Assembly: GCA_016471375.1 (NCBI GenBank)
Contig: WGLZ01000035.1
Location: forward strand, 1-62,123
Source: Cyanobacteria bacterium RI_101
GTDB lineage: Bacteria; Cyanobacteriota; Cyanobacteriia; Cyanobacteriales; Microcystaceae
Direction of reading: 5' to 3'
DNA length: 62,123 nt
Below are positions 1 to 62,123 of the stretch, one piece after another (position 1 is the stretch's first letter; every line of letters starts with the position of its first letter). The notes beneath the pieces were generated by a model. It worked only from the letters and a program-made list of their open reading frames with translations, was not told where the DNA came from and made no database searches. A program made the translations under genes and the position numbers.

Positions 1-102
1 CACTAAACCTATTTTATCGATGATGCCTGCCACGATTCCCAGATGATCTAGGTTTTCTACTTTTACGCTCACTGAGTCCCATGCCTCCCTAAATGCCTTC
101 AT
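1..102 (-). CDS. IS transposase, N-terminal fragment cut by the window edge
   Basis: Reading the minus strand leftward from an ATG at 102 gives 34 codons without a stop before the window edge. The peptide contains 'VENLDHLGIVAGIIDKIGLV', which matches my memory of the N-terminal DUF4277 segment of IS1634-like transposases common in cyanobacteria. Only the start of the gene is visible, so whether the copy is intact cannot be judged. It would act as a DNA strand-transfer enzyme for its own element. The flank at 103-333 carries no intact gene, consistent with insertion-damaged DNA. Confidence 0.6.
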   Translation of the reverse strand, partial: MKAFREAWDSVSVKVENLDHLGIVAGIIDKIGLV

Positions 103-333
103 ATTTTATACGATTGAGCATCGACCTGCGGAATGTAGATAAAGAACGATTTTACCGAGGTGAATCTCAAGCGCCTTCCTACTAACCCGTCGTCCGCTTT
201 ACCGGCGCTGGCAAGGGCCTAAGCTTACGCGGACCAAGGTCTTGGGATTGACCTCCTGGCTACCCTAGCGCCGTTGCGGGAGCAAGAGCCGGAGACCTGG
301 CGGGCGGCGCTGGATTATCTGCAATTCATCGGC
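103..333. other. Gene-free flank of the IS element with a possible decayed gene
   Basis: No intact gene is seen. On the plus strand, from about 225 to 333, an open frame reads like real protein (for example 'LATLAPLREQEPETWRAALD'), but it begins after a stop, has no good start and runs into the 3' end of the minus-strand ABC gene. It may be a remnant of a gene disrupted by the neighbouring IS. I do not recognise its family. The outer end of the IS probably lies within the first part of this stretch but was not located. Confidence 0.3.
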
Positions 334-1059
334 TCATTCCTTTCCATAGGCGGCGCCGAGGTAGAGTTCTCCCACCAGGGGATTATCCAGTAACTCAGGC
401 CCCGTGCCGACGAGTTTATCCCGACCGTTTTCCAACACATAGCCCCGGTCCGCTAAGGCTAGCGCCTGTTTAGCGTTTTGCTCCACCAGAATAATGGCTT
501 TGCCGGCGCCGTTAATGGCCTTGATTTGGCCAAAAACTTCTTTGACTAAAATCGGCGATAGCGCCGCGGAGGGTTCGTCCAGCAGAAGGAGTTCGGGATC
601 CAACATCAGGGCCCGACCCATGGCCAACATCTGGCGCTCTCCCCCGGAAAGGGTGCCGGCCCTCTGGCGGCGCCGCTGGGCCAGCTTGGGAAAGAGGGTA
701 TAAATTCTGTCCTTCAGCGCCGTCGCCGAGCCTTGAGCTAAAAAAGCGCCCATTTCTAGATTTTCCGCCACCGTCAGGGAGGCGAAGACATTAGAGACCT
801 GGGGCACGTAGCACATTCCCCGACGGACAATCTGATCCGAATCTAAGCCGGCGATATTTTCCCCTTTAAATAAAATTTCTCCCTCTCGGGGTTTGAGGAG
901 GCCGAAAATAGTTTTCGCTAGGGTGGATTTACCGGCGCCGTTGGGGCCGATGACCACCACCAATTCTCCGGCGCCGATGGCGAAATTAATCCCCTTCAGG
1001 ATGGGCAAATCGGGAATATAACCGGCAACAACGGCGTTGACCTCAAGCAAAGGGGTCAT
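334..1059 (-). CDS. natE: Neutral/branched-chain amino acid ABC transporter ATPase (NatE/LivF type)
   Basis: This is the second cytoplasmic ATPase of a HAAT-family importer for neutral or branched-chain amino acids; it hydrolyses ATP to drive a LivH/LivM-type permease pair. The 241 residues show Walker A 'GPNGAGKST' near residue 40, a Q-loop ('YVPQ'), signature 'LSGGERQM' and Walker B 'LLLLDEPSAAL', with the LivF-typical 'VEQNAKQAL' tail. Length is normal for LivF. The N-terminus ('VVAGYIPDLPILKGI') and 'SDQIVRRGMCYVPQ' resemble cyanobacterial NatE more than the urea-transport homologue UrtE. No permease or binding-protein gene is nearby, which fits the scattered nat genes of cyanobacteria. 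It is 6 bp downstream of the ferredoxin gene, suggesting co-transcription. Confidence 0.85.
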   Translation of the reverse strand: MTPLLEVNAVVAGYIPDLPILKGINFAIGAGELVVVIGPNGAGKSTLAKTIFGLLKPREGEILFKGENIAGLDSDQIVRRGMCYVPQVSNVFASLTVAENLEMGAFLAQGSATALKDRIYTLFPKLAQRRRQRAGTLSGGERQMLAMGRALMLDPELLLLDEPSAALSPILVKEVFGQIKAINGAGKAIILVEQNAKQALALADRGYVLENGRDKLVGTGPELLDNPLVGELYLGAAYGKE

Positions 1060-1065
1060 GGCAAT

Positions 1066-1293
1066 CTAAGAGGGGGTCAGTTGGAGGTCGGGGCGCTCCT
1101 CCGGTAGGATGGCGCCGTCCACGGGGCAGACTTGCAGACAGATGCCGCAGTCGATGCAGGTGGCGAAGTCGATCCAGTACCAATCCGTTCCCTTGTTATT
1201 TTTATCGGCGCCGGGGTGGATGCAGGCGACCGGACAGGCGTCCACGCAATCGGCGACGCCTTCGCAGGTCTGGGTGACAATGGTGTGGGGCAT
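1066..1293 (-). CDS. Small bacterial-type ferredoxin, likely [3Fe-4S][4Fe-4S]
   Basis: A 75-residue soluble electron carrier. The frame is open much further upstream, but that extension lies in the TPR gene; the ATG at 1293 begins a normal ferredoxin ('MPHTIVTQTC'). The second cluster motif is complete, C46-x2-C49-x2-C52-x3-C56P. The first motif is C10-x5-C16-x3-C20P plus C24: the Cys expected at C-x2-C is replaced by Val13. Seven-ligand arrangements like this usually hold one [3Fe-4S] and one [4Fe-4S] cluster. Cluster type is inferred from cysteine spacing; the redox partner is unknown. The gene lies between the TPR gene and natE on the same strand. Confidence 0.88.
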   Translation of the reverse strand: MPHTIVTQTCEGVADCVDACPVACIHPGADKNNKGTDWYWIDFATCIDCGICLQVCPVDGAILPEERPDLQLTPS

Positions 1294-1343
1294 GGAGACG
1301 GTTAACGGGCTAGCGAAAGCGATAATAGCACAGTCGGTTCGGG

Positions 1344-2201
1344 TCAGGTAGAGGAGTCCTCTAGGCCCGCCCGCCAAGCCGGATAGCCCGGCGCTTGACG
1401 CAGATCTCCCAGAACCGGGTCGGTTTCCGCCAGACGCAGATAGGTTTCGGGATAGGCGCGAATCGCGTTCCCCAGACTTTGAAAAGCGTCCAGATAACGC
1501 CCCAATTGGGCTTGACACTGGGCGACGCCGTACCAGGCGTAATCGTCCTCCGGCTCTAGCTCCAACGCCTTTTGATAACAGTCGATAGCCTGGGGATAGC
1601 GGTAAACCCGTTGCCAAATTTCTCCCTGACGGTACCAGGACCAATAATCCTGGGGCTTAATCTTCAGCGCCTGTCGGTAACTCTCTAGCGCGTCGGCGTA
1701 GCGCCCCCATTGCCGCAGACAGTCGCCCCGGCGGTACCAGGCCCAAAAGTCTTGGGGCCGACTCTTCAAGCATTGGGCGTAGGCGGTCAGGGCCAGACGG
1801 TAGCGGCCCCCGAGGCGGTGGGCTTCGCCGAGGCGATAGCGGGCCCAGTAGTCGCGGGGAAAAATAGCTAAGGCTTGCTCAAAACAGCGCCGCGCCCGGC
1901 CGTAATCCTCGATTTCCTGAAGATAGACGCAACCCTGGTCGTACCAAGCCCAATAGTTATCCGGGTCGATTTCATTGGCCCGGTCGTAGCTGGCGATGGC
2001 CTCCCGGTAGCGCCCCAACAGTTCCAGGGTCATCGCTCTTTTATACCAAGCCCAATAATCCTCGGGATAGTAGTCGATGGCGCGGTCGTAGCTGAGAAGC
2101 GCGTCGGCATAGCGCCCCTGTTTCCAAAAGGCGTTTCCCTGTTGATACCAGCCTTGATAGCTATCGGGACGGCACTCCAGGGCGTTGTAAACGGTGGACA
2201 T
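1344..2201 (-). CDS. Tetratricopeptide repeat protein with aromatic 'DYWAWY' repeats
   Basis: The 285-residue protein is almost entirely made of seven tandem 34-residue TPR units of the form P-x-D-Y-W-A-W-Y-x(3)-G...GRY..A...Y..A. TPR arrays form right-handed superhelical scaffolds for protein-protein contacts. No signal peptide, membrane segment or catalytic domain is seen, so it is probably cytoplasmic. The Trp-rich inter-repeat junction (DYWAWY, DYWARY, DFWAWY, DYWSWY) is unusually constant. A last, weaker stretch after about residue 240 ends with 'PGYPAWRAGLEDSST'. Partner and function are unknown. The ferredoxin gene follows about 50 bp downstream on the same strand. Confidence 0.85.
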   Translation of the reverse strand: MSTVYNALECRPDSYQGWYQQGNAFWKQGRYADALLSYDRAIDYYPEDYWAWYKRAMTLELLGRYREAIASYDRANEIDPDNYWAWYDQGCVYLQEIEDYGRARRCFEQALAIFPRDYWARYRLGEAHRLGGRYRLALTAYAQCLKSRPQDFWAWYRRGDCLRQWGRYADALESYRQALKIKPQDYWSWYRQGEIWQRVYRYPQAIDCYQKALELEPEDDYAWYGVAQCQAQLGRYLDAFQSLGNAIRAYPETYLRLAETDPVLGDLRQAPGYPAWRAGLEDSST

Positions 2202-2492
2202 AGGCGGGGCGGCAATGGAGTCCTATTTATCCTAATATCCTATCTCAGATCAAAACTGTCTCCTCTTTAGCGCCTCGGGTCGGTATGTTCCCGACTCAGC
2301 GGCCCCAATTTCGGCGCTTTTACTGAACTCGTTTGGGCGGGAGCTTCGCTAACTCACCGTGTTTTCCCCCGCGCTAGGCTGTAACCGCCAGGCTAAAATA
2401 AAGGCAAGGAAAAAGAACCCTAGATCTAAACAAACGGTTGCAAAATCCCCGCGCCCCTCAGTAATCCCTTGCCTAGGGAGATGGAGTTGACC

Positions 2493-3704
2493 ATGACGGA
2501 TAATTTTTTGGCTCCCCTTCCCGACCCGGAGGAGGAGACCGCCCTAGAGGAGCAAGAGAGGGACTCTTTTTGGCCAGTCCCGGAATCGACCCTTTCCCTC
2601 GCCCAGGAGCGACGCCCGCTCCTCAGCACGGATTTAGTTCGGGTTTATCTGCAAGATATTGGCCGCATTCCCCTTCTTAAACGAGACGAAGAGATTAGTC
2701 TCGCTCAAGAGATTCAGCAACATCTGGAACTGTTAGAGATTCGGGCCCAAGCCGCGGCCCGAGGAAACTTGGCGCTGGAAAATCTAGAGCGGGTTTTGAC
2801 GATCCACGACGCGCTACTGGTTCAAAGCGGCCGTCGTCCGACTTGGGAAGGCTGGGCCCGGGAGGCCGGGATGACAGTCGCGGATCTAAAAATATGTCTG
2901 CAACGGGGGCGCCAGATCTGGGCGGAGTTGGCGGGCTTAACGGTGGCGGAGTTGGAAGCTCGGCAACAAAAGGGAGTCCGAGCCAAGGCCCATTTAATCA
3001 AAGCCAATCTGCGGTTGGTGGTTTCGGTGGCGAAAAAATATCAGAGACGGGGGTTGGAACTGCTAGATCTGATCCAAGAGGGAACCCTGGGGCTGGAGCG
3101 GGCGGCGGAGAAATTCGACCCCACCAAGGGCTATCGCTTCAGCACCTACTCTTACTGGTGGATTCGTCAGGGCATCACTCGGGCGCTGGCGACCCAAGGG
3201 CGCATGATTCGAGTGCCGGTGCATATTACGGAAAAACTGAACCGCATTAAACACGCCCAGCGCCGACTCTCCCAGGAAAAGGGCCGGACGGCGACCCTGG
3301 AAGATGTGGCGGTGGAACTGGCCATGACCCCGGGCCAGGTGCGGGAGGTCTTGGCCAAGACTCCCCGGGCCGTTTCTTTGGAGTTAAAAGTCGGCCAAGA
3401 TAAGGACACCGAGTTATTGGATTTACTCGAAGCGCCGGAGCCGTCCCCAGAGGAAAATTTAATTCAGGAGGCGCTGAAAAAGGATATCGGCGCTATCTTG
3501 GCGGAACTGACGGAGCGGGAGCGGGAGGTCATCGGTCTGCGCTACGGGTTAGAGGACGGCAACGCCTACTCGCTTTCCGAAATTGGGCGCATGTTGAACC
3601 TGTCTCGGGAGCGGGTGCGGCAAATCGAAGCCAAAGCCCTGCAAAAACTGCGCCATCCCCGGCGCCGGGATCGGGTGCGGGATTACTTTGATCAACTGGG
3701 TTAG
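2493..3704 (+). CDS. Group 2 sigma-70 factor, SigC-like
   Basis: This non-essential-type sigma factor directs RNA polymerase to alternative promoter sets. The protein carries region 1.2 ('TDLVRVYLQDIGRIPLL'), region 2 ('NLRLVVSVAKKYQRRGLELL' through 'YSYWWIRQGITRA'), region 3 and a region 4 helix-turn-helix ('SLSEIGRMLNLSRERVRQIE'). The ~400-residue length and an insert between regions 1.2 and 2 resemble cyanobacterial SigC rather than shorter SigB/SigD/SigE; the exact subgroup needs a tree. The frame opens at a TTG at 2469 and an ATG at 2481, but the ATG at 2493 has GGAG six bases upstream, so I chose it (403 residues). A NERD-helicase gene starts 12 bp after its stop. A possible -10 (TAAAAT) lies near 2394. 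Confidence 0.9.
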   Translation: MTDNFLAPLPDPEEETALEEQERDSFWPVPESTLSLAQERRPLLSTDLVRVYLQDIGRIPLLKRDEEISLAQEIQQHLELLEIRAQAAARGNLALENLERVLTIHDALLVQSGRRPTWEGWAREAGMTVADLKICLQRGRQIWAELAGLTVAELEARQQKGVRAKAHLIKANLRLVVSVAKKYQRRGLELLDLIQEGTLGLERAAEKFDPTKGYRFSTYSYWWIRQGITRALATQGRMIRVPVHITEKLNRIKHAQRRLSQEKGRTATLEDVAVELAMTPGQVREVLAKTPRAVSLELKVGQDKDTELLDLLEAPEPSPEENLIQEALKKDIGAILAELTEREREVIGLRYGLEDGNAYSLSEIGRMLNLSRERVRQIEAKALQKLRHPRRRDRVRDYFDQLG

Positions 3705-3716
3705 GGTTTATCTCTC

Positions 3717-5795
3717 ATGAGCCAACTAGACGCCCTCGCAGACCTAGAGCGGGAACTGAAAAAACACCCCGACGCGACCTTAAAAAATATCGAGCGGCTC
3801 CAAACCGTTCAACACCCCCACACGGCGGCGATGTGTACGGCCATAACGGCGCTATTGCGGGCTTTCCCGAACCGGAAAATTTTTGTGATTGTCGAGGCGG
3901 AAATCTCCCGCTTGGCTCGGCATTCCCGACCGGAAGATTTTGTCGCTTGGATAGAAACCGTCGGCATTTTTGTCCTTGAAGTAAAAAGCCACACCATCGC
4001 CGGCGTCAGAAGTTTTGAAAATAGCGTTCCCCAAGTGATTTACGGCGGTCAGGCCACCGGCGATCATGATTTATTAGACCAGCCCAAGAGTTTCGCCTAC
4101 GATCTAAGAACGGATATCGAAAGACTGTTTGAGGCTCAGGACCGGGAGTTGCCGGCGCTCTACTACGCCGGTTGGCTTCCCAATGTTTCCCCGGAAGACG
4201 TGGCGGCCAAATCGGCGACAGTAGCTCTAGATAAGGTTTGGCTGAGCGATATGTTAGAGAAGGAGACCTTTATCCAGCGCCTCGGCGCTTTGAAAAATAT
4301 CACTCGGGGAACTCGAACTGAGCGGGATTCTTTGGAATTATTTTGCTCTATTTTTGGGACAACTTCAGGACTGAAAAGCGACTACTTGCCCAGGGTGGCG
4401 CCGGTGGGTTCCATTGGTCAGGCCATTGACCGCAAAAATCAACAGTTAAAGCGATTAACCTGGGAGCAAGAAACCCTGGCTTTTAGCCCCAATCTGGTTC
4501 GGGGGCCTAAAGTGATTCGCGGCGTGGCGGGGAGCGGCAAAACCGTAGTGTTAGTCAACGCCGTGGCGGAACAGTTTATTCGGGCGCTATCGGAACGGGC
4601 TAATTCTTTAGCTTTATTTGCTCAAAGCCCTTTACCCCAAGTTCTGGTCCTCTGTTTTAACCGGGCGCTGGCGGGTTATCTCAAGGATCTGATTGTCAAA
4701 TGCTTCGAGTCTCGGAAACCCGTCACGGATTGGGCCTTTCCCCATTCGGCTCTGACGGTGATGAATATCGACCGGTTAGCCTATTCTTTGGGCAAAAAAT
4801 ATTACCACCAAGGAGATGTTAAAAAAACCGTTGAAGATATCCTGAATCATGTCTCCATCCAGCCCAAATATCAGTATATTTTCATCGACGAAGGTCAGGA
4901 TATCAACCTCGACTGGTATCCCTTAATCCAAGCGCTAGCCGTCGCCGATCCTGAGTTGGGAAAAAGCATCATCGTCTTCTACGACGAAGCTCAGAATATT
5001 TACGGCGTCAAGCGCCCGGGTCGGGGCGATGTTCCCGCCTGGGAAACTTTTCTGGGAAATGTCCCCAATCCGAGGGGACTGAAAACCGTGATGCGAGTGG
5101 GACATCGGAACACAAATCAAATTCTCTCCTTTTCCTTTAACTTATTACTGGGAAGTTTCGCCGCCAAAGATCCCCAGATGAAGGAATTTGCCGGTTTAAC
5201 CGACTACGAAAAAGAAATCATTCCCCAGGATCCGGCGCTGGCCCATCCCCGGGCCGGTCAGCCCTGCGTGGAACGGATCGACGAGCGCCAGGTGAAAGTC
5301 AATTTCGCCGTCCATGATTTTAGCCCTCCTAATGTTCACGCCTTCAATAACGAGACCGATATGCTCTCCGCTTTGGTCAAAAATATCCAAAAGACCATCG
5401 ACGTCAATCAAGATAATGTGGAACCCGCCGATATTTTGATCATGGCGCCGCTGGTTCAACAGGCGCTCAAGATTAATCAAGCGCTTAACAGCGCCGGAAT
5501 TTTAACCCATAGCCCCATTAAAACTCGGGATTTCGACGGGCGGGATCTGCCGGTTTTCCAAGAGGGACGAGTCACCGTCAGCACCATTAAATCGGCGAAG
5601 GGCTACACCGCCCACGTTTGCCATTTGGTCTATCTCCACAGTTTTGAAAAGGAAAAAATGACCAAAGAGGAGATTCAGCAAATGAGAACCCAAATTCATG
5701 TCGCCTGCACCCGGTCTTCCCTTTACCTAGATCTCTGGGGAACCCATTGCTCCCTGATTAACGAGGCCCGACAAATTCGCGCCGTTGTGGCTTAA
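3717..5795 (+). CDS. NERD-domain superfamily 1 (UvrD/Rep-like) helicase
   Basis: The 692-residue protein appears to combine an N-terminal nuclease-related NERD domain with a superfamily 1 DNA helicase. The NERD region (about residues 30-120) has the nuclease-like 'GIFVLEVKSH' with its E-x-K. The helicase half has Walker A 'GVAGSGKTV' near residue 265, motif II 'IFIDEGQD', motif III 'YDEAQNIYG', motif V 'VSTIKSAKGYTA' and motif VI 'HVACTRSSLYLDLWG'. It is shorter than housekeeping UvrD or PcrA. Similar NERD-helicases occur on plasmids and in defence regions, so a role in DNA repair or anti-invader defence is possible but inferred. It starts 12 bp after the sigma gene and could be cotranscribed. 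Composition matches the native genome. Confidence 0.82.
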   Translation: MSQLDALADLERELKKHPDATLKNIERLQTVQHPHTAAMCTAITALLRAFPNRKIFVIVEAEISRLARHSRPEDFVAWIETVGIFVLEVKSHTIAGVRSFENSVPQVIYGGQATGDHDLLDQPKSFAYDLRTDIERLFEAQDRELPALYYAGWLPNVSPEDVAAKSATVALDKVWLSDMLEKETFIQRLGALKNITRGTRTERDSLELFCSIFGTTSGLKSDYLPRVAPVGSIGQAIDRKNQQLKRLTWEQETLAFSPNLVRGPKVIRGVAGSGKTVVLVNAVAEQFIRALSERANSLALFAQSPLPQVLVLCFNRALAGYLKDLIVKCFESRKPVTDWAFPHSALTVMNIDRLAYSLGKKYYHQGDVKKTVEDILNHVSIQPKYQYIFIDEGQDINLDWYPLIQALAVADPELGKSIIVFYDEAQNIYGVKRPGRGDVPAWETFLGNVPNPRGLKTVMRVGHRNTNQILSFSFNLLLGSFAAKDPQMKEFAGLTDYEKEIIPQDPALAHPRAGQPCVERIDERQVKVNFAVHDFSPPNVHAFNNETDMLSALVKNIQKTIDVNQDNVEPADILIMAPLVQQALKINQALNSAGILTHSPIKTRDFDGRDLPVFQEGRVTVSTIKSAKGYTAHVCHLVYLHSFEKEKMTKEEIQQMRTQIHVACTRSSLYLDLWGTHCSLINEARQIRAVVA

Positions 5796-5881
5796 GTTCT
5801 CCGCATTACCCCGTCGGGACGGCTCTCCCATGGGCTAGATTAGACGAAGACTAATTTCATTGTTATCAGGAGGCGGCGCCC

Positions 5882-6355
5882 ATGTCCCCCCTTCAACAGC
5901 TAAACGCCCTCTATGACCAGGATATTCTCCTGTGGTCGGAAGAGACCGTCGCCCAACTTCAGCGGAGAGAGTTTGAGAACCTTGATCTAGAACATTTAAT
6001 CGAGGAGATAGAGGCCTTGGGGGTTTCTCAGAAGAAGGAGCTAACCAGCCGCCTGATAGTTTTATTAGAACATTTACTCAAACGTTTATATGTAAACTTA
6101 CCCAATGACTATAACGGCTGGGAACGAACCATTCGGACTCAACGGGGAGAGCTAGAGGTTTTATTCGACGCGGCGCCGAGTCTTCGTCGGCGTTGGGAGG
6201 CCAGTTTTGCTCAGGCTTGGCGGATTGCCCTCAAAAATACCCGGAAAGAATATCCCGCGACTGCCTTTCCCTCAGAATGGGGCGATGACCGCGCCATCGA
6301 GTCCATATTGAATAAAGACTTTTGGTTAGAATTGCCGGAAGAAAGCTTAGGATAA
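5882..6355 (+). CDS. DUF29 family protein
   Basis: A 157-residue protein of the DUF29 family, which is strongly expanded in cyanobacteria. The recognisable pattern is an N-terminal 'LYDQDILLWSEETVAQLQR', then 'LDLEHLIEEIEALGVSQKKEL' and 'LLEHLLKRLY', ending in a hydrophilic half with W residues. It is predicted helical and soluble with no signal peptide. The start is supported by an AGGAGG Shine-Dalgarno eight bases upstream. Molecular function is not established for the family. It follows the NERD-helicase after an 86-bp gap and may have its own promoter. Confidence 0.85.
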   Translation: MSPLQQLNALYDQDILLWSEETVAQLQRREFENLDLEHLIEEIEALGVSQKKELTSRLIVLLEHLLKRLYVNLPNDYNGWERTIRTQRGELEVLFDAAPSLRRRWEASFAQAWRIALKNTRKEYPATAFPSEWGDDRAIESILNKDFWLELPEESLG

Positions 6356-6421
6356 CCAGTCTGGAATCTGCGATAATCCATAGCCCCTAGCCCCATCAAA
6401 TTAAGTTAAACCCCGGACGAC

Positions 6422-6450
6422 TTACCCCGATCCGCCTAATCGCCTACAAT
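6422..6450 (+). promoter_or_regulatory. Candidate sigma-70 promoter of ychF
   Basis: A TACAAT -10 hexamer (6445-6450) is preceded by TTACCC (6422-6427) with a 17-bp spacer, 45 bp upstream of the ychF ATG. The -10 is strong; the -35 matches consensus at only three of six positions. Confidence 0.4.
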
Positions 6451-6495
6451 CGTTACGGCGCCGACGCCCCTTTTTCCTTCAGATCCCCATTCTCC

Positions 6496-7587
6496 ATGCT
6501 CAGAGCCGGAATTGTCGGACTGCCCAACGTGGGTAAGTCCACCCTCTTTAACGCCTTGGTGGCTAACGCTAAAGCCGAGGCCGCTAACTTTCCCTTTTGC
6601 ACCATTGAACCCAATGTGGGGGTGGTTTCTGTCCCCGATCCCCGTCTGGAGCGATTAGCGACGATCTCCCAATCCGCCAAAATCGTCCCCACCCGGATCG
6701 AGTTTGTGGATATCGCCGGGCTGGTGAAAGGCGCCAGTCAGGGGGAAGGTTTGGGCAACCAATTCTTGGCCAATATTCGGGAAGTGGACGCCATCGTTCA
6801 GGTGGTGCGCTGTTTTGACGACGACGATATTATCCATGTCTCCGGCTCCGTCGATCCGGCCCGGGATATGGAGGTGATTAACCTAGAATTAGCGCTGGCG
6901 GATCTAGCCCAGGTCGAGCGCCGGTTAGAGCGGGCCCGCAAACAGGCCAAGGGCAATAAGGACTTCCAAACCGAGGTGGCGGCGCTGGAGCGGATTTTAG
7001 CGGCGCTGAACGAGGGGCAACCGGCCCGGACGGTGGACTTGAGCGAAGAAGAGGAAGTTTTGCTTCGTCCCCTGGGGTTATTGACCCGGAAACCCATTAT
7101 TTACGCCGCCAACGTTTCGGAAGAGGATCTGGCGACGGGGAACGATTGGGTGGAGCAAGTAAGAACCATCGCCCAGGGGGAAGGCGCTAAGGTGGTGGTG
7201 ATTTCCGCCCAGGTGGAGGCGGAGTTGGTGGATCTAGACGAGGCGGAGCGCCTAGATTTTCTGGCCAGTTTAGGCGTCGAGGAAGGGGGGCTGAAATCCT
7301 TAATCGCGGCGACCTACGAACTGCTGGGACTGCGAACCTATCTGACCACGGGGCCCCAAGAAACCCGGGCCTGGACGATTGTGGCGGGAATGAAAGCGCC
7401 GCAAGCCGCGGGGGTGATTCACTCGGATTTTGAGCGGGGCTTTATCCGGGCGGAAACTGTGGCCTACGAAGATTTGCTTCAAAGCGGCTCCATGCAGGCG
7501 GCCAAAGAAAAAGGGCTGGTGCGGAGCGAGGGTAAAGAATACGTCGTTCAGGAGGGGGACGTTCTCCTCTTCCGTTTTAACGTTTAG
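6496..7587 (+). CDS. ychF: Redox-regulated ATPase YchF (Obg/OLA1 family)
   Basis: A universally conserved 363-residue P-loop NTPase that binds ribosomes and prefers ATP over GTP. Motifs: G1 'GLPNVGKST' at residues 8-16, switch region 'NFPFCTIEPN', G3 'DIAG', and a G4 variant 'NVSEED' instead of NKxD, the hallmark of ATP-preferring YchF. A coiled-coil insertion (about residues 130-190) and a C-terminal TGS domain ('DFERGFIRAETVAYEDLL') follow. Length matches the family. The gene seems monocistronic, with a candidate promoter 45 bp upstream. No anomalies were seen. Confidence 0.97.
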   Translation: MLRAGIVGLPNVGKSTLFNALVANAKAEAANFPFCTIEPNVGVVSVPDPRLERLATISQSAKIVPTRIEFVDIAGLVKGASQGEGLGNQFLANIREVDAIVQVVRCFDDDDIIHVSGSVDPARDMEVINLELALADLAQVERRLERARKQAKGNKDFQTEVAALERILAALNEGQPARTVDLSEEEEVLLRPLGLLTRKPIIYAANVSEEDLATGNDWVEQVRTIAQGEGAKVVVISAQVEAELVDLDEAERLDFLASLGVEEGGLKSLIAATYELLGLRTYLTTGPQETRAWTIVAGMKAPQAAGVIHSDFERGFIRAETVAYEDLLQSGSMQAAKEKGLVRSEGKEYVVQEGDVLLFRFNV

Positions 7588-7649
7588 CCCTTGGGCGGAT
7601 GGGATATTTTAAGTGATGTTTGTTCGCTAAACAAGGCTAGATCGCGTCC

Positions 7650-9179
7650 ATGGCTTCCACTCCAGGCATTATCGCCGCCGGTCACCCCCAAACCGCCTCC
7701 GCGGGGCGCTTGATTTTAGAAGCGGGGGGCAACGCCTTTGACGCGGCCATTGCGGCGGTTCTGGCGGCCTGCGTTGTCGAATCGTCCCTAACCTCCCTCG
7801 GCGGCGCCGGTTTTCTCCTGGCCCACAGCGCCGGGGGCGACAATCTACTGTTTGATTTCTTTTGCCAGACCCCCCAGCGGAAGAAGCCCTTGGCGGAACT
7901 GGAGTTTTACCCCGTCGATCTGGATTTTGGCGGCGCGCGGCAGGTCTTTCACATTGGCCGCGGCTCCATTGGGGTTCCGGGAGTTCCGGCGGGTCTCTTC
8001 GCCGTTCATCAACGTTTGGGATCTTTGCCTTTTTCCCTATTAGCGGAGCCGGCGCTGGTCTTGGCCCGGGACGGCTTTCAGGTCAACGATTTCATCGCCT
8101 ACACCTACCGACTCCTGGCGCCGATGTTAACTCAGGGCGCCGAAAATCAGGGGGTTTACGCCCCCAAAGGACGACTGTTAACGGAGGGAGAAACGGGCCA
8201 GAATCGCCGACTGGCGCATTCCCTAGAGTATTTGGTCAAAACCGGCGCCGATGGCTTTTACCGGGGCGAGTTGGCCCGTCATTTGATCGAGAGTTTAGAA
8301 GGCCGGGGCTATTTAGCTCTGGAGGATTTGGCCCAGTATCGGGTAGAGGTTCGCGCTCCTCTCAAGGGCCGGTATCGGGGCTACGACCTCTTAACCAACC
8401 CCGCCCCCAGTTCCGGCGGCGCCTTGATGGTCTTCGCTCTCCAGTTGCTCAACCGTTTAAATCTCTCGGCCTATCCCCTAGGCGGCGCCGATTACGCGTT
8501 CCTAATGGCGGAAATAATGGCCTTGACGAATCAAGCCCGCCAAAATCACTACGACGGCGCGCTCTACGATCCCCAGGGCGCCGAGAATTTATTACGCCCG
8601 GAGCGGGTGGATCTTTACCATGGAGAACTGGCCAGCAAACTCGGGAGCACCACCCACATCAGCGTTTTAGACGCCTGGGGCAACTGCGCTAGCGTCACCG
8701 CCTCCAACGGCGAAGGCTCCGGTCACACGGCGCCGGGGACGGGGATCATGCTCAACAATATGCTCGGGGAAGCGGATCTCAATCCCCAGGGCTTTCACCA
8801 CTGGCCCCCCAATCGGCGCTTGTCCTCGATGATGGCGCCGACAGTGATTTTAAAAAACGGTCGCCCCCAGTTGGTTCTCGGTTCCGGGGGATCGAATCGG
8901 ATTCGCACCGCAATTTTGCAGGTGATTTGCCATTGTTTAGATTACGGTCTCTCGCTACCGGAGGCCATCGCCCGGCCCCGACTTCACTGGGAAGGGGGAA
9001 ACCTAGATTTAGAGCCGGGTTTAACGGCGCCGGCGGGAGACTTCCAACGGGTTAAACTTTGGGAGCAAACCAATATGTTCTTTGGCGGCGTCCACGGCGT
9101 CGGTTTAATCGACGGAGAGTTTGTCGGCGCCGGCGACCCCCGGCGCTCTGGCGCGGCGCTGATTTCTCCTCCGGGGTAA
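7650..9179 (+). CDS. ggt: Gamma-glutamyltransferase family protein
   Basis: An Ntn-hydrolase that cleaves gamma-glutamyl bonds (for example in glutathione) after autoprocessing into two subunits. The 509-residue precursor begins directly with the conserved 'AAGHPQTASAGRLILEAGGN' and has no clear signal peptide, so a cytoplasmic location is possible. The predicted nucleophile is T334 in 'STTHISVLDAWGN', which would become the N-terminus of the small subunit. 'SGHTAPGTGIMLNNMLGE' and 'LSSMMAPTVI' are further family signatures, and 'GSGGSNRIRTA' is the glycine-rich stretch near the active site. It is somewhat shorter than the roughly 580-residue enterobacterial enzyme. The substrate may differ from glutathione. 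Confidence 0.92.
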   Translation: MASTPGIIAAGHPQTASAGRLILEAGGNAFDAAIAAVLAACVVESSLTSLGGAGFLLAHSAGGDNLLFDFFCQTPQRKKPLAELEFYPVDLDFGGARQVFHIGRGSIGVPGVPAGLFAVHQRLGSLPFSLLAEPALVLARDGFQVNDFIAYTYRLLAPMLTQGAENQGVYAPKGRLLTEGETGQNRRLAHSLEYLVKTGADGFYRGELARHLIESLEGRGYLALEDLAQYRVEVRAPLKGRYRGYDLLTNPAPSSGGALMVFALQLLNRLNLSAYPLGGADYAFLMAEIMALTNQARQNHYDGALYDPQGAENLLRPERVDLYHGELASKLGSTTHISVLDAWGNCASVTASNGEGSGHTAPGTGIMLNNMLGEADLNPQGFHHWPPNRRLSSMMAPTVILKNGRPQLVLGSGGSNRIRTAILQVICHCLDYGLSLPEAIARPRLHWEGGNLDLEPGLTAPAGDFQRVKLWEQTNMFFGGVHGVGLIDGEFVGAGDPRRSGAALISPPG

Positions 9180-9290
9180 GTTTTCAATCTCCCAGAGATG
9201 GAGTAAGTTGAGGTAGCGAAAGCGGGCGTTAGTTTGTAATATCGTTAAGAGTCTTCGCCCCCGCTGGTCTGGCCCCATTTGATAACACCC

Positions 9291-11012
9291 ATGCGTCCTT
9301 TGCTTCTGTCCTTGATGACCGCCTTAGTTAACCGCAATTTAGGTTGGCTCTGCCCTCTCTTGCTTCTTGTGACAGTCTTGCCAGCTTTCGGGGAGCGGAA
9401 GTCGGCTGAGTTCTCGCAACAAAATACCGCGACCATTGATCCGATTTGGGCTAATCGTTTTCCCCAGCGCTCTCCTTCCTCCGGGGCCAGACTTCAGTCT
9501 TTTCAACCCAGACAACCGCGCCTGAGCCAAGCGCCGACGGGAGACAACCCCGATAGCGTTGTCTTTCCCAGTAGCGAGCCTCTGCGCCCGGCGCCCCAGC
9601 CCGCTCAAGCTAATCCTTTAGCTCTGCCCCAACCCCCCAAAAATCCGGCGCCGAACCAGCTCAATCCGATGGGGAATCCTCTGCTCTTTCCCACTAAGCC
9701 CGGAGAAGTCAAAACCAATATTCGCCAAGCGATTACCCTTAATCAGGCCATCGAGTTGGCGCTGAAGAATAATCCTCAACTCCAGGCGGCTCGCATTGAA
9801 CTGCAACGGGAAGAAGCCGGTTTAATGGTGGCCCGCTCGGCGCTGTTTCCGACCCTAAGCACGGAATTTTCCCTCAGTCGGGATAGCAGTCCGGCGGCGC
9901 AATTCCAAAACGAACTCGCCGCCCAAAACGCCCAACAACTAGGGGGGACGCCTAACCTTCAAAGCGAGACCAGCACCAACGCCGCGGGCAACGTCCAGTT
10001 AATCTACAACATCTACACCGGCGGGGAGCGCGCCGCTCAAATCGCGCGGGCGGAAAAACAGGTGCGCAACGGTCAACTTCAAGTGGAAGTGATCGCCGAG
10101 CAGACCCGCTTCAACGCCACAGATAGCTACTACGCCCTCCAGGGCGCCGACGCCCAGGTGGCCATCGCCCAGGCGACGGTGGAAGACACCTCCCAAAGTT
10201 TGCGAGACGCCCGCCTCTTAGAACAGGCCGGTTTGGGCACTCGCTTTGACGTCCTGAGGGCGGAAGGGGATTTGGCCACCGCTAACGAGGCCCTGACCCG
10301 CTCCATCGCCGACCAACGCAACGCCCGGCGCCGGTTAGCCCAGATCTTAAACGTGGGGCAACAGGTGGAATTGACCGCCGCCGATGAAATTCAAGAAGCG
10401 GGGGATTGGTCGTTACCCCTGGAGCAGAGCATTGTTCAGGCCTTCAAAAATCGGGCGGAACTGGAACAGCGCCTTGTGCAATCGGAAATCAGCGAGCAGG
10501 ATAGTTTGATCGCCTTGGCTGGCATTAAACCCCAGGTGGATTTTTTGGCTAACTACGATTATCAAAACAACTTTGACAGTTCCGTCGGGGTCGTGGACGG
10601 CTACTCCTTCGCGGCCCGAGTTCGCTGGACGTTCTTCGACGGCGGTCGGGCCTTTGCCCAAGCCCGCCGAGCCTACCGGGAAATGGATTTGGCCCAGACC
10701 CAATTCGCCCAGCAACGGGATCAGATCCGCTTCGATGTGGAGGAATCCTATTACAATCTCATCGCCAACAAGGAAAACATCTCCAGCACCCGGACTAACG
10801 TCGTTCGCTTTGAAGAAGCCCTACGTCTAGCCCGTCTGCGTTTCCAAGCCGGCGTCGGCACCCAAACCGACGTCATTAACGCCCAACGGGACTTAGCCAA
10901 CGCTCGGGGGCGCTTTCTCCAGGCCATTATTGGCTATAACCAATCCCTCAATAGCCTCCAGCGGGCCGTGAGCAACTTGCCGAATAACACGCTCTTTACG
11001 GTTCAACCCTAG
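9291..11012 (+). CDS. TolC-like outer membrane efflux protein
   Basis: An outer-membrane channel of the OEP/TolC family, partner of ABC or RND exporters and type I secretion. The frame opens at a TTG at 9279; the ATG at 9291 starts a typical signal peptide with hydrophobic core 'LGWLCPLLLLVTVLP', so I chose it (573 residues). A Pro/Gln-rich linker of about 110 residues follows, then two OEP repeats beginning at 'ITLNQAIELALKNNPQLQAA' and after 'LPLEQSIVQAFKNRAELEQR', with the family's long coiled-coil helices. The Wzc-like gene follows after a 178-bp purine/pyrimidine-skewed spacer, so a shared export role is possible. In cyanobacteria the single TolC also serves S-layer and toxin export. Confidence 0.9.
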   Translation: MRPLLLSLMTALVNRNLGWLCPLLLLVTVLPAFGERKSAEFSQQNTATIDPIWANRFPQRSPSSGARLQSFQPRQPRLSQAPTGDNPDSVVFPSSEPLRPAPQPAQANPLALPQPPKNPAPNQLNPMGNPLLFPTKPGEVKTNIRQAITLNQAIELALKNNPQLQAARIELQREEAGLMVARSALFPTLSTEFSLSRDSSPAAQFQNELAAQNAQQLGGTPNLQSETSTNAAGNVQLIYNIYTGGERAAQIARAEKQVRNGQLQVEVIAEQTRFNATDSYYALQGADAQVAIAQATVEDTSQSLRDARLLEQAGLGTRFDVLRAEGDLATANEALTRSIADQRNARRRLAQILNVGQQVELTAADEIQEAGDWSLPLEQSIVQAFKNRAELEQRLVQSEISEQDSLIALAGIKPQVDFLANYDYQNNFDSSVGVVDGYSFAARVRWTFFDGGRAFAQARRAYREMDLAQTQFAQQRDQIRFDVEESYYNLIANKENISSTRTNVVRFEEALRLARLRFQAGVGTQTDVINAQRDLANARGRFLQAIIGYNQSLNSLQRAVSNLPNNTLFTVQP

Positions 11013-11190
11013 GGAAAGGAGTGGAGAGAGTGAGAGGAGTGAGGAGAGTGGGAGGAGTGAGGAGTGAGAAGAGTGGGAGGAGTGGGAGGAGTCGGGATAT
11101 TCGCCTCCCATTCCTCCATTTCTTCCTTGTTCCTCCCATTCCTTCCTTTCCCTCATCTCTTCCTTGTTCCTCCCATTCCCCTTTCCCCCA
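11013..11190. repeat. Polypurine block followed by polypyrimidine block (low-complexity inverted repeat)
   Basis: Positions about 11013-11095 are nearly all G/A, with imperfect GGAGTGAGGAG / GTGGGAGGAG units. Positions about 11103-11190 are nearly all C/T, with TTCCTCCCATTCC units, so the two halves can pair as a long imperfect hairpin. The tail runs to the start codon of the next gene. Such sequence can form hairpin or triplex DNA and may influence expression of the downstream gene. No normal promoter was seen inside it. Confidence 0.8.
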
Positions 11191-13005
11191 ATGTCCCTCC
11201 TCCCGCAACGTTTTTGGTTAACCGCTCAGCGCCGGCCCTGGTGGATTCTTGGGACTGTCCTCGGGGGCGCCGGTTTGGGGATGAGTATCGGCATGGCTAA
11301 ACTCCCGCCTTCCCCTGAACCTCGGTTCTATGCGGTGGGGCAACTGTCGGTGGGAACGACAACGCCCCTAACGGAAACGGCGCTGAGAGCGAAACTACTT
11401 ACCCCCCAAGCGATTACCGAAACCGCTCGGGAGCTTAATCTCTCTCCCCAAGAGCAGGACAGTCTCGAAGGCGGCGATCTAGGGTTGACGTTGCCCCCCA
11501 AAGCCGCGCCGCCCGGAGCTAAAAATGTCAATCAATTGGTCACCCTACAGCTGAGTAACGACCAATCAGCCCGCCGCGCTCAGCAAATTTTAGCGGCGCT
11601 GATGACCAGCATCGTCGAGACCAACCAGCGCCTTCAGGCGTCCCGTCGTCCCCAACAGGTGGTGGCGCTGTCTCAACGATTGGAGCAGGCCCAAAAAGAT
11701 TTAGAGGCGGCCGAGCGCCGATTCCGGGATTTCTTAGCTCAACCCGGCAACGCTTCCCTCAGCGCCGACCAAAACCGGCTATCCGAGCAGATTAACCAAA
11801 GTCAAGCTAACCAACAGCGCCTCTGGTCCCAAATTCAGGCGCTAGATCGCCAACGGTTTAGCCCAGGCTTAGCCGCTCGCCAACGGAGTTTGCAGGCCCA
11901 ACTGCGGGCCGAAGCTCGGCGAGAGCGGGGGTTGCGCCAGCGCCAAGGCGAGTTGCCGGAGCGGGAGTTAACCCGTCTGCGTCTGGCCCAGGGAGTCGAT
12001 TTTCAGCGTCTGGTTTATCAGAACTTACTCACCGCCCTAGCCCAGACCCAATCTCTGGAGGCCCAGGAGCTATTGTCCATTGTTCTCCCCGCCACCCCTA
12101 AACCGATTCCCCCGGCGCCCCGAACCCTGCCCCGCGCCCTACTCATCAGCCTCGCCGGTTTGGGCGGCGGTCTTCTGGGGGGACTAGCCAGTCTGGCGAT
12201 TTTAACGAGATTAGCGGATCGGCGCTTGACTCCGGCGGCGCTCCGGCAACTCCTAGAGCGGGAGGGGGTTCCCCTCTTGGCCTACCTACCGACCCTACCC
12301 CGCCGGGGGAACCCTCGCGCTTTAGCCCTGTTGAACGACCGGCTCGACCCCGTTTATCTCGCTTTTTATGAACATCTCAGGCGCCGTCTCGGCGGTCATA
12401 GTCCCCGGATTCCCCAGATTGTTCTGGTGACCAGCGTCGGCAACAAAGAAGGCAAGACCGCCACAGCCTATAACTTAGCCATCGCCTCGGCCCAGGCCAA
12501 TCAACGAACCCTCTTGGTGGAAGCGGATTTTCGGCGGGCCTCTCAATCCGGCGCTTTGGGGATTTTACCCGCTAAGGGCGCCGGCTGGGACAAGAAGGAG
12601 AGCAATTTGGAGGAATGGGTGATTTTGGCGCCGGAGGTGGCCAATCTTTCGATTCTCCCCAGTCTGAGTTGGAATCCGCGGGGAGAGTCGGCCCTGCTTT
12701 CCCCTAGGATGCAACATTTCTTGGTCGGAGCGCGGGGACGCTTTGATTTAGTGCTTATCGACGCTCCCCCTTTGAGTCAGGGACGCGCGGTTTTTCATTT
12801 GGAACCTTGGAGCGACGGCCTCTTACTGGTGACTCGTCCGGGACAAACTTCGGCGCCGCTTTTGACCCAGACCCTCGATCGGCTTAAGCGCCGGGAGACG
12901 CCTCTTCTGGGCGCGGTGATTAACGGGGTGGAGGATCTGTTTGGTTTGGCGCTGAATAATCTCCGGGAAGAAGCGCCGAAGGAAGGCGCCGGCTATCGAG
13001 GGTAA
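11191..13005 (+). CDS. Wzc-like polysaccharide chain-length protein with tyrosine-kinase-type ATPase domain
   Basis: Resembles the bacterial tyrosine kinase / polysaccharide copolymerase proteins that steer export of extracellular polysaccharide. The start at 11191 is preferred to the TTG at 11164, which lies in the pyrimidine repeat. Order: N-terminal membrane segment ('PWWILGTVLGGAGLGMSIGM'), periplasmic coiled-coil Wzz-like region, second membrane segment ('ALLISLAGLGGGLLGGLASL', about residue 325), then the cytoplasmic ATPase. Walker A is unusual, 'VGNKEGKTATAYNLA' instead of GEGKST; Walker A' is 'LLVEADFRR' and Walker B 'DLVLIDAPP'. The C-terminal tyrosine cluster of true BY-kinases is missing (one Tyr in the last residues), so autokinase activity is doubtful. 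It follows the TolC-like gene. Confidence 0.82.
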   Translation: MSLLPQRFWLTAQRRPWWILGTVLGGAGLGMSIGMAKLPPSPEPRFYAVGQLSVGTTTPLTETALRAKLLTPQAITETARELNLSPQEQDSLEGGDLGLTLPPKAAPPGAKNVNQLVTLQLSNDQSARRAQQILAALMTSIVETNQRLQASRRPQQVVALSQRLEQAQKDLEAAERRFRDFLAQPGNASLSADQNRLSEQINQSQANQQRLWSQIQALDRQRFSPGLAARQRSLQAQLRAEARRERGLRQRQGELPERELTRLRLAQGVDFQRLVYQNLLTALAQTQSLEAQELLSIVLPATPKPIPPAPRTLPRALLISLAGLGGGLLGGLASLAILTRLADRRLTPAALRQLLEREGVPLLAYLPTLPRRGNPRALALLNDRLDPVYLAFYEHLRRRLGGHSPRIPQIVLVTSVGNKEGKTATAYNLAIASAQANQRTLLVEADFRRASQSGALGILPAKGAGWDKKESNLEEWVILAPEVANLSILPSLSWNPRGESALLSPRMQHFLVGARGRFDLVLIDAPPLSQGRAVFHLEPWSDGLLLVTRPGQTSAPLLTQTLDRLKRRETPLLGAVINGVEDLFGLALNNLREEAPKEGAGYRG

Positions 13006-13042
13006 TGCGTCTAAAAATATTAAAATATTGCGGGGGTCGCCC

Positions 13043-14179
13043 TCATTCTGGCGACGAGCGCCAACGCGCCTCGACTTGGTTCACTAAAGCGTCAATAAGT
13101 TCCGGCGCCGAGACCTCTGGAAACAGGAAATTAACATGACCCAGTTTGCGGCCGGGGCGAGCGCTATTTTTTTGATACCAGTGAACGTGAGCGCCGGGTA
13201 AACGGGCTAAAGCGAGGCGCTCAGCGCCGTAATCCTTGTCCGCGCTTTCGTAGCCGAGAAGATTCACCATCAACGCCTGGGCGCCCAGCAGTCGAGTCGA
13301 TCCCAGGGGTAAACCCGCCGCGGCTTGGAGATGGAGGGCAAACTGGGAGGTCTGACAGGCGTCCTGACTGAAATGACCGGAGTTGTGAACTCGGGGCGCC
13401 AATTCGTTGAAGTAAAGGTCGCCGTCGGGGGTTAAAAAGAGTTCCATTCCGAGAACGCCCACATAATCGAGAGCGTCCAAAATCCGGCGGCCATAATCTT
13501 GAATCTGGGATTCTACGGCTTCGATATTCGGCGCCGGCGCTAGGGCCCAGCGGCAGACCTGATCGACCTGACGCGTTTCCGCCACCGGGAAAAAAGCGAT
13601 TTCCCCCCCGGAACTCCGGGCCGCCACCAGCGCCAATTCCCGTTCAAAGGGGATGAACTCTTCGATTAACCATTCTCCCGTTCTTAAGGCTAACTCCGGC
13701 ATTCGGCGCTCCCAGTCTTCGGCCTGTTTAAAAATATGCGTGCCCTGGCCGTCGTAGCCCTGACGACGGGCCTTAAGCACACAGGGAAACTTGAGACTTT
13801 GACCCGCCTCGTAAGCGCCGAACCGGGGAACCGGCAGATTTAAGGCTTGTAAAAACTGGCGTTGTCGGAGTTTATCCAGTAGAGGGGCGAGGGAGCCTAA
13901 AGAAGGGCGAAAACAAACTCCCCTTTCGGCTAAGGGTTCTAGGTTCTCTAAATCTACAAACTCGTTTTCAAAGGTAATAATCGGGCAGTGTTCCGCTAGA
14001 CGGGCGGTGCCCTCCGCGTCCGCCACTGGCGCCAAGACGACTCCCGCGGCCAAACCAACGGCGGGATCCTCAGCCTGGGGGGTCTGAACCCAAAGGTTAA
14101 GCCCCAACTTCGGCGCGGCTTGAGCGAGCATCCAGGCGAGTTGCCCGCCGCCCACGACGCCAATGGATTGACTCTGCAT
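13043..14179 (-). CDS. purK: N5-carboxyaminoimidazole ribonucleotide synthase
   Basis: PurK converts AIR, bicarbonate and ATP to N5-CAIR in purine synthesis. The 378-residue ATP-grasp protein starts 'MQSQSIGVVGGGQLAWMLAQAA' and contains 'LKARRQGYDGQGTHIF', 'IEEFIPFERELALVAARS' and 'FNELAPRVHNSGHFSQDAC', all classic PurK signatures. The frame opens one TTG codon earlier; I took the ATG. Length fits the family. The lumenal pentapeptide gene lies 19 bp upstream on the same strand, so the two may be cotranscribed. Cyanobacterial 6S RNA is often encoded next to purK, but there is no room for it on either side here. Confidence 0.96.
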   Translation of the reverse strand: MQSQSIGVVGGGQLAWMLAQAAPKLGLNLWVQTPQAEDPAVGLAAGVVLAPVADAEGTARLAEHCPIITFENEFVDLENLEPLAERGVCFRPSLGSLAPLLDKLRQRQFLQALNLPVPRFGAYEAGQSLKFPCVLKARRQGYDGQGTHIFKQAEDWERRMPELALRTGEWLIEEFIPFERELALVAARSSGGEIAFFPVAETRQVDQVCRWALAPAPNIEAVESQIQDYGRRILDALDYVGVLGMELFLTPDGDLYFNELAPRVHNSGHFSQDACQTSQFALHLQAAAGLPLGSTRLLGAQALMVNLLGYESADKDYGAERLALARLPGAHVHWYQKNSARPGRKLGHVNFLFPEVSAPELIDALVNQVEARWRSSPE

Positions 14180-14198
14180 CAAAATAGCACCTAAACCT

Positions 14199-14696
14199 TT
14201 AAGAACATCCCAAGGATTCCCGGGTGCTGACGCCGGTTTTAGAATTCACCCCGTCCGCTTTTTCGCAAAGACGACTGACCTGCTCGCTGTCCAGCACCGC
14301 TAGGCTAAAATCGGCGCCGGTGATTTGGGCGTCCTTAAAGGTGCTCCGAAGCATAATCGCTTCGGTAAAAATGGCGTCTTCCAGATTGGCGTTGTTGAAA
14401 CTGCTCAGGTAGGCCAGCCCATTGGTTAAATCCGCGCCCCGCAGATCGGCGCCGTCTAGATCGGCGCCGTTGAAGACCGCCCCCCGCAGATCCTGATTGC
14501 GAAAGACGCTTTTGGAGAGGTTGACATTGGTGAATTGAGCGGTCAGCAAATCCTGTCCCGCGAAATCCTGCCCCGACAGAACGGTGTTTTCAAAGGTCGA
14601 GCTGGTGCCCGTCACCGAAGCGGAACTGGCGGCCAAAGCGGAGGGGGCTGTCAACCAGAGACAGAGGCAAACCAAGGTTAGAAAAACTTTGAGCAT
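14199..14696 (-). CDS. Secreted (probably thylakoid-lumenal) pentapeptide repeat protein
   Basis: The frame extends upstream, but the ATG at 14696 begins a clear signal peptide ('[16 protein letters not shown]' then 'APSALAAS'), giving 165 residues. The mature part has A(D/N)LxX repeats such as '[19 protein letters not shown]' that fold as a right-handed square beta-helix. The tail '[24 protein letters not shown]' has the two-cysteine cap typical of lumenal pentapeptide proteins of cyanobacteria and chloroplasts. Role unknown; proposed roles in the family are structural. A TAAAAT -10-like box at about 14740 could serve as promoter in the 202-bp divergent spacer with the histidine kinase gene. 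Confidence 0.85.
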
Positions 14697-14898
14697 AGGG
14701 GCTAACGTTAGGGATGGGGGCGGAGCGCCGCTGTCGCCTATTTTATCCCTTCTCGGGACAGCGCAGTTCAGGATTGCTCGGGGAGCTAACCGGCGCCGGT
14801 TCCCGGTTCGCTTAAGACCGCGATACACTTCCACAAGCTCGGCGCGACAATCCGCCCATTCTAAGGGCTTTAGCCTCTGACGTTTCCCTTCTGATTCC

Positions 14899-17145
14899 AT
14901 GAAAATTCGCGAGAAAATTATCGGCGGCTACGCTCTGGCTCTGGGAACGGCGCTGTTGGGAACCGGGTTGGGTATCTGGCTAGGCAATCATTACCAATAC
15001 CAAGCGATCCAAATCCAAAAGCAGGCCATCGCCGACCACAAACTGCTCAGTGGCCTCCAGGTCAAAATCCTCTACAACCGTCCCGCTAAGCAACTGACGC
15101 CCCTACTCCAAAATCGGGAGGCTTTTAGCCGGGAAGGTCAGGCGTTGACGGAGCGGGTCAAGGACATTCAAACCCTCCTCGACGCCCAGAACCAATCCTC
15201 CCGAGGAACGGCGATTCCCGGACTGGATCCCCTACTTCAGGAGTATGGGGGAACGGTGGCTCAATTCCTGAGTCAAGCCGAGACCTTTGTGCAAGAAACC
15301 GGGCGCTTAATCGCCCAGGGCAAAAGCGCCGAAGCGGAAAAGGCGGTGGTGCAACTGGTGAAAAGTCCGGGCTTTAAGGCCTTCATCGAGTTTCCCGACC
15401 AATTAAAACCCTTTTACGAAACGGCGGAAACCTTAGAAACCCAAGCGGACGAGCGCCTCTGGGAGGCGGGGCGTCTGCGCACTCAAATTATTCTCGGCAG
15501 TCTAGCCTTTTCTCTGGCGCTGGGCGCTCTACTGGCGCTTTTGATCAGCCGCACCATCGCCCGGCCCCTACAGGAATTGACGGATATTTCTCTGCGGGTG
15601 ACCCAGGAGTCCAATTTCGACCTCCAGGCGCCGGTGAGAACCCAAGACGAGACGGGAATTCTGGCCCAGTCTCTAAACCAACTGATTGGCCGGGTGCGGG
15701 AACTGTTGGCGGAGCAACAAAAATACACCCAGGCGTTGGAACAGGCCAAAGGGGCGGCGGACAGCGCCAACCAAGCCAAAAGCGAATTTTTGTCCAATAT
15801 GAGTCACGAACTGCGCACGCCCCTGAACGGGATTCTCGGTTACGCCCAGCTCCTCGGCCGCTCCTCCCTCGGCGCCCAGGCGGACCACGGGGTGGAGATT
15901 ATCTATCAATGCGGCGCCCACCTCTTGACCTTAATCGACGATGTTTTAGATTTATCCAAAATCGAAGCCCGGCGGCTGGACTTGACGCCCCAACCGGTTC
16001 ACCTGCCGGCGCTGATCCAGGGGGTGGCGGAAATCTGTCGGGTGCGGGCGGACAAAAAAGGACTGCGATTTGAGTATGAACCCGATCCCCGGTTGCCCGA
16101 GGCGGTCTGGGCCGACGAAAAGCGCCTAAGGCAGGTCTTGATTAATCTGCTGGGCAACGCCATTAAATTTACCGACCAGGGGCGGGTGGGCTTAGACGTT
16201 CGCCCGGAGGAAAACGGGCGTTTAACCTTTAGCGTGACGGACACCGGCGTTGGCCTGGCCCCGGAGGAGCAAAAAAAACTTTTTCGGGCCTTTGAGCAGG
16301 CGGGAGACGCCAAGCAACGGGCCCAGGGGACCGGCTTGGGGCTAGCCATTAGCCAGCGCCTAGTGGGGTTGATGGGGGGAGCCATCCAAGTCGACAGTCA
16401 ACCGGGGCGAGGCAGTCGCTTTTGGTTTAGCGTCGAATTGCCCCCGGCGCCGAATTGGGGCGAGGAAGTCCGCCGCCATCAAGGGCGGCAAATTATCGGC
16501 TACGAGGGGGAACGGCGCTCTCTGCTGATCGTGGACGACCGCTGGGAAAATCGGGCCGTGCTCAAGGACTTGCTAGAACTGCTGGGGTTTACCGCGGCGG
16601 AGGCGGAGAACGGTCGGGCGGCGCTGGCGGTTTTGGCGGAGCAAACCTTTGATTTGATCATCACCGATATTGTGATGCCGGTTCTGGATGGCTTTGAGTT
16701 TTTGCGAATTCTCAGAGACGATCCCGCCTTGAAAGGCCATAAAGTGATTGTCTCCTCCGCCTCCGTTTCCAATATGGACCGGCAAAAAAGTCTAGACGCC
16801 GGGGGAGACGACTTTTTACCCAAGCCCGTGGAGGTGGAAACCCTCTTGAGTCTACTGGTTGAGCATTTGGGGCTAAACTGGCGCTATGGGGACGATGAGC
16901 CTGCCCCTAACCCCTCTCCGACCCAGGAGCGAATCCCCCCCGGCGAGGAAATCGAGCGCCTGCTAGCGTTAACTCGGGACGGCCGTCTGCCGGCCTTCGC
17001 CGAAATCGCCTCGGCGCTAGCGGAGCGAGACCCCCGCTACGGGCCGTTCCTGCAACGGGCGCTGACCCTGGCCAAACACTTCCAACTCGACGATCTAGAA
17101 ACCTTTTTAACCGAAGCCCTCAAAAATTCCGTCCCTAATGACTGA
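14899..17145 (+). CDS. Hybrid sensor histidine kinase with receiver domain
   Basis: A 748-residue membrane sensor. An N-terminal membrane helix (about 10-30) and a second one (about 196-218) bracket a helical extracytoplasmic domain. HAMP follows ('[15 protein letters not shown]'), then HisKA with phospho-acceptor H303 in '[12 protein letters not shown]', HATPase_c (N-box '[13 protein letters not shown]', G-boxes 'DTGVGL' and 'GTGLGLAI') and a receiver domain with D590 in '[15 protein letters not shown]'. The last 60 residues ('[20 protein letters not shown]...') form a helical tail with no HPt histidine motif that I can see. The stop overlaps the start of the next kinase gene by 8 bp, so the two are translationally coupled. 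The input signal is unknown. Confidence 0.93.
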
Positions 17146-18307
17146 CTCCGCTCCCTTGATTCTGATCGTTGACGACACCCCCGCCAATCTCGACGTCCTC
17201 TCTTCCACTCTCCACGGCGCCGGCTATGAGGTGGCCATCGCCCTGTCTGGGGAGCGGGCCTTGAAACTGATCCAAAGAACCCAGCCCAGTCTGATTTTGT
17301 TAGACGTGATGATGCCGGAGATGGACGGCTTCGAGGTCTGCCGGCGCCTGAAGCAAGACCCCCAAACGGAAGGGATTCCCATCATTTTCATCACGGCGCT
17401 GACGGATCTAGACAGCAAGATGCAGTGTTTTCGCCTCGGCGGCGTGGACTATATTCCCAAACCCTTCCAAGCCCAGGAAGTGCTGGCTCGGGTGAAAACC
17501 CACCTGCGTCTGCGGAGCCTGACCCTTTCCCTAGAGGCGGAAGTGGCTCGACAGGTGAAGTCCCTCGAACAAGCGAAAACCGCCGCGGAGGCCGCCAATT
17601 TAGCCAAAAGTCAATTTTTGGCTAACATGAGCCATGAGTTTCGCACCCCCCTGAACGGTATCTTGGGGGAAACCCAACTCCTGGCCGAACAGATTTACGG
17701 CGCCTTAACGGAGCGGCAGGAGGAAGCCCTGCGGATCATCGAAGAGAGCGGCAACCATCTTTTGGCTCTCATTAACGATGTGTTGGCCATGGCCAACATC
17801 GACATTGGCGCCCTAGAACTGCGGATTCAGGCTCTTGACCCGGCGGCCCTCTGTCGGGACAGTCTGGTTCAGGCGACGCCCCTGGCTCAGTCCAAAAAGT
17901 TAACCCTCCAGTTGGATTTAGCGCCCGATTTACCCCCCCTTCGGGGAGACGAGCGCCGCTTGCAACAGGTTTTGAGCAATCTGTTAAACAACGCCGTTAA
18001 ATTTACGCCCTCCGGCGGTCGGGTCACCCTCGGCGCTCGGTTAGACAACGACGGCGTCGCCCTGACCGTTACCGATACGGGCATCGGCGTCGCCCCCGAA
18101 AATTTCCCCAAACTTTTCCAGCCCTTCCTCCAGTTGGACAGCGGTCTCAATCGGCGCTTTAGCGGCGCCGGTCTTGGCTTGGCGCTGGTGAAACGGATTG
18201 TGGAACTTCATGGCGGCCGGGTTTCCCTAGACAGTCAACTCGGCGCCGGCAGTTGTTTTACCGTTTGGTTGCCGGTCTCAACCTCAGAAAAACTAATAAA
18301 CCCATGA
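17138..18307 (+). CDS. Receiver-histidine kinase hybrid protein
   Basis: A soluble 389-residue protein with an N-terminal receiver domain (acid pair in '[13 protein letters not shown]', phospho-acceptor D56 in '[17 protein letters not shown]', Lys in 'DYIPKPF'), a coiled-coil linker, HisKA with H166 ('[12 protein letters not shown]') and HATPase_c ('[14 protein letters not shown]', 'DTGIGV', '[13 protein letters not shown]'). It probably receives phosphate from the upstream hybrid kinase and relays it on. Its ATG lies inside the 3' end of that gene (8-bp overlap), and its own TGA overlaps the ATG of the MEKHLA gene. No DNA-binding output domain is encoded in the operon, so the final target is elsewhere. 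Confidence 0.93.
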
Positions 18308-18780
18308 CTTTTCCCGAACCCGGCGCCGAGAATCAATACCTAGCCCCCCACATCCGGTTACTCAAAGCCAACTACAAGCGCCGCTTGGGTCAACCTTTTG
18401 GTTTTTCGGAAATAACCGATCCGGCGGAATTGGCCCAGGCGATTTACGAAGCGCCCTATCTTGTCCTCTCCCACAACGCCGCCGCCGATCCCGTTTTTAC
18501 CTACGGCAATTTAGCGGCTCAGAAACTCTTTGATTATTCATGGAAAGAACTGACGCAACTGCCGTCCCGACTCTCGGCGGAGCCGCCCGAACAAGGGGAG
18601 CGAGAGCGTTTCTTGGCGACGGTGAGCCGTCAGGGATTCGCTATCGGCTATAGCGGCGTTCGGATCAACCGCAAGGGGCGCCGCTTTCTGATCCAAGACG
18701 CGACGGTCTGGAATTTAGAGGATTCCGCTGGCGCTTACCAAGGTCAGGCGGCGCTGTGCCATCGCTGGCAATGGCTCTAG
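18304..18780 (+). CDS. MEKHLA-domain (PAS-related) protein
   Basis: A 158-residue single-domain protein. The pattern '[19 protein letters not shown]', '[20 protein letters not shown]', '[17 protein letters not shown]' and '[20 protein letters not shown]' matches my memory of the MEKHLA domain, a PAS-like sensor module also found at the C-terminus of plant HD-ZIP III factors. Start chosen at 18304 because its ATGA overlaps the kinase stop by 4 bp; a longer frame from 18253 would run back into that gene. Position in the overlapping operon suggests it supplies or modulates a signal for the two kinases. Ligand unknown. Confidence 0.82.
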
Positions 18781-18865
18781 GCGGCGCCGAAGCTTCGAGG
18801 TCAGGGAAAACAGGCTAAGATAGCCAGGGTTTTAACCGATTAATTTCTAAACGTCGCCGAATCCT

Positions 18866-19822
18866 GTGGAGATTACCTTTTTAGGCACCAGCTCAGGCGT
18901 GCCGACCCGTAGCCGCAACGTGTCCAGTATCGCCCTCCGATTGCCCCAGCGGGCCGAGGTGTGGCTCTTTGACTGCGGGGAGGGCACCCAGCATCAACTC
19001 CTGCGGAGCGAGGTGAAAATCTCCCAAATTAGCCGTATTTTTATCACCCATCTCCACGGAGATCATATTTTTGGCTTGATGGGATTATTAGCCAGTTGCG
19101 GCCTGGCCGGCGCCGGTCAGGCGTTGACCCTCTACGGGCCGCCAGGGTTAGAAGACTACCTTCAGGCCTGCGCCAAACTTTCCGCCACCCATTTAATGAA
19201 CCGCATTCAAGTCCAGACCATTTACGAGGACGGTCTGCTCTACGAAGACGAAGATTTTCAAGTCAGTTGCGGCTTGCTCAAACACCGTATTCCCGCCTAC
19301 GGTTACCGGGTTCAGGAAAAAGACCGGCCCGGTCGTCTGCGGGCGGAACAGGCCCAGGCCTTGGGCGTGCCGGAAGGCCCCCTCTACGGGCAGTTAAAAC
19401 AAGGTAAAACCATTACCCTGCCCAACGGTAAACGGATTCGCGGCGCCGACGTCTGCGACCCCCCGGAAACGGGACGGGCGTTTGTCTATTGCACGGATAC
19501 GGTTTTCTGCGACGGCGCCGTTCGTTTGGCCCAAAACGCCGACGTCTTAGTTCACGAAGCCACCTTCGCCCACCAGGACGCGGAACTCGCTTTTGACCGC
19601 CTCCACTCCACCTCCACCATGGCGGCCCAGGTGGCCTATCTAGCGGGGGTCAAGCAGTTAATCATGACCCACTTCAGCCCCCGCTACGCGCCGGGGAACG
19701 CGATTCAATTGGAAGACTTACTCCGGGAAGCCCAGGCCATTTTTCCCAATACCCTGATGGCGAAGGATTTCTTCACCTACGCTATTCCCCGGGCCCGAGA
19801 ATTGGCGCCTGCGGGGATTTAA
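18866..19822 (+). CDS. rnz: Ribonuclease Z (tRNA 3' endonuclease)
   Basis: RNase Z trims the 3' trailer of tRNA precursors lacking an encoded CCA. The 318-residue metallo-beta-lactamase-fold protein starts with GTG ('MEITFLGTSSGVPTRSRNVS') and has the zinc motif 'THLHGDHIFGL', 'YCTDTVF', and 'HEATF' followed by 'HSTSTMAAQVA'. The exosite arm is visible around 'GRLRAEQAQALGVPEGPLYG'. Length is that of the long bacterial form. Relevant here: the initiator tRNA gene in this window ends at the discriminator base without a full CCA. Confidence 0.96.
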   Translation: MEITFLGTSSGVPTRSRNVSSIALRLPQRAEVWLFDCGEGTQHQLLRSEVKISQISRIFITHLHGDHIFGLMGLLASCGLAGAGQALTLYGPPGLEDYLQACAKLSATHLMNRIQVQTIYEDGLLYEDEDFQVSCGLLKHRIPAYGYRVQEKDRPGRLRAEQAQALGVPEGPLYGQLKQGKTITLPNGKRIRGADVCDPPETGRAFVYCTDTVFCDGAVRLAQNADVLVHEATFAHQDAELAFDRLHSTSTMAAQVAYLAGVKQLIMTHFSPRYAPGNAIQLEDLLREAQAIFPNTLMAKDFFTYAIPRARELAPAGI

Positions 19823-19826
19823 CCCC

Positions 19827-20132
19827 CTAGCGGGCTTGGTAGTCTTCCAACAGCGTCAGCAGGCGCCCTTGGACTTCGGTTGGGATCAGTTCCCCAAGGG
19901 TGAGTTGTCGTTGCCCGCCGCCTAAACTGACGGAAATTTCTCCCAAGACCTGACGAATCCCGGCGGGGGTTACATTCTCGTCCTGTAACAAAGGATAAAG
20001 GCGCTCCGCTAGGGGCAGATGAAGATGGGCTTCAGCCAAGTAAAGACGCCATTTGGCCACGTCGATGTAAATGTTTTCGCCAATCTCGGCGGCGAGGGCT
20101 TCAATTTCCAAAGTAGAGGGGGCGGTGGTCAT
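19827..20132 (-). CDS. DUF3181 family protein
   Basis: A 101-residue cyanobacterial protein of unknown role. 'EIEALAAEIGENIYIDVAKW', then 'YLAEAHLHLPLAERLYPLL' and 'ISVSLGGGQRQLTL' match DUF3181 as I remember it. The start at 20132 is used because its ATGA overlaps the stop of the membrane-protein gene upstream; the longer frame would run back through that gene. No membrane segment or signal peptide. It converges with rnz, with only 4 bp between the stops. Confidence 0.8.
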   Translation of the reverse strand: MTTAPSTLEIEALAAEIGENIYIDVAKWRLYLAEAHLHLPLAERLYPLLQDENVTPAGIRQVLGEISVSLGGGQRQLTLGELIPTEVQGRLLTLLEDYQAR

Positions 20133-20377
20133 GAGCTTTTGCGGGAGTAGTCGGCCAAAGCGCCGATGTAGAGGAGATGAAGCGTCAGGAGACCGAACCA
20201 GACCAGATTGAAGGGGATTAACCAAGACCAGTCCGCTCGGTAGAGGTTATGGAAAAACCAGAGACCGGAGGTGAGGGTCAAAAAAATCGCCACGTGGAGC
20301 GCAAAGTTCATGCGGTCGTCCAGACGACGGAATTCGGGGTCATTGCGGTCGGGTTTGCGGGGCCAGCGGGGAGGCAT
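20129..20377 (-). CDS. Small two-helix membrane protein
   Basis: Eighty-two residues: a charged N-terminus ('MPPRWPRKPDRNDPEFRRLD'), then two hydrophobic helices ('FALHVAIFLTLTSGLWFFHN' and 'LIPFNLVWFGLLTLHLLYIG') and a short tail. It looks like the 2TM-domain proteins found next to DUF3181 genes in cyanobacteria, but I cannot give a function. The downstream gene overlaps its stop (ATGA), so both are probably made together. Upstream, 20378-20515 is purine-rich and contains no gene. Confidence 0.7.
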   Translation of the reverse strand: MPPRWPRKPDRNDPEFRRLDDRMNFALHVAIFLTLTSGLWFFHNLYRADWSWLIPFNLVWFGLLTLHLLYIGALADYSRKSS

Positions 20378-20515
20378 GGGAGAGGTCTAGGTCTAGGGGG
20401 CGTTTTTTCAGACTATAGCAGATGGGGAGGTGGGGGAGACAGGGAGGAGCGAGAGGAGAGAAAAGAGTTGCATCCCTACTTCCTAAGAAAATCTTGGCGT
20501 TGAACAACCATTCTC

Positions 20516-21160
20516 TTAGCCTAGGCTCTCAAGGCGTTGTTTCTGAGCGGAAAGAAATTCAATAATTCGGCGCTCTAAACAATCCGGCGCTTGAGCGCCG
20601 TCGAGGATTAATTTAGGGTAAGGATAACGGTCAAGAAGTCTCTGGTAATTACGCCGCACTTCCCGCAGGGTGTCGGCTTTTTCGTAGTATTCCAAGCGCC
20701 GGGCGGCTAATCGTTCTAGCGCCGTCTCCACCGTCAAGTCAAGGTAAATTAAAACGTCGGGGGGGGGAAATTCCTGATTCAATCTTTCGATAAACGCCCA
20801 ATCCTCGGGGCCGTGGGCGTTGTAGGCCAAAGAGGAGCAGTAATAGCGAGGGACGATAACATGGCGGCGCCGTTCCCGAAGAGAGTAAAAAACGCCGTCG
20901 GTTTGATTAAATAAATGGTAATGGCGATCCGCGGCGAAGAGATAGCCCATTTGTCGCTCTAGCTGTTGAGGAGAGCTAAAGGCGGGCGTCTCCTCCCCCC
21001 CTAAAAAGCGCCGCAAAAGTTGACCAACGGGGCCGGCGGTGGGTTCGGGACTGAGAACGGCGTTTTGGTTTTGACCCTCGAAATAGCGCAAGAGCCGCTC
21101 GGCTTGGGTGGTTTTACCGGAGCCGTCAATGCCTTCAAGGACGATAAAAAGGGGTTCCAT
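20516..21160 (-). CDS. tmk: Thymidylate kinase family protein
   Basis: A 214-residue P-loop kinase expected to phosphorylate dTMP to dTDP. It begins 'MEPLFIVLEGIDGSGKTTQA' (P-loop GIDGSGKT, residues 10-17) and has 'PRYYCSSLAYN' and 'PPPDVLIYLDLTVETALERL'. The 'YYCSSLAYNAHG' stretch differs from the 'DRY..S..AYQ' of the common bacterial enzyme and looks more like the archaeal-type subgroup; a second canonical tmk elsewhere in the genome cannot be excluded. The frame runs on upstream into gtrA, so the ATG at 21160 was chosen. It lies 16 bp after gtrA and is probably cotranscribed. Confidence 0.82.
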   Translation of the reverse strand: MEPLFIVLEGIDGSGKTTQAERLLRYFEGQNQNAVLSPEPTAGPVGQLLRRFLGGEETPAFSSPQQLERQMGYLFAADRHYHLFNQTDGVFYSLRERRRHVIVPRYYCSSLAYNAHGPEDWAFIERLNQEFPPPDVLIYLDLTVETALERLAARRLEYYEKADTLREVRRNYQRLLDRYPYPKLILDGAQAPDCLERRIIEFLSAQKQRLESLG

Positions 21161-21176
21161 CGGCGCTGGTGAAAGA

Positions 21177-21593
21177 TTACTCGCCTTGGGAGGAGGAAGG
21201 ACGGCGCCAGACCCAGAGAAAATTGGTGACCATACTCCAACCCACGGAAACAACAGTGGCCGCCACCGCCGCCAGACGGTGATCCCAGCCCAGTTTATTG
21301 CCCAGAACAACGATAATGAAGCTCCAGAGAAAAAAACTGCTAAAGTTAGCCAAATGATAGTCCCAACAGCGCTTCCAAGTGGGGCGGGGGTTGCCAAAGA
21401 CCCAGGTGTCGTTGACGGCGTAACGGGTGAGGGTGCAAAATTCCGCCGACAGCACTGTGGCCCAAGTCAGGGACAGACCAAGACCCATCTTTAGCCAGTC
21501 CAAAATCACAATATTGATGACCATGAAAAGCAACCCGACGAGCCACCAACGGGCGACGGTGTTTTGGGCTAAGCGCCGCAGGGAGAGGGTCAT
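21177..21593 (-). CDS. GtrA-like family membrane protein
   Basis: A 138-residue protein with four hydrophobic segments ('WWLVGLLFMVINIVILDWL', 'SLTWATVLSAEFCTL', 'FSSFFLWSFIIVVLG', 'LAAVAATVVSVGWSMVTNFL'). The C-terminal 'TNFLWVWRR' and 'RYAVNDTWVF' are GtrA hallmarks. GtrA-like proteins are thought to flip undecaprenyl-linked sugars for cell-surface glycan synthesis. The substrate is not predictable. It is the upstream partner of tmk. Confidence 0.85.
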   Translation of the reverse strand: MTLSLRRLAQNTVARWWLVGLLFMVINIVILDWLKMGLGLSLTWATVLSAEFCTLTRYAVNDTWVFGNPRPTWKRCWDYHLANFSSFFLWSFIIVVLGNKLGWDHRLAAVAATVVSVGWSMVTNFLWVWRRPSSSQGE

Positions 21594-21716
21594 AGGCCAG
21601 AAGAGTGGAAAATCCCGCTCACTTTAGCACATTTGGAGAGGGAGAAGGCCGGGTCAGACGGCTCCGAACGATCCCCGGGGAATCATGAAGCTGGCTAAAG
21701 GAGCCAAGACTCTGGG

Positions 21717-22550
21717 CTACAGCGCCGCTAATTGCGCCTCTTGGGATAGGGAGTAGTTGGTAATAAATAACTCGCTCCCCTTATCCGCCTTGCCCTGTTT
21801 ATAGTTATTCATGCCGTACTGTAATGTCCAGGTATAAAGATGAGCAAAGGCAAAATTTTCTCGAATGGGAAGAGAATCGTCGTAGGTAATCAGCCAGGAA
21901 TGACGACAGTCCCGCATTCTTTGGGCGAATTGATTGTGTTCAAAGGCGGTATGTAAAGCGCCTTTTTTGCCATAAAGTTTAGAAGGGGTCGCTTTTAAAT
22001 AGGGGGGATCCAGAAAGGTAAAGACTTCGGCGCCGCCTTGGGACAGGACTTCTCCATAATCCAGATGGGTAATTTTCACCCCCTCTAAGACGCCGCCAAG
22101 CGCCGCCAAGCGCCGAATCGAAGAATCCGTAAAGCGCCCTTCAAAAGCCTGTTGGGAATAGCCCCCGGCTTCCACCACGCCGGAGAAGGTAATGCGGTTG
22201 AGGACAAAAAAACGAACGGCGCGGTCAAATTCAGGCAAGTTTTCCGTTGCCACCGCCAGCAATTCGTTAAAGAGTTCTCGCCCGTCTGGTCGGGTAGATT
22301 TGACTTCATAAACGGCTTGGGCTAACTTGTCGGAGTCGATTTGGGCGTATTTCCAAAAGTAATAGAGTTCAGGATTAAGGTCGTTGATCCAAATTTTGAT
22401 TTGGGGATAAGCTTGTTTTAAGTAGATGAAAAACGAGCCGCCGCCGACAAAGGGTTCTCGATATTCGGAAAAGGTTTCTGGCAACAGATATTTCATCCGT
22501 TGAATGGCGCGGGTTTTACCGCCAGGGTAACGTAGGGGACTGGTGATCAT
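21717..22550 (-). CDS. D12-class DNA adenine N6-methyltransferase (Dam-like)
   Basis: A 277-residue methylase. N-terminal SAM motif 'SPLRYPGGKTRA' and 'REPFVGGGSFFIYL' (motif I, FxGxG), 'INDLNPELYYFW', and catalytic motif IV 'FLDPPYL' (DPPY), the order of alpha-class D12 enzymes such as Dam and DpnM. The recognition site cannot be read from sequence; GATC is a common one. GC content and one CGGCGCCG near 22026 match the host genome. The HEPN and DUF262 genes 200 bp upstream on the same strand lack these and look foreign. No restriction endonuclease with a classical motif was found, so it is either an orphan methylase or part of a defence locus. Confidence 0.9.
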   Translation of the reverse strand: MITSPLRYPGGKTRAIQRMKYLLPETFSEYREPFVGGGSFFIYLKQAYPQIKIWINDLNPELYYFWKYAQIDSDKLAQAVYEVKSTRPDGRELFNELLAVATENLPEFDRAVRFFVLNRITFSGVVEAGGYSQQAFEGRFTDSSIRRLAALGGVLEGVKITHLDYGEVLSQGGAEVFTFLDPPYLKATPSKLYGKKGALHTAFEHNQFAQRMRDCRHSWLITYDDSLPIRENFAFAHLYTWTLQYGMNNYKQGKADKGSELFITNYSLSQEAQLAAL

Positions 22551-22746
22551 TTAAGCTTTTTATCTTTTATGGAGTGTTTTTAACCTCTGTTTTGAAGGGG
22601 TCAAAATCGGTCAATTTTTGCTCTAGCGGACATCCATTGTATCACTCCTAAAGGGTTTATAAAATTGACTGCGCTCGTTGTAGCCACTACTCATTAGGAG
22701 ATAAAAACTGATTATCTTAAAAATATCGCTTAGCGCTGTCCCGAGT
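22551..22746. other. AT-rich spacer between the methylase and HEPN genes
   Basis: No gene is seen. The sequence is AT-rich with runs such as 'TTTATAAAATTGACTG' and 'GATTATCTTAAAAATATCGC'. A minus-strand promoter for the methylase is likely here but I could not single one out. It marks the right-hand boundary where composition changes from the host type to the AT-rich insert. Confidence 0.4.
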
Positions 22747-23391
22747 TTAAGAAAATTTAAGAAGAATGGGGGGACATTCAATTAGAGTTCTAGCCATACT
22801 GATTAACTCTGTAGTAGCAATTTGATATTGGGTCTCATTTCCCTGTGGTTTACTTCTCAAATATCCTGCGGGCGTTCTTTCTAAAGGCGATAAACGATTG
22901 TTTTGTATTACCTTATTGAACTCCCTTTGGGATTTAGAACTTTTATGAGCAATGGCGTTTCTGATTTTATGATAGTCTTGTAGAACTCTTTTTTGATCAG
23001 AGTTTAATTGAGTGAAGGGAGAACCATTATGAAAATAAATTTTTGCTCTTTTCTCTGTATGTTGCTCGTAAGGTAGCCAATCAAGGTAGTCTTTTCCGCT
23101 TCTAATGACTATTTCTGTTTGTTCTTGAGGACTAATTTTGATTTTACGAAACTGGTCAACTTTTTTCCCTTGAATACGCAAAGTTCCATTTAGCAAACCT
23201 ATAAATAATTTTTCTAGGAATTCTTCAAAATCAGTGAATAAACTTAGAAATAGACCATCATAAATAAATAGAATATCCATTTCGTCAATTGATCTTGTTA
23301 CCACTAGACTTTCCATTTTAGAGCGAACTTCTTCCTTTAGAATAACCTTTGTTCTAAAAGTTTCCAAGAGTTGATTAGCCGTTTGTGCCAT
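22747..23391 (-). CDS. HEPN-domain protein (MAE_28990/MAE_18760-like putative RNase)
   Basis: A 214-residue helical protein. The motif 'YHKIRNAIAHKSS' contains R-N-A-I-A-H, the Rx4H active-site signature of RNase HEPN domains. The N-terminal half ('SIDEMDILFIYDGLFLSLFT', 'FEEFLEKLFIGLL') resembles the MAE_28990/MAE_18760 HEPN families described from Microcystis, as far as I can recall. A GTG at 23451 opens the frame but overlaps the DUF262 gene; the ATG at 23391 is the better start. It sits 31 bp downstream of DUF262 on the same strand. RNA cleavage and a defence or toxin role are inferred from the motif and context. AT-rich, without the host palindrome. Confidence 0.72.
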   Translation of the reverse strand: MAQTANQLLETFRTKVILKEEVRSKMESLVVTRSIDEMDILFIYDGLFLSLFTDFEEFLEKLFIGLLNGTLRIQGKKVDQFRKIKISPQEQTEIVIRSGKDYLDWLPYEQHTEKRAKIYFHNGSPFTQLNSDQKRVLQDYHKIRNAIAHKSSKSQREFNKVIQNNRLSPLERTPAGYLRSKPQGNETQYQIATTELISMARTLIECPPILLKFS

Positions 23392-23422
23392 AGCTAAAAT
23401 AATAAAGAGACAGAGAGATGGT

Positions 23423-24565
23423 TTAAAGAATAAATTCGGAAGAAGATTCACTATTATTTAATTGTAAGAGCAGGTAATTAAAAATTGCCCTCCTTTCTGT
23501 TGTTCCTTCCCTCCTTGATTCTAGAGCTTTAACCACATCTGGATTTAAAGAGCTTTTGTTATTTTCTATTGTCTGACAAATTTTCTTTATTTTTTCGATA
23601 GTTTCATGGGTCAGCCTTAATCCCAAATAACCTTCTTGGAGATATTCCTTTGTGCTCGACTTAGGATATTGATTTAATCCAAATAAAATTTGGTATATCA
23701 ATGCGAAAAACACATAAATTTTGGTTTTTTGAGAAAAAATAGACCGGGGTAGAAAGTCTTTGAATCCATTGTCAATATTAGCCATAGTCAGCATAAATTT
23801 TTCATATACTTCTTCCTGATGAATCAGCTCAGAATCATACTGTTCATAAAACCTATCAATTTTGTTTTCTGTAGTCGATTCTATGTCTTCATTAATGATC
23901 ATAATTAGCAGTTCAGAGGTTAGTTGCACTTCTTTCATACGAGCAATATCATCATCATTGTAAATATTCCAACTTCTCCAGTAATTTAGGCATTCCTCTG
24001 CTAATCGGTAGGCAAGCGTTTTAAAAACTCCAAAATATTGCGAATTCCTAAGTTCTTGAGGATTAAGTTTATAATAAATTGAGTTCATTCTGCGAAAAAT
24101 TTCAATCACATCCCGATCATCAATGCGAGGAGATAAAATGTGAACGCTAAATTCATAATCAAGAATAGACTGTTGAATTTCAGGATCCAGGTTTTGAAAA
24201 GCTTTGCCAGAGATATCTTCGTTATGAAATCTCTTCACGAAAAATTCATCTTTCTTAGGATCATAATCATCTAATAATTCAGGCTTGACAAAACTCAACA
24301 CAGTCCTTAGCCTTTGCTGTCCATCAATGACTTCTCTAACCGCTTTCATCGTGTTGATGTCAATCGGTTTATCTCGTAAAAAAATAATGGGAATGGGAAG
24401 ATTTTTAACAATAGTGTCAATCAAATATGATTTCGCCCCTGCCTTCCAGACCGAGCGCCGTTGAAATTTGGGAGACAACACCAATGTCTTGTTGCTCTGC
24501 CAAGAGACAAAATCGGCTACTTTAAAAAACGTTTTTTTATACTCAAGACTGCTCATTGCCATCAT
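23423..24565 (-). CDS. DUF262 (GmrS/ParB-nuclease-like) protein
   Basis: A 380-residue protein of the DUF262 family, whose ParB/Srx-like fold is found in GmrSD-type restriction enzymes and other defence proteins. Visible motifs: 'LSPKFQRRSVWKAGAKSYLI', 'PIPIIFLRD', 'EVIDGQQRLRTVLSF' (the DGQQR motif thought to bind nucleotide) and 'IFRRMNSIYYKLNPQELRN'. It lacks the GmrD-type HNH C-terminus (DUF1524); the C-terminal half is helical. Three in-frame ATGs lie at the start, with AGGA just upstream; I used the first. It forms a two-gene unit with the HEPN gene. AT-rich codons and absence of GGCGCC suggest recent acquisition. Confidence 0.8.
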   Translation of the reverse strand: MMAMSSLEYKKTFFKVADFVSWQSNKTLVLSPKFQRRSVWKAGAKSYLIDTIVKNLPIPIIFLRDKPIDINTMKAVREVIDGQQRLRTVLSFVKPELLDDYDPKKDEFFVKRFHNEDISGKAFQNLDPEIQQSILDYEFSVHILSPRIDDRDVIEIFRRMNSIYYKLNPQELRNSQYFGVFKTLAYRLAEECLNYWRSWNIYNDDDIARMKEVQLTSELLIMIINEDIESTTENKIDRFYEQYDSELIHQEEVYEKFMLTMANIDNGFKDFLPRSIFSQKTKIYVFFALIYQILFGLNQYPKSSTKEYLQEGYLGLRLTHETIEKIKKICQTIENNKSSLNPDVVKALESRREGTTERRAIFNYLLLQLNNSESSSEFIL

Positions 24566-24635
24566 CCTTTTGGGATTACTTTATAGTTCGCTTAATAAGG
24601 TTTGATTTTTCTTGGCTTTGGGATAGAGTTTATTC

Positions 24636-24661
24636 CCCCCTAGACTTAAAAATCTAGGGGG
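24636..24661. other. Strong stem-loop between ilvD and the DUF262 unit
   Basis: CCCCCTAGA (24636-24644) and TCTAGGGGG (24653-24661) form a perfect 9-bp stem with an 8-base loop. It lies just past the ilvD stop on that gene's strand. No clear T-run follows, so it could be a processing or partly effective terminator structure. It also sits near the boundary of the AT-rich insert. Confidence 0.55.
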
Positions 24662-24676
24662 ACTTTTACCGCCAGT

Positions 24677-26362
24677 CTAGAATAAATCCCGGTCAGTCAC
24701 AGCGCCGATACTGCTCGAAGACACCAGCTTAGCGTATTTAGCCAAAGTGCCCGTCCGATAACGGGGAGGCGGCGCTTGCCAGTTAGCCCGGCGCCGGGCC
24801 AGTTCCTCCTCGCTGACGTTGAGTTGGAGACGGCGCTCTTTGGCGTCAATGGTGATACTGTCCCCCTCCTCGACTAGGGCGATAGTTCCCCCCACATAGG
24901 CCTCCGGCGCCACGTGACCCACCACTAAACCATAGGTGCCGCCGGAAAAACGCCCGTCGGTGATCAGACCTACGGAATCTCCCAAACCGGCGCCGATAAT
25001 AGCGGACGTCGGCGCTAGCATTTCCCGCATTCCGGGGCCGCCCTTGGGGCCTTCGTAGCGAACGACTACCACATCGCCGGGTTGAATTTTCCCCGCTAGG
25101 ATGGCGTCCAGACAATCTTCTTCCGATTCAAAGACTCGGGCTGGGCCGGTGATTTGGGGATTTTTGACGCCGCTGATTTTGGCCACGGCGCCTTCGCTAG
25201 CGAGATTACCCTTGAGAATGGCTAAATGCCCTTCCCGATAAACCGGATTGGACCAGGGACGGATCACATTTTGACCCGCCGGGGGAGTGTCCGGCACCTC
25301 CGCTAAAACCTCCGCCAGAGTTTGCCCGGTAATCGTCAGCGCCTCGCCGTGGAGTAGGCCGTTAACCAGGAGCATTTTCATCACCTGGGGAATGCCCCCC
25401 GCCTCGTGGAGATTCGTGATGACGTACTGCCCGGAGGGTTTGAGGTCGCAGAGGACGGGGACTTTTTGGCGGATGGCTTCAAAGTCGTCTAGGGTTAACT
25501 CCACTCCGATGGTCTGGGCAATAGCCAGTAAATGGAGCACGGCGTTGGTGGAGCCGCCCACGGCCATAATGACGGCGATGGCGTTTTCAAAGGCCTGACG
25601 GGTCAAAAGTTGTCGCGGCAGGATTTGTTTTTGGATAGCTTGAACGAGAACTTTGGCGGACTCCTCGGCGCTTTGGGCTTTTTCCGCGTCCTCGGCGCTC
25701 ATGGTGGAGGAGTAGGGCAGGCTCATGCCCATGACTTCAAAGGCGGAGGACATGGTGTTGGCCGTAAACATACCGCCGCAGGACCCGGCGCCGGGACAGG
25801 CGCGGCGCTCAATCCCCAGCAGTTTCTCTTCGTCGATTTTGCCGGCGCTGTATTGTCCCACCGCTTCAAAGGCGCTCACTACGGTTAAATCTTGACCTTC
25901 GTAGTGGCCGGGTTTAATCGTGCCGCCATAGACAAAAATCGCCGGGATATTGAGGCGAGCCATGGCGATCATGGCGCCGGGCATATTTTTATCGCAACCG
26001 CCGATGGCTAAAACCCCGTCCATACTTTGGCCGTTACAGACCGTTTCGATGGAGTCGGCGATCACCTCCCGAGACACTAGGGAGTATTTCATCCCCTCCG
26101 TTCCCATGGAAATGCCGTCGCTGATGGTGATGGTGCCAAAAATTTGGGGCATAGCGCCGGCGGACTTACAACCGACTTCCGCCCGGAGCGCCAGATCGTT
26201 AATGCCCATATTGCAGGGGGTAATGGTGCTATAGGCGCTGGCGATACCCACGATGGGCTTGGTAAAATCTCCGTCCCCGAACCCCACCGCCCGGAGCATA
26301 GCCCGGTTGGGACTACGTTGGGTTCCCTGGGTGACGACTTGACTGCGATAGTTGTCTGGCAT
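24677..26362 (-). CDS. ilvD: Dihydroxy-acid dehydratase
   Basis: IlvD dehydrates 2,3-dihydroxy-isovalerate and -methylvalerate in valine, leucine and isoleucine synthesis, using an Fe-S cluster. The 561-residue protein shows '[20 protein letters not shown]' (cluster Cys), '[19 protein letters not shown]' and '[20 protein letters not shown]'. Start: the frame opens with TTG at 26368, but the ATG at 26362 has AAGGAG eight bases upstream. Length is normal. It is rich in the host palindrome. A stem-loop lies just downstream. Confidence 0.97.
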
Positions 26363-26443
26363 GCTCAATTCTCCTTGCGGCGCTGGCGTTTTTATTCTAT
26401 TCTCTCACCGAGTCAGGGCGACGATTCAACTCCCCGGTCGGGT

Positions 26444-26857
26444 TTAGTGACGACAATAGACCCATTCGGCGCCGCCGTCTTGGTAATGCTCCTTTTTCCA
26501 GATGGGCAAGCGCCGTTTTAGTTCGTCGATGATATACTCGGCGCCGTCAAAGGCGGCTTGGCGATGACTAGCGGTCGCTCCGACCCAGACCGCCGCCTCT
26601 CCAATCTGTAAATGTCCCCAACGGTGAACGGCTAGAGCTTGACGGAGTTCAAAACGTTCTTGGGCTTCAAGGATAATTTTCTTACCTTCGAGAAGAGCCA
26701 ACTCAGGATAGACCTGGTATTCTAAGGACAACACCTCTCGTCCGTGATTATGGTTCCTGACCCAGCCCTCGAAGGTGGCTAGAGCGCCGACTTGGGGATC
26801 TCGCAGAACTTCGATTAAAGGGGGGACGATAATGGGACGCTCGGTCAAGCTAAACAT
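26444..26857 (-). CDS. moaE: Molybdopterin synthase catalytic subunit
   Basis: MoaE, with thiocarboxylated MoaD, puts sulfur into precursor Z to make molybdopterin. The 137-residue form starting '[11 protein letters not shown]' has '[20 protein letters not shown]', '[18 protein letters not shown]', '[20 protein letters not shown]' and the conserved '[10 protein letters not shown]' near the C-terminus. The frame reads 34 residues further upstream, but that part looks non-coding. No moaD is adjacent. It is divergent from the Calx-beta gene, with about 120 bp between start codons. Confidence 0.95.
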
Positions 26858-26980
26858 GGCGACAGAGAATGAGGGATGAGCTAGGGAAGCGAAAGAGGGA
26901 GGGCCCGGAGAAATCTCTCCCTGTTTGGTCAAAACCGCTACCGTAGAATTAAAATCCATTTTCCTTGACTTTAATCCGCT

Positions 26981-28891
26981 ATGACTGTCCTCAGCCTAAC
27001 GACCCGTAAAATCGCTCAACTGGAAGGCGACAGCGAGATCGCCTACTTTAACTACACCGTCACCCGTACCGGCCCCGCCGACTCCGCCGCCGCCGTTCAA
27101 TGGCGAGTCCGACCTAGGGGCGCCAACCCTGTGGACGGGGAGGATTTTGTCGGCGGAGTCTTGCCCGAGGGGACGCTGACCTTCGCGCCCAACCAAACCA
27201 GTCGGACGATTCAAATCCGGGTTCAGGGGGATTCGACTTGGGAGCCAGACGAAACCTTCCGCCTCGATCTCTTTAATCCCTCCGCCGGCGCCGTATTGGA
27301 TAGCAAAAAAGCGAGCGCCACTGGGACGATTCAAAATGATGACTCTTCTGCTCCGGCGCTGCCGCCTAATATTCTGGGAACCAATTTATCTTCTTTTCGA
27401 CCCTATAATCCGGCTCTGCCCCTAGTGGACGCCTTTAAGTCCGCCCGGGTCTGGACAACCCACACCGCCGATATATGGAATACCAAAGAACCCTTAAATT
27501 TGGACGCCAATGGTTGGGTGACTTCAATCCCGGAGACTGGCGCGACCTACGACCGGGTGACGGCGGAAATGTATCGAAGTTTGGAAGGACGATATCCGGG
27601 GGGGCAGTACGTTGTTCTCTACGAAGGACAGGGGACTATTGAATACGGCGGCGACGCCGTTAAAAATGTCGGCGCTTCAACGCCGGGTCGAGATGTGCTC
27701 ACCGTCGCTCCTTCCGATCAAGGCATTTTTCTGACCATTACAGACACCAATCCCCAAAATTACCTGCGGAATATCCGCGTCGTTCCCCTCGGCGCCGAAC
27801 CCACCTATCAAGCCCAGCCCTTCAATCCCGACTCCCTCGAAAAATTAGCGCCGTTTTCGACCCTGCGGTTTATGGATTGGATGGAGACCAACAACTCCGC
27901 CCAGCAAACTTGGGCCGACCGACCGACCTTGACCACCGCCTCCTGGATGCACAAGGGAGCGCCGGTGGAGATCATGGTGCAATTGGCTAACACAACCCAG
28001 TCTCACCCCTGGTTTACTATGCCCCATCAGGCCGACGACGACTATGTGCGTAACTTCGCCGCCTATGTGCGGGATAATCTTGACCCAAATCTGACGGTGT
28101 ATGTGGAATATTCCAACGAAGTTTGGAACGGAATGTTTGGACAATACCGCTGGGTGCGGGATCAGGCCCGGGCGGAATGGGCCGGCTCCGGCCTCAATGA
28201 TTTCGCCCTAGTGACGGATTGGTATAGTCGTCGAACAACCCAGATCGCTCAGATTTGGGACGACGTTTTCGGCGCCGAAAAAGAGCGAGTCATTGGGGTC
28301 ATGGCGGGGCAAGCGGCGAATATTAAGGTGTTAAACCGCGCTCTGAGCTACGCTTGGACCGATAACCCGTTAAGTCACCAGGACTATGGCATTGACGCTA
28401 TCGCCATCGCGCCCTACATGGGCAATTATCTCGGCAACAAAAAAAACGAGGCGATCATCAAAAGTTGGAAGTCTTTGCCCGATAAGGGGTTAACCAAACT
28501 CTTTGACGAGTTGACCCAGGGCGGCCAAGTGTCCAATAGCCCCCCTGGCGGCGCTCTAGCCCAGGCGACCGCCAATATCGTCAATCACGCGGCGCTGGCT
28601 AACGCCCAGGGGCTAGAGCTTTTAGCCTATGAAGGGGGACAACATTTGGTGGGTTTTAACCCGGCTTCGACTCAGCTCTTCCGGGCGGCTAATCGCGATC
28701 CTCGTATGGGGCAACTTTACGAAGAATATCTCCAAAACTGGCGGGACGCAGGCGGAGGCTTGTTTGTAAACTTTACCAATGTCAGCACATATGGCATCTA
28801 TGGCAGTTGGGGCGCTTTAGAGCATGTTAACGATCCGAGTTCCCCTAAATACGAGGCTCTGCTCAATTATCGGGCCCAATTCGGGTCTTAA
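26981..28891 (+). CDS. Calx-beta domain protein with glycoside-hydrolase-like catalytic region
   Basis: A 636-residue protein. Residues about 5-120 form a Calx-beta calcium-binding module ('[18 protein letters not shown]', '[17 protein letters not shown]'). The rest looks like a clan-A glycoside hydrolase: '[20 protein letters not shown]' has the N-E pair expected for an acid/base, and '[16 protein letters not shown]' carries a candidate nucleophile Glu. I do not recognise the exact GH family; related proteins are often annotated as cellulose-binding or putative cellulases. No N-terminal signal peptide is seen; cyanobacterial Calx-beta proteins are often exported by type I systems. It converges with the dual-OB gene, with 6 bp between stops. 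Confidence 0.68.
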
Positions 28892-28897
28892 ATCGGC

Positions 28898-29701
28898 TTA
28901 GAGGGGGGTTTCTCCCCCTAAGATCTTGAGAAACGCTTGCGCTTCCAGCGCCGTCAGTTCATAGCGAGAGGATTTATTAAACTGTTCCTGAAGATACCGG
29001 CGCCCCTGGTCTTGATCCCAGCCCGCCCGCTCTAGGGCTGTCTGAATCTGCTCAATTTCTGGTAAAAGCTCGATCACTCCTGCAATTAAACGATAACAGC
29101 GACTTTCCATCCCAGGCTCAGCCTGCCAAGGTTGTCCCAAACTCATACAGAGCAAACAATGACGGCTAACGGGCTGATTTTGAGCTAATTTTTCTCGAAA
29201 AAAAGGGTCAGTAATACTTAACTCACACTTCTCTAGTCCATAACGGTTATCTTTGATTTTTCCTCGATACTTACCCCAGGGAGTACGGTAAGCGTAAAAA
29301 GATTTAACTTCAATCAGTTGGAGAGTTTTAATTTTATCATTCCGCAGTTTTTGCGCTTTCAGATCTGCAAAGGGAATAAAGCAGTCAAATTGAGGATAAA
29401 GAAGTTGGTGGTCTCGATATTTTAAAAGTGCTGTTATCTTAGCCTTGCCTAAAACTTGCCAAGAGGCGGGATAATAGCCTTGGTTTTCTTCCTCGTAGCC
29501 TCTGATGTTCTGGGAATTGAGAGGAATGTCCACTAAATCAAGCAATTCAATGTGATCAACCTTAATTAAGGGATCATCTAAAGGAATCGTACCGTCCGGG
29601 GAAGGAGAAAAGGGGCGAACCCACCGTCCTGATTGGGGATCAATGCCAGCGAGACAACGCCCCTGATGTTTGTAAGAATTGGCTAAACAGATGAGAATCA
29701 T
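28898..29701 (-). CDS. Probable dual-OB-domain protein with 'GWxxxQGRxYL' C-terminal module
   Basis: A 267-residue soluble protein starting 'MILICLANSYKHQGRCLAGI'. 'CLAGIDPQSGRWVRPFSP' and the Cys-containing 'HCLLCMSLGQPW' resemble the family annotated as dual-OB-containing, often encoded next to DUF488 genes; this is from memory. OB folds usually bind nucleic acid. The last 50 residues ('ALERAGWDQDQGRRYLQEQF' then 'KSSRYELT') form a separate helical module also present at the C-terminus of the protein at 32803-33645. Start: ATG at 29701 rather than the longer frame to 29731. It is the last gene of a minus-strand run hisN-like, DUF488, DUF488, dual-OB. Enzymatic role unknown. Confidence 0.66.
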   Translation of the reverse strand: MILICLANSYKHQGRCLAGIDPQSGRWVRPFSPSPDGTIPLDDPLIKVDHIELLDLVDIPLNSQNIRGYEEENQGYYPASWQVLGKAKITALLKYRDHQLLYPQFDCFIPFADLKAQKLRNDKIKTLQLIEVKSFYAYRTPWGKYRGKIKDNRYGLEKCELSITDPFFREKLAQNQPVSRHCLLCMSLGQPWQAEPGMESRCYRLIAGVIELLPEIEQIQTALERAGWDQDQGRRYLQEQFNKSSRYELTALEAQAFLKILGGETPL

Positions 29702-29793
29702 AGGAGAAAACCATCCACTGAATGAAGTCAAAAGATTTAGTTTTGAGCAATCATATTTTTAGCTTTTTATAATGATTTAAGATTTAACTGGAT

Positions 29794-30231
29794 CTATAAA
29801 TGTAAAATAGTGAGCGTTTCAAAATAGTTTTTTAGGTACTCGGCGGCGAGACGACGGTGGCAAAAATGGGGTTGATCTTCGCTACATAAAAAACAAGCGT
29901 TTTCTAAATTTTCTTCCGTTAATTGGGTCTCAATTTGCCGTTCCTTGAGCAGAGCTAGATACTGTTCTGAATACTCCTCCCAGGACATCTTTTTTTTCTT
30001 GTAGGCGTCTAAAATATCCTGAGTCGGCGCTAAGGATAGTTCGTGTTTATAGTTGATCCCGCCGATTTCCCGCAGGAAAAATCGCAGGTCGTCCTGTTTA
30101 GCGAAGCCCGCAAGCTGAGACTTATTATTGAGACGAGTGTCAATCACGGTGTCAACGCCCGCCTGACGCAGTCGCGTAAAAAAGTCGGCGGCGGACTTGC
30201 GAGTAAAACCAATGGTAAAAAGATTAGTCAT
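29794..30231 (-). CDS. DUF488 family protein (first copy)
   Basis: A 145-residue DUF488 protein: 'FTIGFTRKSAADFFTRLRQA', 'VIDTRLNNKSQLAGFA' and the Cys-rich 'ACFLCSEDQPHFCHRRLAAE'. The family has a small alpha/beta fold with a conserved C..E..P..CHR site; its activity is not established. The ATG at 30231 overlaps the 3' end of the second DUF488 gene by 8 bp (ATGACTAA), so the two are translationally coupled. The frame runs on upstream inside that gene and was cut back. The dual-OB gene begins 92 bp downstream. Confidence 0.85.
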   Translation of the reverse strand: MTNLFTIGFTRKSAADFFTRLRQAGVDTVIDTRLNNKSQLAGFAKQDDLRFFLREIGGINYKHELSLAPTQDILDAYKKKKMSWEEYSEQYLALLKERQIETQLTEENLENACFLCSEDQPHFCHRRLAAEYLKNYFETLTILHL

Positions 30232-30850
30232 GATCTTTCTCGACGTAGGCAATTTTATCACCCTGGAGTTGATAGGCTTTTTGAAGACGGGTTTCTCGGT
30301 CGTCCAACGGCGCCGTTTCCGCGGGAAAGAGGGACAACTGTCCGCCCGCTGGCGGATCTTGCAGGTGGTGGAGTCCAAGCAGGCGCTCTTCTAGGTCTTC
30401 ATGATATTCTAGCTCGCCATTACTGTGAATATGAGCGATTTCTAGGTTAAACGGCGCTAAGTGTTGACAGACCAAAATAGCCCGGTGGCAGGTAATGGGA
30501 TCTTTTTCGGCGCACATGAGGGCAATGCGGTGATCCTGAGCGCCGTTGAGGAGACGCTTTAGCCCCTGGGCGAAGGCGGGTAGGGCGGAGATCCGCTCGT
30601 ACAAGGCTTTGCCCTCTTGATAACAGGCGGGTTCCGAGGGGCGAGCGCCCAGTTCGGCGCCGAGGAAAACATAGCGGATCTCGGCTTGGGCGAGCAATGG
30701 TTTCAGGGCTTGTTGATTGAAATGGGGTAAATAGCGGCTGTAGGGAGCCGAGCGCACGTCCGCTAGGGCGGTAACCCCCTGACTCTGAAGGAGATCCAGA
30801 AACTTTTCCGGGCTGTGGTTGGAGTGCCCCAGGGTAAAAAGCGGTTGCAT
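30224..30850 (-). CDS. DUF488 family protein (second copy)
   Basis: A 208-residue DUF488 protein with complete motifs: 'FTLGHSNHSPEKFLDLLQ', 'LADVRSAPYSRYLPHFN', 'YVFLGAELGARP' and 'LMCAEKDPITCHRAILVC'. A C-terminal extension of about 40 residues ('GGQLSLFPAETAPLDDRETR') is absent from the first copy. It diverges from that copy well beyond the motifs, so this is not a recent duplication. The start at 30850 gives the conserved 'MQPLFTLGHSNH' N-terminus; the longer frame enters the hisN-like gene. It is coupled by an 8-bp overlap to the downstream DUF488 gene. Function unknown; a nucleic-acid or nucleotide role is guessed from the dual-OB neighbour. Confidence 0.87.
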   Translation of the reverse strand: MQPLFTLGHSNHSPEKFLDLLQSQGVTALADVRSAPYSRYLPHFNQQALKPLLAQAEIRYVFLGAELGARPSEPACYQEGKALYERISALPAFAQGLKRLLNGAQDHRIALMCAEKDPITCHRAILVCQHLAPFNLEIAHIHSNGELEYHEDLEERLLGLHHLQDPPAGGQLSLFPAETAPLDDRETRLQKAYQLQGDKIAYVEKDHD

Positions 30851-30923
30851 AGCGCCGAAGCGGGGGGAACTGGACGTGATTCTTCGTATTTTATCGGGCT
30901 GAAGGGCGGGGTGGGTTAACCTT

Positions 30924-31736
30924 TCAACCAGCGCCGTTGAGGAGTTGTAAAGCTTGTCGATGTAAAGTCCCATTAGACGCCGCCAAAATTTCGGTGGAGG
31001 CAGAGGTTAAAGGCTCCCCCGACCAATCCGTGATGACGGCGCCGGCGCCTTCGACAATGGGAATCAGGGCGCAGAAATCATAAAACTGTAAATCGGCTTC
31101 TAAGATAACCAGGGGAAGCGCCGACCAGCCGGAGGCGAGAGCTAAATAATTAAAGCAGTCTCCCCCAAAGGCGGAGCGACGACACCGGCGCTGAAAGGTC
31201 TCGGCGATTTGTCTCTGTCGGGGAGTGGTAAACATCAAGGGAGTCGTGCTACAGAGACAAGCCTCTTCTAAGCGCTCTTGGGTTTCTCCGACGTAGGGAT
31301 TGACAATCGGCTCCCCTTGTAAACGGCTGACTTCCCCCCGGACTCCCTGCCAGCGCTCGCCGGTAATGGGTTGATCCGCGACGCCCAACAGGGGTTGATT
31401 CTCGGCTCCGATTAAGCCGATTAAAACGCCGAAGAGGGGAAAGCCCCGCGCAAAGGAAGAGGTGCCATCCAAGGGATCAATGACCCAGGTATAACCGCTT
31501 TGGGAAGGGAGATTTTCTCCCTCTTCCCGAATGACGCCGTCTTCGGGAAACGTTTGAGTTAATCGTTGAATCATCGCCTCCTCCGCCTCTAGATCCGCCG
31601 CCGTCACTAGCGCCGAAACTTGGTCAGACTTAGTTTGGGCAAACAAATGGGAGCGCCGAAACTGAGCGCGAATGACGGTTCCTGCGACGTTCGCGAGTTG
31701 GTGGGCTAGGTCTAAACGGCGCTTTAAATCATCCAT
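30924..31736 (-). CDS. hisN: Inositol-monophosphatase-family phosphatase, likely histidinol-phosphatase
   Basis: A 270-residue Mg-dependent phosphatase. Motifs: 'LVTAADLEAEEAMIQRL', 'REEGE', 'WVIDPLDGTSSFARGFPLFG' and 'GGDCFNYLALASG' followed by 'DLQFYDFCALIPIVEGAGAV' (the Asp of the second metal motif in YDFCALIP). The 'GDC..Y' and 'VEGAGAVITDWSGEPL' pattern favours HisN-type histidinol-phosphatase over inositol phosphatase or CysQ, though substrate cannot be proved by sequence. It lies 73 bp upstream of the DUF488 pair on the same strand. The methyltransferase gene is divergent. Confidence 0.75.
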   Translation of the reverse strand: MDDLKRRLDLAHQLANVAGTVIRAQFRRSHLFAQTKSDQVSALVTAADLEAEEAMIQRLTQTFPEDGVIREEGENLPSQSGYTWVIDPLDGTSSFARGFPLFGVLIGLIGAENQPLLGVADQPITGERWQGVRGEVSRLQGEPIVNPYVGETQERLEEACLCSTTPLMFTTPRQRQIAETFQRRCRRSAFGGDCFNYLALASGWSALPLVILEADLQFYDFCALIPIVEGAGAVITDWSGEPLTSASTEILAASNGTLHRQALQLLNGAG

Positions 31737-31796
31737 AGAAGGGGATTACAAAATGCGAAAACGCTTTCCCAGAGACCTGAGAATTATCCTTCGATT

Positions 31797-32723
31797 GTGC
31801 CATGGACGGCGCCGGCGGAAATTCTCGCCTATACTAAGGGCGTCCAAAATCTTGCCAGCCGGGTTATGACCTCTAAGCCTCTTTGGGAAACGCTTCTGCA
31901 ACCCTTTTTCCAAACCTTTCTCATTGATCAAGAGGAAATCGGCATTCTCAAGGCCGAGATCGATTGGCCAGGGGGACTGGCGGACTTCGGCGCCGGGGAG
32001 AACCAGTACCCCGATTACTACAGCGGCTCTAATTTCCACGGTATCGAAGGGGGTTATCTCACCCAATCCGCCGCCCTGACCTACGATCCGATTACTCGCT
32101 ACGTCCTCCCGCCCAACGAAGATTGGGTTAGACAAGGGTTAATCGATCGGATCGGCGGCGCTCCCCGACGGATTTTAGATCTGGGGTGTGGCACCGGCAC
32201 CCAGACCCGAATGCTGAAAAGGGCTTTTCCTCAAGCGGAAGTGACGGGGTTAGATCTGTCCCCCTATATGCTCACCTTCGCTCGCCATCAGGCCCGTCGG
32301 CAGGGCTTAAGCCTTCAGTGGCGTCAGGGCCGGGCGGAAAAAACGCCCTTCGGCGCCGAATCCTTCGATTTAATTACAGCGGCGCTTCTTTTCCACGAAA
32401 CGCCTCCTCCCATTACCGAGGCGATTTTAAAGGAAGCCTTTCGTTTACTCAAGCCGGGGGGGCAAATCCTGATTCTCGACGGCAACCAACAAACCCTGCG
32501 CCGGAGCGCCTGGCTGACGCGAATTTTTGAGGAACCCTACATCCAAGATTACGCCCAGGGGGATTTGCTCTGTTGGCTCCGTAACGCTCGCTTTGAGGCG
32601 GCCGCCACCCATAACCATTGGCAAATTCATCAAGTGACAGAAGCCCGTAAACCTTCGCCGATTGTTTCTACCTTGGAATTTAGCCCAGACGTCTCTTGGG
32701 CCGGCTCATCTCTAGGCGCGTAG
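31797..32723 (+). CDS. Class I SAM-dependent methyltransferase
   Basis: A 308-residue protein with a GTG start ('MPWTAPAEILAYTKGVQN'); an in-frame ATG 23 codons in ('MTSKPLWETLL') is an alternative. An N-terminal extension of about 120 residues precedes the methyltransferase fold: motif I 'ILDLGCGTGTQTRML', 'EVTGLDLSPYMLTFARHQA', 'FDLITAALLFHE' and 'LLKPGGQILILDG'. The substrate is unknown. Its composition is host-like, with several GGCGCC sites. It is divergent from hisN, with a 60-bp gap. Confidence 0.82.
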   Translation: MPWTAPAEILAYTKGVQNLASRVMTSKPLWETLLQPFFQTFLIDQEEIGILKAEIDWPGGLADFGAGENQYPDYYSGSNFHGIEGGYLTQSAALTYDPITRYVLPPNEDWVRQGLIDRIGGAPRRILDLGCGTGTQTRMLKRAFPQAEVTGLDLSPYMLTFARHQARRQGLSLQWRQGRAEKTPFGAESFDLITAALLFHETPPPITEAILKEAFRLLKPGGQILILDGNQQTLRRSAWLTRIFEEPYIQDYAQGDLLCWLRNARFEAAATHNHWQIHQVTEARKPSPIVSTLEFSPDVSWAGSSLGA

Positions 32724-32802
32724 CGGTCGAGGAACGGCGCTGGGGGGTCTCGGTAGAGTAATCTGTAGAGAAAGAAAGCGCCGTTGCCACTGAATTTGTT
32801 TA

Positions 32803-33645
32803 ATGCTTAGCCAATTTCGTTCCCGTTATCCTCAAGGCAGTTTGACCAGCGATCTCCTCCAAATTGATCGCGGTTTGTACCTCGTTAAAGCCACCGTTCA
32901 AGTAGAAGGAATCATTCTCGCCACCGGGCTGGCCGCCCAGCCAAGTTTAGAACAAGCGGAAGATTTGGCTCGCTCTCGGGCGCTGATGACCCTAAATTTA
33001 GAGATTACCCCGGAAATCCCCGCCAATCCGCTCCCCGAGCCGCCAACTTTAACGGCGCCGACGGTGGAAGAGCCTTCTTTGCCCCAGGCGGCGCCGGCAG
33101 TTGTCTCTCCGCCGCCGGAACCCGAGACAGAGCCGTCGTCTCCGTTCCTAGAAACAACGCTCCCCGAAGTCGCGCCTCTCCCCCCCGAACCGGAAACCGC
33201 GCCCTTAGTCGCCGAAGAGTCCCCTCTACCGCTCCCGGAACCCCAGCCCAAAACGAAAACCAAGAAAAAAGAAGCTCCCCCGGAAGTTTTGCCCGAGCCG
33301 GAACCCATCCTTGAACTCAGTCCGCCCCCAGAGGAAAGCAACGGCGGCAACGGCCACAGCGCCGAGGCAGACGCCCCTTTGCCCCTGATGACCTGGACGG
33401 CGCCGGAGCCGGAAATCGGTCTAGAGACGCCGGAGATCATGCCAGAAGCGCCGGAAGTCGGGGAAACCTTGGATTTTGCCGACATTATCGCCCGCAGTAA
33501 CATCGAGTTGAAGCGTTTGGGCTGGACTAGCGAGCAGGGACGCAATTACCTCTTGCAAACCTACGGTAAGCGCTCTCGCCAACTCCTTTCCGACGAGGAA
33601 CTGTTGGAGTTTGTCCAATACCTAGAAAGTCTCCCCAACCCCTAG
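32803..33645 (+). CDS. Pro/Glu-rich protein with N-terminal Rad52-like domain candidate and shared C-terminal module
   Basis: Three parts are visible in 280 residues. Residues 1-70 ('QFRSRYPQGSLTSDLLQIDR', 'GLYLVKATVQVEGIILATGL', 'EQAEDLARSRALMTL') resemble the small alpha/beta domain of cyanobacterial proteins annotated Rad52/Rad22-like, from memory. Residues about 70-225 form a disordered Pro/Glu-rich linker. The last 55 residues ('SNIELKRLGWTSEQGRNYLL', then 'GKRSRQLLSDEELLEF') are the same module as at the end of the dual-OB protein at 28898-29701. DNA repair or annealing is a guess from this architecture. A short CTGATATCTG repeat follows the stop. Confidence 0.6.
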   Translation: MLSQFRSRYPQGSLTSDLLQIDRGLYLVKATVQVEGIILATGLAAQPSLEQAEDLARSRALMTLNLEITPEIPANPLPEPPTLTAPTVEEPSLPQAAPAVVSPPPEPETEPSSPFLETTLPEVAPLPPEPETAPLVAEESPLPLPEPQPKTKTKKKEAPPEVLPEPEPILELSPPPEESNGGNGHSAEADAPLPLMTWTAPEPEIGLETPEIMPEAPEVGETLDFADIIARSNIELKRLGWTSEQGRNYLLQTYGKRSRQLLSDEELLEFVQYLESLPNP

Positions 33646-33708
33646 ACAGATGACAGAGATCAGACGACGGAGATCCGCTAACGCCTCACTGATATCTGAT
33701 ATCTGAGA

Positions 33709-34650
33709 CTAAGCGTCTAAATCTTGAAACAAGGCCGTGCTCAGATAGCGCTCCCCAAAACTGGGTTGAATCATGACAATTAACTTGTCTTTATTTTGCG
33801 GGCGCCGGGCCACTTGAATGGCCGCGCAGAGCGCCGCTCCGCTGGAGATCCCGGAGAGCAGACCTTCCTGACGAGCGAGACGGCGCCCGTAATCCATGGC
33901 TTGGTCGTCGGAGACGGTAATCACTTCGTCGATGAGACTCGCGTCCAAGACTTCCGGCACAAAACCGGCGCCGATGCCCTGAATTTTATGGGGCCCCGGA
34001 GCGCCGCCGGAGAGAACGGGACTGTTTTGGGGTTCCACGGCGACGACTTGAAAACTGGGCTTGCGGGCCTTGAGCACCGAGGCGACGCCGGTCAGGGTAC
34101 CGCCGGTGCCGACGCCGGAGATCAGGATATCGACGGCGCCGTCGGTGTCTTCCCAAATTTCCTCGGCGGTGGTCAGGCGATGAATTTCCGGGTTGGCGGG
34201 GTTTTTAAATTGCTGGAGCATATAGGCGTTGGGCAGGGAGTCGGCCAGCTCCTGGGCCCGACGGATACAGCCCCCCATGCCCTCGGCGCCGGGGGTCAGT
34301 TCCAGTTTGGCGCCGTAGGCCCGGAGCATGGCCCGGCGCTCCTGGCTCATGGTTTCCGGCATGGTTAGGATTAACTGATAACCTTTAGCGGCGGCCACCA
34401 TGGCGAGGGCGATGCCGGTGTTGCCGGAGGTGGGTTCTACTAACAGGGTTTCCCCAGGGGTAATTAAACCGTCCCGCTCGGCTTGGTTAATCATATTCGC
34501 CCCGATGCGGTCTTTAACCGAGGCGGCTGGGTTCATGCCTTCTAGTTTGACGACAATGCGGGCTAGGCAATTTTCCGCCTGGGGAATGCGGTTCAATTCC
34601 ACCAGGGGAGTGCGGCCAATCAGTTCGGTGACGTTGCGGGCGATTTTCAT
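33709..34650 (-). CDS. cysK: Cysteine synthase A (O-acetylserine thiol-lyase)
   Basis: A PLP enzyme joining O-acetylserine and sulfide to cysteine. The 313-residue protein shows the PLP lysine in '[13 protein letters not shown]' (K46), '[18 protein letters not shown]', '[15 protein letters not shown]' and '[11 protein letters not shown]'. Start: the frame opens at ATG 34683, but related cyanobacterial enzymes begin '[15 protein letters not shown]', so ATG 34650 was used; neither has a good ribosome-binding site. The upstream porin terminator lies about 40 bp before the start, so the cysK promoter must be very close to it or inside the 5' region. Confidence 0.95.
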
Positions 34651-34687
34651 GGATTCGGGAAATAGGGAGGCTAACTTTTGCATCTTA

Positions 34688-34720
34688 CAAAGAAAAACCC
34701 CGCCGGAATCGACGGGGTTT
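34688..34720 (-). terminator. Rho-independent terminator after the porin gene
   Basis: Read on the minus strand: AAACCCCG(TCG), loop, (CCG)GCGGGGTTT, then a T-rich run TTTTTCTTT at 34689-34697. The 8-bp core stem plus T-tract is a convincing terminator for the strongly expressed porin gene ending at 34758. Confidence 0.85.
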
Positions 34721-34757
34721 AGGAAACTTAAGATTCTAAGTTAGGCAAGGGCTTGGC

Positions 34758-36668
34758 CTAGAAGGTGAAAGTGCCCCGCAGGGTGCCGATGACGGCGTCC
34801 TTGGCGTTGGTGGTCTGCTCCGGTTTGGAGATCCAGATGACGCCGGGGGTCAGGGAGAGGTTGTCGGTGACTTGGTACTTGTAGAAGAGTTCCACTTGCA
34901 CCGGGTTGGTGGCGGGTAGGTTGTAAACGCCGCCGAGGGTGTTGCTCAGACCGCTGATGTAGGGTTGCACACCGGCGAAGATCCCGAGAATGTTCCCTTC
35001 TTTCCCGAAGTCGGGGAGCGCGATACCGCCGCCGTAGGTCCAGATGTCGCCGTTGTCTTTACCGATCAAGGTGACGTTGGTGTAGCTCCCGTAGGCGCTG
35101 AAGCTAATCCAGTCCGCGGGACGAATGGCGGCTTGGATACCGTAGCTGTTGGTTTGTTTGCCGCCAAAGTCAAAGGGGTTGACTTGGTTGCCGAAGCTAC
35201 CGTCGGCGGTGTTGGCGACGGCGTTGTTGTTAAAGGTCTCAGCGCCCACAGGAGGAGCGCCGATACCGGCGCCGCCCGCCAAGGATTGGTTGAGGATGGT
35301 GCGGTTTAAGTTAGCCGCGGTGGTGCCCACAACCCCGTTGAAGCCGCCTTTCCCGAAGATGGATTGATCGGGAGTGGTGTAGGCGTTGACGTAGGTGAAG
35401 CCCAGGTTGAGGAAATCAAACAGATTGGTGTTGATTTGGGCGAGGGCGCTGTAACCGCCGTTGAAGAGACCGTTGCCGCCCTGGCTGAAGGCGTAATCTT
35501 GTCCGGTCACCGGGTTGGTGGTGGAGACGTTGTTGTTGCTGTTGGGGTTGTTGGCGGTGCTAGCCAAGTAACCAAAGCTGATGGAGGTGGGGCCGAGGAC
35601 GTTTTGCAGGAAGCCCAGTTGGAGGCTCGCCCCGGCGCCGGCGCCGCCGCCGATGTTGTAGATGGGGTTGCGCTCGGAGAATTCGCTTAGCGCGCCTTTA
35701 CCGCCGGTGAAGTCGTCGAAGTAGGGGTTGAGGGTGGGAACGAAGTCTTCCCAGATCCCGCCCCAAGCGGCGATGTAGGTGTTGAAGCGGAGGTCTTTAC
35801 CTAGTTCGATGGGAACGTAGTAAGCCAACCAGTCCACGGCCACGTTGTTGTCGCCGCCGGGAGACAGGTTTTGCACCTGGGTGAAGGTGGGGCTTTCGTA
35901 GTAGTCGCCCACGATGCCCAAGGGTTGACCCGTTTCGGGGTTAAGAACGTTTTGGGTGGGGTAGAAGGAGCGGAAGCGCTCGGCGTTGCCGGCGGCTAAA
36001 CGGGTGACCAACAGGTCGTCGCCGCTGAAGCTGGTGTTGAACTGCAAACGAACCCGGTTTTGGAAGACGGCTTGGTTGTTGTCCGTTTCGTTGTTAAGGG
36101 TGTTTTTGGTGCCCCAGATGGCGCTAGGCGCGAAGATCACTTCCCCGGTCAGTTTGGTGGTGGTGGAGAATTGGTGGTCTTCGAGGAACGCGGTGCGGGC
36201 TTCGAGGTTGTCGATACGAGCGCCGAGGGCGGCCAGCTCGGACTCAAATTCCTGCATGAGGCGTTTGAGTTTGTCGATGTCTTCCCGGAGGACGGCGACG
36301 TTCTCTTGAATCAAACGCTCCATCACGTTCATGCAAGCGTTCAAACCGGCGGCGAATTCCCAGCGGCTCAGGGCGCGGTTGCCCCGGAAAGTCCGGTCGG
36401 GATAACCGACGATACAACCGTAACGTTCCACCAAGCTTTTCAAAGCTTCGTAGGCCCACTCGGTGGGTTGCACGTCGCGGAGTTCGCTGACGCTGGTGAC
36501 CTGATCGACGTTAACGATCTCGCCTTCGTTGGCGTAGGTGTCCAGTTGATTTAAAACCGAGTTGCCGTCGCCTTCAGCGGGGGCCGCTTGGGCGGGAAGG
36601 CCGAGAGCCATGGCCGCGCCGACGAGCGCCGGGCTGACCACTAGAGATTTCCAGAACTTGTTAAGCAT
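34758..36668 (-). CDS. SLH-domain OprB-type outer membrane porin (iron-uptake porin family)
   Basis: A major outer-membrane channel of the cyanobacterial SomA/iron-uptake porin family. The 636 residues begin with a signal peptide ('MLNKFWKSLVVSPALVGAAM', cleaved after 'PAQA'), then an SLH domain that binds peptidoglycan-linked glycan ('ELRDVQPTEWAYEALKSLVE', 'RYGCIVGYPDRTFRGNRALS'), a coiled coil ('VAVLREDIDKLKRLMQEFES'), and a C-terminal 16-strand OprB barrel ending in aromatic 'IGTLRGTFTF'. Substrate range (ions, iron, small solutes) is inferred from the family. It has GAGGA before the ATG, two TATAAT boxes upstream and a strong terminator, consistent with high expression. Confidence 0.93.
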   Translation of the reverse strand: MLNKFWKSLVVSPALVGAAMALGLPAQAAPAEGDGNSVLNQLDTYANEGEIVNVDQVTSVSELRDVQPTEWAYEALKSLVERYGCIVGYPDRTFRGNRALSRWEFAAGLNACMNVMERLIQENVAVLREDIDKLKRLMQEFESELAALGARIDNLEARTAFLEDHQFSTTTKLTGEVIFAPSAIWGTKNTLNNETDNNQAVFQNRVRLQFNTSFSGDDLLVTRLAAGNAERFRSFYPTQNVLNPETGQPLGIVGDYYESPTFTQVQNLSPGGDNNVAVDWLAYYVPIELGKDLRFNTYIAAWGGIWEDFVPTLNPYFDDFTGGKGALSEFSERNPIYNIGGGAGAGASLQLGFLQNVLGPTSISFGYLASTANNPNSNNNVSTTNPVTGQDYAFSQGGNGLFNGGYSALAQINTNLFDFLNLGFTYVNAYTTPDQSIFGKGGFNGVVGTTAANLNRTILNQSLAGGAGIGAPPVGAETFNNNAVANTADGSFGNQVNPFDFGGKQTNSYGIQAAIRPADWISFSAYGSYTNVTLIGKDNGDIWTYGGGIALPDFGKEGNILGIFAGVQPYISGLSNTLGGVYNLPATNPVQVELFYKYQVTDNLSLTPGVIWISKPEQTTNAKDAVIGTLRGTFTF

Positions 36669-36723
36669 ATGTAGCTTTTCCTCACACCTAAATTGACTAT
36701 AGGGTTAACCTACATTCAGCCCC

Positions 36724-36729
36724 ATTATA
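36724..36729 (-). promoter_or_regulatory. Candidate -10 box of the porin gene
   Basis: A perfect TATAAT on the minus strand, 56 bp upstream of the porin ATG. A -35 candidate (GTCACA) lies 16 bp further upstream and is weak. Confidence 0.5.
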
Positions 36730-36883
36730 CATGGCTTTTGCTGATTGTGACGATCGCGGTCTTTTTTTTTGGAGATTGGAGGCGAAGACCGGGACGGGGC
36801 GGGAGGTCTGGAGAAATGGTTCCTCAAACCTAGACGAGTCCCCGCGGGAACCAGCTTGCCAGGGGGTCAATACTCTTGGGGCT

Positions 36884-36889
36884 ATTATA
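36884..36889 (-). promoter_or_regulatory. Second candidate -10 box upstream of the porin
   Basis: A perfect TATAAT on the minus strand inside the near-palindrome GGGGCTATTATAGCGGGG. No good -35 is seen. If used, the porin transcript would carry a leader of more than 200 bases. Confidence 0.35.
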
Positions 36890-37074
36890 GCGGGGTCGTT
36901 TAAAATTGGCGTTACCTGTTCCCCCTAAAACTATCCGCTCCCCCCCGGTTAAGGAAGGGAGCGGTCTAGACGGGTCGAGCGCTACGGGCGCCGACTGCCG
37001 GATGAAACTTTAGCAAAGCTTAAGACGGTTCACCCCCACGCCTGTTGGGAGGATGCTTAAGTCTTGTGGGAAGT

Positions 37075-37092
37075 AAAAACCCAAGGGGGTTT
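37075..37092 (-). terminator. Compact terminator of the 23-codon gene
   Basis: On the minus strand AAACCC (37087-37092), a CCTT loop and GGGTTT (37077-37082) form a 6-bp stem followed by a short T-run. The stem starts within the stop codon of the small gene, making a tight 3' end. Confidence 0.6.
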
Positions 37093-37162
37093 AAAGAATA
37101 GCTCCGGCGCGCAGACGGACATTGCCCACTAGGCGACCCAAACGTTTACTACTCTCGCTCAT
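37091..37162 (-). CDS. Putative 23-residue small protein
   Basis: Too short for usual gene finders, yet the frame has every element of a gene. It has a full GGAGGTGA Shine-Dalgarno five bases before the ATG, 23 sense codons ('MSESSKRLGR' to 'RLRAGAIL'), a promoter-like pair upstream (TAGACT, 17 bp, TATAGT) and a hairpin terminator at the stop. The peptide is basic (five Arg/Lys in 23) and has no membrane segment. I do not recognise it. It could be a regulatory small protein or a leader peptide, but no gene follows closely enough for classical attenuation. It lies between dprA and the porin, both on the same strand. Confidence 0.55.
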   Translation of the reverse strand: MSESSKRLGRLVGNVRLRAGAIL

Positions 37163-37194
37163 GGACATCACCTCCTATCTTCCTTAGGGAATTG

Positions 37195-37223
37195 ACTATA
37201 AGATTTGGACGGTTTCTAGTCTA
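37195..37223 (-). promoter_or_regulatory. Candidate promoter of the 23-codon gene
   Basis: Minus-strand -10 TATAGT (37195-37200) and -35 TAGACT (37218-37223) separated by 17 bp, about 20 bp upstream of the Shine-Dalgarno. The -35 matches consensus at four of six positions, the -10 at five of six. Confidence 0.5.
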
Positions 37224-37280
37224 GAGCAAGCTCTCGGAAAACGCAAGGGGACCTTGAAATTCGTTTCCCCAGTGGAAAGC

Positions 37281-37445
37281 TAGGGCGGGCGCGCATCTAC
37301 CCATCAGCTTCCTTTTGCCCCCCAGCCCCCCAACTTTGGGGGGAGTTCGGCGCTTTTCTGAGTTCAAAGTCGGCCAGAATGGGGGGATTGTCCCACTGGA
37401 CTCCACTGGGCTTGCCGAAGCGAGCCTGCCGAAGCGTAGGGGGCG
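37281..37445. repeat. Dispersed intergenic repeat, copy 1
   Basis: Contains 'CATCTACCCATCAGC' and a CCCCCCAACTTTGGGGGG palindrome, then 'AGTTCGG.GCTTTTCTGAG'. The same series recurs at about 57620-57690 and 62000-62080. Nested inside is 'CACTGGACTCCACTG', shared with 61843 and, inverted, with about 60950. It separates dprA from the small gene. Confidence 0.8.
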
Positions 37446-37486
37446 AGATAATGACGAAACCCAAGGCTTTGTGTGTATCCCGTAGG

Positions 37487-38617
37487 TCATCCCTGGGGGC
37501 CGCCGACCCTTTGGTAGCGCATTCCCGGTAGTTGGGCGACCAGCCCCAGAAGTTCTAGCTGTAAGAGTTCCCCCGACACTGTCCCCGTGTCTAAGCCGCA
37601 CCGTTGAACGACGCTATCGAAACTCAGGGGTTCGAGGGAAACAGCGCCGTAAACCTGGAGCGTCAAGGGGGCTAAGTCCGGCGCCGGGGGCAGGAGGGAA
37701 AGTTGTTGTCCCTGGGGAGCGTCCAATGGCGGGAGAACGCCTAAATTACTCAGTAATTCGTCTAAATCCACAATCACTTCGGCGCCGTTGTGGATCAGGC
37801 GCAGACAACCCCGGGCCTCCTCTACTTCCGGGGAGTTGGGCAAGGTGTAGACGTCCCGGTTAAACTCCGTCGCGTAACGGGCCGTAATCAGGGAGCCGGA
37901 TTTAGTCGGCGCTTCCAAGACCAGAATTCCCCGACAGAGGCCGGCGATAATACGATTGCGGGCGGGAAAGTTGCCCCGGTCGGGTTTGGTTCCCCGGGGG
38001 TATTCGCTGAGAATTAACCCCTTTTGGGTTATTTCTTGAAACAGATCCCGGTGTTGGGGCGGGTAAATTAAATCTAAGCCGGTGCCCAGGACGCCCCAGG
38101 TGCGGCCCCCGGCGTCCAGACAACTGCGGTGGGCTTCGCCGTCAATGCCCGCGGCTAAACCGGAGACCACCACAAAACCGTGTTGGGCCAAACCGCGGCT
38201 AATTTTGATTGTCCAGCGCCGGCCGTGCTCCGTGGGAAAGCGAGTGCCGACCAGGGCGATGGCGGGAACGGCGCCTTGATTTTCCAAGGGATTGACAAGG
38301 CCTTGATAGTACAGAACAGGGGGCGGACTGGGGGTTTCCCAAAGGAGGCGGGGATAGTCCGGGTCCGCGGGCGTCCAGAACAGAGGGTTTTGGGCCAGGT
38401 GACGGGCGTAAAACTCGGCGGGATCTAAAGTTTGGCGGGCCTGAAGAATTTGGGTCACCAGTTTTTCCCCCAGACCGTGCACCGTTCCCAGGGCCCTGGG
38501 GGTGGCTTTCCAAGCGTTTTCCAGGGTTTCAAAATGCTGGCAAACCCGTTTGAGGAGAACCGGCCCCAATCCGGGGATCTGGGACCAAGCCAACCAATAA
38601 AGACGGTCGTGTTCCAC
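37487..38617 (-). CDS. dprA: DNA-processing protein DprA
   Basis: DprA loads RecA onto incoming single-stranded DNA during natural transformation. The 376-residue protein has an N-terminal helical SAM-like part ('WSQIPGLGPVLLKRVCQHF'), the Rossmann DprA core ('VGTRFPTEHGRR', 'VVSGLAAGIDGEAHRSCLDA', 'NFPARNRIIAGLCRGILVLE') and a C-terminal winged helix ('SFDSVVQRCGLDTGTVSGEL'). It starts with GTG; GAGGTGG precedes it, and kaiB ends 9 bp upstream, so dprA is probably transcribed with the clock genes. Clock control of competence is known in Synechococcus elongatus; whether this linkage reflects it is inference. Confidence 0.94.
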   Translation of the reverse strand: MEHDRLYWLAWSQIPGLGPVLLKRVCQHFETLENAWKATPRALGTVHGLGEKLVTQILQARQTLDPAEFYARHLAQNPLFWTPADPDYPRLLWETPSPPPVLYYQGLVNPLENQGAVPAIALVGTRFPTEHGRRWTIKISRGLAQHGFVVVSGLAAGIDGEAHRSCLDAGGRTWGVLGTGLDLIYPPQHRDLFQEITQKGLILSEYPRGTKPDRGNFPARNRIIAGLCRGILVLEAPTKSGSLITARYATEFNRDVYTLPNSPEVEEARGCLRLIHNGAEVIVDLDELLSNLGVLPPLDAPQGQQLSLLPPAPDLAPLTLQVYGAVSLEPLSFDSVVQRCGLDTGTVSGELLQLELLGLVAQLPGMRYQRVGGPQG

Positions 38618-38626
38618 CCGCCACCT

Positions 38627-38920
38627 CTAACGCTCAAAATCCAATTCGGCGGGGAGAATATCCAATCCAAGCAAAACTCTTTGGGTGTTGGACATATCGC
38701 CGATGATCCGCTGGAGGGGCGGCGGCAGTTGTTTAATCAACGTCGGGGTCACCATCACCTTTTCCTGCTCGGCCCGGTGGGGTTGTTCCAACACGTCGAT
38801 AATTTCCACGGCGTACTGATTATTCAACTCCTCCCGACAGATGCGGTAAATATTGGCAATGGCCTGCTGGGAGCGGAGGGAATTACCGGTGATATAGAGC
38901 CGGAGTAGGTATTGATCCAT
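38627..38920 (-). CDS. kaiB3: KaiB-family clock protein (KaiB3 type)
   Basis: A 97-residue thioredoxin-fold protein. 'LRLYITGNSLRSQQAIANI', 'YAVEIIDVLEQPHRAEQEKV', 'VTPTLIKQLPPPLQRIIGDM' and 'VLLGLDILP' are the KaiB pattern. KaiB binds phosphorylated KaiC and sequesters KaiA. It departs from standard KaiB at several positions and lies next to a KaiA-like protein with a receiver domain, the arrangement of kaiA3-kaiB3 in Synechocystis (sll0485-sll0486). The '3' subtype is inferred from that synteny. KaiC is absent: dprA takes the place expected for kaiC. Five bp separate it from kaiA. Confidence 0.85.
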   Translation of the reverse strand: MDQYLLRLYITGNSLRSQQAIANIYRICREELNNQYAVEIIDVLEQPHRAEQEKVMVTPTLIKQLPPPLQRIIGDMSNTQRVLLGLDILPAELDFER

Positions 38921-38925
38921 GAAGC

Positions 38926-39813
38926 TTAGGGCAAATTCCCGGGGGGATTGGGCGCCGATAAATTAAGGGTGCTCAAGCCAATATAATACTTACGATAAAA
39001 GGAGGTGAGATAGCCCATCAGTTCTAAAACGAGTAAGCGCCCTTCGTTGACATAGCCCTGGGCTTTAGCGAGGGGAACATCCCGACTTTTCTGTTTGAGG
39101 GTCTGGGTATGGAGTTCGATCACGTCCCGAGGGCTGGCTTTCAGGAAACCCATCTTATCCGCCAACGCCCGGAGACGATCCGACAGTTGGTGCTCGACTC
39201 GAAACATTCTCTGCTCCAAGGCTAAATCTAACAGTTGTCCGTAACTCTGGCTCAATTCCTGAAATAACTCCGGCAGGGACTCCCGGATGGTTTCCACCCC
39301 GAACATGCGGGCGGTAATGGGGGCGCTGGACTGGGCTAAGGACTCCAGTTGGGCGAATTCTTGTCTCTGCTGAGCCAGGCGTTGCCGTTGGGCCAGATCG
39401 TTGCGGTATTGTTGGCGCTCCCTCGCGGCCAAAACCTCGTAAATTAACAGACTACTATCCAAGTGTTTGAGGCGCAGATAGCCGTCGGCGCCGTGTTGGA
39501 AGGCCTGAATAACGAGGGTTTCGTCCTCTTCTTCGGTAAAAGCGATAATGGCGGTGTTCTCCCAACGGTTCCGTAGATCCGCGAGGATATCCGGCGCCTG
39601 ACCCCCGGCCAGTTGCAGATCCAATAAAACGACGTCCGCGGGAAAAGCGGGGGCGGTCTCGGCGGATTCCGGCGGCGCCGAAAGTTGAGTGACTTGAAAG
39701 TCCAGAGCTTGGGCGGTTTTCAGCACATCCTCGGCTTGCAATAACGCCTGAATTCGCTCCGCGACGGCCGGTTCATCCTCAATCAATAGCACTTGGCAAG
39801 ACTGCTGACTCAT
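38926..39813 (-). CDS. kaiA3: KaiA3-like clock protein: receiver domain plus KaiA-type C-terminus
   Basis: A 295-residue protein. The N-terminal 120 residues look like a genuine receiver domain: acidic pair in 'LLIEDEP' (E12, D13), putative phospho-acceptor D65 in 'VVLLDLQLAGG', T93 in 'IIAFTEEED' and a Lys at 116. Standard KaiA has a pseudo-receiver lacking the phospho-Asp. The C-terminal part ('SPRDVIELHTQTL', 'NEGRLLVLELMGYLTSFYRK') resembles the KaiA C-terminal helical domain that stimulates KaiC. This fusion fits KaiA3, known from Synechocystis as a chimeric KaiA working with KaiB3 and KaiC3. ATG at 39813 used; a TTG two codons earlier also opens the frame. First gene of kaiA3-kaiB3-dprA. 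Confidence 0.78.
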   Translation of the reverse strand: MSQQSCQVLLIEDEPAVAERIQALLQAEDVLKTAQALDFQVTQLSAPPESAETAPAFPADVVLLDLQLAGGQAPDILADLRNRWENTAIIAFTEEEDETLVIQAFQHGADGYLRLKHLDSSLLIYEVLAARERQQYRNDLAQRQRLAQQRQEFAQLESLAQSSAPITARMFGVETIRESLPELFQELSQSYGQLLDLALEQRMFRVEHQLSDRLRALADKMGFLKASPRDVIELHTQTLKQKSRDVPLAKAQGYVNEGRLLVLELMGYLTSFYRKYYIGLSTLNLSAPNPPGNLP

Positions 39814-39954
39814 TCTCAAAGGGGGGGGGCGGCGCCGGAAGTTGCTACCTTTAAAGCTTAAGCTGATTTTTCCGTCGGGGTTTCTTTTGCGATAAATCTT
39901 AAGATTTCCCCGTTAAACTGCCTCTAACCCTACAATTCTCCCCCTGTGAAAGCG

Positions 39955-40830
39955 ATGACCCAACCCAAAATCGGCATTATCGGCGGTAGCGGCCTCTACC
40001 AAATGGAAGCGCTGCAGAATCTCCGGGAGGTAAAGCTAGAAACGCCCTTCGGCGCCCCCTCCGACGCCTATCTATTGGGGGAACTCGCCGGGACGCCGGT
40101 GGCCTTTTTAGCCCGCCACGGTCGGGGACATCGTTTCCTCCCCAGCGAAATTCCCTTCCGGGCGAATATCCACGGTTTTAAACAGTTGGGCGTCGAGTAT
40201 TTGATCTCGGTGTCCGCAGTCGGCTCCTTAACGGCCAGTATTAAGCCCCTAGATCTCGTCCTGCCGGATCAGTTTATCGACCGCACCCGGGGCCGCGTCT
40301 CCACCTTTTTTGGGGAAGGCGTCGTCGCCCACATCGGCTTTGGCAAGCCCGTTTGCTCCCGCTTGGCGGCGGTGATGGGGGACGCGATTGAGAGTTTAAA
40401 TCTGCCGGAGGCGACTCTCCACCGGGAAGGAACCTATGTCTGCATGGAGGGGCCGGCCTTTTCCACCCTCGCGGAGTCGGAACTCTACCGGAGTTGGGGG
40501 GGAAGCGTCATCGGCATGACCAACCTACCGGAGGCGAAACTGGCTCGGGAAGCGGAACTGGCCTACGCCACCCTGGCGCTGGTGACGGATTACGACTGCT
40601 GGCACCCGGAACACGCCCAGGTGACGGTGGAGATGATTCTGGACAACCTACAGCGCAATGTCAGCAACGCCCAGGCCGCGATCCTCGAAACCGTCCGGCG
40701 CCTCGGGGAAAATCCGCCGCCTTCCTCGGCCCATTCGGCGCTGAAACACGCTATCTATACCCGATTAGACCAGGCGCCGCCGGAGACCCTAGAGAAACTG
40801 CGCCTCCTCCTAGGGAAATACTTGCCCTAA
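39955..40830 (+). CDS. mtnP: S-methyl-5'-thioadenosine phosphorylase
   Basis: MtnP cleaves methylthioadenosine to adenine and methylthioribose-1-phosphate in methionine salvage. The 291 residues begin '[20 protein letters not shown]'. '[20 protein letters not shown]', 'ISVSAVGSL', '[20 protein letters not shown]' and '[20 protein letters not shown]' are the purine-nucleoside-phosphorylase-type signatures, MTAP subgroup. A GTG at 39946 opens the frame; the ATG at 39955 matches relatives. A TACAAT box at 39931-39936 would give a very short leader. It is divergent from kaiA3. Confidence 0.95.
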
Positions 40831-40856
40831 GTTGGTTCGCCTCCGCCAGAGCGGGC

Positions 40857-40862
40857 TACAAT
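40857..40862 (+). promoter_or_regulatory. Candidate -10 box of the pedR-like gene
   Basis: TACAAT, 41 bp upstream of the ATG, in a 72-bp spacer after mtnP. A TTGGTT lies 19 bp upstream of it as a weak -35. AGAGGA before the ATG supplies a ribosome-binding site. Confidence 0.45.
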
Positions 40863-40902
40863 AGCGAGGTCGCTAAGTAAAAATACCAGAGGATCATTAC
40901 CT

Positions 40903-41166
40903 ATGTTGGCGGGACAGTTTCCGGCGTCCCTCTCGGAGCGCGAGCTTGAAATTTTGGATCTGGTGGCGAGGGGGCTAACCAATTTAGAAATCGCCCAGCG
41001 CCTAGAAATCAGCAAGCGCACGGTGGATAATCACATCAGTAATATTCTCACCAAAACCCGCACTGAAAATAGGGTAGAACTGACGCGCTGGGCCCTGCAA
41101 TGGGGCAAGGTTTGTCTCGACGACGTCAACTGTTGTCCCTTACCGGGCCCCTCGGCGCCGTCTTGA
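40903..41166 (+). CDS. pedR: Small LuxR-type regulator, PedR-like
   Basis: An 87-residue protein that is almost only a LuxR/FixJ helix-turn-helix: 'LSERELEILDLVARGLTNLE', 'IAQRLEISKRTVDNHISNIL'. The C-terminal 'RWALQWGKVCLDDVNCC' with three cysteines is conserved in the cyanobacterial PedR group. PedR of Synechocystis is a regulator whose activity responds to photosynthetic electron transport via thioredoxin, through a Cys. Assignment rests on length, HTH and this Cys-rich tail. There is no receiver domain. A stem-loop follows the stop. Confidence 0.75.
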   Translation: MLAGQFPASLSERELEILDLVARGLTNLEIAQRLEISKRTVDNHISNILTKTRTENRVELTRWALQWGKVCLDDVNCCPLPGPSAPS

Positions 41167-41174
41167 GGGTCTTC

Positions 41175-41200
41175 GCGCCTATCCCCGGCGCGATAGGCGC
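41175..41200. other. Stem-loop after pedR
   Basis: GCGCCTATC (41175-41183) pairs perfectly with GATAGGCGC (41192-41200) around an 8-base loop, 9 bp after the pedR stop. There is no T-run, so it may be a processing structure or a weak terminator. A TATGAT -10 for the HIT gene follows at 41215-41220. Confidence 0.55.
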
Positions 41201-41219
41201 AATCGGGTAACTGGTATGA

Positions 41220-41591
<372 letters not shown>

Positions 41592-41597
41592 GACTCG

Positions 41598-42140
41598 TTA
41601 GCTGAACCTTAACCGCCGGAGTTTCTCTCGCACCTGGGGGTCTAGACTCCGGGCCAAGGAGCCGGAAGGGCGCCGGTTTTGTTTGTTAGGCATTTTCCTG
41701 ACTTGGCGCCGACTCGTTTCGATAGCCTTGACTAGGGTCGGCGCGGACATCCACTCGGCGCCGTAGCCCAGAACCGTCAACTGCTGAGCGCGGTCCGAGG
41801 TGGCGACGATCAACCGAGAGGAGCGGGAACCGCCCTGGCGGAAAAAACGAGCGCAGTATTTTTCAATGTAAGTGTCCGCCGTTTGGCTCCAGTCGGTAAA
41901 ATGAACCGTCAGGTGGGCGCTAGGGGTTTCTTGGGCGGCGGGTTGCCGTTGGAGTTGAGCGTCAAAGACCACCCGAGTTTGGTAACCCTGATGACTGCTG
42001 TAGTTAATTAAGGCTTCCACCAACTCCTGACGGGCCAGTTCTAGCCCGAATTGGTCTCGGGCCCGTTGCAGATCGGTCCAATGACCGATGATATTGTAGC
42101 CATCGACCAGGAGGAGAGGTAAAGAAGCGGCGGTTTTCAT
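41598..42140 (-). CDS. NYN-domain (YacP/Rae1-like) putative ribonuclease
   Basis: A 180-residue PIN-like NYN protein: 'LLLVDGYNIIGHW' with the first catalytic Asp, 'VVFDAQLQRQP', 'QTADTYIEKYCARF' with further acidic residues, and 'RLIVATSDRAQQLTVLGYGA'. YacP/Rae1 of Bacillus cleaves mRNA on the ribosome; the cyanobacterial role is not established. A basic C-terminal tail ('KMPNKQNRRPSG...REKLRRLRFS') may bind RNA. It converges with the HIT gene, with 6 bp between stops. Confidence 0.85.
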   Translation of the reverse strand: MKTAASLPLLLVDGYNIIGHWTDLQRARDQFGLELARQELVEALINYSSHQGYQTRVVFDAQLQRQPAAQETPSAHLTVHFTDWSQTADTYIEKYCARFFRQGGSRSSRLIVATSDRAQQLTVLGYGAEWMSAPTLVKAIETSRRQVRKMPNKQNRRPSGSLARSLDPQVREKLRRLRFS

Positions 42141-42266
42141 GGCGGCGGAAGAGGGTCATAGGGGGGGGATAAAGGCGGGAAACTGAATTAAGCGCCCTAA
42201 AAGGGGAAGAGTCGCAGTCGTTTTTATCGCCCATCGCGAGAGAGGCGAGTTGTAAAAACGGCTACT

Positions 42267-42410
42267 ATGACAAAACGGGCGGATGGATGGCGCGTTACCC
42301 TTGTGGTCAAAAACGCGTCTGTTCCTGATGTTACGCTAAAAGTCTTGCCGGCGCTGGCTGGTCAGGCCGTTGACAGTGTGGCGGTCAGCGTCAAGAACAT
42401 TGGAAAATAG
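42267..42410 (+). CDS. Possible 47-residue small protein upstream of egtB
   Basis: An ATG-started frame 'MTKRADGWRVTLVVKNASVP' continues with 'PALAGQAVDSVAVSVKNIGK' to a TAG, 24 bp before egtB. The alternating hydrophobic pattern would suit a small beta-structured protein, and the frame contains no rare-looking codons. No good Shine-Dalgarno is present and I do not recognise a family. It may be real, a remnant of a larger gene, or chance. Confidence 0.3.
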   Translation: MTKRADGWRVTLVVKNASVPDVTLKVLPALAGQAVDSVAVSVKNIGK

Positions 42411-42434
42411 AGGAAACTGTCCAGCGCCGTTTTT

Positions 42435-43673
42435 ATGGTTTTTTCTCCCGCCGCCAAACCCCTTGCCCTTAGCCCCCAGTCCTACCGGGAGACGCGTCAG
42501 TTCAGCGAACTCCTCTGCCGCCCCCTAGCGGTTGAAGATTACGTTATCCAAAGTATGGCGGACGTCAGTCCTCCTAAATGGCATCTGGCCCATACTACTT
42601 GGTTTTTTGAAACTTTTTTACTGATTCCCCATCTGGCAGGCTACGAGGTTTTCCATCCTCAGTACGGCTACCTCTTTAACTCCTATTACGAAGCCCAGGG
42701 AGAGCGCCACCCCCGGCCCCAAAGGGGTCTTTTGTCCCGCCCGACGGTGGCGGAGATTTATCAATATCGGGCCTATGTGGATCAGGCCATGATTAAGTTA
42801 TTGCCCCGACCCGAATTAGGGGAACTGATTACCTTGGGACTCCACCACGAGCAACAGCATCAAGAATTGCTCTTGATGGACATTAAGCATATTTTGGCCG
42901 TCAATCCTCTGCGCCCGGCCTATCGGAGCGATCTGCCCCCGGCGCCGTCTTTGCAGTCAGAGCCTCTAGAGTGGCGGACTTACCCCGGCGGACTCTACGA
43001 GATTGGCCACTCCGGCGCCGACTTTGCCTTTGACAACGAAACGCCCCGCCATCGTCTTTATCTTCAGGATTTCCAACTGGCGTCTCGGTTAGTCGTAAAC
43101 GGCGAGTATTTAGAATTTATTGAGGCCGGGGGCTACCAAAACCCGGAATATTGGCTTGCGGAAGGCTGGCAGACGGTTAACGCCCAGGGCTGGCAAGCGC
43201 CGCTTTACTGGGAAAAAATCGGCCCGGATTGGGCGGTCATGACCCTAGGGGGCTTAAAGGTTGTCAACCTCGACGAGCCGGTCTGCCACGTCAGTTTCTA
43301 CGAAGCCGACGCCTACGCTCGCTTTCGGGGCCGGCGCTTGCCCACAGAGGCGGAATGGGAACTCGCGGCGAGGAACGAGCGCGCCGAGGGCAATTTTTGC
43401 GAGTCGGGCTACCTCCACCCCGTCCCCGGCAACGGGCAATTTTACGGCGACGTCTGGGAGTGGACCCAAAGCGGTTACGCCCCCTATCCCGGATTCCGTC
43501 CCCTCCAGGGCGCCCTAGGGGAATATAACGGCAAGTTTATGTGCAATCAAATGGTTCTCCGGGGCGGCGCTTGCGTCACGTCCCAGAGCCATATCCGCCC
43601 CACCTATCGCAACTTTTTTCCCCCCGCTTCCCGCTGGCAATTTAGCGGTATTCGCCTAGGAGACGACGCATGA
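42435..43673 (+). CDS. egtB: Hercynine oxygenase EgtB (ergothioneine synthesis)
   Basis: EgtB is a non-heme iron enzyme that adds a thiol-derived sulfoxide to hercynine. The 412 residues have an N-terminal DinB-like domain with iron ligands ('ADVSPPKWHLAHTTWFFETF', 'LGLHHEQQHQELLLMDIKHI', the H-x3-H pair) and a C-terminal formylglycine-enzyme-like domain ('LPTEAEWELAARNE', 'YGDVWEWTQSGYAPYPGF', 'VLRGGACVTSQSHIRPTYRN'). Length is standard. Its stop overlaps the egtD start (ATGA). No egtA or egtC is present, so the thiol donor may be cysteine or glutathione rather than gamma-glutamylcysteine, as in other two-gene systems. Confidence 0.93.
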   Translation: MVFSPAAKPLALSPQSYRETRQFSELLCRPLAVEDYVIQSMADVSPPKWHLAHTTWFFETFLLIPHLAGYEVFHPQYGYLFNSYYEAQGERHPRPQRGLLSRPTVAEIYQYRAYVDQAMIKLLPRPELGELITLGLHHEQQHQELLLMDIKHILAVNPLRPAYRSDLPPAPSLQSEPLEWRTYPGGLYEIGHSGADFAFDNETPRHRLYLQDFQLASRLVVNGEYLEFIEAGGYQNPEYWLAEGWQTVNAQGWQAPLYWEKIGPDWAVMTLGGLKVVNLDEPVCHVSFYEADAYARFRGRRLPTEAEWELAARNERAEGNFCESGYLHPVPGNGQFYGDVWEWTQSGYAPYPGFRPLQGALGEYNGKFMCNQMVLRGGACVTSQSHIRPTYRNFFPPASRWQFSGIRLGDDA

Positions 43674-44629
43674 CCCTGCGCTTTTACGACTTTCACCCCT
43701 CTCTAGGGGATATGCGGACGGAAATTCTCCAGGGTTTAAGACAACCCCAAAAGGCCATTGCCCCCAAATTTCTCTACGATAAAACCGGCGCCGAACTCTT
43801 TAACGCCGTCTGCGAATTGCCGGAATACTATCTCACCCGAGCGGAAATGGCTATTCTCCAGAGCCGGGGAGAAGAAATCGCCCGGTTAATCGGGGACGGC
43901 GCGCTGGTGGAATTTGGGAGCGGCAGTTGCCAAAAAGTGCAAATTCTCCTAGACGCCCAGCGCCGCCTGAATAACGGCGCATTGTCGGCCTATGTCTCCC
44001 TTGATATTTCCAAGGAGCACTTGCTGGAATCCTGCCAAAAACTAGCGGCGCTGTACCCGGAGTTAGAAACCGACGCCATCTGCGCCGACTACACCCAACC
44101 GTTGGTTTGGCCGGAAGAGTTGGCTCGGCGCCGGAAGGTGGGCTTTTTCCCCGGCTCTTCCATTGGTAACTTGGAACCCCAAGAAGCCCTGACATTTTTG
44201 GCCGATAGCCGGCGCCTGTTGGGCCCGGAGGGCGGGCTTTTGATCGGCGTCGATCTGCAAAAAAGCGCCGCTATCCTCGAACCCGCCTACGCCGACGCCC
44301 AGGGGATTTCCGCCGCCTTCGCCCTGAATCTGCTCCGGCGCTTGAATCGGGAACTGGGCGCCGATTTTGACCTTGAGCGATTTACCTATCGGGCCTTTTA
44401 CAATCCCCTGGGACGAATTGAAATGTCTCTAGTCAGTTTACGGGAGCAAACGGTGCGGGTGGCCGGGGAGGTCGTGGTCTTCCGCGCCGGGGAAAGCCTG
44501 CTGACGGAATATTCCTACAAATACTCGGTGGACGGCTTTCAGGCGCTGGCCCGCAAAGCCGGTTATCAACCGAAACAGGTCTGGCTAGACGAGGATCGGC
44601 TTTTTAGCGTCCATTATCTTCAGGTTTAA
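43670..44629 (+). CDS. egtD: L-histidine N-alpha-methyltransferase EgtD
   Basis: EgtD trimethylates histidine to hercynine using SAM, the first step of ergothioneine synthesis. The 319-residue protein has 'PQKAIAPKFLYDKTGAELFN', 'CELPEYYLTRAEMAIL', 'LVEFGSGSCQKVQILLDA' (SAM motif), 'YVSLDISKEHLLESC', 'VGFFPGSSIGNLEPQEAL' and 'LLIGVDLQKSAAIL'. It is coupled to egtB by a 4-bp overlap and followed 3 bp later by thiE. Length is normal. Confidence 0.95.
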   Translation: MTLRFYDFHPSLGDMRTEILQGLRQPQKAIAPKFLYDKTGAELFNAVCELPEYYLTRAEMAILQSRGEEIARLIGDGALVEFGSGSCQKVQILLDAQRRLNNGALSAYVSLDISKEHLLESCQKLAALYPELETDAICADYTQPLVWPEELARRRKVGFFPGSSIGNLEPQEALTFLADSRRLLGPEGGLLIGVDLQKSAAILEPAYADAQGISAAFALNLLRRLNRELGADFDLERFTYRAFYNPLGRIEMSLVSLREQTVRVAGEVVVFRAGESLLTEYSYKYSVDGFQALARKAGYQPKQVWLDEDRLFSVHYLQV

Positions 44630-44632
44630 CCG

Positions 44633-45694
44633 ATGACTTCTAACATGGCTCCCCACTCTCTCCCGCCGACGGCGCTGGCCCGCCTCCTGGACGCCAACCT
44701 GAACCGGGCCCGGGAAGGACTGCGGGTGATTGAGGATTGGTGCCGTTTTGGTCTGGACAATACGGCGCTAACAGAGCGTTGTAAGCAAATTCGGCAGGAA
44801 TTGGCCCCTTGGCACCGGGAAGATCTGCGTCAGGGCAGGGATACGGCCGGGGATGTGGGAACAGCGCTTTCCCACCCCCAGGAAGAGCGCCGTCAGGATC
44901 TCCGGGCCGTTCTCTTGGCCAACCTCTGTCGCGTGCAGGAATCTCTCCGGGTTTTAGAAGAGTACGGCAAACTGCGAGACCCGGAGATGGGCAAGGTCTG
45001 CAAGCGCCTGCGGTATCAGGTTTACATCCTCGAAACAGAGCTTTTTCGCCCCCGACAACATCGGCTAGAGCGCCTGAAGGCGGCGCGGTTATACCTCGTC
45101 ACCTCTCCCCAGCCCAATTTACCGGCCATCGTGGAAGCGGCGCTGGCGGGGGGCTTAACCCTGGTGCAGTACCGGGATAAAACCGCGGAGGACAATCAGC
45201 GTTATGCCCTCGCGTTAGAACTGGCTCGACTCTGCCGCCAGTACGGCGCCCTGTTTTTAGTCAACGACCGCCCGGATCTGGCCCTGGCCGTCGGCGCCGA
45301 CGGGGTTCACCTGGGGCAACAGGATCTTCCCATCGCCGTCGCCCGGAATCTGCTGGGGCCGGATTTAATCATTGGGCGCTCCACCACCAATCCCGAGGAA
45401 ATGGCCCGGGCCCTGGAGGAAGGCGCCGATTATATTGGCGTGGGGCCGATTTATCCGACTCCCACCAAGGCCGGGAAAGCCGCGGCGGGTTTAGACTACG
45501 CCCAATACGCTCGGGATCATGCTTCTATTCCTTGGTTCGCCATCGGCGGCATTGATAACGACAATTTAGAAGTTGTTCTTCAGGCCGGCGCTAAACAGGT
45601 GGCGGTTGTCCGGGCCATTATGGAAGCGCCGGATCCCCGCCAGGCGACCCAGGATTTACTCCAGAAATTAAGCGCAGTTAGGGAGGGCGTTTAA
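44633..45694 (+). CDS. thiE: Thiamine-phosphate synthase with cyanobacterial N-terminal extension
   Basis: ThiE joins HMP-pyrophosphate and thiazole phosphate to thiamine phosphate. In the 353 residues, the first about 140 form a helical extension ('ARLLDANLNRAREGLRVIED', 'LANLCRVQESLRVLEEYGKL') common in cyanobacterial ThiE; the TIM barrel follows with 'LTLVQYRDKTAEDN', 'LFLVNDRPDLALAVGADGVH', 'LIIGRSTTNPEEM', 'ADYIGVGPIYPTPTK' and 'WFAIGGI'. It starts 3 bp after egtD, so it is the third gene of the egt operon. I see no TPP riboswitch upstream. Confidence 0.94.
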   Translation: MTSNMAPHSLPPTALARLLDANLNRAREGLRVIEDWCRFGLDNTALTERCKQIRQELAPWHREDLRQGRDTAGDVGTALSHPQEERRQDLRAVLLANLCRVQESLRVLEEYGKLRDPEMGKVCKRLRYQVYILETELFRPRQHRLERLKAARLYLVTSPQPNLPAIVEAALAGGLTLVQYRDKTAEDNQRYALALELARLCRQYGALFLVNDRPDLALAVGADGVHLGQQDLPIAVARNLLGPDLIIGRSTTNPEEMARALEEGADYIGVGPIYPTPTKAGKAAAGLDYAQYARDHASIPWFAIGGIDNDNLEVVLQAGAKQVAVVRAIMEAPDPRQATQDLLQKLSAVREGV

Positions 45695-45696
45695 AA

Positions 45697-45861
45697 CGGG
45701 TCAATGACGCCGATGAACAATTGCGAGAATTTGGTGAACTTCCCAAGAATAAGTGAAAACTTGTCGAAGCTTGGATTGCTATTCACCAAGAAGAATTAAT
45801 CGCAGATTGGACGTTAGCGGTTGATGGTCAAGAACCTTTCAGAATCGATCCTTTAAAATAA
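45697..45861 (+). pseudogene. Truncated DUF4160-like gene with an in-frame stop
   Basis: In one frame: 'RVNDADEQLREFGELPKNK', a TGA stop, then 'KLVEAWIAIHQEELIADWTL', 'AVDGQEPFRIDPLK' and a final TAA. The tail 'W.LA..GQEPF.I.PLK' matches DUF4160, normally paired with DUF2442, whose gene follows 12 bp later. The 5' end is missing (it abuts the thiE stop), so the gene is both truncated and interrupted. A sequencing error at the TGA is possible but would not restore the N-terminus. Confidence 0.68.
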
Positions 45862-45873
45862 TGGAAAATTAAT

Positions 45874-46113
45874 ATGAATCCTTATGTTAAAAAAGTTGAA
45901 CCACTAGATAACTATCATTTAAAACTCTGGTTTGAAAATGGAGAAAAAAAGATTTTTGACTTAACACCCTATCTCAACAAAGACATATTTAAACAATTAC
46001 AAAATATCTCTTTATTTACCTCAGCGCAAGTCATTGCCGGTTCGGTCGAATGGCCAAACGGACTTGACCTGAGTTATGACACTCTCTATTTGGAAGGGGA
46101 AACGGGGGAATGA
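45874..46113 (+). CDS. DUF2442 family protein
   Basis: A 79-residue protein: 'VEPLDNYHLKLWFENGEKKI', 'FDLTPYL', 'AQVIAGSVEWPNGLDLSYDT' is the DUF2442 pattern. DUF2442 and DUF4160 genes commonly form a two-gene unit suspected to act as a toxin-antitoxin pair. Here the partner is broken, leaving DUF2442 orphaned. The AT-rich composition differs from the surrounding thiE and egt genes, suggesting transfer. Confidence 0.8.
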   Translation: MNPYVKKVEPLDNYHLKLWFENGEKKIFDLTPYLNKDIFKQLQNISLFTSAQVIAGSVEWPNGLDLSYDTLYLEGETGE

Positions 46114-46153
46114 AAGGTTGCGGTGTGGGGGGAAATTTAGATAATATTCAGAT

Positions 46154-46267
46154 ATATAGCATTTACGGATGAGTCGTGAAGGCAATCCCATGATGATCCC
46201 CCCCAACCCCCCTTGCCAAGGGGGGCACTAGTCGGAGTCTGTTCATGATTCATTTAAATTTGCTATA
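46154..46267. mobile_element. MITE-like element with imperfect terminal inverted repeats
   Basis: The left end TATAGCATTTACGGATGAG and the inverted right end TATAGCAAATTTAAATGAA match imperfectly over about 27 bp. The interior has CCCCCCTT...AAGGGGGG. The right-end sequence recurs at 61923-61952, and a related pair bounds 46859-47074. It has no coding capacity, so it would need a transposase in trans. Confidence 0.6.
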
Positions 46268-46417
46268 GTGTCATTCCCTTGACCATAAGCCAGTCACAAT
46301 GGCTGAAACCCGATATTCTCCCGTTGAGCGCCGACGGCTGTAAAATTCATTAGTTGAGTCGCCATGATCAAAGACCCCAAAAACTAGATTCTCTAAATTG
46401 CCCCTTCCCCAATTCCC

Positions 46418-46855
46418 ATGAACATCGAAACCTTTTTGCCCTATATTAAATACCTTGGTATCGCAGGAATCTCTATTCTTGGCATCGTTTTATTGCTATG
46501 GTTAGGATTAGCAATTACAATCATGACGAGAACCCAAGGAGTTCCTAAAGCCCTTAATCATTTTTTCTATCACATTGGCCAAGACCAAATTAATCAGGCT
46601 TATCAACTAACAACTGCTGATTATCAAAGAAAAATAAGCAAACAACAATTTATTAAATTTATTAAAACCCATGATCTTAAAACAAACAAAAGGATTCTGA
46701 TTGGCATTCAAATGAGTAGTAATGGGATGAAAGATATTCCTGTGAAAGTTGTCCTCAAATCTGGCAAAGAAATTCCCACGGTTATTGATATCGTTAAACA
46801 AGACAAAACCTTGCTCATTGATCGCTTGGATTTGGACTTATCATCAGATTCTTAG
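46418..46855 (+). CDS. Hypothetical membrane-anchored protein
   Basis: A 145-residue protein with one N-terminal membrane helix ('YLGIAGISILGIVLLLWLGL') and a polar domain: 'FFYHIGQDQINQAYQLTTAD' and 'VVLKSGKEIPTVIDIVKQD'. The polar part resembles small SnoaL/DUF4864-type alpha-beta domains but I cannot assign it. It is AT-rich without GGCGCC and lies between two MITE-like elements, so it may be acquired. The topology suggests a periplasmic or lumenal domain. Confidence 0.65.
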   Translation: MNIETFLPYIKYLGIAGISILGIVLLLWLGLAITIMTRTQGVPKALNHFFYHIGQDQINQAYQLTTADYQRKISKQQFIKFIKTHDLKTNKRILIGIQMSSNGMKDIPVKVVLKSGKEIPTVIDIVKQDKTLLIDRLDLDLSSDS

Positions 46856-46858
46856 CCT

Positions 46859-47074
46859 TTTATAACAGGCCTAAATGGGTGGTAAACGCAATCCACTGGT
46901 TATCCCCACCTAGCCCCCCTTTGAATGAAAGGGGGGAACCGGCTTTTAAAGTCCCCCTTACAAAGGGGGATTTAGGGGGATCAAACCCAAAACTGAGTCT
47001 TTAGCCGAGATCTGTATACACCGAAGGGGGAGCAAACCGGAGTCTGTTCATAATTAACTTAGACTTGCTATATA
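46859..47074. mobile_element. MITE-like element with G-rich interior, second copy
   Basis: Ends resemble the copy at 46154-46267: the left end begins TATAACAGGCCTAAATGGG, the inverted right end TATAGCAAGTCTAAGTTAA. The interior carries CCCCCCTTTGAATGAAAGG and CCCCCTTACAAAGGGGGATT, plus 'ACTGAGTCTTTAGCCGAGAT', shared with about 61670-61690. No coding capacity. Confidence 0.6.
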
Positions 47075-47298
47075 ATCAAACTCTTGCCAGTTTAGTCACC
47101 ACGATCAAAGACCCCAAAAACTGGATTCGCTAAATTGCCTTAGTCTCCCCCAAAACAAAAGACTTGCGTACTCCATGCTTCAGGCAGGGCATCGCAGGTT
47201 CGGGCCGGCGCCGGTAGCCAGAATCGCCCCCTTGGGCTAGAATTATTACGATTTGTTACCATTCTCGCTCCCTCCCGCCAGTAAAATTTATAGCTTAT

Positions 47299-49092
47299 AT
47301 GTCCCTGCCTATTCGTAACGTCGCCATCATCGCCCACGTTGACCACGGGAAAACCACCCTGGTGGACGCGCTTCTCCGTCAGTCCGGCATCTTCCGGGAG
47401 GGGGAAGAGGTTCCCGACTGCGTGATGGATTCCAATGATTTGGAGCGGGAGCGGGGCATTACCATTTTGTCGAAAAACACCGCCGTTCGTTATCAAGAGA
47501 CCTTAATTAATATCGTCGACACCCCTGGTCACGCCGACTTTGGCGGGGAAGTGGAACGGGTTTTAGGAATGGTGGACGGCTGTATTTTAATCGTGGACGC
47601 CAACGAAGGCCCCATGCCCCAGACCCGCTTTGTCCTCAAAAAGGCGCTGGAAAAGGGTCTCCGGCCCATTGTGGTGGTCAATAAGATCGACCGTCCCCGG
47701 GCCGACCCCAACACCGCCGTGGATAAAGTTTTTGATCTGTTTGTGGAACTCGGCGCCGACGACGACCAGTGCGATTTCACCACCTTGTTCGCCTCCGGTC
47801 TAGCGGGCTTTGCCAAGGAAAGTCTCGAAGACGAATCGGAAGACATGAAACCCCTCTTTGAGGCTATCCTCCACCATGTGCCGCCTCCGGCGGGAGACCC
47901 GACTAAACCCCTCCAGTTGCAGGTCACGACCCTGGGTTACGACAATTACCTTGGGCGGATGATCATCGGTCGCATCCACAACGGCACGATCCAAGCCAAC
48001 CAACAGGTGGCGCTGATTAAGGACACCGGCGACATTGTGAAGGGCAAAGTCGCTAAACTCTTCGGTTTTGAAGGCCTGCGTCAGGTGGAACTCCAGGAAG
48101 CCGGCGCCGGTTATATTGTGGCGGTGGCGGGCTTTGCCGACGCCAATATCGGGGAAACCCTGACCTGTCCCGATAATCCCCAGGCTCTGCCCCTGATCAA
48201 AGTGGACGAACCCACTCTACAAATGACCTTTAGCGTCAACGATTCCCCCTTCGCCGGTCAGGAGGGCAAATTCGTCACCTCCCGGCAGTTGCGGGATCGT
48301 CTGCAACGGGAATTGGAAACTAACGTCGCTCTGCGGGTGGAGGACGGCGACAGCGCCGAGAAATTCCTCGTTTCCGGCCGGGGGGAACTGCACCTGGGCA
48401 TTTTGATTGAAACCATGCGCCGGGAGGGCTACGAGTTCCAGGTCTCCCAACCCCAGGTGATTTACCGAGAAATTAAGGGCCAGCCCTGCGAACCCTACGA
48501 ATATCTGGTTCTGGACGTGCCGGAAAGCGCCGTGGGGGCCTCCATCGAGCGTCTGGGGCAACGGAAGGGGGAAATGCAGGATATGCAGACCGGAGCTAAT
48601 GGACGCACCCAACTGGAGTTTGTGATTCCGGCCCGGGGTTTAATCGGCTTTCGGGGCGAGTTTATCCGCCTCACCCGGGGGGAAGGGATCATGAACCATA
48701 GCTTTTTAGAGTACCGTCCCCTCTGCGGCGATCTGGAAACCCGCTACAACGGCGTGATTATCGCCTTTGAGGAAGGGGTGTCCACCTTCTACGCCATGAA
48801 AAACGCCGAAGACCGGGGCGTCTTCTTCATTACCCCTGGCACCAAGGTCTATAAAGGCATGATCGTGGGGGAACACAACCGACCCCAGGATTTAGAACTG
48901 AATGTCTGTAAAACCAAACAGTTGACTAACCACCGCTCCGCTACTGGGGACGAACTGGTGCAACTGCAAACCCCGGTGGATATGAGTCTAGAGCGGGCGC
49001 TGGAATATATCGGCGCCGACGAGTTGGTGGAAATCACGCCCCAATCCATCCGTCTGCGGAAACTGAAAACCGCCAAACTCGCCAAACGGTAG
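47299..49092 (+). CDS. typA: Translational GTPase TypA/BipA
   Basis: A ribosome-binding GTPase linked to stress response and 50S assembly. The 597 residues start '[20 protein letters not shown]' (G1 AHVDHGKT), with '[12 protein letters not shown]' (G2), '[13 protein letters not shown]' (G3) and 'NKIDRPRA' (G4), followed by beta-barrel, domain III and V regions and the BipA-specific C-terminal domain ('[20 protein letters not shown]'). Length is standard. Its TAG is followed without a gap by the ATG of the pentapeptide gene. Confidence 0.97.
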
Positions 49093-49683
49093 ATGGATGG
49101 ACTCTCTGCCCCCCTCGATTTCCCCCATCGCTCCTTGTATCGAGCCAATTTAATGGGGGCGGATCTGCGGGGAACAATCCTTACCGGCGCCGATCTGCGG
49201 GAAGCGAACCTGATCGCCGCCTGCTTACGCCAGGGCAATCTCCGGCGCGCTAATTTATCTCGGGCTTTGCTCCGGCGCTGTAACCTGAGCGAGGCGGATC
49301 TGCGGGACGTCCAGGCTAACGAGACCGATTTAAGCGCCGCCGCCTTAACGGATAGCGAAGCCCAGGGAATCTGCCTCTACCGAGCCAATTTAACCGGCGC
49401 CGTTTTAATACGGGGGCATTTTGCCCAGACCTACGGCCCGGAGGCGAATTGCCAAGACCTTTGGGGAGACTATCTGGATTTACGCTGGTCTAACCTGCGA
49501 AACGCCTCTTTTAGCGGCGCTCGCCTCCGTTACGCCCGTCTGGACGGCGCCGATCTCCGGGGAGCGGATTTTGCCGGCGCCGATCTAGAAGGAGCCAGTC
49601 TCATTGGCGCTCGACTGGAAGGCGCTCATTTTACGGGAGCCAATTTAAGCGCCGTTCATTTTGATCCCGCCGCTCTGGGCTGA
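49093..49683 (+). CDS. Pentapeptide repeat protein
   Basis: A 196-residue protein, mostly A(D/N)LxX repeats ('GADLRGTILTGADLREANLI', '[20 protein letters not shown]'), which fold into a right-handed quadrilateral beta-helix; a short non-repeat stretch ('AQTYGPEANCQDLWGDYLDL') splits the array. No signal peptide. Its ATG immediately follows the typA stop with no spacer, implying reinitiation or coupling. Some pentapeptide proteins mimic DNA, but no such function can be read here. Confidence 0.87.
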   Translation: MDGLSAPLDFPHRSLYRANLMGADLRGTILTGADLREANLIAACLRQGNLRRANLSRALLRRCNLSEADLRDVQANETDLSAAALTDSEAQGICLYRANLTGAVLIRGHFAQTYGPEANCQDLWGDYLDLRWSNLRNASFSGARLRYARLDGADLRGADFAGADLEGASLIGARLEGAHFTGANLSAVHFDPAALG

Positions 49684-49746
49684 GCGGTCTTAACGTCCTG
49701 AGTTCGGGGTGACCTAGGGCGGTTGGGCCGTCAGCTCAAAAAAAAG

Positions 49747-49776
49747 TTGCCAAAACGGCGCCAAGTGTTATATGCT
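49747..49776 (+). promoter_or_regulatory. Candidate promoter of the initiator tRNA gene
   Basis: TTGCCA (49747-49752) and TATGCT (49771-49776) with an 18-bp spacer, ending 12 bp before the tRNA. The -35 matches five of six consensus bases. Confidence 0.6.
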
Positions 49777-49788
49777 AAGTAAACACAT

Positions 49789-49862
<74 letters not shown>

Positions 49863-49882
49863 TTTCTCAAAATCTGGCTTCG

Positions 49883-49941
49883 GCTACGCTCAGCCAGCTT
49901 GGTTAGCCTAGTTTATAGCGCTACGCTCAGCCAGCTTGGTT
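49883..49941. repeat. 22-bp direct repeat downstream of the tRNA
   Basis: GCTACGCTCAGCCAGCTT plus GGTT occurs at 49883-49904 and again at 49920-49941, 37 bp apart start to start. Each unit contains an inverted CTGGCT-like stem (CAGCCAGCTTGG). It is downstream of a tRNA, a common site for integration scars, but no integrase is nearby. Confidence 0.75.
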
Positions 49942-50042
49942 GGACTAGAAGGTTATCTTGCCCTCAGCTAGCGCCTCGCTTCTTAGTTCTAGACCTCGGC
50001 TATCGGCCCCGGCGCCTCTAGAATCTGATCACTGTCATCTGA

Positions 50043-53188
<3,146 letters not shown>

Positions 53189-53298
53189 TTGTTTACTCCT
53201 AGAATTACGGCGGGCGTTAAGATGAATTATCTTGAAGAGGAGAGTCTTGCGCAGCGTTTGCTAACTGATATCTGTCATCTGATATCTGTTATCTGAAC

Positions 53299-54222
53299 TT
53301 AGGCCGCGAGGGCGTAGGAACGGCGCCGGAGAAATTGAGTGATTCCCTCTAAAGGAAGGGGGCGACTAATGAGATAACCTTGGATTACATCGCAGTGGAA
53401 ACTCTTGAGCAGGTGAAACTGCTCCCAGGTTTCCACCCCTTCCGCCACGACCTTGAGTTTTAGACGGCGCCCCAGATCAATCATCCCCTGAAGCAGAATG
53501 CGATTTTTAGGAGAGCGATCGAGGTCTTTCAGGAATGATTTATCCAACTTTAAGGACTGAACAGGCAAATCCTTGAGACAAAAGAGGGAAGAATAACCGA
53601 CGCCAAAATCGTCAATGGCGACTCGAACCCCTAGCTTTTGCAACCGTTCCAGCGCCGTCCGGGCTTGCGCTAAATTTTTGACCAAACAACTTTCGGTAAT
53701 TTCCAACTCCAAGCAGTCCGGCGACATTTGGGTCTGGGCTAAAACCCGCTCCACGCCCTCGGCCCAACCCGGCGCCGTCAGTTGCAGAGCCGAGAGATTG
53801 ACCGAGAGTTTCGGGGGCGCGATATTCGCTCGGCTCCAGCGCCGGTATTGACGACAGGCTTCTTCTAAAACCCAATGCCCGAGGACGTGAATAAAACCGG
53901 TAGTTTCCGCGAGGGGGATAAAAACGTCGGGAGAAATGGCGCCCCGTCGGGGATCTGTCCAGCGTAGAAGAACCTCTAGCCCTTCTAAGGCGCCGCCGTT
54001 GGCCGCCGTTTGGGGTTGATAGTGGAGGGAGAACTCCCCGCGCGCTAGGGCCCGCCGGAGATGGCGGGCTTGCGGTTCCGAATCCTGAGAAAGCGGGTCG
54101 GAGGAGAGAAACCCTAAATTGGGAAGCGCGAGGGCTTGGGGGCGCCGGGATAAAACAGCGGAGGACATAGGGAGCCAAGAAAGGGTTAAAAGCGGCGGGT
54201 CGGTTGGGAGCCTCGACCTCAT
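53299..54222 (-). CDS. EAL-domain cyclic-di-GMP phosphodiesterase
   Basis: A 307-residue protein whose last about 255 residues form a complete EAL domain: E-V-L in 'GLEVLLRWTDP', 'SVNLSALQL', 'CLELEITESCL', 'VRVAIDDFGVGYSSLFCLKD', 'KLDKSFL' and 'VVAEGVETWEQF'. All metal and catalytic residues appear intact, so it probably hydrolyses c-di-GMP to pGpG. There is no GGDEF or sensor domain; the N-terminal 45 residues are unstructured. The ATG at 54222 has AGGA seven bases upstream; an inner ATG at 54168 is possible. The receiver-PATAN gene is next downstream. Confidence 0.9.
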   Translation of the reverse strand: MRSRLPTDPPLLTLSWLPMSSAVLSRRPQALALPNLGFLSSDPLSQDSEPQARHLRRALARGEFSLHYQPQTAANGGALEGLEVLLRWTDPRRGAISPDVFIPLAETTGFIHVLGHWVLEEACRQYRRWSRANIAPPKLSVNLSALQLTAPGWAEGVERVLAQTQMSPDCLELEITESCLVKNLAQARTALERLQKLGVRVAIDDFGVGYSSLFCLKDLPVQSLKLDKSFLKDLDRSPKNRILLQGMIDLGRRLKLKVVAEGVETWEQFHLLKSFHCDVIQGYLISRPLPLEGITQFLRRRSYALAA

Positions 54223-54344
54223 AGCCTCATCCTAGGGAAATCGCCCCGTCCTGTCTTGAGCGATTTTTGACAAACTAGCCGATTTTTGACCTGGCTTTCG
54301 CTTTGCTACACTCTGATCACCGATCTTTACCCATTCGTTTAACC

Positions 54345-54638
54345 ATGCCCGCTCCCGCTCGCCTCAGCCACTCCGATCTGCAAAGCGCCCTCAAGACCCT
54401 CTGCGGTTGGAGTCTTCAGGCCGATAAGCTCCACCGCCAATTCCAGTTTCAGGATTTTAACCAAGCCTTTGGCTTTATGACCCGGTTGGCGCTGGTGGCG
54501 GAAACTCTGGGACACCATCCCGAATGGTTCAATGTTTATAACCGGGTCACTATCGATCTGACGACCCACGACGCCGGGGGCGTCACGGCGCTGGACGTGC
54601 AGTTTGCTCAGAAGGCCAACGAGTTCGCCGGTTTTTAG
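54345..54638 (+). CDS. 4a-hydroxytetrahydrobiopterin dehydratase (PCD/DCoH)
   Basis: A 97-residue pterin-4a-carbinolamine dehydratase: '[20 protein letters not shown]', '[20 protein letters not shown]' and '[20 protein letters not shown]' with the conserved histidine pair (HHPEW). It recycles oxidised pterin cofactors; in cyanobacteria, which often lack phenylalanine hydroxylase, a role in molybdopterin or tetrahydropterin metabolism is suggested. A TTG at 54303 opens the frame, but the ATG at 54345 fits the family. Confidence 0.92.
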
Positions 54639-54653
54639 CGGTTGTTTAAGCGC

Positions 54654-56384
54654 CTAAGCTTCGAGCCAGCCCCGCAGAAGCGCCGACTGTCGCGGGGAGG
54701 GATGGGGCATGGGAGCCACCTCGTAGCGACTGGGCTGGGGCGCCTGGAGTTGGGCGGCAACGGTTTGTAGGCGGTCTTGATGAAAGTAGGTAATCTTAAC
54801 CCACTCCTGAGGTTGAAAATCCTGAAGCCGCTGGTTAAAGGTCTCGGCGCCGATTTTAAAACCATTGAGCGCCAAGAGTTCGTCTTCGCAACTAAGACCC
54901 GCTTGCTCCGCGGGGGAGCCGACGGCCACAAATTTAACCTTGACCCGTCCTCCTTCCGGTTGCAATTTAGCGCCGAAGTAGGGGGCGGGGTCGTCGTACT
55001 GAGGAGTGAGAACCAGACCAAAGGGTTCGAGGTAATCTTCTAGGGGCAGTTCCGTTAATCCGTAGAGATACTCTTGCCAGAAGTCCGCTAAATCGGCGCC
55101 GGCGACTTCGCGAATAACAGCCTCTAGTTCCGCTTCTCGAAAACCCTTTTCCGGCTGTCCAAAGCGCCGCCAGAGTTCCCGGAGAACGTCGTCGAAACTG
55201 CGTTGATTGTCGTGGCGCCGACGGATCAGGAGATCCAGCATTAAGGTGAGCAATTCCCCCTTGAGGTAGTAGGACATTTGGCAATTATCGCTATGGCTTT
55301 CCCGGCGGTAGAGCTTAATCCAAGCGTCGAAACTGGACTCCGCTAGGGGCTGAACTAAACGGCCGGGGGTCAGACGGTAACGGGTGATTTCCTTACTTAA
55401 ATTTTTTAAAAAAGTTGAGACATCATAGCGCCCAGCCCGGAGGGGAATGAGCAGATCGTAATAACTGGTGACGCCTTCGGAAAACCAGAGGCTAGGGGTG
55501 TAGTTTTCTTGATAATAATCAAAGGTTTCTAGGGCGATAGGCCGCAGGCGCTTGATATTCCAGAGATGAAAAAACTCGTGGGCCGCTAATTGCAGAAAGC
55601 GCTGATACTTTTCCGGCTCCCGAAAACCAAAACGGTTGTAATTAAGACTGCAACTCTCGCGATGCTCTAGACCGCCGTAGCCTTGGGAGGAGAGGTGGAG
55701 GATGAATAAATAACGCTCGTAGGGCAAGTCTCCCCAAATTTCCGCTTCCGTTTCAATAATCCGCTCTAAATCCGGGATCAGGCGCTCTGGATCTAAATTC
55801 CCCTCTCCCCAAACCGCTAATTGATGGGCTTTACCCCGGACGGCAAACTCGTAAACGGCTTGGGTTCCCATTTCCACCGGGCTGTCCACCAGGGTATCGA
55901 AATTCGGAACGTTGTAGATAAACGGATCCGTTTTTTCCGGTTCCAAAGCGACGCTCACCGTCCACTGGGAATAGGGGGGAATAATTTCTAGGGTTAAGGG
56001 ATGGTCTTCGTAGCCCGCCGCGGCTAAAAACAAAGCGGCGCCGTTAAAGTAGCCGTGGCTCCCGTCGAGGTGGTTGGTGCGCACCGAAAGCTCGTCGGCG
56101 TAAACCCGGTAGCTGATTTTGATCTCCGTCGCCCCGGCGCTGTCGATTCGCCAGTGATTTTTAGCCAGTTTAACCACCGGTCGCGCCTTGCCGTTCCCGT
56201 CTTCCGCCCGCAGATCCTGAAGATGGCGACTATATTCCCGAATCAGGTAAGACCCCGGCGTCCAAACCGGCATTTTCAACTCCAACTCCGGCGCCGACCA
56301 GTTCCGAACCGTGAGACAAACGCAAAAGTAGTGATTTTCGGGCTGGGGACAGGAAACTTGATACCAAAATTGGGGGGAGGGCAT
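54654..56384 (-). CDS. M61-family peptidase with PDZ domain
   Basis: A 576-residue metallopeptidase of the glycyl-aminopeptidase (M61) family. N-terminal beta-sandwich ('LELKMPVWTPGSYLIREYSR'), then the catalytic domain with zinc motif HEFFH in 'LAAHEFFHLWNIKRLRP' and a downstream Glu in 'LWFSEGVTSYYDLLI', and a C-terminal PDZ domain ('VGSPAEQAGLSCEDELLALN'). No signal peptide is obvious, so a cytoplasmic peptidase is likely. It converges with the dehydratase gene, with 15 bp between stops. Confidence 0.92.
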   Translation of the reverse strand: MPSPQFWYQVSCPQPENHYFCVCLTVRNWSAPELELKMPVWTPGSYLIREYSRHLQDLRAEDGNGKARPVVKLAKNHWRIDSAGATEIKISYRVYADELSVRTNHLDGSHGYFNGAALFLAAAGYEDHPLTLEIIPPYSQWTVSVALEPEKTDPFIYNVPNFDTLVDSPVEMGTQAVYEFAVRGKAHQLAVWGEGNLDPERLIPDLERIIETEAEIWGDLPYERYLFILHLSSQGYGGLEHRESCSLNYNRFGFREPEKYQRFLQLAAHEFFHLWNIKRLRPIALETFDYYQENYTPSLWFSEGVTSYYDLLIPLRAGRYDVSTFLKNLSKEITRYRLTPGRLVQPLAESSFDAWIKLYRRESHSDNCQMSYYLKGELLTLMLDLLIRRRHDNQRSFDDVLRELWRRFGQPEKGFREAELEAVIREVAGADLADFWQEYLYGLTELPLEDYLEPFGLVLTPQYDDPAPYFGAKLQPEGGRVKVKFVAVGSPAEQAGLSCEDELLALNGFKIGAETFNQRLQDFQPQEWVKITYFHQDRLQTVAAQLQAPQPSRYEVAPMPHPSPRQSALLRGWLEA

Positions 56385-56541
56385 GGCGACGAGGACGAAA
56401 TCTAATCCCGTTTTTCGGAGGAGCTTTAGAATAGCATAGCTGAATCACCGTCAGGAAAACCGCGACCGTCCCCCGGCGCCGGACTTGTCGATTCGGCGGC
56501 GAGGATGTCAAATTAAGCTAAAGATCATTCTCTGGATTTTT

Positions 56542-57564
56542 ATGGACTACGCCGTTGTCATTCAAGGGCTACAAAAACGCTACGGCGCCGTTACAGCTCT
56601 GCGAGACATTACCCTAGCGGCGCCGCGGGGAGAAATTTACGGGCTATTGGGGCCCAACGGCGCCGGTAAAACCACGACGATTCGCTGTCTCTGCACCCTC
56701 TCCAAACCCGACGGCGGCCGCCTAGAGGTGGACGGCATCTCCGCCATCGACCAACCGAGGGAAGCCCGGCGCCGGTTGGGTTACGTGGCCCAGGAGGTGG
56801 CGCTGGATAAAATCCTCACCGGGCGGGAACTCCTGCGGCTCCAGGCGGCGCTGTACCATCTGCCCCGGCCCCTGGCTCAAGAACGGATTGAAACCCTATT
56901 AACACAACTGGGACTTCAGGACTACGCCAACCAAAAAATCGGCGCCTATTCCGGCGGTCTGCGGAAACGGTTAGATTTAGCCGCCGGGCTACTCCATCAG
57001 CCCTCGGTTTTAGTTTTAGACGAACCCTCCGTGGGGCTGGACATTGAAAGCCGTTTTATTCTCTGGGCGTTTTTACGCCAACTGCGCCAGAACGGAACCA
57101 CGGTCTTAATTACTAGCCATTACCTCGAAGAAATCGACGCCCTGGCGGATCGCTTGGCCATTATCGACAAAGGTCGGGTCATCGCCGAGGGAACGCCCCA
57201 GGAGCTTAAAAATCGGGTGGGGGGCGACCGGGTGGCGCTGAAAATTCGGGAATTTACCCCCCTGGAGGAGGCCCAAAAGGCGGAGGTGCTGTTAAAGTCC
57301 CTGCCCTTTGTGGAAGAAATCATTATTAACGGCGCTCAGGGCAATACCTTGAATTTAATTGTCAGAGCCAAGAGCAACGGCCTGAGCCAAATTGAGCAGA
57401 CCCTTTTAAATCAGGGCTTACCCCTCTTTAGCCTGGCTCAGTCCCGCCCCAGCCTCGACGACGTTTACCTGGCCGCCACCGGCCAAACCCTGCTGGACGC
57501 CGAATTAGCCGGCGCCGCTCAACGGGATCTCAAAGCCGAGAAAAAACAAGCCATGACGGCTTAG
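56542..57564 (+). CDS. DrrA-type ABC exporter ATPase
   Basis: A 340-residue ABC ATPase of the daunorubicin-resistance type. Walker A 'GPNGAGKTTT', Q-loop 'GYVAQEVALDKILTGRELL', signature 'YSGGLRKRLDLAAGLL', Walker B 'VLVLDEPSVGLD' and the C-terminal extension ending 'SRPSLDDVYLAATGQTLLDA' (the DDVYL motif of DrrA). Start at 56542 ('MDYAVVIQGLQKRYG') rather than the longer frame. The ABC-2 permease expected downstream is not present; uvrC follows after a repeat, so the partner is encoded elsewhere. Confidence 0.88.
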   Translation: MDYAVVIQGLQKRYGAVTALRDITLAAPRGEIYGLLGPNGAGKTTTIRCLCTLSKPDGGRLEVDGISAIDQPREARRRLGYVAQEVALDKILTGRELLRLQAALYHLPRPLAQERIETLLTQLGLQDYANQKIGAYSGGLRKRLDLAAGLLHQPSVLVLDEPSVGLDIESRFILWAFLRQLRQNGTTVLITSHYLEEIDALADRLAIIDKGRVIAEGTPQELKNRVGGDRVALKIREFTPLEEAQKAEVLLKSLPFVEEIIINGAQGNTLNLIVRAKSNGLSQIEQTLLNQGLPLFSLAQSRPSLDDVYLAATGQTLLDAELAGAAQRDLKAEKKQAMTA

Positions 57565-57567
57565 AGA

Positions 57568-57722
57568 CGTTGATCCCCCCTAGCCCCCCTTGGAAAGGCT
57601 ACCGCGTAAACATATCTACCCATCAGCCTCGTTTTGCCCCTCCAGCCCCCCCATTTTGGGGGAGTTCGGAGCTTTTCTGAGTTCAAAGTCCCCCTTACCA
57701 AGGGTGATTTAGGGGAATCTAC
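57568..57722. repeat. Dispersed intergenic repeat, copy 2
   Basis: Contains 'CATCTACCCATCAGC' (here TATCTACCCATCAGCC), CCCCCCCATTTTGGGGGAG and 'TCTGAGTTCAAAGTCCCCCT', the same series as at 37281-37445 and 61960-62123. It fills the spacer after the ABC ATPase gene and may also act as a terminator-like hairpin. Confidence 0.8.
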
Positions 57723-57831
57723 AGAGAGACCTAGAGACTTGCCAAATATCCTTTTAAACTTAAGAATAGCCGGCTTAACCCTGCGCCCATGACAGACGTC
57801 TCCCCTGATAAACGCTTTTAACCCTGTGAGT

Positions 57832-59679
57832 ATGACCGGCGCCCTCCGTCGCGACCCCAAAGCCCTCGAAGCCCGTTTGCGGGAAATTCCCCCGGAGCCG
57901 GGAGTGTATCTCATGCGGGACGCCCAGGGCGATATCCTTTACATCGGCAAAGCTAAAAAACTACGGACGCGGGTGCGCTCCTATTTCCGAGAGTCCCAAC
58001 CCCACGCGCCTCGTATCGCCTTGATGATCCAACAGGTGAATGAGATTGAATTTATTGTCACCGATACGGAGAGCGAGGCTCTGGCGCTGGAAGCCAATTT
58101 AATTAAACAACACCAGCCCCATTTTAATATTCTCCTCAAGGACGACAAAAGATATCCCTATGTTTGTATCACTTGGTCGGAAACTTATCCCCGTCTGTTC
58201 ATCACCCGTCGGCGCCGACCCCAGAGCGCCCAGGATCGTTACTACGGCCCCTATGTGGATAGCCAAAGTCTAAGACGAACGCTACAACTGATTAAACGAA
58301 TTTTTCCCCTACGACAACGACCCCAACCCCTCTTTAAAAATCGTCCCTGTTTGAACTACGACCTAGGGCGCTGTCCGGGGGTCTGCCAAGGCTTGATTAC
58401 CCCGGAGGAGTATCGGCAAACCCTCGCTCAGGTGGCCATGATTTTCCAGGGACGAAGCCAAGAACTAAGCCAAAGGCTAGAGCGGGAGATGACGGCGGCG
58501 GCGGCGAATCTGGAATTTGAGCGCGCGGCCCGTCTGCGGGATCAACTTCAGGCGCTACAAAGTCTCCACCGGGATCAAAAGGTCAGTTTGCCCAAGGACA
58601 CGGTTTCCCAAGATGTTGTCGCCCTGGCTCGGGACGAGGAGCGCTGCGCGATTCAACTCTTCCAAATTCGGGCCGGTCGTCTGGTGGGGCGCCTGGGCTA
58701 CTTCAGCGCCAGCTTGGGGGCGGAAACCGGGGCTATTTTGCAACGGGTGTTGGAAGCGCATTACCAGCAGGTGGAGGATCTGGAAATTCCGGCGGAAATC
58801 CTCGCGCAGGCGCCGCTCCCGGAGGGGGACTGGCTGGCGGACTGGTTAAGCGGGCGTCGGGGCCGCAAGGTGACGATGACGACGCCGCAACGGGCCGGGA
58901 AATTGGAGTTAGTGGAAATGGCGGAGCGCAACGCTCGCTATGAATTAGAGCGGGCGCGGCGTCAGACGGAGCGTCAGGAGCGGGATTTGGAAGATTTGGC
59001 GGGGCTGTTGGGGATGGAGACTTGGCCGAAACGGATCGAAGGCTACGATATTTCCCACTTCCAAGGCGCCGAGGCCGTGGCCTCCCAGGTGGTCTTTATC
59101 GACGGAGCGCCGGCGAAGCAACATTACCGGCGCTATAAAATCAAAACCCCCGCCGTTCGTCCCGGCCATTCCGACGATTTCGCCAGTTTGGCGGAGGTGA
59201 TGGAGCGCCGCTTTCGGGAGGGGAAAGGGGGGGAAAATTCCGAGGATTTTCCCGATTTGTTAATGATCGACGGCGGCAAGGGGCAACTCTCGGCGGTGGT
59301 CAAAGTTTTAGAGGCGCTAGACCTACTGGACAGTTTAACGGTGGTTAGCCTGGCCAAACAACGGGAAGAAATCTTCCGCCCCGGAGCGAAGGAACCTCTC
59401 GCCGCCGACCCGGAGCAACCCGCAGTCCAACTCCTCCGCCGCGTCCGGGACGAGGCCCACCGTTTCGCCCTCGGTTTTCATCGTCAACGGCGCTTAAATC
59501 AAAGTCGGCGCTCTCGTTTAGAAGAAATTCCGGGGTTGGGCTTCGAGCGCCAGAAAAAACTGCTGGCCCATTTTCATTCCCTGGACTACATCGGCGCCGC
59601 TAGTCTAGAGCAACTGCAAGCGGTGGAAGGTATCGGCCCCCAACTGGCGGCGGCCATTTATCGCTATTTTCATCCCTGA
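57832..59679 (+). CDS. uvrC: Excinuclease ABC subunit C
   Basis: UvrC makes both incisions in nucleotide-excision repair with UvrAB. The 615 residues contain an N-terminal GIY-YIG nuclease ('[20 protein letters not shown]'), a UVR domain for UvrB binding ('[20 protein letters not shown]'), an RNase-H-like second nuclease ('[20 protein letters not shown]', '[20 protein letters not shown]') and a C-terminal double HhH ('[16 protein letters not shown]'). A GTG two codons earlier opens the frame; the ATG at 57832 is used. Confidence 0.96.
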
Positions 59680-59740
59680 GGCGGCGGCCTCTCGACCCTT
59701 CCGCTAGGCGGACAGAGCCAGCGCCCGGAAGGGGCGCGCT

Positions 59741-60835
59741 TCATTTGGGAGTCGGCGAGTTTTTTCGCCAAAGATCCCGGCGGGTCACCGTCCCGTTCGG
59801 CGCCGTAATTTGGGGAGGAAGCGCCGTCAGATCGACAGGTTTGAGCGTTTTGAGGTCATAGGTGGTATCTCGTATTTCCAGAGGATTGAAATCGACGTCT
59901 AACAGAGTTAATGTCTTCCGGGGCGGTAGGGCGCTTTGCAGGAGTTGACGGGGCCCGCCCCCCAGCGCCCCGGCGTGGAGCAGTTCTAGTTTCCCCTTAG
60001 CGCCGGGATAATAGGCGTGGTGATGACCGCTAACGTAAGTGTGAACTTGATAAGTTTCCAACAACCGCCGGAGAGCGTCGGCGTTATTGAGGTAATTCCC
60101 GGCGCTGTCCCGACCCTTCGCCACGGCGTAGAGGGGCAGATGCCCGATAGCGATCTTGAGCTTGGCCTGTTGAGCCGCGGCGCTTTGCAGACTGGTTTCC
60201 GTCCAGCGGAGGACTTCCGGGGGAATCTGGGCCGCGGAGGCGTCCCAAACCAGGAAGAAAATATCCTTGAGGGTAAAGCTGTAATAAAAGGGGAAATGAG
60301 CTTGATCCAGAAAATCCAGACCTGGGGCGTGACGGGGGTTTTGCCAGTGGGCCTGGGCTAAACGGCGCTCCTGGGCAAAGGTTAAATCGCCTTGAAAAAC
60401 GGCGCCGGAGCCGTCGTGGTTGCCGATGGTGAAACCGAGGGGAATTTGGGCCGCCCGCAGAGGAGCGCCGATGTGATGGTCAAAGGCGGCCCACATGGCT
60501 TGAATTTGGGCGACGGTGAGGGAGCGTTTTTGACCCGCGATCATATCGCCGCCGCAGAGAACCAGATCCGGTTTCCATTGGGGAATCAGCTTAATGGCCC
60601 GCTCTACCTCCGGTTCATAGGTCGTGGCGCCGTATTGACTGTTCAAATCGCTAATGACAATAATCCGGGCTTCCCCCTGGGGAACACCCGCCAAACCGGA
60701 GGGCGCCGGACTGGGGCGGGGCGTTACAACCGGCGCCGGGGCGGAAGTTGAAAGGCCTTGACGGCAGGCGCTTAGCCCCCAAAGACCAAGGGCGCCGCTG
60801 GCGAAGCAAATCAATTGACGACGATGGAGAGTCAT
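59741..60835 (-). CDS. Exported metallophosphoesterase
   Basis: A 364-residue calcineurin-like phosphoesterase. The N-terminus 'MTLHRRQLICFASGALGLWG' with 'LSAC' is a signal with an RR pair and lipobox-like Cys, so a Tat-type or lipoprotein export is plausible. A Pro/Ser-rich linker follows, then metal motifs 'IIVISDLNSQYG' (D), 'LVLCGGDMIAGQ' (GD), 'FTIGNHDGSG' (GNHD), 'IGHLPLY' and 'YVSGHHHAYY'. The first motif has D-x-N where D-x-H is usual, so one metal ligand may differ. The substrate is unknown. Confidence 0.88.
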   Translation of the reverse strand: MTLHRRQLICFASGALGLWGLSACRQGLSTSAPAPVVTPRPSPAPSGLAGVPQGEARIIVISDLNSQYGATTYEPEVERAIKLIPQWKPDLVLCGGDMIAGQKRSLTVAQIQAMWAAFDHHIGAPLRAAQIPLGFTIGNHDGSGAVFQGDLTFAQERRLAQAHWQNPRHAPGLDFLDQAHFPFYYSFTLKDIFFLVWDASAAQIPPEVLRWTETSLQSAAAQQAKLKIAIGHLPLYAVAKGRDSAGNYLNNADALRRLLETYQVHTYVSGHHHAYYPGAKGKLELLHAGALGGGPRQLLQSALPPRKTLTLLDVDFNPLEIRDTTYDLKTLKPVDLTALPPQITAPNGTVTRRDLWRKNSPTPK

Positions 60836-60844
60836 AAAACAGTC

Positions 60845-60995
60845 TCAAGTCAACTCCTCCCTTACCAAGGCTACGGCGTATACAGATCTCGATTAAAAAC
60901 CTGTTGGGGAGTTGGATCTCCCTACGCTTCGGCGTCGCTCACTTTGACAGGCTCAGTGGAGTCCAGCGGGGCAATCTTCCTTTGTAAGGGGGATT
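60845..60995. repeat. Dispersed intergenic repeat, inverted and partial
   Basis: Carries GTATACAGATCTCG, the inverse of the CGAGATCTGTATAC block of the 46.9 and 61.7 kb copies, and 'TTTGACAGGCTCAGTGGAG', the inverse of the 'CTCCACTGAGC' block at 61843. It fills most of the spacer between the phosphoesterase and smpB. Confidence 0.7.
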
Positions 60996-61023
60996 AACGA
61001 TAGTTTCTCGGGGCGGAGTCTAA

Positions 61024-61052
61024 TTCTCATCTTAAAACCAGAGTGGTATGCT
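61024..61052 (+). promoter_or_regulatory. Candidate promoter of smpB
   Basis: TTCTCA (61024-61029), a 17-bp spacer and TATGCT (61047-61052). It ends 9 bp before the ATG, so the transcript would be almost leaderless if used. Confidence 0.4.
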
Positions 61053-61061
61053 AGAAAGACT

Positions 61062-61535
61062 ATGGCTAAATCCGACGATACAAAGAAAGTTAAAATCCTC
61101 AGCGACAACCGCCAGGCCCGTCACCTCTACGAAATCCTCGAAACCTATGAGGCGGGCATCGAACTCAAGGGCACGGAAGTTAAGTCCCTGCGGGCGGGGA
61201 AGGCTAATTTAAGAGACGGCTACGCCTTGATTAAAAACGGCGAGGCCTGGCTTTTGAACGTCCACATTTCCCCCTACGAGGCCAGCGGTCAGTACTTTAA
61301 CCACGACCCCCGGCGCTCTCGTAAGCTTTTACTGCATAACTGGGAGATCCGCAAATTGATTGGACAAGTGGAGCAAAAGGGCTTGACCCTAGTGCCGCTG
61401 AAACTCTACATGAAGGGCAGTTGGGTCAAAGTGACCCTGGGTTTGGGTCGCGGCAAAAAACTCCACGATAAACGGGAAACCCTCAAGCGCCGCCAAGATG
61501 AACGGGATATGTCTAGGGCGATGAAACAGTATTAG
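61062..61535 (+). CDS. smpB: SsrA-binding protein SmpB
   Basis: SmpB delivers tmRNA to stalled ribosomes for trans-translation. The 157 residues show '[20 protein letters not shown]', '[20 protein letters not shown]', '[20 protein letters not shown]' and '[20 protein letters not shown]', ending in the basic tail '[20 protein letters not shown]' that inserts in the mRNA channel. Length and motifs are normal. The tmRNA gene is not in the window. A repeat field follows the stop. Confidence 0.97.
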
Positions 61536-62123
61536 GGGTTTGATCCCCCCTTTAGAAAGCTAACGTGTGTACACAACTGTCAAAATCCCCCCTAACCCCC
61601 CTTGGAAAGGGGGGAACCCGCTTCAAAGTCCCCCTTGCAAAGGGGGATTTAGGGGGATAAAGCCCAAAACTGAGTCTTTAACCGAGATCTGTGTATACCG
61701 TAGCCTTAGAAAGGGGGGAACTCGATACCAACTCCAAGTCCCTACTTCGACAGGTGTTACAGTGAGCTTGGCCACTGAGCTTGTCGAAGTGTGTCGAATT
61801 GCTCAGTACAGCACCTTACAAAGGGGGATTGTTCCACTGGACTCCACTGAGCTTGTCGAAGTGAGTAACGCCGATAACGTTCCGGTAGAGAGACAGCAGA
61901 TCGACCATAGCGATCAACACTCAACTATAGCAAATTTAAATGAATCATGAACAGGGTGCGATTTGCGCCCCCCTTTCTAAGGCTACCGTGTACACACATC
62001 TACCCATCAGCCTCGTTTTGCCCCCCCAGCCCCCCAATTTTGGGGGGAGTTCGGAGCTTTTCTGAATTCAAAGTCCCCCAGAATTGGGGGATTTAGGGGG
62101 CGAGATCAGGTTAATGGCAAAAC
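61536..62123. repeat. Dense field of nested intergenic repeats running off the window
   Basis: No gene lies here. G-rich palindromes (CCCCCCTT..AAGGGGGG and CCCCCTTGCAAAGGGGG) alternate with 'GAGCTTGTCGAAGTG' units (about 61779-61793 and 61850-61864), a MITE-like left end at 61923 and the 'CATCTACCCATCAGCC' series from about 61995. An apparent plus-strand frame at 61567-61950 is made entirely of these repeats. It is probably a nest of insertions. Confidence 0.8.

Follow-up and report, generated by a model that had tools for sequence, protein, structure and literature searches.

The window analyzed here, 62,123 nt of DNA from Cyanobacteria bacterium RI_101, carries what is almost certainly an ordinary operon, kaiA3-kaiB3, belonging to the KaiA3-KaiB3-KaiC3 oscillator already known from Synechocystis-type cyanobacteria. 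Its kaiC3 gene lies on another contig, and a dprA gene sits directly behind kaiB3 in this genome alone among those examined. The three open frames follow one another on the minus strand as kaiA3 (39813-38926; ATG start, 295 aa, a receiver-KaiA chimera), kaiB3 (38920-38627; 97 aa) and dprA (38617-37487; GTG start, 376 aa). The gap between kaiA3 and kaiB3 is 5 nt, as the original prediction had it, and the gap between kaiB3 and dprA is 9 nt (38618-38626). The sequence AGGTGG lies immediately 5′ of the dprA start, and the kaiB3 stop codon (TAG) and the dprA GTG are in the same frame with three codons between them. On the other side of the pair, kaiA3 and a divergent phosphorylase-family gene lie 132 nt apart (39814-39945), and this gap is the sole non-genic room for a kaiA3 promoter. 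The description of the pair as lacking kaiC, which came with the original prediction, is right for the locus and wrong for the genome, where a KaiC3 is encoded on contig 6.

The layout is the dispersed arrangement already published, in which kaiC3 lies away from kaiA3-kaiB3. According to the available passages on Synechocystis sp. PCC 6803 (sll0485 and partners; Kobler et al. 2024, PMC11372060), the KaiA3-KaiB3-KaiC3 oscillator has been demonstrated both in vitro and in cells, with KaiA3 raising and KaiB3 lowering the phosphorylation of KaiC3; kaiA3 and kaiB3 are transcribed as a unit there, and kaiC3 is not found behind them in Synechocystis or in Microcystis aeruginosa NIES-843. Knockouts of kaiB3 or kaiC3 in Synechocystis 6803 are described as arrhythmic in the passages available from a second study (PMC9846126). 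The present locus resembles that of Synechocystis in having kaiA3 directly upstream of kaiB3, a receiver with D65 fused to a KaiA-like C-terminus, kaiC3 elsewhere and a standard kaiAB1C1 cluster in the genome. It differs in that dprA follows kaiB3 directly and in that no KaiB2 was seen in the assembly. Compared with the canonical KaiABC system, it shares a KaiA-type C-terminal fold, a KaiB and a KaiC; however, the KaiA3 of the window keeps its receiver residues, and the canonical cluster stands separately on contig 25.

The genome was searched for kaiC1 and kaiC3, a check that had accompanied the original prediction, and both genes were found. A complete canonical cluster, kaiA-kaiB1-kaiC1, is present on contig 25, and a second double-domain KaiC of 512 aa is encoded on contig 6 (L069 7829-9367, minus strand). 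The latter shares 83-91% identity with the KaiC3s found directly after kaiB3 at 21 other loci, against 55% with the KaiC1 of its own genome. It carries the phospho-site motif HISTITD at S431/T432, as do all 21 syntenic KaiC3s, and its first P-loop reads GTAGSSKT, which is also the form in 14 of these 21, the other 7 having GTAGSAKT. Judged by identity and by the shared P-loop and phospho-site motifs, the contig-6 protein is a KaiC3, which agrees with the expectation that KaiC3 would be encoded elsewhere, as in Synechocystis. The first P-loop of all 22 KaiC3s, GTAGS[SA]KT, has no glycine before the lysine; that of the genome's own KaiC1 is GTSGTGKT. Five further KaiC-family places in the genome score 34.2 bits or less. 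The Pfam KaiA family has a single place, on contig 25. The KaiB family has three in the assembly: KaiB1 on contig 25, KaiB3, and on contig 69 a frame of 397 codons, probably SasA. KaiB2 was not seen among them.

The assignment of the window's KaiB to KaiB3 was examined in a tree of 52 rows comprising the window's protein, 18 KaiB1s and 33 KaiB3s, with identical copies omitted. The KaiB1s form a clade with 100/100 support that excludes the window's KaiB, which instead groups with the KaiB3s of its own genus and of genome G418 (98/91, five KaiB3s). Resolution among the KaiB3s is otherwise poor, and a single KaiB3 row with unusual composition (L101) falls next to the KaiB1 clade. The family itself is clear from Pfam KaiB (E 5.6e-31). 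The protein falls under the cut-offs of both NCBIfam KaiB equivalogs (95.4 against 110 and 88.5 against 145.3), as a divergent KaiB would be expected to do. The tree thus bears out the KaiB3 identity that had been proposed for this gene.

We then compared the gene order with that of other genomes, using 43 KaiA3 loci: 21 full-length or nearly full-length matches from 386 genomes of the phylum and 22 more from 50 genomes of the family, in which such a KaiA3 is present in 35 of the 50. In every one of the 43 loci kaiB3 stands behind kaiA3, and because it lies within 400 nt in each case the pairing is not a matter of chance. What follows kaiB3 is far more variable. In 21 loci it is kaiC3, at a distance of 10-324 nt, and the pair in these clusters is the same as ours and is associated with the same KaiC3 family; the window differs from them in having no kaiC3 within this distance. 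The 22 loci without kaiC3 behind kaiB3 comprise 11 near-alike loci of one genus (g2), 5 of the window's genus, 5 of one family (f8) and G418, and they compare with the two cyanobacterial exceptions named in the available text of PMC11372060. The gene after kaiB3 encodes a methyltransferase in G091; G014 has a convergent tetrapyrrole-methylase-family gene in this place, and G418 has a SIS-domain gene. In a sample of five genomes of the genus including our own, none of them close (the nearest DprA is 70% identical), kaiC3 is absent from behind kaiB3 in all four of the others. The simplest course of events is therefore that kaiC3 had left the operon before dprA arrived.

The dprA gene is found behind kaiB3 in 1 of the 43 loci, that of the window, and nowhere in the fetched stretch of the other 42, and conserved kaiB3-dprA synteny was rejected on this count. 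Full-length KaiA3 occurs in 34 other family genomes, and in 14 of these the relative positions of kaiA3 and dprA were compared. The two genes share a contig in 13 of the 14, at 36 kb in G397, 48 kb in G014 and at least 203 kb in the other 11, and they are on separate contigs in one. The upstream neighbor of dprA also changes from genome to genome: in G091 and G076 it encodes a TPR protein, in G386 it encodes a CofD-like protein, and in G014 it is a TatC-like gene on the opposite strand. In 10 of 30 family dprA loci (30 of 44 matches), a frame on the same strand terminates no more than 60 nt upstream of dprA, and the lengths of these frames differ. Within the window itself, a count on mechanically chosen frames gave 11 of 32 same-strand neighbor pairs separated by no more than 20 nt, the kaiA3-kaiB3 and kaiB3-dprA pairs included. 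Because the neighbors of dprA vary and tight packing is common, a tight kaiB3-dprA gap can arise by ordinary rearrangement, and the position of dprA directly behind kaiB3 appears to be a chance feature of gene order in a single species.

Whether dprA is transcribed with the pair was approached through the sequence of the region. A scan for sigma-70-like promoters in 37300-40100, the region before kaiA3 included, returned none where 0.9 would be expected; its silence before dprA says little, because the scan was equally empty upstream of kaiA3, where a promoter must exist. TANNNT occurs once in the 303 nt before dprA, against 2.8 expected. Terminator-like sites number five against 3.9 expected by chance, and one of them overlaps the dprA start. 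The 9-nt gap favors read-through from kaiA3-kaiB3 into dprA, and the promoter and terminator scans add little to it; as far as can be judged from sequence, it is plausible that dprA is carried on the kaiA3-kaiB3 transcript.

A stronger proposal is that kaiA3-kaiB3-dprA is a functional operon in which the kaiA3 promoter times dprA and so confines the recombination of incoming DNA to one phase of the day. The 9-nt gap with its Shine-Dalgarno-like AGGTGG agrees with this proposal, as do the empty sigma-70 scan and the scarcity of TANNNT before dprA. The genome also encodes a ComEC-type competence protein (PF03772). Furthermore, in the passages available on Synechococcus elongatus (Taton et al. 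2020, PMC7125226), expression of dprA reaches its maximum at dusk and is induced in the dark via SigF2, and competence depends on the state of KaiC, so that a Kai clock is tied to dprA expression in that organism. These same passages nevertheless connect the timing of dprA with SigF2 and competence with KaiC and RpaA; they do not mention kai linkage or adjacency, and the word operon is absent from them. Clock timing of dprA is thus already on record there with no kai linkage described. The adjacency seen in a single locus of 43, the differing frames that lie close upstream of dprA in a third of the 30 family dprA loci, the frequency of tight spacing in the window and a promoter scan that is silent before kaiA3 too all argue against the functional operon, and we consider it unlikely. 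Functional coupling of the clock to dprA through a shared transcript, which would be compatible with an ordinary kaiA3-kaiB3 operon, is at best equally doubtful. Slightly less likely again is that the kaiA3-kaiB3 operon of this species captured dprA, which would place the final step of DNA uptake on the messenger of the clock itself and under the second oscillator, with any signal that reaches the KaiA3 receiver, bypassing RpaA and SigF2. The original prediction suggested joint regulation of the oscillator and DNA uptake; given an adjacency confined to one locus and an upstream neighbor of dprA that varies, that suggestion lacks support, and a conserved link between clock and uptake is not supported. 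In the main text of PMC11372060 as available, there is no mention of dprA, competence or pili, and a literature search found no title or abstract beginning concerned with a kaiB3-dprA link, its part on Synechocystis competence and KaiC3 covering the best 12 of 131 records. Only a demonstration that DNA uptake is timed by a shared transcript would give the adjacency significance.

In the ordinary kaiA3-kaiB3 operon, which we prefer, the first gene encodes a KaiA-like protein, and here the two halves of the protein were considered separately. The N-terminal half is a NarL-like receiver domain (residues 8-120; 39454-39792, minus strand), and Response_reg is the only Pfam family above its cut-off in the whole protein (E 7.5e-14). 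The receiver residues E12, D13, D65, T93 and K116 are all present; the phospho-aspartate at D65 (putative phospho-acceptor; codon at 39619-39621, minus strand) had been correctly predicted and numbered. In a full-length alignment of 33 KaiA3 homologues picked from the 43 loci, the window's included, D65 is kept in 24 and K116 in 17, both together in 14, and the D65 column has N, S or G in the remaining 9. Identity of the other KaiA3s to that of the window is 42-61%, and 42-60% for those in the alignment. The absence of the aspartate from 9 of 33 homologues indicates that its phosphorylation is not required everywhere. In the alignment described in the available text of PMC11372060, D65 is conserved in all species except Pleurocapsa and Microcystis. 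Strains with and without the aspartate constitute a natural test of the role of the receiver.

The C-terminal half (residues 163-290; 38944-39327, minus strand) had been predicted to be a KaiA-type helical domain, and this is supported at the level of predicted fold. An AlphaFold2 model of the full-length protein, of moderate quality (mean pLDDT 80.8, pTM 0.49), has a receiver and a separate helical domain, and a fold search with it placed full-length KaiA at rank 7 (4g86) and ranks 21 and 39 (1r8j) among many receivers, with low global TM-scores to KaiA (0.29-0.34 by query). The C-terminal 128 residues modeled on their own from 29 sequences gave a mean pLDDT of 87.4. In a Foldseek search of the PDB with this model, ranks 1-6, and also rank 12, were KaiA entries; for the first six the probability was 1.00, with E values of 0.022-0.30 and TM-scores by query of 0.55-0.60, and no match reached an E of 0.001 or better. 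Sequence profiles point in the same direction with less force. Pfam KaiA is the best family for the C-terminus of the window's protein at 18.3 bits, below the cut-off of 22.2, and at a lax threshold it matches 26 of 29 KaiA3 C-termini (best E 0.00042), followed by RsbU_N with 17 of 29. A profile search of the PDB with the C-terminus ranked KaiA first (E 0.06). Alignment by hhalign with 27 KaiA1s of the family found the correct region over 89 columns, with a probability of 5.8% and an E of 0.0066, and the N-terminal domains of KaiA3 and KaiA1 gave a probability of 0.4%; BLAST of KaiA3 against the genome's own KaiA1 gave no significant match (best E 0.21). The comparison of predicted folds is the better evidence here, and a KaiA-type C-terminus is supported by it and weakly by the profiles.

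These data also bear on the possibility that kaiA3 encodes a plain NarL-type response regulator and no KaiA. Besides the lone Pfam match to Response_reg, the best NCBIfam match is NarL, far under its cut-off; a PDB search with the single sequence returned receiver-type entries only, with NarL (1a04) ranked second; and the best 60 PDB matches to a profile of the full-length protein are, judged by their names, receivers or receiver-bearing proteins. However, the C-terminal model finds KaiA at its first six ranks, the full-length model finds 4g86 and 1r8j, kaiB3 accompanies kaiA3 in all 43 loci, and the Synechocystis orthologue drives KaiC3 phosphorylation according to the passages available from PMC11372060, which together make a plain regulator highly improbable.

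The identity of the third gene is unambiguous. Its product matches Pfam DNA_processg_A with 245.6 bits (E 3.8e-73) and DprA_WH, the C-terminal winged helix, with 53.4 bits, and it scores 261.8 bits with NCBIfam TIGR00732, over the cut-off of 191.15. The GTG start at 38617 agrees with the N-termini of many relatives' frames. The main domain of DprA is of the Rossmann type. The original prediction that kaiC had been replaced by dprA, and with it the idea that dprA moved into the place of kaiC3 and that DprA substitutes functionally for KaiC3, draws on the third position of the gene, where 21 of 43 loci have kaiC3, but can be dismissed as next to impossible, since KaiC3 is intact on contig 6, kaiC3 is equally missing from behind kaiB3 in the other four genus members examined and, outside the genus, in G418, and DprA has no match to any KaiC-type family in Pfam.

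Based on these results, we propose that the kaiA3-kaiB3 operon works as in Synechocystis. By analogy with that system, KaiA3 would act on KaiC3 through its KaiA-like domain and drive KaiC3 phosphorylation, and KaiB3 would oppose KaiA3. The receiver may pass a two-component signal into KaiA3. KaiC3 would be supplied from the other contig, in a cell that also has the standard KaiA-KaiB1-KaiC1 clock, and dprA probably receives some read-through from the kaiA3 promoter. The locus extends the KaiA3-KaiB3-KaiC3 clock to one more species and broadens the known range of its gene orders.

Several further observations were made in the course of these comparisons. In two genomes, G181 and G266, kaiA3 is reduced to broken C-terminal pieces that contain stop codons (L030 and L032; L070 and L071). 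Both are single-contig family genomes of 3.0 Mb, and no kaiB3 or kaiC3 is listed beside the remnants; the second clock has apparently been lost in these two. A KaiA3-type C-terminal domain also terminates PAS-chain-like proteins in three genomes of one distant family (f38), G240, G321 and G325. These are encoded at L072 (6777-8528, minus strand) and by frames through 1501-1932 at L033 and L034; the PAS chain is confirmed by Pfam in L072 and was judged by eye, from part of the sequence, in L033 and L034. This domain may thus be a movable output module beyond clocks.

Other genes of the window include a free-standing LuxR-type DNA-binding protein of 87 residues with cysteines in its tail, encoded on the plus strand at 40903-41166, 1.1 kb from kaiA3; we take it to be reminiscent of PedR. 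Farther along the same strand, at 42435-45694, are an EgtB-like and an EgtD-like ergothioneine gene, named here from their Pfam families, which overlap by 4 nt; a gene for thiamine-phosphate synthase with a ThiD2 domain comes 3 nt after them.
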